50,452 bases of DNA from NCBI GenBank assembly GCA_031274295.1, contig JAISQI010000020.1, forward strand, positions 1 to 50,452, in the 5' to 3' direction. The notes under the pieces were generated by a model. The model worked only from the letters and a program-made list of their open reading frames with translations, was not told the DNA's origin and searched no databases. Origin of the DNA: Holosporaceae bacterium. Lineage in GTDB: Bacteria > Pseudomonadota > Alphaproteobacteria > UBA3830. Below, piece after piece: positions 1-50,452 of this stretch (position 1 is its first letter; every line of letters starts with the position of its first letter). Made by a program: the position numbers and the translations under genes.

Positions 1-434
1 AAACGAAGATCAGCACAAACTCCATTTACACTGATAATTCCATTATTCACACTAACTTTATCACCGGGCAACGCGATAACTCTTTTTATTAGATTTATGT
101 CATTATTTTCCGGATTCGTTTCGTCTTTTGGATGCTTAAATACGATGACTTCTCCTCGTTTGACATTATTTTTAAAGAAGACTCTGCCGGCGAACAAATT
201 CGGACTAAACCAAATACTATGCTTACTAAAACCGTAGGTAAATTTCTCGACGAACGGCATATCTCCTATTAACAAACCGGGAACCATTGAACTGGACGGC
301 ACTATATACCAATCATAGATAAAAAATCTAAACAACGAAAAAAAGAACACAAAAATGACAATGAAACGAATGTCGTCTTTAAATTTCTCGGTATTATATT
401 CAGATTGTTTTTTTTTATCTTGATTATTTTCCAT
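1..434 (-). CDS. lepB: Signal peptidase I, N-terminal part (gene runs off the window)
   Basis: Removes signal peptides from exported proteins at the outer face of the inner membrane. Only the first ~144 residues lie in the window and the frame stays open to base 1. A charged, Lys-rich cytoplasmic tail (residues 1-23) is followed by a single membrane segment (about 24-40). The catalytic box PSSSM then puts the nucleophile at Ser49. The general base is Lys117 in IKRVIALPGD. Both members of the Ser/Lys dyad and the family's spacing are therefore visible. The ATG shares its A with the last base of the dksA stop (TAATG), so translation is probably coupled to dksA and the gene is the last visible member of the rpmI-rplT-dksA-lepB unit. 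Identification is secure; the C-terminal boxes cannot be checked. Confidence 0.95.
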   Translation of the reverse strand, partial: MENNQDKKKQSEYNTEKFKDDIRFIVIFVFFFSLFRFFIYDWYIVPSSSMVPGLLIGDMPFVEKFTYGFSKHSIWFSPNLFAGRVFFKNNVKRGEVIVFKHPKDETNPENNDINLIKRVIALPGDKVSVNNGIISVNGVCADLR

Positions 435-859
435 TACTCATCTTTCTGTACGCGTTCCTGTTTTTCATGACGCTCTTGAGCTTCAATGCTTAGCATGGCA
501 ACAGGTCTCGCTTCCAATCTTTTTAAGGAAATGGGCTCTCCCGTTTCTTCACAGTATCCGTACGTGCCATTTTTTATTCTCAGAAGAGCTTCATCTATTT
601 TATTAATTAATTTACGATCTCTTTCTTTGCTTCTTAATTCATATGCTAAATCCGTTTCGGTAGATGCAAAATCAGCGATATCTGTGCATGATTTTCCCTC
701 TTCCTGAAGGTACTTTATGACCTCCTCGGCGCTGCGAATAATATTCTCTTTCCATTGAATTAACTTACGTCGGAAATATTCCCGCTGAAAATCGCTCATG
801 AATTCCTCTTGTTCCGAGGGTTTATACCCATTTGGTAATTCACAAATTTTATTATCCAT
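434..859 (-). CDS. dksA: DksA-type RNA polymerase-binding transcription factor (cysteine-poor)
   Basis: Binds in the secondary channel of RNA polymerase and, with ppGpp, adjusts rRNA and amino-acid promoters. The 141-residue protein has the long helical coiled-coil arm (about residues 35-95) followed by the globular end YGYCEETGEPISLKRLEARP. Classical DksA has four zinc cysteines in this end. Here only the first (in GYCEE) remains, and the second pair is replaced by LSIEAQE. To my knowledge this cysteine-poor form is common in Alphaproteobacteria and stays active without zinc. The start follows a good AGGTG ribosome site. The gene sits 18 bases after rplT and overlaps lepB by one base, which suggests one transcript. 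Confidence 0.93.
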   Translation of the reverse strand: MDNKICELPNGYKPSEQEEFMSDFQREYFRRKLIQWKENIIRSAEEVIKYLQEEGKSCTDIADFASTETDLAYELRSKERDRKLINKIDEALLRIKNGTYGYCEETGEPISLKRLEARPVAMLSIEAQERHEKQERVQKDE

Positions 860-877
860 ATATTCACCTAAAATTAA

Positions 878-1234
878 CTAAGCGAAAACAGTCTTTACCT
901 TGTTAACAATCTCCGCAAACGCTGCCTTATCGTTAATTGCCAACTCAGATAAAATTTTTCTATCGATTAAAATATTTGCTTTACATAACCCATGAATAAA
1001 CTGCGAATATTTCAATCCATGTTCTCGAACTGCAGCATTGATTCTTATTATCCAAAGCCCTCGCATATCGCGTCTTCTATTGCGACGATCTCTGTAGGCA
1101 TATTGCATGGATTTCTCAAGCCTCTCTATGGCAGAACGATAGCAATTTTTTGAACGTCCCCTAAACCCTTTAGAAAGTTTTAAAACCTTCTTGTGACGCG
1201 CGTGCGCCGTTACTCCTCTTTTTACTCTAGACAT
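878..1234 (-). CDS. rplT: 50S ribosomal protein L20
   Basis: L20 is a primary 23S rRNA-binding protein needed for early 50S assembly. The 118 residues match the family's normal length and start [20 protein letters not shown]. The basic N-terminal extension and the [20 protein letters not shown] block are typical. It lies 10 bases after the rpmI stop and has an AGGAAA ribosome site. The usual infC partner is not upstream; obgE is there instead, so the L35-L20 pair has been separated from infC in this genome. Confidence 0.98.
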
Positions 1235-1244
1235 TTTCCATTTC

Positions 1245-1442
1245 CTATTTATACGGCATGTATTTTAAAATATTCTTCGTGTCGCTGACGCTTAAAATCA
1301 TTGTTCCCCGAGCTTGTCTTTTCATCTTTTGAGGGCGTTTTCTCAAATTATGTCTTTTGAAAGCTGGTTGTGCAATAACCTTACCTGTTGCAGTAAAATT
1401 AAAACGCTTTTTGGCTGAACTTTTAGTTTTCAATTTGGGCAC
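1245..1442 (-). CDS. rpmI: 50S ribosomal protein L35
   Basis: Small basic protein of the large ribosomal subunit. Two in-frame GTG codons are possible starts, at 1454 and 1442. I chose 1442 for two reasons. It gives the canonical N-terminus (M)[13 protein letters not shown] and the normal 65 residues. It also has GGAGG exactly five bases upstream, a ribosome site that lies inside the longer reading. First gene of the rpmI-rplT-dksA-lepB unit, with an extended -10 promoter about 70 bases upstream. Confidence 0.95.
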
Positions 1443-1511
1443 TTTTTCCTCCACGATTACAGCGAGTTAGGTATACCCTTTAACACCCAACTCATCCACT
1501 AAGTGGGAAGG

Positions 1512-1520
1512 ATTATAACA
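1512..1520 (-). promoter_or_regulatory. Extended -10 promoter of the rpmI-rplT-dksA-lepB unit
   Basis: On the minus strand the bases read TGTTATAAT, a perfect TATAAT with the TGn extension. The -35 region 16-18 bases upstream is poor, as expected for an extended -10 promoter. Between it and rpmI the leader can fold CCCACT against AGTTGGG (about 1488-1506). That hairpin may be a small leader control element, but I cannot show this. Confidence 0.6.
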
Positions 1521-1622
1521 GATAATCACTATAATTAAAATATGCATCAACTAGAGATCAAGCTATCAAAAAACTTGCCCTGTTCTATATTTAACCATAA
1601 CTCCCTTTAGCCAGCTCGTTTC

Positions 1623-2633
<1,011 letters not shown>

Positions 2634-2736
2634 TCAATTGTTCATCATATAAAAATAACACACCATCATAACCTGATATTCGCAGACAGAGAGAATTAAT
2701 TTATCGATACAAACTGTATTGAAGTCATCTCTGTGA

Positions 2737-2811
2737 TGGCTGGGGTGGTAGGACTCGAACCCACGAATGGCGGGATCAAAACCCGCTGCCTTACCACTTG
2801 GCTACACCCCA
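2737..2811 (-). tRNA. tRNA-Gln (anticodon TTG)
   Basis: Minus-strand cloverleaf. The acceptor arms TGGGGTG and CACCCCA pair fully, the T loop reads GTTCGAGTC, and the anticodon stem GCGGG/CCCGC encloses TTTTGAT, giving anticodon TTG. The CCA end is encoded (2737-2739). The gene lies about 100 bases upstream of obgE in the same direction. Confidence 0.96.
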
Positions 2812-3066
2812 ATAATGGGTGAATATTATATCATAGTTTCTGCAAATTCCAGAGATTATTGAGCGCATTGTTACGCTGAGACTGATTTTATAAGGATAAA
2901 AATTGTTTTTATCTTTACGAACTAATCCAAACAAACGTAAGGATCGCATAATTGCCAAACCTTTATTAATTTGCTCCTCTTCAAAAAACTCAAATTTTTT
3001 ACATAAATTAACGTAAAAGAAACTCTTTTGCTGTTTAATTATCAGTGATCATTAGGATAATTAACA

Positions 3067-5100
3067 ATGCGTATCGATATAATAGTTCCCAATTTTGACG
3101 ATTCTTCCGATGAAGTAACCATATCTGCTTGGTATAAAAAAATTGGAGATAAAATTTCTAAAGGCGAAATTATAGCAGATGCAGAAACTCCGTCCGTGGC
3201 GTGCGGTATTACGTCTAGCTATGATTGCATATTGGCCAAAATATTAACTAAAGACGGAGAAATCGTATCTCAGGGCACTAAAATTGCCGTCATAGAAACG
3301 GATGTCAATGCTGATATATCAGATATTATTGAAAATATTGAAAGAGCAGAAGGAGAAGCGATAGCCGAAGTTGTCGGCACTCAAATTCAAGAAGAAGAAA
3401 AGATTTTGTCCGAGTTAGATGATAATAATGAAGAATATAGTCTTTCCGTTAAGTTGGATGAAGAATCAGGCAAAGAAATCGCCGAAGAAAAAGCAATAAT
3501 AGAGGAAGAAATAATAGAAGAACTTTCCGAACACACCGAAGAGAAATGTTTAAATATTCTCAAAAATGCAGAAAATCAAGCTAAAGAAGAAGCCGCTAAA
3601 CTAAAGGAAAAAATCCTGGAGGAGACACGAAAAGCCGCTCTGCAACAAGCGGAAGAACTAAAAGCAAAAATCCTAAAGGAATGCGAAGAAAAAGCCTCCC
3701 GAGACGCCGCAGAAATGCATAAAAAAATCATAGATGGTTCGGTTTTGGAAGCAGAAAATACAAAGGCTAAACTAATAAAGGAAGCCGAGCAAAAAGCGCA
3801 CGACGAAGCGGAAAATATAAAAAATGAAATCGCAAATAATGCCGAAAAGGAAGCTAAACTTAAGGCGGAAAACACAATACAAGAAGCAATTGCCCAAGCA
3901 AAGGAAGAAGCAAAACTGAAGGCCGAAGAACTTTCCAAAGAAATTCTTGAAAAGTCTATTAATGAAGCAAAGTTAGAGGCTAAAGCCATTAAAAAAGATA
4001 TTATTCATTCTGCTCGCAAATATGCGGCCAAAGAATCGGCTGACATCGTGAAAGAAGTAATAAAAGAGGCTCGAGCAAAATCCCATTTACAGGCCGAAGA
4101 ATTGATTGAGTCCACCTCCCAGCTGGCGTCACAGGAAGCAAAATTGCTGAGGAGAGAGATTCTCGAAAATGCATGTGGGGATATCGTAGAGGAAATTGAA
4201 AAAAAACCACAGGAAAAAAATTCCTGCGACAAAGATCTTAAGATGAGATCTGACTTATACAAAAAAGTCATGAAAGAAAAAGACAATCAGACTAAAGAGC
4301 AGACTGAAATTATCAAAAAATTATTGAACATAGAGAGTAATGACAGCGCTTCAGAACTATATGCAGATAATTGGAACAAACCGAAGTTCTTTGAATCGCC
4401 CGAAGATTATAATGAGCCAATTGATATGCTAAAAAGTCGCATATCCGAAAGAATGAGAGATTCATATGACGCATCGGTTATCTCCACGGTATCGAACGAA
4501 GTTGATATGAGCGCTATTCTTGCTCTAGAAAAAACTTTTGGCACGGCATTTTCAAAAAAACACAACACAAGATTGGGATTCACTCCGTTTTTTATATCCG
4601 CATGTGTGGCAGCGTTGAAACAATATCGTATTTTTAATGCTCATATTCACGAAGATGAGGTAATTTACAAAAATAATTTTGACATATCAGTTATTACATG
4701 TGGAAATGACGGAATTACAGCACCTGTCATTAGAAATGTAGATGTTTTGACAATTGCTGAAATAGAGAAATCCATGATTCACCTTTCCAAAAGAGCTATG
4801 GAGGGAACTTTGTCCGTTGAAGAAGTTTCCGGAGGAACATTTACGGTGATTAATGCTGGAATTTACGGTTCCCTAATAGGAACTGATTTGCTAACTCCGC
4901 CTCAGGTTGCAACCCTAAGTGTCCACAAAATGCACAATAGGCCAATTGCCACAGATCAAGGGATGGAAATAAAACCTATGCTATATATTTCTTTGTCCTA
5001 TGATCACAGAATTTCTGACACAAGAAAGGCGTCGGAATTTCTATCAAATGTAAAAAATTATGTGGAAAATCCTGGTTGGCAAGTACTTGGCCTTTCATAG
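3067..5100 (+). CDS. E2 acyltransferase-like protein: lysine-less lipoyl-like domain, long helical repeat, SucB-like catalytic domain
   Basis: 677 residues in three parts. Residues 1-78 align with a lipoyl domain, but at the β-turn where E2 proteins have ETDKA this one has ETPSV (40-44), so Ser43 replaces the lipoyl-lysine. Residues ~158-420 are almost entirely Ala/Glu/Lys/Leu helix, built from about ten degenerate units of ~18-20 residues (pattern AEELKAKILKEA), replacing the usual linker and E3/E1-binding domain. Residues ~450-677 are a 2-oxo-acid dehydrogenase acyltransferase domain closest to SucB. It has GTFTVINAGIYGS, TPPQVATLSVHK and the active-site SYDHRISD (His647, Asp651). AGGA precedes the ATG by nine bases. 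The gene stands alone, without E1 or E3 genes. The fold is clear; the function is not. It is unlikely to act as a normal lipoylated E2. Confidence 0.85.
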   Translation: MRIDIIVPNFDDSSDEVTISAWYKKIGDKISKGEIIADAETPSVACGITSSYDCILAKILTKDGEIVSQGTKIAVIETDVNADISDIIENIERAEGEAIAEVVGTQIQEEEKILSELDDNNEEYSLSVKLDEESGKEIAEEKAIIEEEIIEELSEHTEEKCLNILKNAENQAKEEAAKLKEKILEETRKAALQQAEELKAKILKECEEKASRDAAEMHKKIIDGSVLEAENTKAKLIKEAEQKAHDEAENIKNEIANNAEKEAKLKAENTIQEAIAQAKEEAKLKAEELSKEILEKSINEAKLEAKAIKKDIIHSARKYAAKESADIVKEVIKEARAKSHLQAEELIESTSQLASQEAKLLRREILENACGDIVEEIEKKPQEKNSCDKDLKMRSDLYKKVMKEKDNQTKEQTEIIKKLLNIESNDSASELYADNWNKPKFFESPEDYNEPIDMLKSRISERMRDSYDASVISTVSNEVDMSAILALEKTFGTAFSKKHNTRLGFTPFFISACVAALKQYRIFNAHIHEDEVIYKNNFDISVITCGNDGITAPVIRNVDVLTIAEIEKSMIHLSKRAMEGTLSVEEVSGGTFTVINAGIYGSLIGTDLLTPPQVATLSVHKMHNRPIATDQGMEIKPMLYISLSYDHRISDTRKASEFLSNVKNYVENPGWQVLGLS

Positions 5101-5367
5101 GTGCAATGACGATTGTCAAACTACGATTGTTTGATGGATTTAGTGATTAAATGTATTCTGCACATTAATATATAAACACGAATTTTTATGGTTATGGTAT
5201 TTCAGGTAATATTGCATCAAAAACACAACTTCAAGTTTTTATTTTTTTTTACTATTAATAATAGAAAATTGTTTTCTATTTTTAGAATCCACAATCTTAT
5301 TAGTTTATATTTTTTCAATATACTAAGGAAAAACGTGCTGATCCATTTAGTTAACCGGAAAATAATC

Positions 5368-5396
5368 ATATTGCCAAAGGCAATATTATTTTTTAA
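5368..5396 (+). terminator. Probable rho-independent terminator
   Basis: Perfect 8-bp stem ATATTGCC/GGCAATAT around an AAA loop, directly followed by TATTTTTTAA. It stands 268 bases after the E2-like gene. It could end that transcript with a long 3' tail, or end a separate short RNA starting in the gap. Confidence 0.6.
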
Positions 5397-5517
5397 TAAA
5401 GAATAATTAGGGAAGAAAATCTTCGACCAGATAAATAAAAATATTAAGTGGGTTTAACCTTCTTATATATTCAAGGTTGTAAAAATATTGGGTTAAAACA
5501 TGCGAGCCCATCCCGTG

Positions 5518-5541
5518 TAATTGCTGAATTCTAAGCAATTA
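5518..5541. repeat. Perfect hairpin/palindrome upstream of the XRE regulator
   Basis: Arms TAATTGCT and AGCAATTA pair over 8 bp around GAATTCTA. It lies 134 bases before the regulator start and has no T-run on the plus side. It may be an operator or leader structure. Confidence 0.4.
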
Positions 5542-5674
5542 ATCAAAAAATTACAATTTTCTACAATATGAATTATTTTATCAACTTTGAATCCTGAAAA
5601 TATTTTTCCAATTGAAAAATACAAACTTTTAAGTTAACATGTGCGTGTTTGTAGTATTTTTAGTGGAGATCAGC

Positions 5675-6088
5675 ATGGCGGGCTATTTTGCACAGAAGAC
5701 GATTGCTTTACGCAATGATCTAGATTCGCATATAGGAAGTAGAGTGAAATTTCGGAGAACATCGCTCGGTATTAGTCAAGAAAAGTTAGGTAGTTATCTT
5801 GGTATTACTTTTCAACAGATTCAAAAATATGAAAAAGGTATAAATAGGATTAGTGCAAGTACGCTATATAACATAGCGAACGTTCTGTCTGTTGACATAT
5901 CATATTTTATTGAAGGTTACAAGAATACTCAATCGCTGAATGAAAGTGATACTCCCATTTATGAAATTGATTTAACAAAGAAAAAAGAAACCTCAGAGTT
6001 ATTACGTTCTTATAGCAAAATTACAGCGCCCTTAGTAAGAAAAAAGATATCCGAGTTAGTAAGATCGATTTCTTCTTTGCAAAAGTAG
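5675..6088 (+). CDS. XRE-family helix-turn-helix transcriptional regulator
   Basis: 137 residues from the ATG at 5675, chosen because GGAG lies six bases before it and because the earlier ATG at 5639 adds only a hydrophobic stretch unlike the family. The HTH_3 domain covers about residues 17-75. It contains GSRVKFRRTSLGISQEKLGS, then TFQQIQKYEKGINRISAS as the recognition helix, and SVDISYFIEG as the domain exit. The C-terminal third is basic and helical with no known sensor domain. Related short HTH proteins are common in Alphaproteobacteria, but the target cannot be read from sequence. It stands before nadK, 60 bases away. Autoregulation through the hairpin at 5518-5541 is possible but only inferred. 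Confidence 0.9.
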   Translation: MAGYFAQKTIALRNDLDSHIGSRVKFRRTSLGISQEKLGSYLGITFQQIQKYEKGINRISASTLYNIANVLSVDISYFIEGYKNTQSLNESDTPIYEIDLTKKKETSELLRSYSKITAPLVRKKISELVRSISSLQK

Positions 6089-6148
6089 ACGACTGACCAA
6101 TCGCTGTATTTGCTAAAATCTTGTCATATGATATCATTGAAGCAATAA

Positions 6149-6919
6149 TTGGACATGGCGATGAAAATATTCTTTGTTTGTTCTCCAAATTCCAGATCGA
6201 AAAGTGCATTCCGACTTTTGGTAAAACAGTACGGTCAAGCGGACATAAACAAAGCCGACTGTATTGTCGTTCTTTCAGGCGATGGGATGGTTCTGCGAGC
6301 GTTCCATGAAAATTTCGATAGAAAAATTCCGATCTACGGAATGAATCGTGGAGGTATTGGTTTTTTAACAAACAATTATTCCAAAGAAAATCTTGAGGAA
6401 AGAATACAGCAGGCCGTTCATATCAAATTTCACCCTCTGAAAACGATAATTGAAAGGAGTAACGGCGAGATATGTAACGGCATTGCCATAAATGAGGTTT
6501 ATCTACTACGTGAAACGCATCAATCTGCAAAAATTCGGATAAAAGTTAACGGTGTTGTTAGAATGGACGAATTAGTTTGCGACGGTTTAATATCGTCTAC
6601 TCCCTTAGGAAGTACTGCCTATAACTATTCGGCATTTGGACCAATAATTCCAATGAACTCAAAATTAATAACTGTCACTCCGATTAGTCCATTCAGACCA
6701 AGAAATTGGCGAGGAGCAATTTTATCTTCAGATACCATATTGGATTGGGAAGTCATTGATAATTTACAAAGACCCGTTTGCGCAGTTGCAGATTACATTG
6801 AATTTAGGCAAGTTGTCAAAGTAAGAGTCTTTGAAGACAAAGATACTGTTCTTACATTACTACTAGATAAAGATAACTCTTTCGATAAGAAAATTCTAAA
6901 CGAACAATTTGCTTCTTGA
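6149..6919 (+). CDS. nadK: NAD kinase
   Basis: Phosphorylates NAD+ to NADP+. Normal alphaproteobacterial length (256 residues). The N-terminal GGDG box is present as SGDGM (Ser43-Gly-Asp45-Gly), so the first Gly is replaced by Ser while the catalytic Asp is kept. The NE box is in NGIAINEVYLL, and the substrate loop CDGLISSTPLGSTAY matches the family's DG-STPTGSTAY. Three ATGs lie within 15 bases (6149, 6155, 6161), so the exact start is uncertain. The one at 6161 gives MKIFFVCSPNS, the most family-like beginning. Confidence 0.94.
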   Translation: MDMAMKIFFVCSPNSRSKSAFRLLVKQYGQADINKADCIVVLSGDGMVLRAFHENFDRKIPIYGMNRGGIGFLTNNYSKENLEERIQQAVHIKFHPLKTIIERSNGEICNGIAINEVYLLRETHQSAKIRIKVNGVVRMDELVCDGLISSTPLGSTAYNYSAFGPIIPMNSKLITVTPISPFRPRNWRGAILSSDTILDWEVIDNLQRPVCAVADYIEFRQVVKVRVFEDKDTVLTLLLDKDNSFDKKILNEQFAS

Positions 6920-6944
6920 TTTTTCGAGCTAGATTACATATAAT
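6916..6944 (+). promoter_or_regulatory. Sigma-70 promoter of rpmG
   Basis: TTGATT (6916-6921), exactly 17 bases, then TATAAT (6939-6944). The expected start site is near 6951, giving a ~21-base leader to rpmG. The -35 overlaps the nadK stop codon. This is the best-scoring promoter I can see in the window. Confidence 0.7.
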
Positions 6945-6971
6945 TTCTAGAGAATTTTACAAGGGTTGATC

Positions 6972-7139
6972 ATGGCAAAAACTGCAGCGATGACAGTGAA
7001 GTTACTCAGTACGGCTGATACTGGTTTTTTTTACGTAAAAAAGAGAAATCCACGCAAACAACCGGAAAAAATGGAAATGAAGAAATACGATCCGGTCATT
7101 CGTAAGCATGTACTATTCAAAGAAGCCAAAATCAAATAG
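6972..7139 (+). CDS. rpmG: 50S ribosomal protein L33
   Basis: 55 residues starting [20 protein letters not shown], with the family's [21 protein letters not shown] core. AAGGG lies six bases before the ATG. This is the cysteine-free, zinc-independent form of L33: the paired CxxC motifs of the other form are absent. It is preceded by a strong promoter and followed after 39 bases by the Sel1 protein gene. Confidence 0.95.
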
Positions 7140-7178
7140 ATTCTTGACCAAAAAATTAGTCAATAAAAAGAGAAACAC

Positions 7179-8318
7179 ATGATCGGCGTGAGAGGCACGT
7201 GCAGGCCGTCCAGAAAGAAGAATGGAAAAATAATCATAGCATTTCTGGTGTGTCTCGGCGCAAGCGTGTTGATAAAACTTTCTGAAAATCAGATAGCTCC
7301 CGCTGATGAATATGAAGATTTCATAGACGAACGTGTGTCACTTATAAAGTGTGAGCAAGACCTTTTACAAGAAAAATTAGAACATCAGATAGGAGTTTTA
7401 CTTGCTTCTGAAATTTTCGATCGATTTTTAGATGGCTTAAAAAATGGAAACGAGCTTTGTAAAAATTACTTAGAAAACTTTAATCCCATTTTTCAAAGAT
7501 TAAAAAGTGAATCGAAAGATGGTGTTCCGGCAGCGAATGAAACGATTCAAGTTTCTTCCCGCTTGTTGGTTATCGTGAGAAATCTTCTGAAGACTCACAA
7601 AAAAGAGATAGAAGAGCTTCTCCTAAAGCAATTAAAAAATAATAAAGAACAGGTTGATCAAGCCATCGAAAAAGTTTTGAAAATAACAGAAAAAGACTGG
7701 GAATTATCGTTGTTGTTCTTCCTAAATATAATGAGATTAAAAAGGAATGCCGATAAATTTTTAAAATTAGCTCAGGAAGGAGATACAGAAGCGCAATGTA
7801 AAATCGGCAGGTATTACATAAAGGGGTTTGCTATGTCATTTCCAATTATGTGCACAGCTAATGACATGACTCCTAGTGGAAAAGAGGGACTGAAATGGCT
7901 CACAATGGCGTCGCAAAAAAATGATAGAAACTGGTCCGGTTACGCTAGCTATCGTATTGCATTAGCATATGAATATGGACAGGCTGGGATTCCGCAAAGT
8001 TATGAAAAAGCTCGCCTGTGGCTGGAAAAAGCCATAGAACAAGATTATTACCCGGCAATTCATGAGATGGCCATTTATTATTATGAAGGACTTGGGGTAG
8101 AAAAGAATATCCCTAAGTATCTTCAATTGTTGAAAAAAGCGGCATACTTACATAACTATGACTTATCCCAGTTACTTCTAGCCCAGCACTATCTCGACGG
8201 TGCAATCTGTACAAAAAACATAAATGAGGCCAAAAATTTGCTAAAGAAAGCGGCTGCTCGGGGCAGGAAAAATGCGGAACAACTTTTAAAAAATATAAAT
8301 GAGAAAACTTTTAATTAG
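7179..8318 (+). CDS. Sel1-repeat protein, membrane-anchored or secreted
   Basis: 379 residues. A basic N-terminus (RPSRKKNGK) precedes a hydrophobic segment at about 17-35, which fits an uncleaved signal anchor or signal peptide. Residues ~45-190 are charged and helical. About four Sel1-like (TPR-type) units then follow from ~195. They are recognised by A-x-C/Y-x-IG-x-YY, GLKWLTMASQKN, YRIALAYEYG, ARLWLEKAIEQDYYPA, EMAIYYYEGLGV and ENAKNLLKKAAARG-like blocks. Sel1 repeats mediate protein-protein contacts. In intracellular bacteria such proteins are often surface or effector proteins, but that role is inferred. It may be cotranscribed with rpmG. Confidence 0.85.
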   Translation: MIGVRGTCRPSRKKNGKIIIAFLVCLGASVLIKLSENQIAPADEYEDFIDERVSLIKCEQDLLQEKLEHQIGVLLASEIFDRFLDGLKNGNELCKNYLENFNPIFQRLKSESKDGVPAANETIQVSSRLLVIVRNLLKTHKKEIEELLLKQLKNNKEQVDQAIEKVLKITEKDWELSLLFFLNIMRLKRNADKFLKLAQEGDTEAQCKIGRYYIKGFAMSFPIMCTANDMTPSGKEGLKWLTMASQKNDRNWSGYASYRIALAYEYGQAGIPQSYEKARLWLEKAIEQDYYPAIHEMAIYYYEGLGVEKNIPKYLQLLKKAAYLHNYDLSQLLLAQHYLDGAICTKNINEAKNLLKKAAARGRKNAEQLLKNINEKTFN

Positions 8319-8369
8319 TTAAAATTAGTTAGATCCTGTTCGTATGAAAAACAAAAATTTGGTCGTTAC

Positions 8370-8512
8370 AATGCGGAAGCGTAAAATACAAATAAAATAA
8401 TAAATCTTCTCTCAAACATTTTAGGGACTATGTCGCTAATATGAATAAATTTTGCGAAAAATTTACTACAGATGGCTATAGACAGATTTTGTTTGCTATT
8501 TACATCCGCATT
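8370..8512. repeat. Long-range inverted repeat in the thrS leader
   Basis: AATGCGGA (8370-8377) and TCCGCATT (8505-8512) are perfect complements 127 bases apart in the region between the Sel1 gene and thrS. They could close a leader RNA domain, or be chance in AT-rich DNA. A 42-codon frame starting at 8441 ends inside thrS (8569) but has only a distant ribosome site. Confidence 0.3.
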
Positions 8513-8577
8513 ATATCTTGTTGCCTAATGAGTTCCTATAGATATAAGATGGAGAATTGCGAATTTTGAGTAAGACT

Positions 8578-10440
8578 ATGTGTAATAAAATTTCTGGATT
8601 TGAGTTAGCAAAGCGTAATGGCGCCAAAAAAGCAATTGCCATGATTATTGATGAAACAGCATTTGATCTTTCTAATTGTGTTGAAGAAACTGCTGACGTG
8701 GAATTTATCACGGAAGCCCACCCGATGGCACTTGAAATTATGAGGCATACAACATCGCACATCATGGCACAATCCCTAAAGGAAATATGGCCAAATGCTA
8801 AAATAGCCATTGGTCCGGTCATAAAAGATGGATTTTACTACGATATCTCCTGTGATCACATTATAACTCCCGATGATTTCGATAAAATAGAGAAAAAAAT
8901 GAGAGAAATTATCAAGGCTGATTATCGAATTAAGCGAGAGATTCTATCAAAATCCGCTGCGATTGAATTATTTGCCGCCATGAATGAACCGTTCAAGGTG
9001 GAATTGATTCGTGATCTAGACGCGGAAGACGTAACTCTCTACTGGCATGAGGACAAATTTGTCGATTTATGCCGCGGCCCTCATTTGCCGAAAACTGGAT
9101 CAGCGTCTACTCATTTCAAGTTGATGAAAATAGCCGGAGCCTATTGGAGAGGAGATTCTAAGCGTGAAATGTTACAACGAATTTATGCTACATCGTGGTT
9201 TTCAAAAAAAGAACTCGATACTCATTTGCAAAATCTAGAGGAAGCTGAGAAAAGAGATCATCGAAAGATTGCAAAGGACATGGACCTTTTCCATATGCAG
9301 GACGAATCTCCAGGATGTGTGTTTTGGCATCCTAAAGGCTGGACCATATACAATGTTTTGAAGAATTACATGAGAAGATGCATTCGCAAAGATGGATATG
9401 TCGAAGTTTGCACGCCGCAGATGATCGATCGATCTCTTTGGGAAGCATCTGGTCACTGGGATAAATATCGTGAATATATGTTTATTGCGGAATCAGAAGA
9501 TAGGATTTTAGCTATTAAACCTATGAATTGTCCGGGAGCTGTCCAGATTTTCAAGCAAGGAACAAAAAGCTATCGCAATCTTCCACTTCGAATGGCAGAG
9601 TTTGGATGCTGCCACCGAAATGAACCCTCCGGAGCGCTTTATGGAGTAATGAGAGTTCGCGGATTTACCCAGGACGACGCGCATATTTTCTGCACCCCCA
9701 ATCAAATCAATTCGGAAACTAAAAAATTCTGTCTGCTATTGGCGAAAGTGTATAAAGATTTGGGATTTGAATCCTTCAGTGTAAAATTCTCGGATCGTCC
9801 GGAAAAAAGAACAGGATCCGACGAAATATGGGACCTTTCCGAAGACCTTCTAAAAAAAGCGACTTCGGACGCCGGATTAACGTTTACAATCAATAAAGGA
9901 GAAGGCGCTTTCTACGGCCCAAAACTGGAATTCGTGTTAAATGATAAATTAGGACGAGAATGGCAGTGCGGAACTTTGCAAGTTGATTTTCAATTGCCGG
10001 AAAAATTAGGAGCCACCTACATAGGAGAAGATGGTCAAAAGCACCCACCGATTATGCTACATAGAGCTGTTTTAGGCTCTCTAGAAAGATTTATTGGAAT
10101 TCTACTGGAGCACTATGCCGGTAAGCTTCCTCTTTGGTTAAGTCCTGTTCAGTTGGTATTAGCCACCATCACCAATGATCTCGACGATTACGCCAAGGAA
10201 ATTTTTCAGACATTCGATAAAAACGGCATAAGAGCAGAACTCGATCTGCGCCCCGAAAAAATTTCCTACAAAATAAGAAATTGCATCATGGAAAAAATTC
10301 CCATTATCGCCATAATAGGCGCAGAAGAAGCGCAAAAGCGTTGTTTAACTCTGAGATATTTGGACGGAGAGCAGGAAACATTATCCATCAACGAAGCATT
10401 GACGAAAATCAATGACTTATGCCGTCTTCCTGAGGTGTAA
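8578..10440 (+). CDS. thrS: Threonyl-tRNA synthetase with clipped TGS domain
   Basis: Charges tRNA-Thr with threonine. The editing domain is intact, with HTTSH in EIMRHTTSHIM and the CRGPHLP loop. The class II core keeps the zinc ligands: Cys in MNCPG, His in TQDDAHIFC and His in PIMLHRAVLGS. The anticodon-binding domain ends the protein. The ATG at 8578 has GAG seven bases upstream; TTG at 8566 and 8557 are alternatives, and a stop lies at 8545. Even the longest form lacks about 16 N-terminal residues of the TGS domain, the first β-hairpin (the ITLPDGS region): homology begins at SGFELAKRNGAKKAIA. The stop is only 10 bases from the convergent ugpC-like stop. Confidence 0.96.
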   Translation: MCNKISGFELAKRNGAKKAIAMIIDETAFDLSNCVEETADVEFITEAHPMALEIMRHTTSHIMAQSLKEIWPNAKIAIGPVIKDGFYYDISCDHIITPDDFDKIEKKMREIIKADYRIKREILSKSAAIELFAAMNEPFKVELIRDLDAEDVTLYWHEDKFVDLCRGPHLPKTGSASTHFKLMKIAGAYWRGDSKREMLQRIYATSWFSKKELDTHLQNLEEAEKRDHRKIAKDMDLFHMQDESPGCVFWHPKGWTIYNVLKNYMRRCIRKDGYVEVCTPQMIDRSLWEASGHWDKYREYMFIAESEDRILAIKPMNCPGAVQIFKQGTKSYRNLPLRMAEFGCCHRNEPSGALYGVMRVRGFTQDDAHIFCTPNQINSETKKFCLLLAKVYKDLGFESFSVKFSDRPEKRTGSDEIWDLSEDLLKKATSDAGLTFTINKGEGAFYGPKLEFVLNDKLGREWQCGTLQVDFQLPEKLGATYIGEDGQKHPPIMLHRAVLGSLERFIGILLEHYAGKLPLWLSPVQLVLATITNDLDDYAKEIFQTFDKNGIRAELDLRPEKISYKIRNCIMEKIPIIAIIGAEEAQKRCLTLRYLDGEQETLSINEALTKINDLCRLPEV

Positions 10441-10450
10441 TTTTTTTAAT

Positions 10451-11596
10451 TTAGGAAATTGTTTTTTGGGTCGCATCTGAAGAGAGATTTTCATCGACGC
10501 CCTGGATAGTGTTTTCGTTTTCATCGAATAGATAGCAGTTATCAACGCTAAAACCCAACTTAATATTGCTGCCAACGCGCTCGGTAATATTTTTTTTAGA
10601 TTTTATGGTAAGAGGAAGCCCATCTTTTAGGCATACGTGTATAAATCCTTCTCCGCCGAGATTTTCAGATAAAGAAATAGTTCCATCCAATTTATTACCC
10701 CAAAAAAGCACCTCGTTTTTTAAAATCTCAATATCTTCAGGCCGTATTCCAAAATAGTATTTTTTATTCACATCATATTCTACGTCATTTCTTGTTCGTA
10801 ATGATATCTGCGTTCCCGTTTGTAATTTAAATACGGATAACTTCCCCTCATTACCCATAAAAGAAACTTGAAAAATATTCATTTCGCTAGATCCTATAAA
10901 CTTGGCCACAAAAGTATTTACCGGAGAATTATACAATTTCTGGGGAGAACCGACTTGTTCCACCGAACCGTCTCTCATGACGACTATTTTATCCGCCAGA
11001 GTAACCGCTTCTGCCTGATCATGGGTAACATATATCATGGTGGTGTTCAATTGCGCCTTTAATTTTGCAAGCTCATATCTCATTTGACATCGTAGAGCGC
11101 AGTCTAAATTCGACAACGGCTCATCAAATAGAAAGGCATACGGATTTCTTACTATTGCCCTCCCAATGGCAACACGTTGTCTCTGTCCTCCAGAAAGTTC
11201 TTTGGGTTTTCTGTGCAAAAGGTGATCGATTTTTAAAATTTTTGCAGCATTCATAACGCGTTCTTCGATTTCATCTTTTCTCAATTTCCGCACCTGCAAA
11301 GCAAATGCCATGTTTTCGAAAACGGTCATATGAGGATATAGCGCATAGGACTGAAATACCATAGCAATTCCTCTGCTGGCCGGAGGAATATCATTTACGT
11401 ATTTATCTCCAATGAAAACTTCTCCAGAATCCACATCCTCTAATCCACAAATGATTCTCAATATTGTTGATTTGCCACAGCCTGATGGTCCAACAAGCAC
11501 GGTGCATTCACCATCCTCCATAGTTAGACTTACATTTTTTATAACCTGACTATCTTTAAAACATTTGCTAACATTTTTTAAAATTATAGATGCCAT
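10451..11596 (-). CDS. ugpC: ABC transporter ATPase, UgpC/MalK type
   Basis: 381 residues. ATPase domain: Walker A GPSGCGKST (about 36-44), Q-loop VFQSYALYPHMTVFENM, signature LSGGQRQR, Walker B YAFLFDEPLSNLD, and switch His in YVTHDQAEA. The C-terminal ~140 residues form the MalK-type OB/TOBE region (FGIRPEDIEIL). This subclass energises uptake of sugars, glycerol-3-phosphate or similar solutes. No permease or binding-protein gene is nearby, so the substrate cannot be inferred; the specific symbol is by similarity only. It begins 11 bases after the gyrA stop and appears to be the last gene of the long minus-strand run. Confidence 0.85.
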   Translation of the reverse strand: MASIILKNVSKCFKDSQVIKNVSLTMEDGECTVLVGPSGCGKSTILRIICGLEDVDSGEVFIGDKYVNDIPPASRGIAMVFQSYALYPHMTVFENMAFALQVRKLRKDEIEERVMNAAKILKIDHLLHRKPKELSGGQRQRVAIGRAIVRNPYAFLFDEPLSNLDCALRCQMRYELAKLKAQLNTTMIYVTHDQAEAVTLADKIVVMRDGSVEQVGSPQKLYNSPVNTFVAKFIGSSEMNIFQVSFMGNEGKLSVFKLQTGTQISLRTRNDVEYDVNKKYYFGIRPEDIEILKNEVLFWGNKLDGTISLSENLGGEGFIHVCLKDGLPLTIKSKKNITERVGSNIKLGFSVDNCYLFDENENTIQGVDENLSSDATQKTIS

Positions 11597-11607
11597 TTTT
11601 ACTCGCC

Positions 11608-14250
11608 CTAATCACTATCAACCAATCTAGCGGCGGATACGACTTTTTCGCCCCTATCTACTCGGAACAGTATAACTCCCTGCGTTGCTCTTCCCGTAAT
11701 CCGAACACTATTAATCGGGCAACGAATGAGCTTACCGCTATTAGTAACCAACATTACATCATCCGTTTCCTCAACCGGAAAGACTGCCACAACCTTTCCA
11801 TTTTTAGAATTCATTTCGATATTCTTGACGCCCTGTGTTCCACGGCTGCAGGTTCTATATTCAAAAGAAGAAGTTCTCTTGGCAAACCCGTTTTCCGTGA
11901 TGGTGAGAAGTACCTGCTCGACCTTTTTCATTTCCTCATACTTTGCCGGAACCACCATCATTTGATCCTGGACAATTTCTTCGCTACTTCTTTTGAACCA
12001 ATTAGAGTATTTTAAATATTCTTCACGCTCTTGAGCGTTCGACGTTCCATTATTGATGACGGCCATCGATATAACTTCATCATCCCCTATCAGTTTTATC
12101 GCGCGCACTCCTGTTGACGATCTACTATTGAAAACTCGCAGATCACTCACTGGAAATCTAACACACTTTCCCAATTTCGATGAGATTAATATGTCAGTGT
12201 TTTCTTTACATAGAGCAACTGCGATTAACTTCTCATGCGATTCCAGCTTCATCGCAATTTTTCCATTGGATCTTATATCTATGAAATCCGTCAATTTGTT
12301 TCTTCTTATGCTTCCGTGAGAAGTTGCAAACACTATGTCATAGGAGTCCCATGTGGATTCGTCATCCGGTAGAGCAAGAACGGTGGACAAAGCTTCGTCG
12401 GCTTTTATGGGGAACAGATTCACCAGGGCCTTTCCTTTTGATTGCGAAGAAGAGAGCGGAAGCTTGTAGACCTTCATTTGATAAACAATACCAGCAGTTG
12501 AGAAAAATAAAACTGGGGTATGAGTACTGGCTACAAAAAGATCATGCACGAAATCTTCATCTTTCGTGGTCATGCCCATTTTTCCTTTTCCACCTCGTTT
12601 TTGTGCGCGATAAGTGCTGAGCGGAACTCTTTTAATATATCCGCTATGACTTATGGTAACGACCATCTCTTCTTTCTGGATAAAATCTTCATCTTCTAGA
12701 TTGGTTTCACTCTCTTCTATCAAGGTTTTACGTGCAGTTGCGAATTCTTCTTTTATTTTTATTAACTCATCCCGAATAATCTGCAGAACCTTGTCTTTCG
12801 ATCCCAGTATATCCAAAAGATCCTTTATTTTTTTCGCCAGTTGATTTAATTCGTCGGAAATCTTCGTTCTTTCAAGTCCCGTTAGTCTGTGCAACTTTAA
12901 ATCCAGAATTGCCTGAGTCTGAACGTCCGTCAATCGACATTTTCCATTGGAGTAGATACTATTCGGATCATTTACCAATTGAATAAGCGGTTCGATATGC
13001 ATCGCTGACCAATCTATCTCCATAAGAACCTTCTTGGCGGAGGCCGGATCGTCGCTATCCTTAATAATTTTGATCACTTCATCAATATTGGCAACCGCTA
13101 TGGCGAGGCCGATCAACACATGGGCCCGATCCCGCGTTTTATTCAATTCGAAGCGCGTTCGACGAACTACAATTTCATTGCGAAATTCAATGAAGGCATT
13201 CAAAATCTCCATCAGATTCATCAGCTTGGGACGACCATTATGCAGCGCCAGCATATTAATTCCAAAAGATGTTTGAAGCATTGTATTTTTGTATAATTGA
13301 TTCAAAATGATATCGGCATTCACATCTTTTTTTAGCTCGATCACAACGCGAACACCGTCTCGATCGGACTCATCGCGCAAATCGGCAATTCCCTCCAGGA
13401 CTTTTTCGTTGACTAGACTTGCAATTTTTTCGATTAATCTAGCTTTGTTAACTTGATATGGAACTTCCGTAACTACAATGGCTTGACGGTCCTTGCGTAC
13501 TTCCTCAATTTGCGTGCGTGAGCGTATTATTACGGAGCCACGTCCTGTCTTAAATGCCGAAAGGATTCCGCTGCGACCAATGATCGACCCGCCGGTAGGA
13601 AAATCAGGTCCCCTAATCACGGAAGCGATATTTTCTATGGTTGCATCTGGATTATCGATCAGCATGACACAGGCATCTATCACCTCGCCTAAATTATGGG
13701 TTGGAATATTGGTCGCCATGCCCACGGCGATTCCACCAGCTCCATTGATCAACAGATTGGGAAAGCGAGCCGGAAGTAATACTGGCTCCTGCAGAGATTC
13801 ATCATAGTTGGGTTGAAAATCCACAGTATCACAATAAAGATCTTCCGTCAGCGAATGCGCAATTTTGGAAAGTCTCGCCTCCGTGTAGCGCATGGCGGCA
13901 GCGGAATCTCCATCCATCGATCCAAAATTTCCCTGGCCATTAATCAAAACATCCCGCATGGAAAACGGTTGGGCCATACGAACCATTGATTCATAAATCG
14001 CAGAATCTCCGTGAGGATGATACTTTCCAATGACGTCACCGACTATACGCGCTGATTTGCGAAACGGTTTGTTATAATCGTATCCACATTCCGTCATGCT
14101 GTATATGATTCGTCTGTGGACCGGCTTTAGACCATCTCTTACATCCGGAAGAGCTCTTGATATTATGACGCTCATAGCATAGTCCAAATATGATCGCTTC
14201 ATTTCTTCTTCAAGCGATACAGGAACTATTCCTTCAATTTCGATTGTCAC
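11608..14250 (-). CDS. gyrA: DNA gyrase subunit A
   Basis: DNA-cleaving subunit of gyrase. The catalytic tyrosine is Tyr122 in [13 protein letters not shown]. The quinolone region reads [19 protein letters not shown], with Ser83 and Glu87 (E. coli has Asp87). The gyrase-specific box [10 protein letters not shown] marks the C-terminal pinwheel and separates it from ParC. 880 residues is normal. The start is GTG with GGAG seven bases upstream. ssb lies 39 bases upstream and the ugpC-like gene follows, so gyrA is probably expressed from the ssb promoter or from further upstream. Confidence 0.98.
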
Positions 14251-14289
14251 AAAAAGTCTCCGCTATTTATTAGGATTAGCGCTTCAGTA

Positions 14290-14724
14290 TTAGAACGGGA
14301 TATCGTCATCGATTCTAGCTGGCTCTGATCTATCATCCACTGGTGTTGTATCCGCCGAAGATGAGCCCTCCGAACGGGAATCTAATAAAGTCAGCTCTCC
14401 ACGAAATTTCGAAAGAACCACTTCCGTTGAATATCTATCATTGCCACTTTGATCTTGCCATTTTCTGGTTTGCAATTGACCTTCGACGTATATCTTTGAT
14501 CCCTTATGTAGATATTTTTCACATATATCCGCTAGATTCGGATTAAATATCACCACTCTGTGCCATTCGGTTTTGTCTTTTCTTTCTCCGGATACTTTGT
14601 CCTTCCAATATTCAGACGTCGCAACTGAAAAAGAAGCGACCTTCGAACCATCCTGCGTTGATCTAATTTCGGGATCCTTCCCAAGATTTCCAACTAGAAT
14701 AACTTTATTAATGCTACCTGCCAT
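14290..14724 (-). CDS. ssb: Single-stranded DNA-binding protein
   Basis: Coats single-stranded DNA and recruits repair and replication proteins through its tail. The OB fold starts [20 protein letters not shown], includes [10 protein letters not shown] and [10 protein letters not shown], and ends at the acidic tip DDDIPF. The start at 14724 is preferred over the 38-codon-longer frame. It restores the family's N-terminus and has AGGTGG eight bases upstream. The extra codons would also cover the promoter and a DNA direct repeat. The result is 144 residues. Confidence 0.96.
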
Positions 14725-14752
14725 ATGAAATTCCACCTGTTTAATTACCTCG

Positions 14753-14781
14753 AGTTTACCCGTTTGCGAGGAATTTTTCAA
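14753..14781 (-). promoter_or_regulatory. Promoter of ssb (and gyrA)
   Basis: On the minus strand TTGAAA (14776-14781), exactly 17 bases, then TAAACT (14753-14758). The predicted start near 14746 gives a 22-base leader to the chosen ssb ATG. Confidence 0.55.
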
Positions 14782-14792
14782 TAAGTATTTAG

Positions 14793-14829
14793 TTTTATTC
14801 AGCTGCCTGTGCGCCTTTTTATTCAGCTG
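14793..14829 (-). repeat. 13-bp tandem direct repeat upstream of the ssb promoter (candidate activator/operator sites)
   Basis: CAGCTGAATAAAA occurs twice on the minus strand (14793-14805 and 14817-14829) with a 24-bp period. It lies between the tamB stop and the ssb -35 element. Relative to the inferred start site the copies lie at about -47 to -83. No alphaproteobacterial LexA box (GTTC-N7-GTTC) is visible here. Confidence 0.5.
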
Positions 14830-14853
14830 TACGCTCAATTTAGCGACTCTAGA

Positions 14854-17800
14854 CTAGTATCTATATTTCCAACTAATGCCGGCTTCTCCGCTGGTATTAG
14901 CTTTTATAGAGATTCTCGGAGTGATAGCGAAATCTACGTCGAAGCTTGCTCCTTCGCTTTTTTTATTGACGCTTATGTAGACGTTATCATGAATGTATTT
15001 TCCAGCGCTTATATTTACGTTATTTCGAGCCGACGTATCCTGTGAATTCGAATACAGAGAACTAGATTCTCTATCTGAACTAGCAAATGAAATGTTATCA
15101 ATTACCCCCAGGTTTTGAAATGTGTTTAACACAGAAAAAACGTATCCGCCTCGATTAAGACTGGCGACTGCGTGAGCCAGCTGAGCCGCTTCACTAATCG
15201 TTAAATATTGAGATTCCTTCTCAAATAGCATTTTTGATAGAATAACGTCCTGCTTATAACTCGGCACGGAATGCAAATTCAAAGATACTGCCTTCTCGGG
15301 AGCGCTTTTTATATTTAGTTCGACACTCATATCTCTAAAATTTTTCTTACAAACGAATAACGCTCGTGGATCGAATGGAAATTCCCGAAGGAATATCACA
15401 TTTCCTTGGGTGAAATTCATTCGCTTTCCAAATAGATCCAGCTTCCCCCCATACAGCTTTAGCTCTCCAATTAAAGTTCCTTTATTCTGGTAAGAAGATA
15501 ATTGCAAGTCCCCCCTTAGATACATCTCAAAAATACTTCCAGCAAATTTTATACTCTCGCAGCGCAACAAAACATCGTATCTGAAAAAATAATTTTTATC
15601 CTGTTCTTTTTTATCCTTGCGGAGGTAAGTATCATTTTCTATTTGGAGATCTAGTCCTTTTAAAAGGTCATCTGAAGCGAAATTATGTATCTCGCATTTA
15701 GGAACGACAATGTCTCCTCTAATGATCATATCGTTAATTGAACCAGTCATGGATCCGTTCCCTTTTACTGTAATTTTTAAATCGTCTGAATCGAAAAGAG
15801 TGAAATTATCAAATTTTAGCTGGAGATTGGAGTCTATATCGGGGATTGTTCCCCTAAAGAATAATGCCCCATTTCCGGAAATCGTCGCTCTTTTCCCTTT
15901 ATAATCGACGAATTCAGCCCGTAACACATCAATATTTTTTCCATTTCCAACTAAAGAGATGGTGCCGTTTCTCAATAAAATATCACCTATGCCCAAGTAC
16001 ATTCTGTGCAACTGTACTTTTCCTGAAACGGCAGGGTTTTCAAAACTTCCGGTTATGCGTAAATCACAATTTAAATTGCCTCGCAAATCCAAATTATCTG
16101 GCAATTCCAGCGACTTTTCAAGACTAGCATTGGCCATCATATGGCAATCCAGCGTATTGGCATGTAAGTTTCTTACCATGGATCCATCGCTTTTTAAATT
16201 AATCGGCAGAAATGTGAAAACATCTATGGAATCTTTATTATTCTTGAAATTCACGTCGATTTTTGCTCCTTTGCCGGAAAGGTTCAAATTGATCGCCAGT
16301 TTTTGCTTGTGAGCAAGCAAATTAGAGAGAAACAATGCCCCCTCTCCGGTAAAAATTCCATTTTCTTCTTTTAGCTTTATGGTCCCGTCTAATCGGCAAT
16401 CGGGAACATTACGGTTGAACAATTTCATAAACCTTTCGACCGAAAAGGTTTTAAAATCACAAATTGTTTCTTGGGATTGGATTTTTATTTTAGCTTCTCC
16501 GGACTTTCTTTTGTCCGCCAGAACGCAACGAACTTCTTGGGCGCTTGATTTCGTGTCCGCTACATATATCTCGAACTTAGTTTTATCCTGCGGAAATATA
16601 ATTTCGCAGTGTTTAAGAGATACTTTTTGAAAAAATTTTACAATTTCTCCAGAGGCTTTCAATCCGCCGCTACCGTTTACTTTGCCGAACAAATTAAAAT
16701 GTCCGTCTGATATTTTCAGGTTTGAATCACTAAGTTTTGCACCGAAAACATCCACATTTTGAGCCGTTATTTGGATGTCCTTTTCGTTTCCGAAAATTTT
16801 CAATGAATGAAATTCACAATTTTTCAGATTGAGTTTTGGGAATTCGCACTTTCCGCAAAAGACGCCGTTTTTGCGAGAGAAGCTACCGGAGCCTTGTCCC
16901 GAGATGGGAATGATTTTGTTCCAAAAATCCAGTTGATTGAAATCAAAATCAAAAGAACAATCGGGATTATCTGTAATGAAAAATGGTTTTGAAGATTTTA
17001 AAAATCCTTTAGCGCTTGTGAGATTGATTTTTTCCACCAAGATGCGATCTCCGAATTTTATATTTGCGGATATTTCGAAATTTTTGCCCGATAATTTTAA
17101 TTTTGATTGTTTTTCATCGTCGATTTCGCCAGTTAAATCCGAAAAATCCAAGCCAAAGATCTTTATCCAGCCGATATCGCCAACGATTTTTGTTTTATAG
17201 TTTTCGCTAACGCAATTCAAACGTCCCACTGGAGTTTCGAATTTTTTAAAAACAATATCCGCACGATACTGTAATCTTTCAACAAAATTAAAATCGACTT
17301 TCGCGTATCCGGTAATGTTTTTAAAGTTTTGAATAATATCCGAAGGCATAGAGTTGAAATGCGGCGACTGTTCCCAATTGATTTTTGCCTGAAGAACCGC
17401 GTTTCGCTTTGTCGGATATATATTTCCGGAACAACGACAGACAATGTTTCCATATTCGGCGGTGGCCGCATCAATTTTTATATCGGACATTAAATTTTTA
17501 CAGTTACCTTTGGCTATGATTTTCATTTGATCATTCAAAGCCATAAATTCGTACGTCGTCGTTTCTTTTTCCGGATTTTTAATTAGTAGATCGCCGTTCA
17601 TATTAAAAATATTTTTGAAAGATACGACTACCTCCGCGCATTTTTCATTTCTCCATTTGCAAACGGCATTTACTGTCTGTCCTCTGGCAATTTCACAATA
17701 CAAACAATCTTCGTCCTTTTCGGATCGGTAACTCAAGTTGATTCGCAGAGGTTTTTCTCCGATATCTAATGATCCTTTTTCGATTGTCAGGTCTTTTATA

Positions 17801-18162
17801 AAGAATCTCAGTTTGCGTACCAGTGCCAGTAGATTTATAAACGTTTTATCTTCGCCGGATTTTTCCATTGATTCTTTAAAAACAAAAGCGCCCACACTGA
17901 TGGATGATCTATCAAAAAAGCGTTTTCTATTAAGCGTTATGTCGTCGAAAATTAATTGTTTACCTCCGGAAGCAATGCGAATTTGTCTGATTTTTGTTAT
18001 TCGTCTGTCCAATCCATCGATAGTAAATACTATATTTTCAGTCCGAAAAATGATCGAAGCAAAAGTTAACAGCAATTTCCGCCCAGAATCGAAAAAAAAC
18101 ATTCCGCCAAAAATTACAATGGTCAGCAGTAACGTAAGTAATGTTTTCCTAAAGATTCTCAA
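14854..18162 (-). CDS. tamB: Translocation and assembly module protein TamB
   Basis: Large periplasm-spanning protein that works with TamA in outer-membrane protein insertion and envelope lipid traffic. 1102 residues. A single N-terminal anchor (about 8-30) is followed by a very long β-rich repetitive body (AsmA/TamB type). The conserved DUF490 C-terminus includes LYGGKLDLFGKRMNFTQGNV and DPRALFVCKK, and ends in the aromatic ISWKYRY. The start is TTG with AGG a few bases upstream; it overlaps the tamA stop as TTGA, so the two are translationally coupled. The adjacent tamA confirms the assignment. Confidence 0.93.
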   Translation of the reverse strand: MRIFRKTLLTLLLTIVIFGGMFFFDSGRKLLLTFASIIFRTENIVFTIDGLDRRITKIRQIRIASGGKQLIFDDITLNRKRFFDRSSISVGAFVFKESMEKSGEDKTFINLLALVRKLRFFIKDLTIEKGSLDIGEKPLRINLSYRSEKDEDCLYCEIARGQTVNAVCKWRNEKCAEVVVSFKNIFNMNGDLLIKNPEKETTTYEFMALNDQMKIIAKGNCKNLMSDIKIDAATAEYGNIVCRCSGNIYPTKRNAVLQAKINWEQSPHFNSMPSDIIQNFKNITGYAKVDFNFVERLQYRADIVFKKFETPVGRLNCVSENYKTKIVGDIGWIKIFGLDFSDLTGEIDDEKQSKLKLSGKNFEISANIKFGDRILVEKINLTSAKGFLKSSKPFFITDNPDCSFDFDFNQLDFWNKIIPISGQGSGSFSRKNGVFCGKCEFPKLNLKNCEFHSLKIFGNEKDIQITAQNVDVFGAKLSDSNLKISDGHFNLFGKVNGSGGLKASGEIVKFFQKVSLKHCEIIFPQDKTKFEIYVADTKSSAQEVRCVLADKRKSGEAKIKIQSQETICDFKTFSVERFMKLFNRNVPDCRLDGTIKLKEENGIFTGEGALFLSNLLAHKQKLAINLNLSGKGAKIDVNFKNNKDSIDVFTFLPINLKSDGSMVRNLHANTLDCHMMANASLEKSLELPDNLDLRGNLNCDLRITGSFENPAVSGKVQLHRMYLGIGDILLRNGTISLVGNGKNIDVLRAEFVDYKGKRATISGNGALFFRGTIPDIDSNLQLKFDNFTLFDSDDLKITVKGNGSMTGSINDMIIRGDIVVPKCEIHNFASDDLLKGLDLQIENDTYLRKDKKEQDKNYFFRYDVLLRCESIKFAGSIFEMYLRGDLQLSSYQNKGTLIGELKLYGGKLDLFGKRMNFTQGNVIFLREFPFDPRALFVCKKNFRDMSVELNIKSAPEKAVSLNLHSVPSYKQDVILSKMLFEKESQYLTISEAAQLAHAVASLNRGGYVFSVLNTFQNLGVIDNISFASSDRESSSLYSNSQDTSARNNVNISAGKYIHDNVYISVNKKSEGASFDVDFAITPRISIKANTSGEAGISWKYRY

Positions 18163-20078
18163 AACGCCTGTCCCAAACTCATAATAAATTGCATTTTCGA
18201 GTCGATACCTTTTCTCCGTTTTATTGGAAATGCAAAATCAACTCTTATAGGACCAATGCCGGTAAAATACCTTATGCCGATGCCTACTGAATAAAACCAG
18301 CGTTTTTTTTCAGTTTTCAAATGGTCATAGCATGATTTATTTTGAAAAACTTTCGCTCCGTCAAAAAACACAACGGCACCAAAATCTTCAGAAATTCTTC
18401 TGCGAATTTCGGTATTAAACTCCAGGGAGGATTTTCCTCCCAGCGGAGTATTCTCTCCCACGACCATCTCCGTCGCCATTTGGTTGGCATATCCTCTTAC
18501 GGAATTCATTCCTCCGGCATAGATTCTTTTGTCGACCGGAATATTATCAATCTTCTGTCCGAGAACGGATTTTCTCAACACGTTAAAGGAAAAAATAGTT
18601 CGTTTTAAATCGTCCAGGGAATAATTATATGAAAAACTGGCATCCAGCGTTTTTAGCCTGTTAATGGAGGAATTTTTGAAAAATATTTCCGAAAATTTTA
18701 TCCCCATTTTATAGCCGGAGGTGGGATTTAACCAATTGTCCGTTTGATCAATGATCAATTCCAATGGAATTGAAAAACTATCATATCTATTGTCATAATC
18801 TTTAGAATAAAAAAACACTTTATTCGTATCGATGTAATTTTTTTCTACGCTTCCGCCAATTCTTACTAGAAAATTATCCAATATGGGATAATTAAAGATA
18901 ACAGATCCCTCGTCGCTCTTCCTAAAGAAAACGTTCGTTAGCTCCTGTCTGCGTGAGACGGAATAGTCTGCCGTATTGTTTTTCATAAAGACGTCCGGCT
19001 GAGACATAGCAACTTCAAAGGCGTAGTCCGTTCTTTTTTCTTTTACCCTCATGGGAGTACCTTCGATGGTAAAACTTAGTTTTTCTCCACCTTCGAAGGC
19101 ATTGTAGTTTATCCAGGCAATCCTCGCTATTATGGATTTTAATCTTTTTTGGGTTTCGGATCTTTTTTCAAAATTCATATTGCGCATTCCCGAATACAAC
19201 AGACTTATGTCGATGGTATGTTTTTTATCTTCCTGTAACTCGATTATCATTGGAATTTTGTCATTTTGAATGGCATTTTCATTGGGTTTTATCTTTACCT
19301 TAGAAAAAATCTGAGAGTTTTTCAGGTTTTCCGTAGTCGATTCGACTTTCGCTATATCAAAAATTTCATCCTTCTGCCAACTAATTCTGTTTTTTATAAA
19401 GTCGTCGTCTATGCCCGAAAATGATTTTATTTCGACATCGGAAAAAAAGACTTTCCGTCCGGGATTAATAACTAGATTTAAAACAGCCTCATGTGTCTCA
19501 TGATGGATTTGAACCTTTTTCTCGATCAGTTCCGGTTTAAAAAAACCATCCCGCTGTAAATTATTAACCGCGATTTTTATGAAAGATTTTATTTCTTCAA
19601 CGGAGGCTTTAAACCCTAGCAAATCCTTTTGCAAAATCTCTCGATGACGTTTATTGAATTCTTCATCTTGATTTATATAGTTAACATTGAGTTTGAGTTT
19701 AAATTTTTTCTTTAGATCGACATGCATTTTTACGGTGACATTTTTCGAATCGCCGATATAAATTTTATAAGAAATGTCTACCCCATAGAATCCATAGATA
19801 TGAGCTTTTTGGTACATCACCGTGATGTCGTTGGTTATTCTATCCTTCAACGCTCTCATGTTGCTAATCGGTTTATCCTGCTGAGAAAAAATACGCAATC
19901 GTTTGATATCAGTAACTATTGCCGATTCCGAAATCAGATCCGTAAAAGATTCCACAAAATTCTGGTCCTTTGTTACAACCATATCGACATTGTATCGAAA
20001 ATCGTGAAATGATGGTTCGTAGGAAAAAGCATTCCAGACAAAAACCAAAAATAGAAAAGTTACTTTTTTTAACGCCAT
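18159..20078 (-). CDS. tamA: Outer-membrane assembly protein TamA (BamA/Omp85 family)
   Basis: 639 residues. A signal peptide (about 1-19, KKVTFLFLVFVWNAFSY) is followed by roughly three POTRA domains (about 20-290) and a 16-strand Omp85 barrel. The barrel contains the motif GMNSVRGYANQ (VRGY hallmark in β-barrel loop 6) and GGKSSLEFNTEIRRR, and ends in Phe (SLGQAF), the usual outer-membrane targeting residue. Pairing with tamB separates it from BamA. Its start overlaps the end of tgt by ten bases, which ties it to the tgt transcript. Confidence 0.93.
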   Translation of the reverse strand: MALKKVTFLFLVFVWNAFSYEPSFHDFRYNVDMVVTKDQNFVESFTDLISESAIVTDIKRLRIFSQQDKPISNMRALKDRITNDITVMYQKAHIYGFYGVDISYKIYIGDSKNVTVKMHVDLKKKFKLKLNVNYINQDEEFNKRHREILQKDLLGFKASVEEIKSFIKIAVNNLQRDGFFKPELIEKKVQIHHETHEAVLNLVINPGRKVFFSDVEIKSFSGIDDDFIKNRISWQKDEIFDIAKVESTTENLKNSQIFSKVKIKPNENAIQNDKIPMIIELQEDKKHTIDISLLYSGMRNMNFEKRSETQKRLKSIIARIAWINYNAFEGGEKLSFTIEGTPMRVKEKRTDYAFEVAMSQPDVFMKNNTADYSVSRRQELTNVFFRKSDEGSVIFNYPILDNFLVRIGGSVEKNYIDTNKVFFYSKDYDNRYDSFSIPLELIIDQTDNWLNPTSGYKMGIKFSEIFFKNSSINRLKTLDASFSYNYSLDDLKRTIFSFNVLRKSVLGQKIDNIPVDKRIYAGGMNSVRGYANQMATEMVVGENTPLGGKSSLEFNTEIRRRISEDFGAVVFFDGAKVFQNKSCYDHLKTEKKRWFYSVGIGIRYFTGIGPIRVDFAFPIKRRKGIDSKMQFIMSLGQAF

Positions 20079-21241
20079 TTATTTTTTACATATTCCAAAT
20101 TTTTATTTGAAATTCCTTCGCGAATTTCTTCCATTAGCTTGTTCATAAACCGGACATTATGAACGGTAATCGCCGATGGAGCGAGAAGCTCGTTAGCTTT
20201 CAGTAGATAATGCAGATATGCCTTCGAAAAGTTTTTACAAGTCGAGCAATCGCAGTCCGGCTCAATGGGATTATCGTCCGTCGCATATTCTGATCTTTTT
20301 AAATTTATATGTTCTCTTGTTTTATTATCTCTATGTTGGGGTTTCACAAGGGCTCCACCGTGTCTTGCGACTCTCGTTGGATGAACGCAGTCGAAAGTAT
20401 CGATCCCCAGTTCCACGCATTTGAAAATATCAACGATACCTCCGATACCGAGGAGATGAATCGGTCTAGAGAGAGAAAGTCCGTTCGTTGCCATTTCCAC
20501 AACTTCGTACATTTGTGTTTTAGTCGATCCAAGAGTTCCTCCAATGGCGGTAGCGAAAAACGGCTTGTCGCTGATAAATTCTGCGCTACGTTTTCTTAAA
20601 TCTTGATACACCCCTCCCTGCACTATTCCATACAGAGCTTGTGTAAAATCGTTTTTTCTAGCGAATTCATCCAGCGAGCGTTTTTCCCAACGATGTGATC
20701 TTTCCATGGATTGCTCGGTATACTTTTTATCGCTATGGTAGGGAGTACATTCATCAAAAGAGACAATGAGGTCGGCCCCCAGATCCCTTTGGGTTTCAAT
20801 AGATTTTTCGGGAGTTAATAATTGCATGTTGCCATCCCAATAGGATCTAAAAAATGCTCCTTGTTCATCTATTTTTACCAAAGTGGACGCCCTCGAGCGT
20901 TTTCCTTTTATTTCGTCCGCAACCGCTCCGTGTCCGAGGCTAAATATTTGAAACCCGCCAGAATCGGAAAGCATCGGTCCATTCCATCCCATAAATTTAT
21001 GTAGACCTCCTAGTTTTTTTATGTGCTCAGCTCCGGGATAGGAAAATAGATGGTATGTGTTCGATAATATAATTTGCGCTTTTGTTTCCTGCAGCTGTTG
21101 CGGTGAAATTCCTTTGACGCTTGCTTTAGTTCCGCAAAAAATAAAAGCGGGCGTTTTAATTTTTCCATGAGGCGTTTTCAAAATACCAACTCTCGATTTT
21201 TCAAACAAATCGACAACACTAAAACCGAAATTTTTATACAT
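20069..21241 (-). CDS. tgt: tRNA-guanine transglycosylase with altered base-pocket loop
   Basis: Swaps guanine-34 of GUN-anticodon tRNAs for a queuosine precursor. 390 residues. Visible catalytic groups are Asp93 in SDSGGFQ, nucleophile Asp284 in DTFDCVHPTR, and the zinc set Cys330, Cys332, Cys335 and His361. The substrate loop FDECTPY keeps the bacterial Cys165. However, the loop that reads GGLAVGE in preQ1-using bacterial enzymes is GGTLGST here (234-240), so the position of the usual Val is Gly as in eukaryotic queuine enzymes. AAGGA precedes the ATG. The gene is 9 bases after the transporter gene, which fits a salvage pair. Confidence 0.96.
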   Translation of the reverse strand: MYKNFGFSVVDLFEKSRVGILKTPHGKIKTPAFIFCGTKASVKGISPQQLQETKAQIILSNTYHLFSYPGAEHIKKLGGLHKFMGWNGPMLSDSGGFQIFSLGHGAVADEIKGKRSRASTLVKIDEQGAFFRSYWDGNMQLLTPEKSIETQRDLGADLIVSFDECTPYHSDKKYTEQSMERSHRWEKRSLDEFARKNDFTQALYGIVQGGVYQDLRKRSAEFISDKPFFATAIGGTLGSTKTQMYEVVEMATNGLSLSRPIHLLGIGGIVDIFKCVELGIDTFDCVHPTRVARHGGALVKPQHRDNKTREHINLKRSEYATDDNPIEPDCDCSTCKNFSKAYLHYLLKANELLAPSAITVHNVRFMNKLMEEIREGISNKNLEYVKNKWR

Positions 21242-21250
21242 AGGTTTTCC

Positions 21251-21946
21251 TTAGCGCATCAAAGTACCGGATAATCTTACTAGAGGAACACAAGAAACAG
21301 CAATGATTAATCTAATTATCCATGCAATAAATATATAGGTATTCCAGAGAGATTGCATGCCTATCGGGTGATCCGCAAAAATCACCCAAACCAAAACAGA
21401 AAAAATAAAATTATCCATAAACGTGGAAATCGCCATGGAAACTAGCGATCTAAAAGAAACGTACCTACCTTTTGTTAATTTTTTCAACGAAGAGAAAATA
21501 TATATATCCGTTTGTTGACTTGTAATATACGACACTAAACTTGAAATAAAAAATACGAAGCAGGGGGAGAATATTTTTTTCAACTCCCCATGTAGATTTA
21601 TACATTCGCCATGTTCGATCACAGGATGTAAAATAGCTATCTTCATAACCAATGTGAAAAATAAATAACATGCAAAACTTATCCATACGCATTTGCGCGC
21701 AGTTTGAGCACCAAAATACTCGGTAAGTATATTATCGACGGCGAAAATAGTGGAAAATAACACCGTTCCCAAAGCAATGGGATGCTCCATCGCAGAATAT
21801 TTCGTAAGTTTTAAAACTTGTATGTTGGATGCGATCACTGCGACGGAAGCGTAGGCGAACAGACCATTTTTTCCAAAAAATCTTACCATTATTAAAATAG
21901 TGAAAAAACAAACAACTAATGTGATACAGCTTAATAATTCTGGCAT
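21251..21946 (-). CDS. yhhQ: Queuosine-precursor transporter (YhhQ/QPTR family)
   Basis: 231-residue integral membrane protein with about six hydrophobic helices. Family marks are the segment VLFSTIFAVDNILTEYFGAQ with its charged D/E residues inside the membrane region and TARKCVWISF just after it. A later SYITSQQTDIYIFSSLKKLT and SMAISTFMDNFIFSV also fit. The family imports preQ0/preQ1 or queuine. No queuosine biosynthesis gene is visible in this window, and tgt lies 9 bases downstream, so uptake of a finished precursor for Tgt is the natural reading. Which base is carried is not shown by the sequence. Confidence 0.88.
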   Translation of the reverse strand: MPELLSCITLVVCFFTILIMVRFFGKNGLFAYASVAVIASNIQVLKLTKYSAMEHPIALGTVLFSTIFAVDNILTEYFGAQTARKCVWISFACYLFFTLVMKIAILHPVIEHGECINLHGELKKIFSPCFVFFISSLVSYITSQQTDIYIFSSLKKLTKGRYVSFRSLVSMAISTFMDNFIFSVLVWVIFADHPIGMQSLWNTYIFIAWIIRLIIAVSCVPLVRLSGTLMR

Positions 21947-21949
21947 GGT

Positions 21950-22618
21950 TTAGACCATTTCATATCTTTCTTTAAATTCGGAAACCGTCTCCGAAACTAG
22001 ATCTGTCTTGTCTGCGGTTATTACTACGACGTCCGACAACAAGCGAAAGAATCCGATTAGCATTTTGCTATATTTATCCTGCCTGTAATCAAAATTACAT
22101 GATAGAAATCTGGCGTTTTTATTGGTTCCCCAAATATTGGATATATGAAACGACGCTTCAGAAATATCAATGATAATATCTTTTAGCGCTTTAATCTTTG
22201 GGTGAAATTTCTTGCGATTCAAACTCCGATCGTTGAGGGCAATTGTTATGAATTTCCCATCTCGCTTTAAAATTCGAAAAATTTCATTTAGAAATTTTAT
22301 ATTTTTGCTGGAAAATTCCAGATAATGATTGACTATCACCATATCAAAAACACTCGCAGTAAATGGAAAAGCGTCGATGTCAATTACAACCGTTTTAAAC
22401 GGGCGAATCCGAGGCCAGCGCACAATTTGATACATTGATGGAACCGCATAATATAGTTTGCCATTGTTAAGAGCGTCGAGCATACCCCCTTCAAAACCTA
22501 TGAACAGAACTTTTTTATCGGATATAAGGCTTTGTAATTTCTGCAGAACGTCCGGAAGCATTTTAACGATGGAATCGTTTCCCATAGAATCGTAAGAAAA
22601 AAATTTTGTGCTTTTCAT
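21950..22618 (-). CDS. Class I SAM-dependent methyltransferase-like protein
   Basis: 222 residues with a Rossmann methyltransferase layout. The motif I position reads KVLFIGFEGGMLDAL (degenerate glycines). An acidic segment DIDAFPFTASVFDMVIVNHYLEF follows, matching motifs II-IV of methyltransferase type 11 proteins, then EIFRILKRDGKFITIAL. The C-terminal 60 residues are poorly conserved. The substrate is unknown. The degenerate glycine loop leaves open a regulatory or inactive form. First gene of the minus-strand run leading to tgt-tamAB-ssb-gyrA, divergent from ihfB. Confidence 0.7.
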   Translation of the reverse strand: MKSTKFFSYDSMGNDSIVKMLPDVLQKLQSLISDKKVLFIGFEGGMLDALNNGKLYYAVPSMYQIVRWPRIRPFKTVVIDIDAFPFTASVFDMVIVNHYLEFSSKNIKFLNEIFRILKRDGKFITIALNDRSLNRKKFHPKIKALKDIIIDISEASFHISNIWGTNKNARFLSCNFDYRQDKYSKMLIGFFRLLSDVVVITADKTDLVSETVSEFKERYEMV

Positions 22619-22659
22619 AGTTTATTTATATAATACTCACCAATAAAGTACATAGATAG

Positions 22660-22686
22660 TTAGCGTTATTATGGTATTTTAGCGTT
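22660..22686. repeat. Paired TTAGCGTT direct repeats in the divergent methyltransferase/ihfB promoter region
   Basis: TTAGCGTT occurs at 22660-22667 and again at 22679-22686, 19 bp apart, close to two helical turns. They sit between the two divergent start codons, with AT-rich -10-like sequence on both sides. This is a candidate shared operator. Confidence 0.4.
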
Positions 22687-22711
22687 TTAATATATCTTTT
22701 TAGAGGGAAGC

Positions 22712-23011
22712 ATGACTAGATCAGATTTAATTGCAAGAATTTCAGCTATTTATCCTTATATGCACATTCGAAATGTGGAAAAAGTTGTTTCCATTGTCAT
22801 TAACAGTATCGTAAATACGCTTAGAGACGGTGGGCGTGTCGAATTACGGGGATTTGGATCGTTTTGCATAAGAAAAAGGAAAAGATCCGAAGGAAGAAAT
22901 CCAAAAACCGGAGAAAAAGTAATAGTCCATGAAAAAAAAGTTCCATTTTTTAAAGCCGGAAGACAATTAAAGGATATGGTCAACGGGCGAGCAATTAGCG
23001 AAAGGAATTAG
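22712..23011 (+). CDS. ihfB: Integration host factor subunit beta (HU/IHF family)
   Basis: 99-residue DNA-bending protein. It starts MTRSDLIARIS like IHF-β and has the conserved arm region ELRGFGSFCIRKRKRSEGRNPKTGEKV, including the Pro that kinks DNA. AGAGGGAAGC provides the ribosome site. In many Alphaproteobacteria ihfB and accD flank a block with tryptophan genes; here they are adjacent, two bases apart, as if that block was lost. The other subunit (IhfA) is not in the window. Confidence 0.93.
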   Translation: MTRSDLIARISAIYPYMHIRNVEKVVSIVINSIVNTLRDGGRVELRGFGSFCIRKRKRSEGRNPKTGEKVIVHEKKVPFFKAGRQLKDMVNGRAISERN

Positions 23012-23013
23012 CC

Positions 23014-23874
23014 ATGAATTGGCTTACTAATTTCGTTCGTCCAAAAATTCGTGCGTTAGTCGGCAACAATGTTCCTGATAATTTGTGGAAAAAGTGTCCC
23101 AATCCCGACTGTGAGCAAATGGTTTTCTATAAAGAGCTTGACGCTAATTTGAGAGTTTGTCCGCATTGTGACTGCCATTTGCAGCTTAGCGTTGATGAGC
23201 GAATTAAAAATCTATTTGACTCCGGAGAATTTACAAAAATACAATATCAATCTCCGATGCAAGATCCGCTAAAATTTAAAGATAATAAACGATATGTGGA
23301 CCGTTTAAAGTTATCACGTGAAAATACGCGAGAAGAAGATGCGATTATCGTCGGCTACGGCCGAATTGGTGGCCACAAAACGGTCGCCGTGTTTTTTGAT
23401 TTCGATTTTATGGGCGGATCGATGGGAACTGCTGTCGGCGAAGGATTTATAGCGGGAGCAGATTTAGCTGCATCGAGAGGGTATTCATTTCTAGTCGTTA
23501 CGTGTTCCGGAGGAGCAAGAATGCAGGAGGGAATTTTCTCTCTTATGCAGATGCCAAGAACCGTTGCCGCCGTTAATAAAATTAAAGAGGCTGAGTTGCC
23601 GTATATTGTACTTCTCACAAACCCCACAACTGGAGGAGTGTCCGCCTCCTTTGCAATGTTGGGAGACATTCATATTGCCGAACCTGGAGCTATTATTGCT
23701 TTCACAGGTCCCCGAGTAATAGAAGGAACCATTCGAGAAAAACTTCCCGAAGGATTTCAAAGGTCCGAATATCTTATGGAACATGGAATGATCGATATGG
23801 TGGTGCATAGAAAAGACACAAAATCAGCAATTGCCAAAATTTTAAGTCTGCTGACTCACAAGAGATATATGTAA
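23014..23874 (+). CDS. accD: Acetyl-CoA carboxylase carboxyltransferase subunit beta
   Basis: Forms the carboxyltransferase with AccA for the first step of fatty-acid synthesis. 286 residues. The N-terminal zinc ribbon is CPNPDCEQMVFYKELDANL followed by CPHCDC (four Cys). The crotonase-type core follows, with MGGSMGTAVGEGFIAGAD, CSGGARMQEG and TNPTTGGVSASFAMLGD, all typical. AAGGA lies six bases before the ATG. The gene follows ihfB directly. The usual downstream folC is missing and replaced by a structured gap and a BON protein. Confidence 0.97.
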   Translation: MNWLTNFVRPKIRALVGNNVPDNLWKKCPNPDCEQMVFYKELDANLRVCPHCDCHLQLSVDERIKNLFDSGEFTKIQYQSPMQDPLKFKDNKRYVDRLKLSRENTREEDAIIVGYGRIGGHKTVAVFFDFDFMGGSMGTAVGEGFIAGADLAASRGYSFLVVTCSGGARMQEGIFSLMQMPRTVAAVNKIKEAELPYIVLLTNPTTGGVSASFAMLGDIHIAEPGAIIAFTGPRVIEGTIREKLPEGFQRSEYLMEHGMIDMVVHRKDTKSAIAKILSLLTHKRYM

Positions 23875-23878
23875 ATTT

Positions 23879-23950
23879 CCGCCGATATTCAGAATGAGAA
23901 AATAGCGTTTCCGGAATTCAATATATCGCTTCAATTCATTACATCGGCGG
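23879..23950 (+). ncRNA. Candidate nested stem-loop RNA downstream of accD
   Basis: Three complementary pairs nest inside each other: CCGCCGAT/ATCGGCGG (23879-23886, 23943-23950), AATGA/TCATT (23893-23897, 23936-23940) and AGCG/CGCT (23904-23907, 23927-23930). The result is one long interrupted hairpin of 72 bases starting two bases after the accD stop. There is no clear T-run after it. It could be an accD 3'-UTR element, a processing site or a small RNA. Confidence 0.4.
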
Positions 23951-24148
23951 AGTCTTGTTTATGGACAGCAATATATTTGGTAAAACACAGCACTCCCAAA
24001 TCTTCGCTTTTCCATTCCTCATACCTTCCATGCAAAAACAAACTTGCGCTTAAATCTCCGATTGAAAAAACAGATTACTTATCTGGTACTCTTTAGTCAA
24101 AGATGCTACAATCGCCGGCGGATTCGTTAACAGTATTTGGAGTGTAGA

Positions 24149-24739
24149 ATGAAAATAATTTACCCTTGCGCATTGGGGGCATTGTTCTTTTGTGGAGCAT
24201 GTGATCCTGTAACCCTGGCCTTTGGAGGAACCGCAGCCCTTGGCACTACCTCGGTCCGCAATCAAAAAGGAATCTCCGGAAGCATTTCTGATACAGAACT
24301 ACAAACAAAAATAAATCACGCGCTATTCAGCCAAGATAAAGACTTATTCGACAGAATTGAGCTGGCTGTAAAGCATGGAATGGTGGTCGTAATCGGATAT
24401 ATGGACGATGATTCCAAACGAGAGAGGGCAATTCAAATAGTAAAAAGCGTAAAAGGCTATGAAGAAATTTTCAACGAAATAAAAGTACAAGAATCTCCGA
24501 ACGCTTCGGATTTTGCTAAAGATTCAACCATAACATCCAGGGTTAAAAGTTCATTATTATTTGATGGAAATGTCTCATCTTTAAATTATGACGTTACAAC
24601 AGTTAAAGGAATTGTTTACATTTGCGGAACTGCTCAATCGAGTTATGAGAGGGACGTGGTTTTAAATCATGCAAGAACAACTTCTGGAGTTGAGAAAGTT
24701 GTCGCCTATATAAGACTAAATAAAGACAGGAAAAATTAG
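24149..24739 (+). CDS. BON-domain lipoprotein (OsmY-like)
   Basis: 196 residues from the ATG at 24149, which has GGAG six bases upstream; an in-frame TTG four codons earlier is not needed. The N-terminus is a short hydrophobic signal ending CGAC, a plausible lipobox with lipid-modified Cys18. Two BON domains follow (about 45-110 and 120-190). Each has the pattern of a helix, then a β-strand ending in the G-V-V-x-I-G/Y-I-C-G turn (GMVVVIGYMDD, GIVYICGTAQS). BON proteins bind membranes or phospholipids and act in envelope stability. The stop shares a base with the comM GTG start (TAGTG). Confidence 0.88.
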   Translation: MKIIYPCALGALFFCGACDPVTLAFGGTAALGTTSVRNQKGISGSISDTELQTKINHALFSQDKDLFDRIELAVKHGMVVVIGYMDDDSKRERAIQIVKSVKGYEEIFNEIKVQESPNASDFAKDSTITSRVKSSLLFDGNVSSLNYDVTTVKGIVYICGTAQSSYERDVVLNHARTTSGVEKVVAYIRLNKDRKN

Positions 24740-26244
24740 TGCATGCCAATGTAAAAACAGTTTCATTCATTGGGATTTCCACCATAGAGATAGAAGTTCA
24801 GATTCAAATGCTGAACGGAGTACCTGCCTTCACCATTGTAGGATTACCAGATAAAACCGTGGCAGAATCGCGCGAAAGAATACGAGCGTGCTTGTTTTCC
24901 ATGGGTATTTCTCTTCCAGCCAAAAGAATTACTGTAAATTTAGCTCCGGCAGACGTTCAAAAAGAAGGTAGCCATTACGATCTTCCAATAGCAATAGCCC
25001 TTTTGGCCGCAATGAATGTAATTCAACAGGAGGACATAGCCAATGTTCTTGCGGTTGGAGAATTATCTCTCAGTGGAATAGTTACGAAAATCCCCGGCGT
25101 TTTACCTGCTGCAATTTGTGCAAAATCACAGAATAGGATTCTCATATGTCCGGAAGAATGCGCTCAGGAAGCCGTTTGGGCAGGAGAAAACGCAATATTG
25201 GCTCCCAAAAGTTTATTATCCCTGGTAAATCATTTTAAAGGAGAACAAATTCTTCCAAGGATTACTGCGTTACACTCCGAACGAACAATAAAATCAACGG
25301 ATTTCGGCTGTTTTAGTGACATAAAAGGACAGATAGTAGCCAAGCGTGCTATGGAAATTGCAGCCGCAGGTGCGCATAACATGCTAATGCTGGGACCTCC
25401 CGGAGTTGGAAAATCGTTGTTAGCATCCAGAATTCCAGGTATTCTTCCGCCAATAACCGCTGAGGAAGCTCTGGAAGTTACAATGATTCATAGCCTTGCG
25501 GGGCAAATGACAAACGTTGGACTGATTACCGAAAGGCCCTACCGCTCTCCGCATCATTCGGCGTCAATGGTTGCTCTCATTGGTGGTGGAACCAATGCCA
25601 AACCCGGAGAAATTTCTCTTGCCCATCGTGGTGTTCTATTTCTTGATGAATTGCCGGAATTTTCTAGATCGGCTTTAGAATCTCTGAGACAGCCTCTTGA
25701 AACTGGAAAAATCACCATCGCCCGCGCCAGTAGCCACGTGACATATCCGGCTAAAATTCAACTAATAGCCGCGATGAACCCTTGTCGCTGTGGATATTTG
25801 GGAAATGAAAGTAAAGAATGCAATCTTGCTCCAAAGTGTGGCAAAGATTATTTAAGAAAAATATCAGGGCCCCTACTGGATAGAATTGATATGTTTGTTG
25901 AAGTCCCCGACGTAAGAGTTGCTGATTTCATTCAAAATGGAGATGATATAGAAAAATCGTCATCCATCAAAAACAGAGTAATAGGAGCAAGAGAAATTCA
26001 ATCCGACCGCTATAAAGAATCTTCAATTATAACGAATTCAGAAGCAGACGGCCACGAATTAGAACGCTACCTCACCGATTCCGCAAAGGAAATTTTGTAC
26101 AAATGTGTTGATAAATCCAAAATTTCTGCCCGTGGATATTATAGAATCGTAAAATTAGCCCGAACATTAGGAGACTTAGTCGGAGCAGATTCCATAGGAG
26201 TAGATCACATATCCGAAGCATTAAGTTATAGACGAATTATCTAA
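24739..26244 (+). CDS. comM: Mg-chelatase-like AAA+ ATPase ComM/YifB
   Basis: Hexameric helicase-like ATPase that promotes branch migration during natural transformation where studied. 501 residues. The N-terminal Lon-protease-like substrate domain includes GLPDKTVAESRERIRACL and NLAPADVQKEGSHYDLPIA. Walker A is GPPGVGKSLLASRIPG, and Walker B is GVLFLDELPEFSR. The zinc-like CRCGYLG...C...C segment follows, and RPYRSPHHSAS is the sensor region. GTG start, translationally coupled to the BON gene. No other competence genes are in the window, so its role here (recombination or uptake) is open. Confidence 0.95.
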   Translation: MHANVKTVSFIGISTIEIEVQIQMLNGVPAFTIVGLPDKTVAESRERIRACLFSMGISLPAKRITVNLAPADVQKEGSHYDLPIAIALLAAMNVIQQEDIANVLAVGELSLSGIVTKIPGVLPAAICAKSQNRILICPEECAQEAVWAGENAILAPKSLLSLVNHFKGEQILPRITALHSERTIKSTDFGCFSDIKGQIVAKRAMEIAAAGAHNMLMLGPPGVGKSLLASRIPGILPPITAEEALEVTMIHSLAGQMTNVGLITERPYRSPHHSASMVALIGGGTNAKPGEISLAHRGVLFLDELPEFSRSALESLRQPLETGKITIARASSHVTYPAKIQLIAAMNPCRCGYLGNESKECNLAPKCGKDYLRKISGPLLDRIDMFVEVPDVRVADFIQNGDDIEKSSSIKNRVIGAREIQSDRYKESSIITNSEADGHELERYLTDSAKEILYKCVDKSKISARGYYRIVKLARTLGDLVGADSIGVDHISEALSYRRII

Positions 26245-26273
26245 ACATCATTCTTCGAGTCTCTAGCACAAAG

Positions 26274-26969
26274 CTAGTGCGTAAATAATTCATCTGGATT
26301 TATGTCGGCTAATTGCAGGTCTGAAAATATTTCCGCTATTTTAAAACATTTTTCTGCAAGAGCCATTCGATCTTCTCTGATCAACATCTCGTCCAGTTTC
26401 GATTTTATTTTATGGAGATGAACGACGTCCCCAGCGGCGTATCTCTGCTGCTCCGGCGACAGTTCCTCCCTTCCCCAATCCGACGATTGCTCCTGTTTGG
26501 AAAGGTCGATACCCAAAATTTCCCTACATAGATCTTTAAGTCCATGTCTATCACTGTAGGTCCTGGTCAATTTCGAAGCGATTTTTGTGCAATAGATGGG
26601 ATTTACTTTGATGCCAAACGCATAATTCAAAATAGCAACGTCAAATCTTGCAAAATGAAATATTTTTAAAATGGACGGGTCCGTGAGCAACCTTTTGAGA
26701 TTTTCCGCCCTATGCTGCTGATTCTTTTGAATCTGTACCATGTGGACTTCCCCATCTTCTGAACACAGCTGCACCAGACACAACCTATCTCTCTTAATAA
26801 CCAACCCCATGGTTTCGGTATCAACGGCTACGCTATTTCTGAACGTCACTCTAGACGGTAGATCATTCTGGTATAACGTAAATTTCTCACTTAAATTCAT
26901 GGCAGCAAACTCCCCTCCAAAATAGCATACGAAAACCGTTGCTATGCAAACTATCAAAAATCTTTTCAT
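26274..26969 (-). CDS. RNase D-like 3'-5' exonuclease (DEDDy)
   Basis: All four acidic residues of the DEDD fold are visible: Asp and Glu in AVDTETMGL, Asp in FHFARFDVAIL, and Asp with the upstream Tyr in YAAGDVVHL. Only the exonuclease domain is present, without HRDC domains, like the short alphaproteobacterial RNase D proteins. The first 23 residues, with a hydrophobic core ending FAA, look like a signal peptide. AGGAAAG lies four bases before this ATG. The ATG at 26900 (MNLSEKFTLYQNDLP) gives the normal family start and has GGAGGGGAG nine bases upstream. Which start is used matters, because the longer form would be exported. Confidence 0.9.
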   Translation of the reverse strand: MKRFLIVCIATVFVCYFGGEFAAMNLSEKFTLYQNDLPSRVTFRNSVAVDTETMGLVIKRDRLCLVQLCSEDGEVHMVQIQKNQQHRAENLKRLLTDPSILKIFHFARFDVAILNYAFGIKVNPIYCTKIASKLTRTYSDRHGLKDLCREILGIDLSKQEQSSDWGREELSPEQQRYAAGDVVHLHKIKSKLDEMLIREDRMALAEKCFKIAEIFSDLQLADINPDELFTH

Positions 26970-27053
26970 AATACTTTCCTAAAATACTCATTTCTACATT
27001 CGGCATTCATAAATTACAAAAACGCCCAATGTAATTGTCAATTTTCCCTCAAA

Positions 27054-27140
27054 TGGTGCCCGAAAGAAGACTTGAACTTCCACCCATTTGCATGGACTAG
27101 GACCTGAACCTAGCGCGTCTACCAATTCCGCCATCCGGGC
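27054..27140 (-). tRNA. tRNA-Leu (anticodon CAG)
   Basis: Class II tRNA of 87 bases with encoded CCA. The acceptor GCCCGGA pairs with TTCGGGC, the anticodon stem CTAGG/CCTAG encloses TTCAGGT, giving CAG, and a long variable arm is present. It starts 5 bases after the efp stop on the same strand, so it is likely processed from the efp transcript. Confidence 0.95.
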
Positions 27141-27145
27141 ATGTT

Positions 27146-27709
27146 TTACTTCGCTCTTTCTACGTACGAAGCATCTGACGTATTTACAACTATTTTAGTT
27201 CCGGATTCAATATGCGGTGGAACTAAAATTCGAACTCCGTTTTCCAATATCGCAGATTTATAGGAGGAAGTCGCCGTTTGCCCCTTTACAACCGCATCGG
27301 CTTCGACAACTTGCATAACCACGGTGTCCGGCAGAACGACTCCTATGATTTCACCTTCATATACGCTGATTTTAACGATCATATTATCCTGCAAAAAACG
27401 GGCGCTCTCCCCTATTACCTCTTTATGAATCTGTAATTGCTCGAAAGTTGCAGTATTCATGAAAGTAAAAATATCCCCTTCTTTAAACAGAAGCTGACAC
27501 TCCTCTTCGTCCAATCTAACTCTCTCCAAAGCCTCATCTGATCTAAAACGCTCGTTCAGTTTGGTGCCATTTTTTATCTCTTTCAACTCAGCTTGTACGT
27601 AGGCGCCGCCTTTTCCAGGCTTAACGTGCTGAAGCTTACAGGCGGTCCATAATTTTCCATTATGCTCTATCAGCATACCGATTCTTAATTCGTTCCCACT
27701 AATTTTCAT
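27146..27709 (-). CDS. efp: Translation elongation factor P
   Basis: Relieves ribosome stalling at polyproline stretches. 187 residues with the three β-barrel domains. The tip loop HVKPGKGGAYVQ carries Lys33, the residue modified by lysylation in many bacteria; this is the EpmA-type (KPGKGGA) loop, but no epmA gene lies in the window. The end ...VNTSDASYVERAK is typical. tRNA-Leu(CAG) follows immediately, and trmB is divergent upstream. Confidence 0.97.
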   Translation of the reverse strand: MKISGNELRIGMLIEHNGKLWTACKLQHVKPGKGGAYVQAELKEIKNGTKLNERFRSDEALERVRLDEEECQLLFKEGDIFTFMNTATFEQLQIHKEVIGESARFLQDNMIVKISVYEGEIIGVVLPDTVVMQVVEADAVVKGQTATSSYKSAILENGVRILVPPHIESGTKIVVNTSDASYVERAK

Positions 27710-27798
27710 AAATCACCCTTTTAAACTGGCGCTCACTAATCTACGATGTTGCGGTGGTTTTTCCAATAGTATTTTTAAATTTTTGAAAGGAAAAATAA

Positions 27799-28479
27799 AT
27801 GAAAGAAGGACGGATTATTCCATCCTATGGAAGAAAAAGATCCCACGGTCTTAGTGAAACGCAAAAAAATAATATTTCAGATCTATATCAATTATATGGC
27901 ATCAACCTTCCGACAGACACGATTAATCCCACAGAGTTATTCCATGTGAAATTCGATAAAATTGTTCTGGAAATAGGGTTTGGAAATGGAGAACACCTAA
28001 TAAATCGCGCTATTTCGAGATCCGACCTGGGATTTATTGGCATTGATCCGTTTGAAAATGGGTTGGCGAACATTCTAGGGGAAATAAAAAATCATAATTT
28101 GAAAAATATAAAAATTTTCAATGGAGACGCGCGTTTTTTACTGGAGAAATTTAAAGAACATTCTTTACATAGAACATATGTATTATTTCCTGACCCTTGG
28201 AGAAAAAGAAAACATCACAAAAGACGTCTACTATCCACAGAATTTATTTTCGGTCTGGTAAAAAAGACGATTTTCGGAGGAAACATCATTATCGCCACGG
28301 ATCACGAAGATTATATGATTAATATTCTGGAAAATCTGAAGAAAATACCAAATATAGGATATTGTGGCGATATAAATTTACTCTCTCAAAAACCATGTTG
28401 CCTGTCGGAAACCAAATACGAACAAAAAGCGCTGTTCCAGAAAAAGAAATGCTATTATTTACGTATATATGCACTTTGA
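27799..28479 (+). CDS. trmB: tRNA (guanine-N7-)-methyltransferase
   Basis: Makes m7G46 in the tRNA variable loop. 226 residues. The SAM motif EIGFGNGEHLI and the family-specific IGIDPFENGLANIL segment are present. The hallmark FPDPWRKRKHHKRRLL loop (binding tRNA) is also present, as is ATDHEDYM. AAGGA lies seven bases before the ATG. It ends 8 bases before the convergent outer-membrane protein gene. Confidence 0.96.
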   Translation: MKEGRIIPSYGRKRSHGLSETQKNNISDLYQLYGINLPTDTINPTELFHVKFDKIVLEIGFGNGEHLINRAISRSDLGFIGIDPFENGLANILGEIKNHNLKNIKIFNGDARFLLEKFKEHSLHRTYVLFPDPWRKRKHHKRRLLSTEFIFGLVKKTIFGGNIIIATDHEDYMINILENLKKIPNIGYCGDINLLSQKPCCLSETKYEQKALFQKKKCYYLRIYAL

Positions 28480-28486
28480 GAGCATT

Positions 28487-29920
28487 TCATATGGCAAAAG
28501 TCAGAACGGCGGCAAAGTTAGTTTTATTGATTTCGGCTTTATGCTCCATAGTGAAACCTAGAGGAGTGGAAATCGTCAACTCTTTATGAACATTCAGCGA
28601 TCTTGAAACTTCAAAATTTATCCCCATATTTCCCGTAAGTTTTTTATTAACTCCAATTGCGAAAAATGGCGCTGCCTTTCTAAAATTGTTTTCTTCAATC
28701 GAAAGATCATTGTTTGTTGAAATCAAACGTCCTCTCATATGCATTACTCCCGCTTTTACGTACAAACATGCGTTTAGTTCGTCAAAAAAGTATCCGGCTT
28801 TAAACGCGACGTAGGGCGACATACCGAAAACCGATTTGGTTTTTATTTGTTTTGCGGACATTCTATTGATTGCCCATTGACTAACGTCATTGTAACTGAG
28901 CGCCCATTTGACAGCTTCGTCTACACGAGTCTCATCATTCCCCAACAATGCAGCGCTTGCTCCTCCTATACCGATCTCGTCCAAGCTAGTAATTCCTGTA
29001 CCTGAAAACAGATTCGACATTGCGGCTGGTGCCAAGTGATTAACATTAGCGGCTGCTGCGTTTATGGTGGAAGCTGGTTGCACGGCAACTGCTTGTTCAC
29101 CAATACTTCTGAGGGTAATTGCCAGGTCCGTATTATTGGAAATTATATAATTTCTTAACTCTCTCAAAGCCCGATCCAGACTGCCTTCCCCCAGCAGAGA
29201 CGTTATGCTGTCCACCGTATTCTGTCCCACAAAACTTGAAAATGTAGCATTGACATTAGGAATAGTCGTACGTAAAAGACTATATGCGCCGTTTACGAAA
29301 GCTGAAATATACGCCCCCGGAGTTCCGTCTGGATTTACGAGGTCAAATGGACCAAGAGCACCACCAACGTTTGGAATATCACTATTCGTTGCACCGCCTA
29401 GATATCTATTGATCACCAAGAAATTACGCCACGGTCCTCCACTAATTGCAGGAGAACCGCCTATATGAAATGCGGACATAGTTCTACAGTAGGAGCTTAT
29501 TATTTGCGACAGAGCATAATGTCTTTTCAAAAGCTCTATGGAGTTTTCGCTTACACAATTCCTGACTTTCAATTGGGAAGGAGATGAACCAAAATCCAAT
29601 CCAGCCTCCACTCCAAGCAGAAACTTGCCGCCAACCGCCGCTTGATATCCTACGGATGTAGATATGCCAAATGTAGTCGAGTAAGCGCCCTGACTGGCCC
29701 TCATGACCTTTTCCTCGGCTGAAGTTTTCTGAAGGCCAACATTTATTCCCAACCCCATATAACCGCCTGCAAAATCGCGCACTTCAACATTCTGATCATT
29801 GAACTTCGCGTCACTTTCCTTTGCATTAGACTTGCTATACTTTGCATCTTTGTATTGAGAATCCGCATAAATCATCTGACTAAAGATTGTCCCAACAATA
29901 ACCCAAAAACGTAAACTCAT
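28487..29920 (-). CDS. Surface beta-barrel protein (P44/Msp2-like porin-type family)
   Basis: 477 residues from the ATG at 29920, chosen because GAGG stands six bases before it; an ATG four codons earlier overlaps that site. The signal peptide ends near IYA-DS. The N-terminal part has barrel strands GGYMGLGINVGLQK and GVEAGLDFGSSP. A middle region of ~230 residues (Ala, Asn, Ser, Ile-rich, with two Cys early on) is probably a large extracellular insertion. The end has amphipathic strands finishing FAAVLTFAI. It shares the G(V/I)EAGLDF strand and overall plan with the barrel at 47133-47891, so the two are paralogues. Surface exposure and function are inferred. Confidence 0.75.
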   Translation of the reverse strand: MSLRFWVIVGTIFSQMIYADSQYKDAKYSKSNAKESDAKFNDQNVEVRDFAGGYMGLGINVGLQKTSAEEKVMRASQGAYSTTFGISTSVGYQAAVGGKFLLGVEAGLDFGSSPSQLKVRNCVSENSIELLKRHYALSQIISSYCRTMSAFHIGGSPAISGGPWRNFLVINRYLGGATNSDIPNVGGALGPFDLVNPDGTPGAYISAFVNGAYSLLRTTIPNVNATFSSFVGQNTVDSITSLLGEGSLDRALRELRNYIISNNTDLAITLRSIGEQAVAVQPASTINAAAANVNHLAPAAMSNLFSGTGITSLDEIGIGGASAALLGNDETRVDEAVKWALSYNDVSQWAINRMSAKQIKTKSVFGMSPYVAFKAGYFFDELNACLYVKAGVMHMRGRLISTNNDLSIEENNFRKAAPFFAIGVNKKLTGNMGINFEVSRSLNVHKELTISTPLGFTMEHKAEINKTNFAAVLTFAI

Positions 29921-30021
29921 TATGTACCTCATAATCGCGCTACGTTCCAGGCTATACGTTCAAAAGTTAATAAATCGTTTACAAAATAATAAAAAACACA
30001 GACATAAGACCCATAATGCGA

Positions 30022-31224
30022 CTAAACAATAAAAACAGAGGGCATACCTGAATCATTAGAAATATTGAATAACTCTGTCATGGCCCAAACCATAGCGTCC
30101 AACCTATCCGGCGATTTACTTTTGGGCTCATAAGTCACCATTTGCATTTCAAGCTTATGAAATGTTCGTGCGTGAAATATCATCTTTTTTTGATATAAAA
30201 TAACGATGGGTTCAGCCCGTGCAATTTTTGATTTATGCGCATAGACTGTTTTTAATTTAATTGAATTATCAAATGAATGTAATAAACTCGGAAGTAATTC
30301 TCCGCCTATATTACTTTCTATTACAACCAGTTTGGCCGAATATCTATGATAAGCTTCCACCACTCGTTTTGCCCAGATTTCTGGAGAAGCCGATATGCTC
30401 AAATCATCTAGAACATACCCTTTTCCCTGACCATCCATGCCGGAGACTATTATGCCAGTTTCATCGCTTTCGGCATTGGAAGTTATGGCGGGGTCAATGC
30501 CTATTACAATATTTTTCAGAAAATGCGGTGGAGATTTATAACAATTTTCCACATCTTCCCAAGACCAGAGCGTATTTTGCTGATCATCTACTATTTCCGC
30601 GTAAATTTCTTGAGATTCCAGACGAGTTCCCCGGAGATATTCCAGCTGTTTTAGAAAAGTCGGCGATAGATTTTCTATATTTTCAAGAGAAGTGCCTCGC
30701 ACCGTAACGACGTCGTTTCTTTCCATTAAGTCCCTTATAAATTGAATCGGTCGAGGAGTTGTCGTGAGAATAGCTCTTGGTTTTTTTCCAAGGCGAAGAG
30801 AAAATGATAATTGCTCGAACGTTTCTCTAGGATGCTGGAATTTGGCAAATTCATCGATCCAAGCGGCGTCAAATTGAGGGCCACGCAGCTGTTCGTAATT
30901 TTCTGCTCCATAAAGAGTCGCCAAAGCTCCACTGGGCCATCTGAGAAGACGTCTTGACGGTAGGAATTCTAGTTCTTCTTCTTCATCTATAATGGAAAGC
31001 AGCCCACTTTCCCCCTCTACCATAACCTGTCTTGCCTCCTGTATGGTATTTGAAATCAGCGCTATTCTTTTATATAGCTTATCGGCAGCCCATTTCCTTA
31101 TGGTCTCCGCAGCAGATCGAGTTTTTCCGAATCCTCGTCCAGCAAGGATCAGCCAAATATTCCAGTCTCCGGGTGGAGCCATCTGATTAGGACGTGCGAT
31201 TTTTTCCCAAGGAATTTTTTTCAT
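30022..31224 (-). CDS. Large terminase / DNA-packaging protein of the gene-transfer-agent type
   Basis: 400 residues. The ATPase part has Walker A GRGFGKT (29-35), Walker B AAWIDEF with Asp124/Glu125, and the coupling motif LTTTPRP. The RNase H-like nuclease part keeps Asp244 in GIDPAITSN, a Glu in VIESN and Asp376 in DRLDAMVWA. All catalytic groups look intact. It resembles the packaging protein of alphaproteobacterial gene transfer agents rather than a typical phage terminase, since it stands alone. No portal, capsid, protease or tail gene lies on either side. Confidence 0.85.
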   Translation of the reverse strand: MKKIPWEKIARPNQMAPPGDWNIWLILAGRGFGKTRSAAETIRKWAADKLYKRIALISNTIQEARQVMVEGESGLLSIIDEEEELEFLPSRRLLRWPSGALATLYGAENYEQLRGPQFDAAWIDEFAKFQHPRETFEQLSFSLRLGKKPRAILTTTPRPIQFIRDLMERNDVVTVRGTSLENIENLSPTFLKQLEYLRGTRLESQEIYAEIVDDQQNTLWSWEDVENCYKSPPHFLKNIVIGIDPAITSNAESDETGIIVSGMDGQGKGYVLDDLSISASPEIWAKRVVEAYHRYSAKLVVIESNIGGELLPSLLHSFDNSIKLKTVYAHKSKIARAEPIVILYQKKMIFHARTFHKLEMQMVTYEPKSKSPDRLDAMVWAMTELFNISNDSGMPSVFIV

Positions 31225-31325
31225 ACTTTGCCTCTTTTTTTTATAAAAAATTAATTTTTTTTTGAGATTATTAGAATCAGTTGGTTGTAAAATTAATAAC
31301 GAGCAAAATCAATTTGGAGACCGAA

Positions 31326-31436
31326 ATGGATAAAACAGAAATAGAAAAAGCGATAGCCCAAAATGACGAAGAATGGCAAAAAAAATTATTGCTTTTGGTT
31401 ATGATAATGATTATTGCACTATTGGGAACCAATTAA
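31326..31436 (+). CDS. Small membrane protein, 36 residues
   Basis: The frame starts MDKTEIEKAIAQNDEEWQKK and ends with a 12-16-residue hydrophobic helix (LLLLVMIMIIALLG) before TN-stop. A GGAG ribosome site lies exactly six bases before the ATG, stronger than for many larger genes here. A charged helix on the cytoplasmic side with a short membrane anchor is the simplest topology. It lies between the terminase (divergent, 101 bases away) and tRNA-Lys. I do not recognise the family, and a phage or GTA origin is possible only by position. Confidence 0.55.
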   Translation: MDKTEIEKAIAQNDEEWQKKLLLLVMIMIIALLGTN

Positions 31437-31506
31437 CAACCGCATCATAGTTTTGTTTCTTAGTGATTATCTAAATACTTCATAACTTTTCTGCGATAAT
31501 TAGAAA

Positions 31507-31582
<76 letters not shown>

Positions 31583-31654
31583 TCGCTAAAGCTTCATTCT
31601 TTTATCATACAAGATAGAAGATGTCGAGATTTTTTAAAAATTTCGTTGTATATC

Positions 31655-31882
31655 TTATAGTTCACTGTTATTTTCTTGCATTTTCATAATGGAAGATTGC
31701 TGCAGAAATTTGGAAAAATTAGAATTACGCGAAAAGATAGGGTATAAAATTCGCTCAGATACCCTCTGCTGAACAACCTTTGTGACTATGTCTGACATAA
31801 ACTTTTTACTAAATGACCTTGTCTTTTCTTCCGGATGAAGAGGTATGCACGAACGAAAGCCTTCGGTCTTTCTTATGTTCAA
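31655..31882 (-). CDS. Possible small hypothetical protein, 75 residues
   Basis: TTG start with GGAG nine bases upstream. The sequence is basic and helical (KKFMSDIVTKVVQQRVSERIL) with no recognised motif. It lies in an otherwise gene-free 468-bp stretch (31583-32050) upstream of tRNA-Lys. The weak start codon, short length and lack of a family make it doubtful; a decayed gene end is equally likely. Confidence 0.25.
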   Translation of the reverse strand: MNIRKTEGFRSCIPLHPEEKTRSFSKKFMSDIVTKVVQQRVSERILYPIFSRNSNFSKFLQQSSIMKMQENNSEL

Positions 31883-31915
31883 GATATTGAACTCCGCGAT
31901 CCATCGTCGACTAAT

Positions 31916-31938
31916 TTCAGCAACAAATTGTTGCTGAA
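31916..31938. repeat. Strong hairpin ahead of the LRR gene
   Basis: Nine-base perfect arms TTCAGCAAC/GTTGCTGAA around AAATT, followed on the plus side by TATAATTTTATCC. It could end a transcript, or fold in the long leader of the LRR gene, whose ATG is 112 bases further on. Confidence 0.45.
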
Positions 31939-32050
31939 TATAATTTTATCCGACAATTAATGATTGTTTTTAAAAATTTTTCATTTATTCTTTGTCACAA
32001 TAATTAAATTATTCTATATTGTATTTTGTCAATTATTGAAGGAAAAAGAA

Positions 32051-33439
32051 ATGAAGAAATTATTTGTTATAGTCGCTGTGATGATGCAATTCGCTACCGA
32101 AGCTATGCTCCTTAATGATCATGATATACCTAGAGGGAATCCTATTGGTTATCGACGGGTGATAGACCAAAGAGAGTCTTTCTCTCTATATTTCGACGGA
32201 CGAAATGCTGTACTAACAGTAAAAGATCCTGGACAGACCCAAGAAATGGCAAATGTCGTTGAATTCGATGGTTTTCGGATTAAAATATTAGGGGGTATGT
32301 CATTATCTGGCATAAATCAACTGATTCAGATGAAGGCGCCCATAAACCTTCCCTTTATAGACAGACTAACAATAAGCAATGGCGGTGAAAATGAGGAAAA
32401 ATATTATTTAGAAAATTTAACTGAAATAATATTTGAGGTAAACGGAAAGGCTTTAGCAAGCCTAGAGGTTATCGATAAATTGCCGCAGTTCAATCAACAA
32501 CACAGTCTGTTTTTTACGTTAGTTGATGCATTCTATAAGGTAAATATTTTATCATCTATCTTTCAAGATTTAAGAGGACAATTAATACACATTCCCTCTA
32601 ACGTAAATAAGATCTGTGCTAGCGCATTTCAAAATTGCGCATGGCTGACAAAGGTAATATTTGAACCATTATGTTCTCTGAAGGATATAGAAAACCGCGC
32701 CTTTTATAGAACAAATTTGCAATCCATAAATATTCCAGCAAGCATAAAGGACATTAAGACAGGTTGTTTTGCGTTTTGTGAAAAATTACATGAGGTAACT
32801 TTTGAAAAGGGATCTAATTTAAAACAAATTGGAGACTGTGCCTTTAAGCAATCTGGCCTGAAGTCAATATGCATTCCCTCAAAAGTGGAGTTCATTGGCT
32901 ATGATTGTTTTAATCTATGCAAAAATTTGGAAGAAGTAACATTCGAATCATACTATAACTTGAAGCGAATGGGGTACGCCACTTTTATGGGATCCAGTCT
33001 GAAGTCAATACACATTCCGGCAGAATTGGAGTTCATTTACGCGAACTGTTTTCTTGGATGCGAGAGTTTAGAAGAAGTAACATTCGAGTCGAACTCTGTT
33101 TTGCGTGTGATTGGAGATAGCTCCTTTCGAAACTCAAATTTGAAGTCGATACATATTCCATCGAAAGTGGAAACCCTCCTCAATAGTTGTTTTTTGGGGT
33201 GCAAGAATTTGGAGGAAGTAATATTTGAACCAAACTCTAATTTGAAGTATATCGAGGAAATGGCTTTTGCTAAAACAGGTTTGAGGTCGATAATCATTCC
33301 GAGAGAGGTAGAATCTATCGGCAGATGGTGTTTTTCGTTTTGTCTAAAATTGGAAAATGTAATATTAGAAGGAGATCCAAAAACCACAGAAGATACATTT
33401 GAAGATTGTGAATCAGATGATAATGATTCATCGGAATAA
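32051..33439 (+). CDS. Secreted BspA-like leucine-rich-repeat protein
   Basis: 462 residues from the ATG at 32051. AAGGA stands seven bases upstream, and the protein then begins with a clean signal peptide (MKKLFVIVAVMMQFATEA). An upstream ATG at 31964 is rejected. Residues ~20-185 are a unique N-terminal region. From residue ~223 on, five units of exactly 47 residues follow the LRR_5 (BspA/TpLRR) pattern, with LKSIHIP, CF.GCKNLEEVTFE and SNLK.IG in each. The acidic tail ends ESDDNDSSE. Such proteins mediate adhesion or host contact in animal- and protist-associated microbes; that role is inferred. It is monocistronic as far as can be seen. Confidence 0.85.
   Translation: MKKLFVIVAVMMQFATEAMLLNDHDIPRGNPIGYRRVIDQRESFSLYFDGRNAVLTVKDPGQTQEMANVVEFDGFRIKILGGMSLSGINQLIQMKAPINLPFIDRLTISNGGENEEKYYLENLTEIIFEVNGKALASLEVIDKLPQFNQQHSLFFTLVDAFYKVNILSSIFQDLRGQLIHIPSNVNKICASAFQNCAWLTKVIFEPLCSLKDIENRAFYRTNLQSINIPASIKDIKTGCFAFCEKLHEVTFEKGSNLKQIGDCAFKQSGLKSICIPSKVEFIGYDCFNLCKNLEEVTFESYYNLKRMGYATFMGSSLKSIHIPAELEFIYANCFLGCESLEEVTFESNSVLRVIGDSSFRNSNLKSIHIPSKVETLLNSCFLGCKNLEEVIFEPNSNLKYIEEMAFAKTGLRSIIIPREVESIGRWCFSFCLKLENVILEGDPKTTEDTFEDCESDDNDSSE
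32717..33421 (+). repeat. Five tandem 141-bp coding repeats in the LRR gene
   Basis: The conserved TTGAAGTC-like segment recurs at 32717, 32858, 32999, 33140 and 33281, each exactly 141 bases apart. Each unit encodes a double LRR of 47 residues. The regular period with drifted bases points to past tandem duplication and allows unit gain or loss by recombination. Confidence 0.8.
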
Positions 33440-33445
33440 CTTCTT

Positions 33446-33511
33446 TCTGAAGAGCATGCGGGAATGTATGAAGATCGTGCAGGTGAATTTTGGAAGATTT
33501 AGTTCTTCAGA
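33446..33511 (+). terminator. Possible terminator of the LRR gene
   Basis: TCTGAAGA (33446-33453) and TCTTCAGA (33504-33511) are perfect complements 50 bases apart, followed by CTTTGATTTTT. The wide loop makes it weak as a terminator. Confidence 0.3.
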
Positions 33512-33562
33512 CTTTGATTTTTAAGTAAATTTGAAATTCATATGGAATTGCCCATGGATTTT

Positions 33563-34303
33563 CTACGAAGAGCATCCTTTCGAAGAAAGACATGGAGATT
33601 CATTGGCAAAATAATTTTCTGATTTAGTCGCCATAGGTCTGTTGACATCACTCGAGTAGCTCCCCATTGTTGTTTGGTTATTGCCATAGGATTTTATGGT
33701 ATACCCTCCGCCTAAAATTCCTGAAGATCTTTTTCCATAATTTTTATAGGAGGGAGTAACATTTGTGTTTCTCAAGTATCTATTCATTACAGGTGGGGAT
33801 AGGATGTTTTTCACGGTATATACTTTAGTAGAATAGGATGAGCGCTTGCCGTAGGATTTTTTGTGCTTTGATTTAGATTTTTGGGCTTTCTTTTTTTCTC
33901 CATTTTTATTTTTCGTGTCGTTTGCTTTTTCTGACCCTGAAGAATGTTCAATTTCTGCGTAATATTTGTTAAGAGTTTTATTTAGTCTGTCCAAATCATT
34001 TCTTAAGCTATCTATTTGCTTATCTATGCTTTTTTCTTTAATTGATTTTTTGTTCTTTTCATCTCCTACCGTTGAACTTACATGTTTGTTAATTTTTAGA
34101 AGACTGTCTACAATGGAATGTACGCGTTTTTTAGTATCGTCAATTTCGTTTTCCAACGATTCTGTGGATTCACCTTCATCTTCGCCCGCATCAGCTTCTG
34201 TTTCCTCATCATCTTCGTCGGCAAATAGATAATAATTTGGAAAATTACAAACGCTTATTTCCAAGAGAAGTAATCCGCCTATATAAAATAAAAATCTACT
34301 CAT
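33563..34303 (-). CDS. Secreted low-complexity coiled-coil protein of unknown function
   Basis: 246 residues. A hydrophobic N-terminus (FLFYIGGLLLLEISV) acts as a signal or anchor. An acidic stretch (about 29-52), a helical coiled-coil region (about 52-120, heptad-like SIDKQIDSLRNDLDRLNKTL) and a Lys/Ser-rich basic stretch (about 128-158) follow. The tail is Tyr/Ser/Asn/Gly-rich with two YGKRSS motifs and ends in CLSSKGCSS. The alternating acidic and basic blocks suggest a self-associating or surface-binding protein, but I recognise no family. The ribosome site is weak, and a 16-bp perfect palindrome overlaps the start codon. Confidence 0.6.
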   Translation of the reverse strand: MSRFLFYIGGLLLLEISVCNFPNYYLFADEDDEETEADAGEDEGESTESLENEIDDTKKRVHSIVDSLLKINKHVSSTVGDEKNKKSIKEKSIDKQIDSLRNDLDRLNKTLNKYYAEIEHSSGSEKANDTKNKNGEKKKAQKSKSKHKKSYGKRSSYSTKVYTVKNILSPPVMNRYLRNTNVTPSYKNYGKRSSGILGGGYTIKSYGNNQTTMGSYSSDVNRPMATKSENYFANESPCLSSKGCSS

Positions 34304-34318
34304 GAAATAATTATTTCA
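34303..34318. promoter_or_regulatory. 16-bp perfect palindrome at the start codon of the secreted coiled-coil gene
   Basis: TGAAATAATTATTTCA is a perfect dyad whose edge is the A of the ATG (34303). It occupies the place where a ribosome site should be, and lies between the divergent secreted-protein and lipoprotein genes. It is a candidate operator, or an RNA hairpin masking initiation. Confidence 0.4.
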
Positions 34319-34442
34319 CCAATGTGCTACTATTTGATTAATTTTAAAGACAATTTTTGTTTCTCGGATGAGTTTTCATATGCCTGTTGTATCAAATGAG
34401 CATTTAGACTAGAATGAGTGCCGTAATTTATGGAGGAATAGT

Positions 34443-34916
34443 ATGAAAAAAGTTGTAGCTTCTGTGGTTTTATGCGGTTGTTTAGTCATGATTGGAGGAT
34501 GTGCCAGAAATATTTCCTCATCGACTTATGACGCTAAGACACTTGGATCTGCGTCGTCAACATATCCTTGTACCGTCGTTAGCGTACGTAAAGTAATAGT
34601 AGAAGAAGGCGAGCGTCTCGAGGATAATAAAACCGGAGGGCTCATTGGAGCCATAACCGGAGGAGTACTAGGGAATTCAGTTGGAGGCGGTCGTGGACGC
34701 GCCATTACCACAGCAGCCGGAGCATTGGCCGGAGCTGCGGCTGGAGCTTATGCGGAAAAAAGCTTAAAATCGCAAGAAGCTTTTGAATACACAGTGGAAT
34801 TGCAGTCGGGCGAAATGAAGACAATCGTACAGGGGACAGATACGGTTTTTGCTCCTGGACAAGCGGCATTTTTAATAGTGGATCCAAGGGGCCGTTCAAG
34901 ATTAATTAATCGTTAA
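34443..34916 (+). CDS. 17-kDa surface-antigen-type glycine-zipper lipoprotein
   Basis: 157 residues. The lipobox MIGGC places the lipidated cysteine at residue 20. The middle has the glycine-zipper 2TM segment GGLIGAITGGVLGNSVGGG followed by AAGALAGAAAGAYAEKS, typical of the rickettsial 17-kDa antigen and SlyB/Pcp family. A small β-rich C-terminal domain ends VDPRGRSRLINR. GGAGG stands six bases before the ATG. It is an outer-membrane lipoprotein by family. The tsaC gene begins 7 bases after the stop. Confidence 0.9.
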   Translation: MKKVVASVVLCGCLVMIGGCARNISSSTYDAKTLGSASSTYPCTVVSVRKVIVEEGERLEDNKTGGLIGAITGGVLGNSVGGGRGRAITTAAGALAGAAAGAYAEKSLKSQEAFEYTVELQSGEMKTIVQGTDTVFAPGQAAFLIVDPRGRSRLINR

Positions 34917-34923
34917 CTCTAAT

Positions 34924-35541
34924 ATGCATGAGATTCTCGTTCCGAACGATGAAAATATAAACCGTGTTGTGGACGTTCTCTGTGAAGGAGGAGTTGTTGC
35001 TTTTCCAACGGAGACCGTCTACGGTCTCGGTGCAAATGCCTACAATGATAAAGCCGTTTCTAAAATATTTTCCTATAAAAAACGCCCAAGATCAAAACCT
35101 TTGAGTGTTTGCTATCAAAGTTTTGATAGCGCTTTCGATGATGTGGTGATAGATGAAAGAGCTGTACTTTTAGCGAAAAAATTTCTACCGGGTCCCGTTA
35201 CTATTATACTAAAACGCCGTGCAGATTCGAAGTTATCGCCATTGTGTTCGGCCGAATTAGATACAGTTGGCATAAGAGTTCCGTCTAATCCAATTGCGTT
35301 GGGATTATTGTCTCGATTGCCGTTTCCGCTGGCAGCTCCTAGCGCTAATAGATCAACTCAATCGAGCCCCACCACGGCGCAACATGTCTCTGACAGCCTA
35401 AAAGACAACAAAACCCTGCTTATTTTAAACGGAGGTTGCTGTTCCATCGGCGTAGAATCAACAATTGTTGACCTACCGAATAACAAAGTTACAAGAGTTG
35501 GGGTAATAAGTGAAAAGGAAATTTGGAACGCACTAGGTTAG
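34924..35541 (+). CDS. tsaC: L-threonylcarbamoyladenylate synthase (TsaC/Sua5/YwlC family)
   Basis: Makes the threonylcarbamoyl-AMP used for t6A37 in ANN-reading tRNAs. 205 residues of the YrdC fold: AFPTETVYGLGANA, KKRPRSKPLSV (substrate-binding KxR) and VGIRVPSNP. The APSANRSTQSSPTTAQHV loop and the ST-VDL end of the active site are also present. It lacks the C-terminal Sua5 domain, so it is the short TsaC form. It shares a probable transcript with the preceding lipoprotein. Confidence 0.94.
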   Translation: MHEILVPNDENINRVVDVLCEGGVVAFPTETVYGLGANAYNDKAVSKIFSYKKRPRSKPLSVCYQSFDSAFDDVVIDERAVLLAKKFLPGPVTIILKRRADSKLSPLCSAELDTVGIRVPSNPIALGLLSRLPFPLAAPSANRSTQSSPTTAQHVSDSLKDNKTLLILNGGCCSIGVESTIVDLPNNKVTRVGVISEKEIWNALG

Positions 35542-35549
35542 TCAGTCCA

Positions 35550-36398
35550 CTACAGTTTCGACTGTATGGAAAAGGCAATTAGTATTCCTATTAAAATTAA
35601 AATTAATCCGCCAATTATATAAAGATCTGGAATCTTGTTATAAATGAAAAAATCAAGGATGGTGTTGGGAATTAGCATAACATAAGCAGCCGAAGCTAAT
35701 CCTGAACTCGTAGATAACTTGAACGAATGAATTATGGAGTATTGAGCGATGGCTCCAATTATTCCTCCGCCAAACAGGATGGCTACGTGATGGGGTGTCA
35801 TGGGAACGAACGTCATCAGCACCGGAGGAAGCAATATGGCGATCAAAAACAAATGATGATAGAAAATTATGGTCAATTCGCTCTCCGTGAACGTAAGTCT
35901 TTTGACGATAACTTGATTGAGTGCAGAAATAACTGCTCCGATGGCCGCAAATATTATTCCAAATTGAAATACGCCGCTTCCGGGTCTTAATGCGAGGCAT
36001 ATTCCCGAGAAACCCAAAAGAACTGCAACGGCGTTTTGGGCATGAAATTTTTCTTTTAATATGAGCACACTCAATGGAATTACGAATACATAGGCCGTTA
36101 ATCCAATAACGAATACATCTGTCATGCTGGAATAGTTATAGGCGCACATAAAGACGTATGTTCCGCAAGACGCCAGCGCAGATCTAAAAATGTTTTCTTT
36201 GAAGCGCAGGGTTTTCAAGGGATTACATCCCGAATAAAAGGCAAGTAATAAAAAAGGAATAAATCGGAAAATTGTGCGCAGAAAAGTAACTTGATGCACG
36301 CTGTAAAACTGCATTGAGTGTTTCATTATTGCATCTGAAAATGAATAAAGACAAACGCCTAAAACAAAAAAAAGGTATCCTTGTTTTTTACTATCCAC
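35550..36398 (-). CDS. EamA/DMT-family transporter
   Basis: 282 residues with about ten hydrophobic helices in two EamA repeats. SDAIMKHSMQ and FLRTIFRFIPFLLLAF lie in the first half, and ALNQVIVKRLTFTESELTIIFYHHLF opens the second. The family exports or exchanges metabolites, and in rickettsias members include S-adenosylmethionine transporters; the substrate here is not readable. The start is GTG with GGAG eight bases upstream. It follows ybaB by 37 bases, where recR usually stands. Confidence 0.88.
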   Translation of the reverse strand: MDSKKQGYLFFVLGVCLYSFSDAIMKHSMQFYSVHQVTFLRTIFRFIPFLLLAFYSGCNPLKTLRFKENIFRSALASCGTYVFMCAYNYSSMTDVFVIGLTAYVFVIPLSVLILKEKFHAQNAVAVLLGFSGICLALRPGSGVFQFGIIFAAIGAVISALNQVIVKRLTFTESELTIIFYHHLFLIAILLPPVLMTFVPMTPHHVAILFGGGIIGAIAQYSIIHSFKLSTSSGLASAAYVMLIPNTILDFFIYNKIPDLYIIGGLILILIGILIAFSIQSKL

Positions 36399-36435
36399 AA
36401 AATTTTCTCCGGACCTCTGGATTGTACAACGAGAA

Positions 36436-36753
36436 TCAGGGCATTTTCATTCCCGGCGGAAGAAAGCTTCCCATTTGTTCCGACATCTTTGTTTCGAGTT
36501 TTGATTTTGCATCGTTAAATGCCGCCACAATTAAATCTGATACTATCTCTGCTTCGTCAGGATGCAATAATTTTGGGTCAATGGTTAGTTTTTTTATCTC
36601 TACTTTTCCACTGATAACAACTGTAACCATTCCTCCGCCGGAAGTTCCAGTGATTTCTAATTCATTCATTTTATTTTGAGCTTCCATGAGCTTTGCTTGC
36701 ATTTGCTGAGCTTGTTTCATCAATTGGTTTATATTGTTCATATTATTACTCAT
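36436..36753 (-). CDS. ybaB: Nucleoid-associated protein YbaB/EbfC
   Basis: 105 residues from the ATG at 36753, chosen over a frame 12 codons longer because it gives the family start MSNNMNNINQLMKQAQQMQAK. The core has LEITGTSGGGMVTVVISGK and KKLTIDPKLL. The protein dimerises and binds DNA. It sits 13 bases after dnaX, as in most bacteria. Confidence 0.93.
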   Translation of the reverse strand: MSNNMNNINQLMKQAQQMQAKLMEAQNKMNELEITGTSGGGMVTVVISGKVEIKKLTIDPKLLHPDEAEIVSDLIVAAFNDAKSKLETKMSEQMGSFLPPGMKMP

Positions 36754-36766
36754 ATGTATTATCCCT

Positions 36767-38026
36767 TTACATCTGCTCCACTTTCGCATTGGAGAACATT
36801 TTTAAAGCCTCGTCAACCAGAGATTCGGACTCTCCATTGCTATTTATATATGATGTATTTTCATTTTTTAAGAGAGGTTTAGGGGTATTTTTTGTAATTC
36901 CATCTATTAATTCCTGTAAATCCGGTAACTCTGAAACATAGGCGATGCGAATCAAAATCATTTCAAGAACTATTTCCGGACGATCGCAAAATTTTAATTC
37001 CTCAACGCCTTTCAGGAGCATTTGCCAAATTCTGGACGTCGAAGCCAATGAAACTTTCTCCGATAGTTTGTTTAATTTCGCAAATGAACTCTCGGATACG
37101 ATCAACTCCAATGGAGGTATGTTAGCCTTTATACACGTTAGCAGGTGAATGCAATCTATCAAGGAATTGATAATTTTCATGCTGGAGGCATTGCCTTTGA
37201 CCATTTCTCTATATTTCCTGACGGTTGATTTTATATCCGCAGAAAAGATCAATTTTAGTAGATCCATGACATCGTCTTCGTCCGAAAGATTCAACATATC
37301 TCTTATGTCGCCGTAGGATAGTTTGTTGTTTTCAGATATGTTGATCGCTTGGTCAAGAATAGAGAAACTATCGCGAATAGAACCGTCAGCCGCTCTGGCG
37401 ATCAGGGAAAGCACCTCCGCATCGGCTATGACATTTTCCTGATTGCAGACCGAAGATAGATGCTGAGCGATCAGGTCGGCGTCCACTCTTTTTAAATCGA
37501 ATTTTAAAACGCGGGATGTTATGGTTTCTGGAATTTTATAGGTTTCTGTCGTTGCAAACAAAAATTTCACGTGAGCCGGGGGTTCTTCCAGCGTTTTTAA
37601 AAGAGCGTTGAAGGCGCTTTTGGAAAGCATGTGAACTTCATCAATGATAAAAATTTTAAACTCTCCGGTAGTTGGCCTGTATCTGCTGGATTCTATAATT
37701 TCTCGAACATCATCCACTCCGGTATTACTGGCGGCGTCTATTTCGATGACGTCAATTTGATTATCGAGAGCAAAATTCAAACATGATTCGCATTTACAGC
37801 AGGGTTCTGGATCATTAGGAGAATGATTTTCACAGCGAAACGCTTTAGCAAGAATTCGTGCAATCGTCGTTTTTCCTATTCCGCGAGTACCAGAGAACAA
37901 TAGCGCAGATCCCAGCCGATTTTTCTGTATACCTCGGGTAATTATTTTGATGGTCATATCCTGCCCAACAACATCACTAAATCTTTGGGGTCTGTATTTT
38001 GTCGCAAGCGGAATATATGTGCTCAT
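36767..38026 (-). CDS. dnaX: DNA polymerase III subunit gamma/tau, compact form
   Basis: Clamp-loader ATPase. Walker A GTRGIGKTT, the zinc module CCKCESC, Walker B IFIIDEVHML and the sensor region (DGSIRDSFSILDQA) are all present. Domains I-III end at about residue 360. The ~150-200-residue tau part that contacts the replicase and helicase is nearly absent. After a short linker the protein ends SLVDEALKMFSNAKVEQM, which resembles the extreme C-terminus of alphaproteobacterial DnaX. The protein therefore looks internally shortened rather than simply truncated (419 residues). It is preceded by SRP RNA. Confidence 0.95.
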   Translation of the reverse strand: MSTYIPLATKYRPQRFSDVVGQDMTIKIITRGIQKNRLGSALLFSGTRGIGKTTIARILAKAFRCENHSPNDPEPCCKCESCLNFALDNQIDVIEIDAASNTGVDDVREIIESSRYRPTTGEFKIFIIDEVHMLSKSAFNALLKTLEEPPAHVKFLFATTETYKIPETITSRVLKFDLKRVDADLIAQHLSSVCNQENVIADAEVLSLIARAADGSIRDSFSILDQAINISENNKLSYGDIRDMLNLSDEDDVMDLLKLIFSADIKSTVRKYREMVKGNASSMKIINSLIDCIHLLTCIKANIPPLELIVSESSFAKLNKLSEKVSLASTSRIWQMLLKGVEELKFCDRPEIVLEMILIRIAYVSELPDLQELIDGITKNTPKPLLKNENTSYINSNGESESLVDEALKMFSNAKVEQM

Positions 38027-38038
38027 GTCCTCTCTTTT

Positions 38039-38135
38039 CCAAACAGGAGACAGCCGACCCGTCCGTTCTTCACTACGGCTGCTTTCTTCCGAATCTGACC
38101 GGGTTCGTGCTTCTGAACGTCCAGCTGTCCGTTTT
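38039..38135 (-). ncRNA. ffs: Signal recognition particle RNA (4.5S type)
   Basis: On the minus strand the conserved domain IV hairpin is plain: GGTCAGATTCGGAAGAAAGC then AGCC, with the GGAA tetraloop and both symmetric and asymmetric internal loops. The outer stem AAACGGACAGC pairs with GGCTGTC...TGTTT, giving about 97 bases. Position directly upstream of dnaX is usual. Ends are accurate to a few bases. A TATTAT -10-like box stands just upstream. Confidence 0.92.
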
Positions 38136-38206
38136 GAATAATAGCAAAACTAATGTTTTAACGATAGATGTATGCATTTGAATTAAGATATTTGTTGATC
38201 AGTGGA

Positions 38207-38539
38207 CTAACTGAAAAACGACTTAGATTCTTCAAATGAAGAAGATATTTTCAATATCTTATCGAATCCGCTCATTTTAAAGACGGCAAATATTTTTTCA
38301 GGCATATCTATGAGAACAAGAGTTCCTTTGGAAGCCGTTAATTTTTTTCCTGCCATTAGAACAACCCTTAGTCCTGCGCTGGATATATAATCGATATCGC
38401 TGAAACGGATTGCTATTTTGCTATTGGAATTGATGGCTTCCATGACTCCGTCTTCAAAGGCTTTCGCCGTCGATGTATCTACTCTACCTACTGGGGTTAT
38501 AATAGTTATCCCTTCTTCTGTTGAAGTTTTAATTTCCAT
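38207..38539 (-). CDS. STAS-domain anti-sigma-factor antagonist (RsbV/SpoIIAA type)
   Basis: 110 residues, a single STAS domain. The phosphorylatable serine lies in DIDYISSAGLRVVL, and the N-terminal strand pair GITIITPVGRVDTSTA is typical. In partner switching the unphosphorylated form binds the kinase and frees its target. GGAG stands seven bases before the ATG. It overlaps the kinase gene by 11 bases. Confidence 0.93.
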   Translation of the reverse strand: MEIKTSTEEGITIITPVGRVDTSTAKAFEDGVMEAINSNSKIAIRFSDIDYISSAGLRVVLMAGKKLTASKGTLVLIDMPEKIFAVFKMSGFDKILKISSSFEESKSFFS

Positions 38540-38957
38540 GATTTTTCTCCTTATTATAAATCGCTACCGTAACGCTCAATTGATTTTTACCGTTAATTCT
38601 CGAATATTCGACAATTTCCGACAGTTGTTTCACTATAAAAATGCCCAATCCGCCGACCTTTCTTTCTTTTAATGAAGAGCTCACGTCTGGATCTGTGCTG
38701 ATCAACGGATCGAAAGGTATTCCGTTATCCACTAACCTTATAATAATATAATTTCCGCTTTTCTTTATTTCTAAATTAAATTCATGATCATTACCGTCTG
38801 GATACGCGTAGTTAATAACGTTGGTGACGATTTCGTCGAGTATCAAAACAATATCGTGATACTTTTTTTCGGGAATGTCATTTTTTTCACAAAACTTCTT
38901 AGCTTTGTCGCATACTTTGTTTATTTCTTCGATATTGTTTTTTATTTTAATCAACAT
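38529..38957 (-). CDS. Serine kinase / anti-sigma factor (RsbW/SpoIIAB type, GHKL fold)
   Basis: 142 residues with the GHKL ATP-binding boxes: N box LDEIVTNVINYAY, G1 VDNGIPFDP and G2 VGGLGIFIVKQL. It would phosphorylate the STAS protein and hold a target, classically a sigma factor. It overlaps both neighbours by 11 bases, so the three proteins are made together. No alternative sigma factor gene is in the window. Confidence 0.92.
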   Translation of the reverse strand: MLIKIKNNIEEINKVCDKAKKFCEKNDIPEKKYHDIVLILDEIVTNVINYAYPDGNDHEFNLEIKKSGNYIIIRLVDNGIPFDPLISTDPDVSSSLKERKVGGLGIFIVKQLSEIVEYSRINGKNQLSVTVAIYNKEKNHGN

Positions 38958-40122
38958 GAGGGGTTATCCTTAACCTGTATTTCAAGCATAAAGTTGTAAT
39001 ATCGTCCGACTGTGGAGCACCTTTTGTAAAATCTCTGATCGATTCTATCAAGGCCTTAGTTAACAAATTGGGAGACGCGCTAGAGCTATTTTTAAGAACT
39101 TCTGAAAAGCGATTATTATCGTACTCTTCTCCATTTTTGTTAGCCGCTTCGGGAACGCCGTCGGTGTAAAGCAAAATCATTTCTCCGGGAGAAAAATGGT
39201 AAGTGTTATTAACAAACTCAGTATCTTCAAAAATCCCAAGAGCCATTCCGGGATCACATTTCAGAAATTCCGGTTCTTTGTTGGGTCTTATTACGGCAAT
39301 TGGCAGATGTCCAGCATTTGTGTAAACCATTTCATTCTTTTCCGTATCAACTATGCCATATATGGCCGTGACAAACATCGAAGTAACGTTGTCGCCGCAT
39401 AGAGTTTTGTTTACATTATCAAAACATTCGGCTGGAGATGAATAAATTTTTGAAAACGATTTAATCAATGTTTTGGCTATTAGCGCAAACATAGCAGCTG
39501 ACACATTTTTTCCAGATACGTCAGCCATAACTATTCCCAACTTAGTTTCACTAAGCCAAAAAAAATCGTAAAAATCTCCTCCAACTTCCGCTGCAGATAT
39601 GGAATCCGCCCAAATTTCTATACTACCTTTTTTTAACGTATTTCCTGGCAGAATACTTTTCTGCAGCTTTGCCGATACATCCAATTCGTCTGAAATGGCC
39701 GATAGTTTTTTATTGGCTGCTTCTACCTGCTTAAGTCTTTCCACAACATTTGCTGTTTTTTCTAGTGTATCGCTAAAGTCTTTGAAATCTATAGGTTTTA
39801 TAACGAAATCATGAGCGCCGCCACGCATAACAGCCCTTAATGTATTTATATCTCCATAAGCGGATATAACAATGGATCTCATTAGGGGATATTCTTTTCG
39901 TAGCGAAGAAATAAAACCTATACAGTCTGTGCCGGCAACGTTAATGTCAGATATAAAAATGTCGAAAGTTTGCTGATTTAGCAGATTTAAAGCTTCTTCA
40001 GTACATTTTGCAAAAAAAAACTTATAGCTTCCATCTATAATTTGATGGCGAAATTTTTGTTGAAAAAGATCCTGCGTATCCTCTTCATCGTCTAAAACTA
40101 AAATTTCTGCTAGAGTTGCCAC
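38947..40122 (-). CDS. Response-regulator serine phosphatase (REC-PP2C, RsbU/RssB-like)
   Basis: 391 residues. The REC domain (about 1-125) has the acid pocket LDDEED, phospho-acceptor Asp in FISDINVAG, Ser in VISAYGD and Lys in VIKPID. A coiled-coil linker (about 125-160) is followed by a SpoIIE-type PP2C phosphatase with AEVGGDFYDFF, GIVMADVSGKNVSAAMF, GHLPIAVI and LYTDGVPEA. It should dephosphorylate the STAS protein when its receiver is phosphorylated. No partner histidine kinase lies nearby. First gene of the three-gene cassette. Confidence 0.95.
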   Translation of the reverse strand: MATLAEILVLDDEEDTQDLFQQKFRHQIIDGSYKFFFAKCTEEALNLLNQQTFDIFISDINVAGTDCIGFISSLRKEYPLMRSIVISAYGDINTLRAVMRGGAHDFVIKPIDFKDFSDTLEKTANVVERLKQVEAANKKLSAISDELDVSAKLQKSILPGNTLKKGSIEIWADSISAAEVGGDFYDFFWLSETKLGIVMADVSGKNVSAAMFALIAKTLIKSFSKIYSSPAECFDNVNKTLCGDNVTSMFVTAIYGIVDTEKNEMVYTNAGHLPIAVIRPNKEPEFLKCDPGMALGIFEDTEFVNNTYHFSPGEMILLYTDGVPEAANKNGEEYDNNRFSEVLKNSSSASPNLLTKALIESIRDFTKGAPQSDDITTLCLKYRLRITPHVD

Positions 40123-40182
40123 TTAATTCTTCCTCAAAAGATGATATAATCCCCCATGGTTACATAAAAAAGTTTAAAAATT

Positions 40183-40872
40183 ATGAATATTTCCAAATGT
40201 GTTAGAGAAGTGGTATTCGATAGCGAGACAACGGGACTTAATTATGAAGATGGCGATCGCATTATTGAGATTGCATGTGTCGAATTGGCAAACCACGTCC
40301 CGACAGGCAATGTCTATCAGACCTATATTAATCCTCAAAGAGATGTCCCCAAAAGCGCAACAGCGATCCACGGAATCACAAATGACCTGTTGACCGATAA
40401 ACCGCTTTTCCACGAAATAGTCGACGATTTTTTGGACTTTGTAAAAGACTCCAAACTCGTTATTCATAACGTAAAATTCGATCTGGGATTTCTAAACAGT
40501 GAATTGAGAAAAATTAATAAACCATTATTTAGCATAGAGAATACCATCGATACTCTTGAAATCTCACGGAAAAAATTTCCGGGAATGCCTGTAAATTTAG
40601 ATGCTCTATGCAGAAAATTTGAGATAGATCTTTCTTCACGTACCGTACATGGCGCTTTGGTTGACAGTAAATTACTTGCAGAAGTGTACATCAATTTGCT
40701 GGGCGGTCGTCAAAGCGGTCTTTCTTTTGCGACCGAAACGTCCAGTGGTATTAACCCTCCTGAAAAAAACCGTAAAACATACGAAGTAAGACATTTTCCT
40801 CCATCCCAAGAAGAAATATCCATGCATGCGGAATTCTTGAAAGGTTTAAACTCCCCTTTGTGGAACGAGTAA
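40183..40872 (+). CDS. dnaQ: DNA polymerase III subunit epsilon
   Basis: Proofreading 3'-5' exonuclease. The exonuclease motifs read DSETTGL (usual DTETTG), HGITNDLL, HNVKFDLGFLN and HGALVDSKLLAEVY, keeping the acidic residues and the His. 229 residues is normal. A TATAAT at 40145-40150, 32 bases before the ATG, fits its -10. The stop is shared with the next start as TAATG. Confidence 0.95.
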   Translation: MNISKCVREVVFDSETTGLNYEDGDRIIEIACVELANHVPTGNVYQTYINPQRDVPKSATAIHGITNDLLTDKPLFHEIVDDFLDFVKDSKLVIHNVKFDLGFLNSELRKINKPLFSIENTIDTLEISRKKFPGMPVNLDALCRKFEIDLSSRTVHGALVDSKLLAEVYINLLGGRQSGLSFATETSSGINPPEKNRKTYEVRHFPPSQEEISMHAEFLKGLNSPLWNE

Positions 40873-41744
40873 TGAGAAGATTTTCAAGTCACGCAAAGTG
40901 GATTTTGTCCGGCGAACATTCCGTAGTACGAGGGAAAAAAGCCATAGCGTTTCCTTTGAAAAATTATAAAAATTCCATTACTTTTGAAAAAAGCGATCAT
41001 TTTCGTATTTCAGCCAGTCAAGAATATTCAAAGGAAACTATCATGTCCTTGCTGAAAGAAGCGTCGAATTTTTTAAAAATTTCACTGGAAAAGATTTCCG
41101 GCCATATCGGAATGAAGAGTGACATTCCAATGAAGGCGGGATTGGGGAGTTCCGCTGCAATTTGTGTAAATATAGCGAACATATTCAGACATTTTGGATT
41201 TTGCGATGATGTATTGAACTTGGCGCGGCATCTTGAAAATAGATTTCATAAAAAAAGCAGCGGACTGGATGTAACGGTGGTGTTTGAAAACAAACCAATA
41301 ATCTTTAAGGAAAACAAGCTTTCCGAATTTCTAGAACCCGGCTTCTGGCCGCCTATGATTCTCACATATTCGGGAGAAAAGTCAATAACCTCCAGTTGCG
41401 CGACAATCATTGGAGAAATTTTTCTAAAAAATGAAAAGTTAGCTCTTGAATTAGATGAGCAAATGGATTCGGCGTCCAATTTATGCGAGGAAGCTTTAAA
41501 AAACTCAGATTTTTATAAATTAAAAGATGGTATTACACTGGGAGGAGAAATTTTTCACAGATGGGGATTATGTAATTCTTCCATGAATCTTCATATAAAT
41601 AAGCTTTTATCGTGCGGGGCTCGAGCAGCAAAACCGATCGGCTCAGGATTGGGTGGTTATATTTTAAGTCTGTGGGAAGAAAATCCCATAAAATTGCTCA
41701 ACAGTTCTTCCGCGCCATTTGAAAGTCACTGCATCCAAATTTAA
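40872..41744 (+). CDS. GHMP kinase resembling mevalonate kinase
   Basis: 290 residues from the ATG at 40872, which overlaps the dnaQ stop (TAATG); a GTG four codons upstream is the alternative. The N-terminal motif HAKWILSGEHSVVRGKKAIA matches mevalonate kinase (K-ILFGEHAVV-GKPAIA). The ATP loop SDIPMKAGLGSSAAICVN and catalytic-Asp region SSGLDVTVVFE follow, and KPIGSGLGGY closes the fold. Mevalonate kinase phosphorylates mevalonate on the way to isopentenyl diphosphate. No other pathway gene is in view, and most Alphaproteobacteria use the MEP route, so the substrate could also be another small alcohol. Confidence 0.8.
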   Translation: MRRFSSHAKWILSGEHSVVRGKKAIAFPLKNYKNSITFEKSDHFRISASQEYSKETIMSLLKEASNFLKISLEKISGHIGMKSDIPMKAGLGSSAAICVNIANIFRHFGFCDDVLNLARHLENRFHKKSSGLDVTVVFENKPIIFKENKLSEFLEPGFWPPMILTYSGEKSITSSCATIIGEIFLKNEKLALELDEQMDSASNLCEEALKNSDFYKLKDGITLGGEIFHRWGLCNSSMNLHINKLLSCGARAAKPIGSGLGGYILSLWEENPIKLLNSSSAPFESHCIQI

Positions 41745-41793
41745 CCAGCAAAAAATGTTTCGGTCCGAAAATTGCGGGTTTTTAAGCGGTCGT

Positions 41794-43062
41794 CTATCGC
41801 CTCTTTGCAAACGGCAACATGAAAATTCCACTGATCGGAAACAGCGAAGCTATCAATATGGAATAAAGAGAAGAGTTTATTATTATCATTAAACAAAAAG
41901 AAAACGCCGTTATCCCCAAGATAATTTTAAAAAACTTTTGAGAATCTATATTGATTTTTATGAAAGCTAGACAGCACATGGCATAAACCATTAGAAAAAT
42001 TTCTACTGAAAAATTTATTATGCTGCTTATCTGTTCGGATAAATTTTGATTTTTCGATAGAATTAATATCGGAATCATCCCAATACTGCTGATCAGAACG
42101 CTAATATATGGAGACAGATTCTTATTTTTTTTTGCAAAAAATGCCGGAAGAAGCTTTTCCTGAGCCAAACCTAGAGATATTTGCGCTGAAGATAGAGTCC
42201 AGGCGTTGGATGTGCCAACCATTATTATGAAAGTGATCATCGATATAAATATCGATGTATTTTTACCCAGCACGAGATTGATCGCATCCACATAGGGAGA
42301 CTTACTGACGGCGAGCACATTTCCTGGAATTACTCCCATTACCGAAAGATTGTTGATAAAGTAGATGGTGGCAACGCCTAATGTGCCAATAATTATCGCC
42401 CGGGGGATGGTTTTTGACGGATTTTCCACAACGCCAGCCGGAGTTGTCGCGCATTCCACGCCGATAAATCCCCAAAAAGACTCCATTGTTACAATTATAG
42501 CCAAATTGATCGCAGAGAAATCTGAATATTTAGGTGATATGGATATATTATGGGAATCAAAGTTACAGAAAAGTATTAGCGGAACTAAAACAAATGGAAT
42601 AAATTTCAACAGAGCAAGAACTGACTCTACTTTTCCCGCGAGATTAACGCTTTTGCAGTTAATGGCCGTAATTACGCACAGTAATGCGATTTCCAATAGC
42701 AGATATATATATTGAGGCGTATTGTTTTCTAAAAATACGCTTAAACTCGCAACCGCCGCAATGATAACGACCGACGTACTTGTCCAGGATACGAGCCAAT
42801 AGGTCCAGCCTACAAAGAACCCGATTGTTTTACCAAATACCCGCTCAACATAGACATGAGGGCCTCCCGTTTGCGGAAACTTTGAGCATAATTCTGCGAA
42901 AATAAAAGCGAGCAACATGGCTCCGGAACCGGCAATGCACCATCCAAAAACTCCAAACATTCCGAACGGAGCTAAAGTAGCGGGCAATACAAATATTCCC
43001 GAGCCAATCTGACTTCCGAAAACAATCGCCAATACGGCGCCAAATCCCATTTTTTTAGACAT
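41794..43062 (-). CDS. APC-superfamily amino-acid permease
   Basis: 422 residues from the ATG at 43062; the longer frame would use TTG. About 12 hydrophobic helices. Helix 1 has GSQIGSGIFVLPATLAPFG, the substrate-backbone loop GSGIF typical of AdiC/PotE-type exchangers. FPQTGGPHVYVERVFG follows, and VTMESFWGFIGVECATTPAGVVENP forms helix 6. Likely an amino-acid or polyamine antiporter/importer, but the substrate cannot be read. It is convergent with the mevalonate-kinase-like gene, 49 bases away. Confidence 0.93.
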   Translation of the reverse strand: MSKKMGFGAVLAIVFGSQIGSGIFVLPATLAPFGMFGVFGWCIAGSGAMLLAFIFAELCSKFPQTGGPHVYVERVFGKTIGFFVGWTYWLVSWTSTSVVIIAAVASLSVFLENNTPQYIYLLLEIALLCVITAINCKSVNLAGKVESVLALLKFIPFVLVPLILFCNFDSHNISISPKYSDFSAINLAIIVTMESFWGFIGVECATTPAGVVENPSKTIPRAIIIGTLGVATIYFINNLSVMGVIPGNVLAVSKSPYVDAINLVLGKNTSIFISMITFIIMVGTSNAWTLSSAQISLGLAQEKLLPAFFAKKNKNLSPYISVLISSIGMIPILILSKNQNLSEQISSIINFSVEIFLMVYAMCCLAFIKINIDSQKFFKIILGITAFSFCLMIIINSSLYSILIASLFPISGIFMLPFAKRR

Positions 43063-43267
43063 CGTCAATTCCAAATTATAAAAATCGGCGGATTATAGAA
43101 CAAATGTTCTTCAAAAATCAATTGTTCTGTTGAAAATAGTAATTTTTATAATTGGCCTGTCAAGTAACTCACGATTATTTTTAGACAATAATTTTTACCC
43201 CATAATTAATTATTTTTTAATTTTGTCGCATTAAAATTGCTAAATAATGCAAAACAGGAGATAAAAA

Positions 43268-45226
43268 ATGTCACATGAGTTGTTATGGATTCCTTCGGAA
43301 GAAAGGATAATGAATAGCAATGTAAGTCGTTTCATGAGGATGCTGAAAGAACGACACGCATTTGAGGGAAAAACATTCCACGATCTGTGGAAATGGTCAG
43401 TTGCCGATCCCGATAATTTCTGGGACGCCATATGGGATTTTGGAGAAATAATCGGAGAGAAAGGCGAAAGAATATCTAATAAAGCCGAAAAATTTTGGGA
43501 GCATAGGTATTTTCCGGACGCAAAACTAAACTTCGCCGAAAATTTCCTTAAAAGAAGAGACAACTCTCCGGCGATAATTTTCTGGGGAGAGGAAAAGGTC
43601 AGAAAAATTCTCAGCTGGAAGGATTTATACGATTCTGTGGCCAAAACCGCTTATGCCCTAAAAAAATTGGGAATAGGAAAAGGGGACATCGTCGGCGGAT
43701 ACGTAGCCAATATGCCAGAGACAACTATCGCCGCCTTAGCGAGCATCAGTATAGGCGCAACCTGGGCTTCATGTTCTCCTGATTTTGGAATTCCAGGAGC
43801 TTTGGATAGATTTGGTCAGGTGAAACCGAAAGTATTCTTCGCCGTCGACGGTTACTATTATAAGGGAAAGATATTCGACAATCTAGAAAAAATCAAAAAC
43901 GTAGTTAACCAGGTGCAGAGCATAGAGAAGACAGTGATTATTCCCTATATAAAATCCGGAATGCCTGCTGGCAACAGAACGGAAACCATAATGTTTGATG
44001 ATTTTATGGGTAAGGATGAAGCTCCCGAGCTTATTTTTGAAAAGTTTCCTTCTACTCATCCGGTATACGTGCTATTTACTTCTGGAACCACAGGAGTTCC
44101 AAAGTGCATAGTACACGGAGCTGTTGGTACATTGCTGCAACACAAAAAAGAGCAGCTTCTCCATTGCGATATTAAGCCGGACGATCGAGTATTTTATTTC
44201 ACCACATGTAGTTGGATGATGTGGAACTGGGCCACTTCAGTGTTGTCTCAAAATGCAACATTGATGCAGTACGAAGGACTTCCTCTGTTTCCAAAACCGG
44301 ATATCCTCTTCGACATGGCTGATTCCTGCGGAATGACATTCTTCGGGACTTCCGCCAAATATTTGGACACTTTATTAAAAACTGACGCCAATCCAATGAA
44401 AACGCACAAGCTCGATAAACTAAGGACCATTGGATCCACTGGATCTCCGTTGTGCGCAGAAGCATTTGAATTTGTGTATGCAAAAATAAAGAAAGACGTT
44501 CATCTAAACTCATTTTCAGGAGGAACTGATATAATTTCATCGTTCGTCATGGGAAATCCAATTTCTCCGGTATATTCCGGCGAAATGCAGGGATTTGGAC
44601 TGGGAATGAACGTCAAGGTATACGGCCCTAACCAGGAAGAAATGCCGGTCGGCCAGCAAGGAGAATTGACTTGTATCTCGCCTTTCGCTTCCCAGCCGAT
44701 AAAATTCTGGAACGACGAGGGAAATAAGAAATTGATACATTCGTATTTCGAAAACTTTGAAAACTGCTGGTGTCATGGTGATTGGATAGAATTGACGGAG
44801 CACGATGGCGTGTTCATTTCCGGAAGAGCGGACGCAGTTCTTAATCCATCCGGCGTAAGAATAGGCACGGCGGAAATTTATGCTCAGGTGCAAAAAATAG
44901 AAGAAGTACTCGAATGCTGCGCCGTCGGACAGCAATGGGACAACGACGAGAGAGTGATTTTGTTCGTCACTCTGCGAAACGGATTGACTCTGGACGACGA
45001 TTTAAAGAAAAGAATCAAAACCGTCATAAGAGACAATGCGACTCCCCGCCACGTTCCCTCCAAAATCATTCAGGTAAGAGGCGTACCAAAGACTAACAAC
45101 GGTAAATTGGTTGAAGTTGCCGTTAAAAATGTAATTCATGGGAGAGAAGTCGTTAACAAGGACAGCATAGAAGATCCTTCTCTGCTCGAAGAATTTAAAA
45201 ATATTCCTGAATTACAGGAAGACTAA
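43268..45226 (+). CDS. Acetoacetyl-CoA synthetase (acetoacetate-CoA ligase)
   Basis: 652 residues of the ANL adenylating family. The N-terminal ACAS region has FHDLWKWSVADPDNFWDAIWDF, typical of acetoacetate-CoA ligase rather than acetyl-CoA synthetase. The ATP loop is VLFTSGTTGVPKCIVHG, the hinge region contains CWCHGDWIELTEHDG and SGRADAVLNPSGVRIGTAEIY, and the catalytic Lys lies in TNNGKLVEVAVK. AGGAG stands seven bases before the ATG. It activates acetoacetate for lipid, polyhydroxybutyrate or isoprenoid use. No partner genes are adjacent. Confidence 0.93.
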   Translation: MSHELLWIPSEERIMNSNVSRFMRMLKERHAFEGKTFHDLWKWSVADPDNFWDAIWDFGEIIGEKGERISNKAEKFWEHRYFPDAKLNFAENFLKRRDNSPAIIFWGEEKVRKILSWKDLYDSVAKTAYALKKLGIGKGDIVGGYVANMPETTIAALASISIGATWASCSPDFGIPGALDRFGQVKPKVFFAVDGYYYKGKIFDNLEKIKNVVNQVQSIEKTVIIPYIKSGMPAGNRTETIMFDDFMGKDEAPELIFEKFPSTHPVYVLFTSGTTGVPKCIVHGAVGTLLQHKKEQLLHCDIKPDDRVFYFTTCSWMMWNWATSVLSQNATLMQYEGLPLFPKPDILFDMADSCGMTFFGTSAKYLDTLLKTDANPMKTHKLDKLRTIGSTGSPLCAEAFEFVYAKIKKDVHLNSFSGGTDIISSFVMGNPISPVYSGEMQGFGLGMNVKVYGPNQEEMPVGQQGELTCISPFASQPIKFWNDEGNKKLIHSYFENFENCWCHGDWIELTEHDGVFISGRADAVLNPSGVRIGTAEIYAQVQKIEEVLECCAVGQQWDNDERVILFVTLRNGLTLDDDLKKRIKTVIRDNATPRHVPSKIIQVRGVPKTNNGKLVEVAVKNVIHGREVVNKDSIEDPSLLEEFKNIPELQED

Positions 45227-45258
45227 TCGCAGATTTCTGCGCCACGGGACTATACGTC

Positions 45259-45282
45259 GGGGATCGTCTGCAAACGATCCCC
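45259..45282. terminator. Hairpin after the acetoacetyl-CoA synthetase gene
   Basis: Nine-base perfect arms GGGGATCGT/ACGATCCCC around CTGCAA, the most GC-rich hairpin in the window. There is no T-run directly after it, so it probably acts together with the next hairpin. Confidence 0.5.
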
Positions 45283-45300
45283 CGATTTGGTAGCGTATCG

Positions 45301-45323
45301 AAACGCTGGTTCTCAGCGTTTTT
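45301..45323. terminator. Shared terminator between the acetoacetyl-CoA synthetase gene and fhs
   Basis: AAACGCTG/CAGCGTTT pair around GTTCT, followed by TTA on the plus side. The last arm touches the fhs stop codon (45322-45324). With the preceding hairpin it separates the two convergent genes and may work in both directions. Confidence 0.6.
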
Positions 45324-46983
45324 AGTATAACCCGGTGATTTTTTCATTTATATCGATCAACTCGGCCACCGGATGTTTAGGCAGTCCCGGCATTGTGACA
45401 ATGTCTCCGGCATACGTGGTTATGAATTCCGCGCCGGCCATGATGCTTACGTCTCTTATGGAGATTTCGAAATCGTGCGGTTCTCCCAGTAATTTTTTGT
45501 CGTCGCTCAGCGAATATTGTGTTTTCGCCATGCATATAGGGTAGGTTCCAACCTCTGGATCATTAGATATTTTTTCCAATATACCTCTGGCTTTGGGCGT
45601 GTAGGAAACGCCGGACGCTCCGTAAATTATGGTCGCCAATTTATGGAGTTTTTCGAACACCGAATCGTGCGGATCGTACAGTGGATTAAACTCCGCGCGA
45701 TTGGAATTTGCTATTTCCAGAACAGTTTCGGCAAGTTTCACTCCTCCGACTGCTCCCCGACTCCAAACGTCTGAAATTGCAAATTTTACTCCCAATTCGC
45801 CGCAGCAATTTTCAATGAGCTCTATTTCCTCGGAAGAATCGTCGGAAAAGATGTTTAGAGCCACGACGGTCGGCAAATTATAGCGTTGCATGTTTTTAAT
45901 ATGTTTCCGAAGATTGGAAAATCCTGATATCAGACTGTCGAGGCTGCCGTTTTCACTTGTTGCAGCGGCGGCATGTAATTTTATAGCGCGGATCGTGGCG
46001 ACAATGACGACGGCGTCTGGATATTTACCCAACAGAGGGCATTTTATATCCAGAAACTTCTCCGCCCCTAGATCAGCGCCAAATCCCGCCTCCGTGACCA
46101 CGTAATCCGCTAATTTCAAAGCATATTTGCTGGCGATAATACTATTGCATCCGTGGGCGACGTTTCCGAAAGGTCCTCCGTGAATTAAAGTCGGCGTTCC
46201 CTCCAGAGTTTGCACCAGATTGGGCTTTAGAGCATCTTTCAAAAGGACCATTAGCGACCCAGTTATGCCTAATTTCTGACAGGTTATGCCATTGTCGTTA
46301 ATATCGTACCCAACAATAATCTTGCTAATGCGTCGTCTTAGATCCTCAACATCCGTTGACATACAAATAATCGCCATCGTTTCCGACGCGGCCGTAATAT
46401 CAAACCCCGTCTCCCGCGCAAAGCCGTCCGCCCTATTCCCTCGACGGACGGTGATATTACGCAGCGCTCTATCGTTTACGTCCATAACCCGCTTCCAGGT
46501 GATTTTTTGCGGATCGAATTGCAACTCATTGCCGTGATATATGTGATTATCGACTACAGCCGCCAGAAGATTGTGCGCGGTAGTTATGGCGTGAATATCT
46601 CCGGTGAAATGCAGATTTATGTCTTCCATAGGAACGACCTGGGCGCGGCCACCTCCGGTCGCTCCGCCTTTAATTCCGAAGCAGGGCCCCAAAGACGGCT
46701 CTCGCAAAGCTATGCAGGTCTTATGCCCCAGATGATTCAAAGCATCGCCCAATCCAATACTTGTGGTGGTTTTTCCTTCGCCGGCGCTCGTTGGATTGAT
46801 TGCCGTCACTAAAATTAATTTGCCGTTGGGATTATTACTGATCGTCGGCCAGATGCTCGAATGAATTTTGGCCGTATAATTTCCATAGGGCTCGAGGTAT
46901 TTACCATCTATCCCCAATTTTTCAGCGATGTCGCTCGGACGTTTCGTCTGAATATTTTGAGCTATTTTTATGTCGCATTCCAC
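45322..46983 (-). CDS. fhs: Formate-tetrahydrofolate ligase
   Basis: Makes 10-formyl-tetrahydrofolate from formate and ATP. 553 residues. The P-loop is INPTSAGEGKTTTSIGLGDAL, and the family signatures REPSLGPCFGIKGGATGGGR and VVTEAGFGADLGAEKF are intact. The end PGLPKHPVAELIDINEKITGLY is normal. The start is GTG, with only a weak GAGT upstream. No folD or purine genes adjoin it. Confidence 0.96.
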   Translation of the reverse strand: MECDIKIAQNIQTKRPSDIAEKLGIDGKYLEPYGNYTAKIHSSIWPTISNNPNGKLILVTAINPTSAGEGKTTTSIGLGDALNHLGHKTCIALREPSLGPCFGIKGGATGGGRAQVVPMEDINLHFTGDIHAITTAHNLLAAVVDNHIYHGNELQFDPQKITWKRVMDVNDRALRNITVRRGNRADGFARETGFDITAASETMAIICMSTDVEDLRRRISKIIVGYDINDNGITCQKLGITGSLMVLLKDALKPNLVQTLEGTPTLIHGGPFGNVAHGCNSIIASKYALKLADYVVTEAGFGADLGAEKFLDIKCPLLGKYPDAVVIVATIRAIKLHAAAATSENGSLDSLISGFSNLRKHIKNMQRYNLPTVVALNIFSDDSSEEIELIENCCGELGVKFAISDVWSRGAVGGVKLAETVLEIANSNRAEFNPLYDPHDSVFEKLHKLATIIYGASGVSYTPKARGILEKISNDPEVGTYPICMAKTQYSLSDDKKLLGEPHDFEISIRDVSIMAGAEFITTYAGDIVTMPGLPKHPVAELIDINEKITGLY

Positions 46984-47050
46984 GGTTACAACTCACTTAA
47001 ACATGAGTTTATATTAGCACAACACCGACATAAATCTCAAATCCGCGGAA

Positions 47051-47072
47051 CAATTGCGGAATGCCGCAATTG
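47051..47072. repeat. Perfect 9-bp hairpin between fhs and the surface-protein terminator
   Basis: CAATTGCGG/CCGCAATTG around AATG, located 68 bases upstream of the fhs start. It could be part of the fhs leader RNA or a back-up to the adjacent terminator. Confidence 0.45.
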
Positions 47073-47077
47073 CAGAG

Positions 47078-47110
47078 AAAAAAGCGGAGCGATTTTTTAA
47101 ACCGCTCCGC
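47078..47110 (-). terminator. Rho-independent terminator of the surface-protein gene
   Basis: On the minus strand GCGGAGCG and CGCTCCGC pair perfectly over 8 bp around an AT-rich 11-base loop and are followed by TTTTTT. It lies 23 bases after the stop of the barrel gene. This is the clearest terminator in the window. Confidence 0.85.
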
Positions 47111-47132
47111 GAAACGTAATATCTTGAGGATA

Positions 47133-47891
47133 TTAAGAACCGAGTTTTACGTTGTAGCAAACCATGGCTCGAAGGGTAAGAGCATCCTTCTGGGTCAGCT
47201 TTGTAGAAGCTCCGTCATCAAAAGTTTTAGTTTTATTCTTACCAAACTTATACTCGAGTTCCAGTCTGCCGGTCATTTTCTTTCCGCAGCCTTTTTCAAT
47301 TCCCAGGGCTACAATTGGCGTAACTCCTGACAATTTGTTTTCACTAGGTCCAACTATAGGATTTCCCCCCGCCCATTCGATATAGTACTCGGTTGATTTT
47401 GCATAGGAGGCGCCCGCCTTTATGTAGGTCAGAATCCTGGTACTGCAATCGGTGAAACCAAATCTCAACGCAAGAGACGGCGTCAGTCCATTGCGACGCG
47501 TTATAAGGTCATAATATCTTGAAGCCGGCTGAGCAGAATCAGAAAATTTGGCCATGTGCATATTAACGCTATTTGGAGCAAAATCCAATCCGGCTTCAAT
47601 GCCCACATAGGCGCGACTTGAGCTGATTTTCTTACCAAAACCTGTCACTAGGGATCCGCCAAGACGAGTGGTGGAATCGTCCGATTCTTTGTCAACAAAT
47701 CCATCATTCCATATGAACTCGTTCTTCTCTCCGGTGTTGGCGGCATGGAAACCCAAACCGAAATAGAAACCATCGAAGGCTGAACTTTCCTCTATTGCCG
47801 CGTCATGGTGCTCCGCAGCGACTTCATCTGACGCATTAGCGGCGAAGAATACTCCGCTTGCCAACACAGCAGAAAATATAACTTTTTTCAT
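47133..47891 (-). CDS. Surface beta-barrel protein (P44/Msp2-like family), short form
   Basis: 252 residues. The signal peptide MKKVIFSAVLASGVFFAANA is followed by a short acidic/His-rich stretch (EHHDAAIEES). Barrel strands begin at DGFYFGLGFHAANT and include GGSLVTGFGKK, AYVGIEAGLDF, TYIKAGASYAKS and TGRLELEYKFGKN, ending in LTLRAMVCYNVKLGS. It shares the GIEAGLDF strand with the larger protein at 28487-29920. GGGAG lies before the ATG. It has a long leader containing a nested hairpin and its own terminator, so it is probably an abundant single-gene transcript. Confidence 0.8.
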   Translation of the reverse strand: MKKVIFSAVLASGVFFAANASDEVAAEHHDAAIEESSAFDGFYFGLGFHAANTGEKNEFIWNDGFVDKESDDSTTRLGGSLVTGFGKKISSSRAYVGIEAGLDFAPNSVNMHMAKFSDSAQPASRYYDLITRRNGLTPSLALRFGFTDCSTRILTYIKAGASYAKSTEYYIEWAGGNPIVGPSENKLSGVTPIVALGIEKGCGKKMTGRLELEYKFGKNKTKTFDDGASTKLTQKDALTLRAMVCYNVKLGS

Positions 47892-47946
47892 TACTTATCT
47901 CCCTGTTAATAAACTATCGCACATCATCACCCCGATAACATGCCTC

Positions 47947-47977
47947 TCGGCGAGCCGTCATAGAGACGAAACGCCGA
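47947..47977 (-). promoter_or_regulatory. Nested hairpin in the leader of the surface-protein gene
   Basis: TCGGCG/CGCCGA enclose CGTC/GACG around a five-base loop, with three-base symmetric internal gaps on both sides, 56 bases before the ATG. It is GC-rich in an AT-rich region, so it likely folds in the mRNA. It could stabilise the transcript or control its translation. The remaining ~200 bases up to bamE are AT-rich with nothing else recognised. Confidence 0.45.
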
Positions 47978-48180
47978 CAAGAAAATACAAATACCGAATA
48001 AAATTCATTATTTGTAAAATCAAATTAAAAATATATTTTTTTTATAAATATGTCTATCTTTTGGAAAGCATTTCAGATCTATTGTGATAAATTTACAACT
48101 ATTTTTGATCCCAATATCTTATATTTTTTTGAAAAATCAAAATAAAATTGTAAGTATTAATTCGTCGGCGGACACAATCG

Positions 48181-48594
48181 CTATCTACTAGGATTCCCCA
48201 TGACGATTTTATCCGCCAGCGATTTTGCCTGACTTTCGTTCACGAGATTTGTAATTTCCTCGTCCATGGAGGCGTTACTATCCCCCGGCGTATCGATTTT
48301 TTCTATCGACTTTAGGACCTTGTTTTGATCAAACGTCATTTTTACGACGAATCTGTAGGTCTGCTTTACATCATTGAATACGTCCTCTTCCACCCTCAGT
48401 CCAATATAGATCCAGGAATAATTATCCGTATGCAATGAAGGAGTTCCACATCTCTCTAAAACGTCGTTCATTGTCGTTTTTCCAACGACAAAACTATCGA
48501 AATTTTCCTCCAGGGTTACGTTTCCCCGGGAATTAACTCTCGGTTGGCACGCCGCTAAGAAACACAACGCCAAAATAAGTGAATAATTTTTCAT
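48181..48594 (-). CDS. bamE: Outer-membrane assembly lipoprotein BamE (SmpA/OmlA family)
   Basis: 137 residues from the ATG at 48594; a TTG five codons upstream is rejected. The signal peptide ends in the lipobox FLAAC, lipidated Cys16. The BamE core follows: FDSFVVGKTTMNDVLERCGTPS, then YSWIYIGLRVEED and TYRFVVKMTFDQNKVLKSIEKI. It supports the Bam machine that inserts β-barrels. A helical tail of ~35 residues extends past the usual domain. It lies beside a porin gene, but each appears separately spaced. Confidence 0.88.
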   Translation of the reverse strand: MKNYSLILALCFLAACQPRVNSRGNVTLEENFDSFVVGKTTMNDVLERCGTPSLHTDNYSWIYIGLRVEEDVFNDVKQTYRFVVKMTFDQNKVLKSIEKIDTPGDSNASMDEEITNLVNESQAKSLADKIVMGNPSR

Positions 48595-48673
48595 ATTTCG
48601 AACACCCAATCAAATGCAAAACAAATCTACCTACTGTTAACGAAAATATCAACCTATTCTAGGATTCCGCCTT

Positions 48674-50002
48674 TCATAGACTGATTTTTGATCCGATCAT
48701 GAACACGTTGGCTCTATTTCTTCCGGTGGTGGACATATGACATGCTTTTTCATATATCCGCGCTCGGTCGCAAGTGTTCGTCGCGATATTATCATACTCC
48801 ACGTACGCGCTAAGATTTCCGTTAAATTTATATTCCGCGGCCACGGAAATTATATCAGCTTTTGCTTTCTCATTAGCGGAGAACTTTACAATGGATTTGA
48901 AATATCCAGCCGAAACTTCGAGTTTATCAAACGAGTAGGCAATTCCCAGCGAATAGATCTTTCCAGCGTTGGCGCCGGAAATTAACCCCACGCCCGGATC
49001 CGCTAGTTGGTAATCTATGGATTCATCAAAGACAGCTCCGTCGTTTGTCGCATATTTTTTCACCAACAGAGACTTCCCATTGTTTGTATATCCGCACGAC
49101 GCCTTAAAATTTTTATGACAGATTGTCGCTCCGACGTTATAGGCCCCGATGTTATGCACCTCTATGTTGTCGTCGGCTCCTGATTTTCCTTTTCCCCGCC
49201 AAGCGGCGACTGATATTTTTATATTTAGATCGTCCGGATCTCCGAATTCATAGGCCATTCCTCCGGTGATTACATTTTTAGAATATGATAAGCACATTCC
49301 GGAAAAATCAGTCTTTTCATGGAGACTGCAGTAGTCGTTGCGGTTTGTTTTGAACAAACCCGCGTTGCGACTGTCCGGCGTAAACGATAAACCCGCAGAA
49401 AGCCCAGAAATAATCGGAGATAGCCAAACAATTTTGGCAGCTCTAGAATCGTCCGCAAAAAATCCCGTATCCACCCGCGAACCCGCAGACCGATTATAGA
49501 ATACTCCTAGGTTTCCGCTTCCGGCTCCGCCGTATCCAACTAAAAACTTATCTCCACAAATGCAGAACGAATCGGCGGCTGTATTTGCATAACCCGCCTT
49601 TACCGTTCCTATTTTATCCGACTCTAGAAAGACAAAAGAGGTCTTTACTATGGGATTTCCCTGTTTAATTATGCCAGAATTTGTAATCGCTCCTATTTCA
49701 AATCCATATCCGTATCCGTCGCACCTGTCTAGATACCGGAAATTCACGTCTCCCTGCAGCGACGCGACAGCGTCGCCCTTACCTCCGTTTTCGTCCTGGC
49801 TGATAAAAAGCGTTGTGAAGTGCTGAACTATGCCGAGGGTCAATTTCGCTTCCACTCCAAGTTTTTCTAGCTCGTCGGAAATTAGATTATTTAAAGAAAA
49901 ATCATCTTCGCAGGTCTCAGCTTGTATCGAATTTCCAGTTGTTCCCGACAAATTTGCGAATAAAAACAACGATAAAAACAACGCATGTTTACTTATATTC
50001 AT
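48674..50002 (-). CDS. Gram-negative porin
   Basis: 442 residues. The signal peptide ends near SIQA-ET. The protein then alternates amphipathic strands and polar loops with few Cys, as in 16-strand general porins. Examples are VSVAAEYKFNGNLSAYVEYDNI, GFEIGAITNSG, TVKAGYANTAADSF and LGIAYSFDKLEVSAGYFKS. The final strand RANVFMIGSKISL ends in Leu rather than Phe. It allows diffusion of small solutes across the outer membrane. The ribosome site is weak, and AGG directly abuts the chosen ATG, so the start could be slightly off. Confidence 0.8.
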   Translation of the reverse strand: MNISKHALFLSLFLFANLSGTTGNSIQAETCEDDFSLNNLISDELEKLGVEAKLTLGIVQHFTTLFISQDENGGKGDAVASLQGDVNFRYLDRCDGYGYGFEIGAITNSGIIKQGNPIVKTSFVFLESDKIGTVKAGYANTAADSFCICGDKFLVGYGGAGSGNLGVFYNRSAGSRVDTGFFADDSRAAKIVWLSPIISGLSAGLSFTPDSRNAGLFKTNRNDYCSLHEKTDFSGMCLSYSKNVITGGMAYEFGDPDDLNIKISVAAWRGKGKSGADDNIEVHNIGAYNVGATICHKNFKASCGYTNNGKSLLVKKYATNDGAVFDESIDYQLADPGVGLISGANAGKIYSLGIAYSFDKLEVSAGYFKSIVKFSANEKAKADIISVAAEYKFNGNLSAYVEYDNIATNTCDRARIYEKACHMSTTGRNRANVFMIGSKISL

Positions 50003-50037
50003 CCTATTTTACTCAAATAATAATGCGATGCACTATA

Positions 50038-50452
50038 CTATAAAAATGGATATGAAGAAATATCCTCCAATCGGAAATTAACGCAGCTTCGGCTATCCCA
50101 GGACGATATCGTAAGCGTTCCAAGCAAACTAACGGGACAGACTTCTTTCAGAAGAATATCGCCGAGTTTTGTGTTCAGGCTTCTAAAAGAAATCGCTCTT
50201 AGGGAGTTTCCTTTTTCATCCAGAACGGTAAACGCAATGTGATTATTTCCAACGATTTTAGCGGAGACTATCTTTACGTTTGGAACAACAAATTTAGGCA
50301 ACTGATTCCCCGTGCCAAATGGCTCTAAAATAGAAATTGAATTGACCAATTCAACGGATATCATGTCCAATGATAGCAGACAGTCGGCACATAATGCCCG
50401 GGGAGCACAATTATATTCTATATTCGACGATAGAAATTCCATAAGATCATCT
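50038..50452 (-). CDS. recJ: Single-stranded-DNA exonuclease RecJ, C-terminal part (runs off the window)
   Basis: The last ~138 residues are present, with no start before the window edge. The segment ISILEPFGTGNQLPKFVVPNVKI is the conserved RecJ C-terminal box (LEPFG-GN-P-F). It is followed by the OB-like fold with RAISFR. RecJ degrades single-stranded DNA 5'-3' in recombination and repair. The catalytic DHH region lies outside the window. The stop is 35 bases upstream of the porin ATG on the same strand. Confidence 0.9.
   Translation of the reverse strand, partial: DDLMEFLSSNIEYNCAPRALCADCLLSLDMISVELVNSISILEPFGTGNQLPKFVVPNVKIVSAKIVGNNHIAFTVLDEKGNSLRAISFRSLNTKLGDILLKEVCPVSLLGTLTISSWDSRSCVNFRLEDISSYPFL

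Follow-up and report, generated by a model that had tools for sequence, protein, structure and literature searches.

A short-loop tRNA-guanine transglycosylase and its linked QPTR transporter as a probable direct queuine-salvage pair in a gut Holosporaceae bacterium

The tRNA-guanine transglycosylase gene tgt and the neighboring gene of a QPTR-family transporter, found in a window of 50,452 nucleotides (the whole analyzed stretch, contig JAISQI010000020.1 of the Holosporaceae assembly GCA_031274295.1), probably constitute a pair for direct queuine salvage. Direct salvage is favored because of the absence of Que genes, the linkage of the transporter, and the company that Tgt keeps in its clade. 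As proposed, the QPTR protein would import queuine and Tgt would insert it in place of guanine 34 of tRNAs carrying GUN anticodons, and no QueA or QueG step would be expected afterward; we infer that the imported base is queuine rather than preQ1. The named relatives are metagenome-assembled genomes (MAGs), several with gut-related record titles, and the queuine could originate from gut bacteria or food besides the host. An initial annotation had proposed queuine import and direct insertion as well; the absence of Que genes supports this proposal, whereas the accompanying argument from pocket residues is not supported.

Locus and genomic context

The source genome comprises 1.05 Mb in 71 contigs and is 92.5% complete. 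Its closest named loci belong to Holosporaceae MAGs, with red-deer and roe-deer-rumen records among the near ones, and the organism is a small-genome gut Holosporaceae bacterium. Five closely spaced genes are arranged on the minus strand in the order methyltransferase-like, QPTR, tgt, TamA/Omp85-like, and TamB-sized. These genes and the Tgt features considered here are as follows:

21950..22618, minus strand: methyltransferase-like gene, just upstream of the QPTR gene (profile match, locus comparison)
21251..21946, minus strand: QPTR (Vut_1/TIGR00697) queuosine-precursor transporter, 231 aa, partner of tgt (profile matches, adjacency survey, transporter tree)
20069..21241, minus strand: tgt, tRNA-guanine transglycosylase of the short-loop clade, 390 aa (PF01702, TIGR00430, fold, tree)
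20867..20935, minus strand: longer segment, Tgt residues 103-125, 23 versus 7 residues, GHGAVADEIKG here (alignment, clade motif)
20747..20749, minus strand: codon of Tgt Cys165 (FDEC), aligned with Zymomonas Cys158
20522..20542, minus strand: pocket loop GGTLGST, Tgt residues 234-240, shorter by one residue than loops of the GGLAVGE type
18159..20078, minus strand: TamA/Omp85-like gene
14854..18162, minus strand: long TamB-sized gene

Both initial assignments, of a Tgt and of a QPTR-family transporter 9 bases upstream of it, were borne out by profile matches above cut-off. The Tgt matches TIGR00430 with 422 bits (cut-off 306.75) and Pfam PF01702 (TGT) with 417 bits (cut-off 26.3), and the transporter matches TIGR00697 with 123 bits (cut-off 50.95) and PF02592 (Vut_1) with 110 bits (cut-off 27.2). 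The constant core of the related Holosporaceae loci consists of QPTR, tgt, and the TamA-like gene.

Queuosine pathway genes in the genome and the order

Profile searches for QueA, QueH, QueG, QueF, and QueC, each of which matched in the control genomes, were performed in 49 genomes of the order. QueA was found neither in the source genome nor in any other of the 49 genomes, and QueH was likewise absent from all of them. No QueG or QueF match exceeded its cut-off in the 49 genomes; a single sub-threshold QueG match (17 bits) was observed in genome G017, and nine weak QueF matches (20-22 bits), all below cut-off, were observed in genomes other than the source genome, which has no QueF match at all. 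The QueC profile has matches in 44/49 genomes (43 above cut-off), mostly over approximately the first 60 profile positions. The lone QueC-like match in the source genome (G000:C52) was rejected as QueC, being MnmA (308 bits, above cut-off); this identification was made for the source genome only. Thus, queA together with queG or queH, the combination that the initial annotation had named as evidence against queuine salvage, was not found in the source genome. The presence of Tgt and QPTR with QueA, QueG, and QueH not found, in a genome 92.5% complete, is the gene pattern of C. trachomatis-type salvage.

Indirect salvage of queuine through QueK and QueL requires QueA after preQ1 has been regenerated. 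The QueA result therefore bears on another explanation, in which imported preQ1 or another precursor is matured to queuosine by enzymes unrelated to QueA, QueG, and QueH, or queuine is salvaged indirectly by the QueK/QueL route. The methyltransferase-like gene just upstream of the QPTR gene would be a candidate for such a maturation enzyme. However, this gene, although common in related loci, is missing from several that keep QPTR and tgt, and the QueA on which the QueK/QueL route depends is absent in 49/49 genomes; we give this explanation hardly any chance.

Tgt was found in 38 and QPTR in 34 of the 49 genomes: both are present in 34, Tgt alone in 4, QPTR alone in none, and neither in 11. 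In the two-gene genomes, tgt and the QPTR gene are adjacent everywhere except in G001 and G026 (32/34). Such a distribution could also be read as decay, with Tgt merely exchanging guanine while the pathway is being lost: seven of the 11 genomes with neither gene belong to a single genus (g6, nine genomes), and in G033 the QPTR gene has gone from between the methyltransferase-like gene and tgt. On the other hand, Tgt is present in 25/25 genomes of the order with a completeness of at least 90% and a contamination of at most 5%, and QPTR never occurs without it. Moreover, DSGG, FDE, the Asp of FDCV, and the zinc-site cysteines, which we take, partly after PMC3660597, to have active-site roles, are invariant in 15/15 aligned Tgts of the order, including the one in the window. 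A decaying relic is accordingly very unlikely.

Pocket loop and fold of Tgt

The AlphaFold2 model of the window Tgt (pLDDT 85.8) adopts the Tgt fold, with a Z of 48 against Zymomonas Tgt; confidence is low at residues 101-116. The initial annotation had described the pocket loop of this enzyme as a GGLAVGE loop in which the pocket Val is replaced with Gly, as in eukaryotic queuine-using enzymes. The GGTLGST loop is indeed present; the substitution is not, since the loop has one residue fewer. Counted from GG to the Met of the helix, there are 11 residues in the window Tgt (GGTLGSTKTQM) versus 12 residues in the enzymes of Zymomonas (GGLAVGEGQDEM), E. coli (GGLAVGEPKADM), and human (GGLSGGESKSQF, QTRT1, with Phe in place of Met), from which we deduce a one-residue deletion. 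Both phmmer and MAFFT place Leu opposite Val233 and a gap opposite Leu231 (Zymomonas numbering, PMC3660597), other placements of the gap being possible. Val-to-Gly as in eukaryotes was therefore rejected, and a eukaryotic-type pocket, with Val233 changed to Gly at unchanged loop length, was not found in this enzyme.

The other residue of the eukaryotic-type queuine pocket, Val in place of Cys158, is also not observed in the alignment of the window Tgt. Cys165 is kept within FDEC, where human has LDDVV, in agreement with the initial description of this position as bacterial. In the phmmer alignment, Ser occupies the position of Zymomonas Glu235, which bonds the peptide that flips upon preQ1 binding (PMC3660597). 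The Zymomonas V233G variant, alone or combined with C158V, accommodates queuine without insertion or turnover (PMC3660597). Together with the shorter loop, this removes the residue argument for queuine use, and a eukaryote-like residue is no sound argument for direct queuine salvage.

Two further features of the loop were weighed against the queuine reading. None of the 34 short-loop Tgts in the class survey described below fits GG[LS][AS]G, the consensus of the queuine-type pocket given in PMC11570991, to the letter (the window has GGTLG), and Leu at the place of Val233, if the aligners are right, would not obviously enlarge the pocket. Within the order, a GG[TS]LG loop was observed in 60/60 loci, which represent 37 genomes, some of them twice; the loop of locus L064 is GGTLGAS.

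A second difference, missed by the initial annotation, lies near DSGGFQ. In the window Tgt, DSGGFQIFSL is followed by a segment of 23 residues (residues 103-125). According to the MAFFT alignment, the same segment has 7 residues in 109 of the 110 Tgt copies that do not belong to the short-loop group, a set containing the E. coli enzyme, and likewise 7 in human QTRT1. The pattern E[IV][KI]G occurs inside the longer segment in 34/34 short-loop Tgts from the class survey. Among the best 80 named loci, picked by similarity to the query, the short loop was found in 80 and the longer-segment pattern in 76. We infer that the short loop and the longer segment are what fits the pocket to queuine. No description of the deletion or the segment was found in the passages covered by the literature search.

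Class survey and phylogeny of Tgt

The class survey covered 153 alphaproteobacterial genomes, each at least 90% complete, with Tgt in 141 and QueA in 107 of them. The loop was read in all 141 Tgt-containing genomes (143 copies), 34 of which have the short loop. QueA is missing from 32 of the 34 short-loop genomes versus 3 of the 107 others; in the latter set it is present in 104 and missing from G130 and G116, both with GGLAVG, and from G115, with a divergent loop. The two short-loop genomes with QueA are G148 and G133, the latter also having QueG, with its QueG, QueA, and QPTR genes clustered apart from tgt. Since queA and queG accompany a short-loop Tgt in G133, the loop alone is no proof of queuine use, and given these two genomes short-loop enzymes may take preQ1.

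The short loop and the longer segment mark one Tgt clade. Short-loop rows account for 56 of the 68 chosen Tgt rows and form a single clade (SH-aLRT 99), which includes Ehrlichia (listed as tgt-only in PMC11570991), Neoehrlichia, Jidaibacter, and Finniella, as well as a Francisellaceae MAG and a Puniceicoccales MAG; the rows of these two MAGs suggest either gene transfer or mis-binning of contigs. The loop type changes once on a tree of 168 rows, from which three rows of neither clear type were omitted, so the link between the loop and QueA represents one unreplicated event. Treatment of the 141 genomes as independent cases for the QueA correlation was rejected: there was a single loop change, and independent pairs yielded no test. 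For this reason, Fisher values were not counted as evidence.

Linkage and phylogeny of the transporter

Nineteen of the 34 short-loop genomes, versus none of the 107 others, have a QPTR gene immediately upstream of tgt. In the remaining short-loop genomes, QPTR was observed within 3 kb (one genome), elsewhere (six), or not at all (eight), and these 8/34 genomes without a QPTR match were counted against the salvage-pair reading. Eleven of the 107 other genomes have QPTR at most 3 kb upstream of tgt, with queA in between.

The transporter tree was built from 55 chosen QPTRs and E. coli YhhQ; it does not include three tgt-adjacent QPTRs, namely that of G053 and the copies next to tgt in G052 and G059. 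Twenty-three rows from short-loop genomes, including members of the order, form one clade (SH-aLRT 97), whereas the second copies of G052 and G059 fall outside it. None of the 12 queA-neighboring QPTRs belongs to this clade, that of G133 being among those outside. G130 and G116 have QPTRs that cluster with E. coli YhhQ.

These trees are relevant to the explanation that preQ1 is the end point of salvage, with QPTR importing preQ1 and Tgt leaving it unconverted in tRNA. This has been proposed for Bartonella henselae, which has only tgt and QPTR and nonetheless prefers preQ1 (PMC11570991), and G133, with QueA and QueG alongside its short-loop Tgt, points the same way. However, the B. henselae Tgt retains GGLAVG, whereas the window has the other loop type, and the QueA-less GGLAVG genomes G130 and G116 have YhhQ-group transporters, whereas the window QPTR belongs to another clade. 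We consider a preQ1 end point unlikely, and direct queuine salvage remains the preferred reading of the pair.

Implications

Direct queuine salvage in Holosporales is already predicted (Driscoll et al., 2017), and the present data strengthen this prediction, extending its basis from gene absence alone to gene absence, enzyme type, and a linked transporter. More tentatively, Tgts of intracellular and host-bound bacteria may have come to accept queuine by a non-eukaryotic route, namely the loop deletion plus the conserved EIKG segment beside DSGGFQ, which would have become fixed a single time and been passed on together with a QPTR clade of its own. Zymomonas Tgt with V233G, with or without C158V, accommodates queuine without inserting it (PMC3660597). 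The short-loop clade offers a large natural set of proteins for testing what queuine use requires of a bacterial homodimer, sharply apart from the preQ1-type enzymes with two QueA-bearing exceptions.

Comparison with known systems

Chlamydia trachomatis reportedly salvages queuine directly by means of Tgt and QPTR. It resembles the window in having these two proteins without QueA, QueG, and QueH, and a host-associated life is expected for Holosporales as well; the difference is that queuine use is reported there, whereas for the pair in the window it is predicted from the genes. In PMC11570991 (Quaiyum et al., 2024), queuine use is credited to the C. trachomatis pair with reference to Yuan et al. 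(2019), tgt-only taxa are described, and QPTRs separate by pathway type. Algal Tgts derived from Chlamydia have Gly at the place of Val233, and in the mitochondria of Chloropicon such a Tgt occurs alongside QueA and QueG (PMC12301720).

Holosporales and Anaplasmataceae without Que genes were proposed to insert host-acquired queuine directly, and such taxa share one Tgt clade (Driscoll et al., 2017; PMC5615194). The predicted route is the same as that favored here, and Ehrlichia and Holosporales rows also fall into one clade in our tree; relative to the available parts of that study, the pocket loop, the longer segment, and the linked QPTR are additions of the present analysis. The main text of a 2025 review of Holosporales (PMC11909080) contains no word starting with "queu".

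Bartonella henselae is, like the source organism, an alphaproteobacterium with tgt and QPTR as its sole pathway genes. Unlike the window, it has the GGLAVG loop, and it shows preQ1 preference, with traces of preQ1 in tRNA and queuine used at high concentration only (PMC11570991). Human QTRT1 (PDB 6h45), from a direct queuine user, shares with the window Tgt a loop without the bacterial Leu-Ala-Val. It differs in its GGLSGGE loop, which is as long as the bacterial one and has Gly in the position of Val, in having Val for Cys158, in lacking the longer segment, and in working with a second subunit.

Variation in the Tgt-QPTR association

Loss of the transporter gene alone was observed in G033, a genome from the genus of the window. 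In L284, at about 1471-1572, no QPTR gene lies between the methyltransferase gene and tgt, and tgt and its other neighbors are retained; a search for QPTR elsewhere in the G033 genome found none. In genus g6, which belongs to the same order, seven of the nine genomes (G040-G048) contain neither Tgt nor QPTR, and the remaining two contain both. The two genes have possibly been lost together in this genus, and the pathway with them, although the seven genomes concerned are 63-89% complete.

In genome G133 the Tgt is of the short-loop type, and genes for QueG, QueA and a QPTR are clustered apart from it (L319, 2262-5340; L321, 3173-4450). Either this short-loop Tgt uses preQ1, or the pathway has been regained.

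Atypical Tgt placements and loops

The short-loop clade is mostly alphaproteobacterial, and also includes Tgts from MAGs labelled Puniceicoccales (L139) and Francisellaceae (L110), which suggests either gene transfer or a binning error. Divergent loops were observed in two further genomes: G115 (L206), which lacks QueA, has GGWLFDE, and G075 (L205), which has QueA, carries an additional Tgt-like copy that reads GGWPIGD.

Other genes in the window

The window also encodes phage-type and repeat proteins:

7179-8318 (+), Sel1 repeats protein
30022-31224 (-), large subunit of a phage-type terminase, with matches to Terminase_6N and 6C
31964-33439 (+), BspA-type leucine-rich repeat protein (218 bits)

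Both BspA-type leucine-rich repeat proteins and Sel1 repeat proteins are common in host-associated bacteria.
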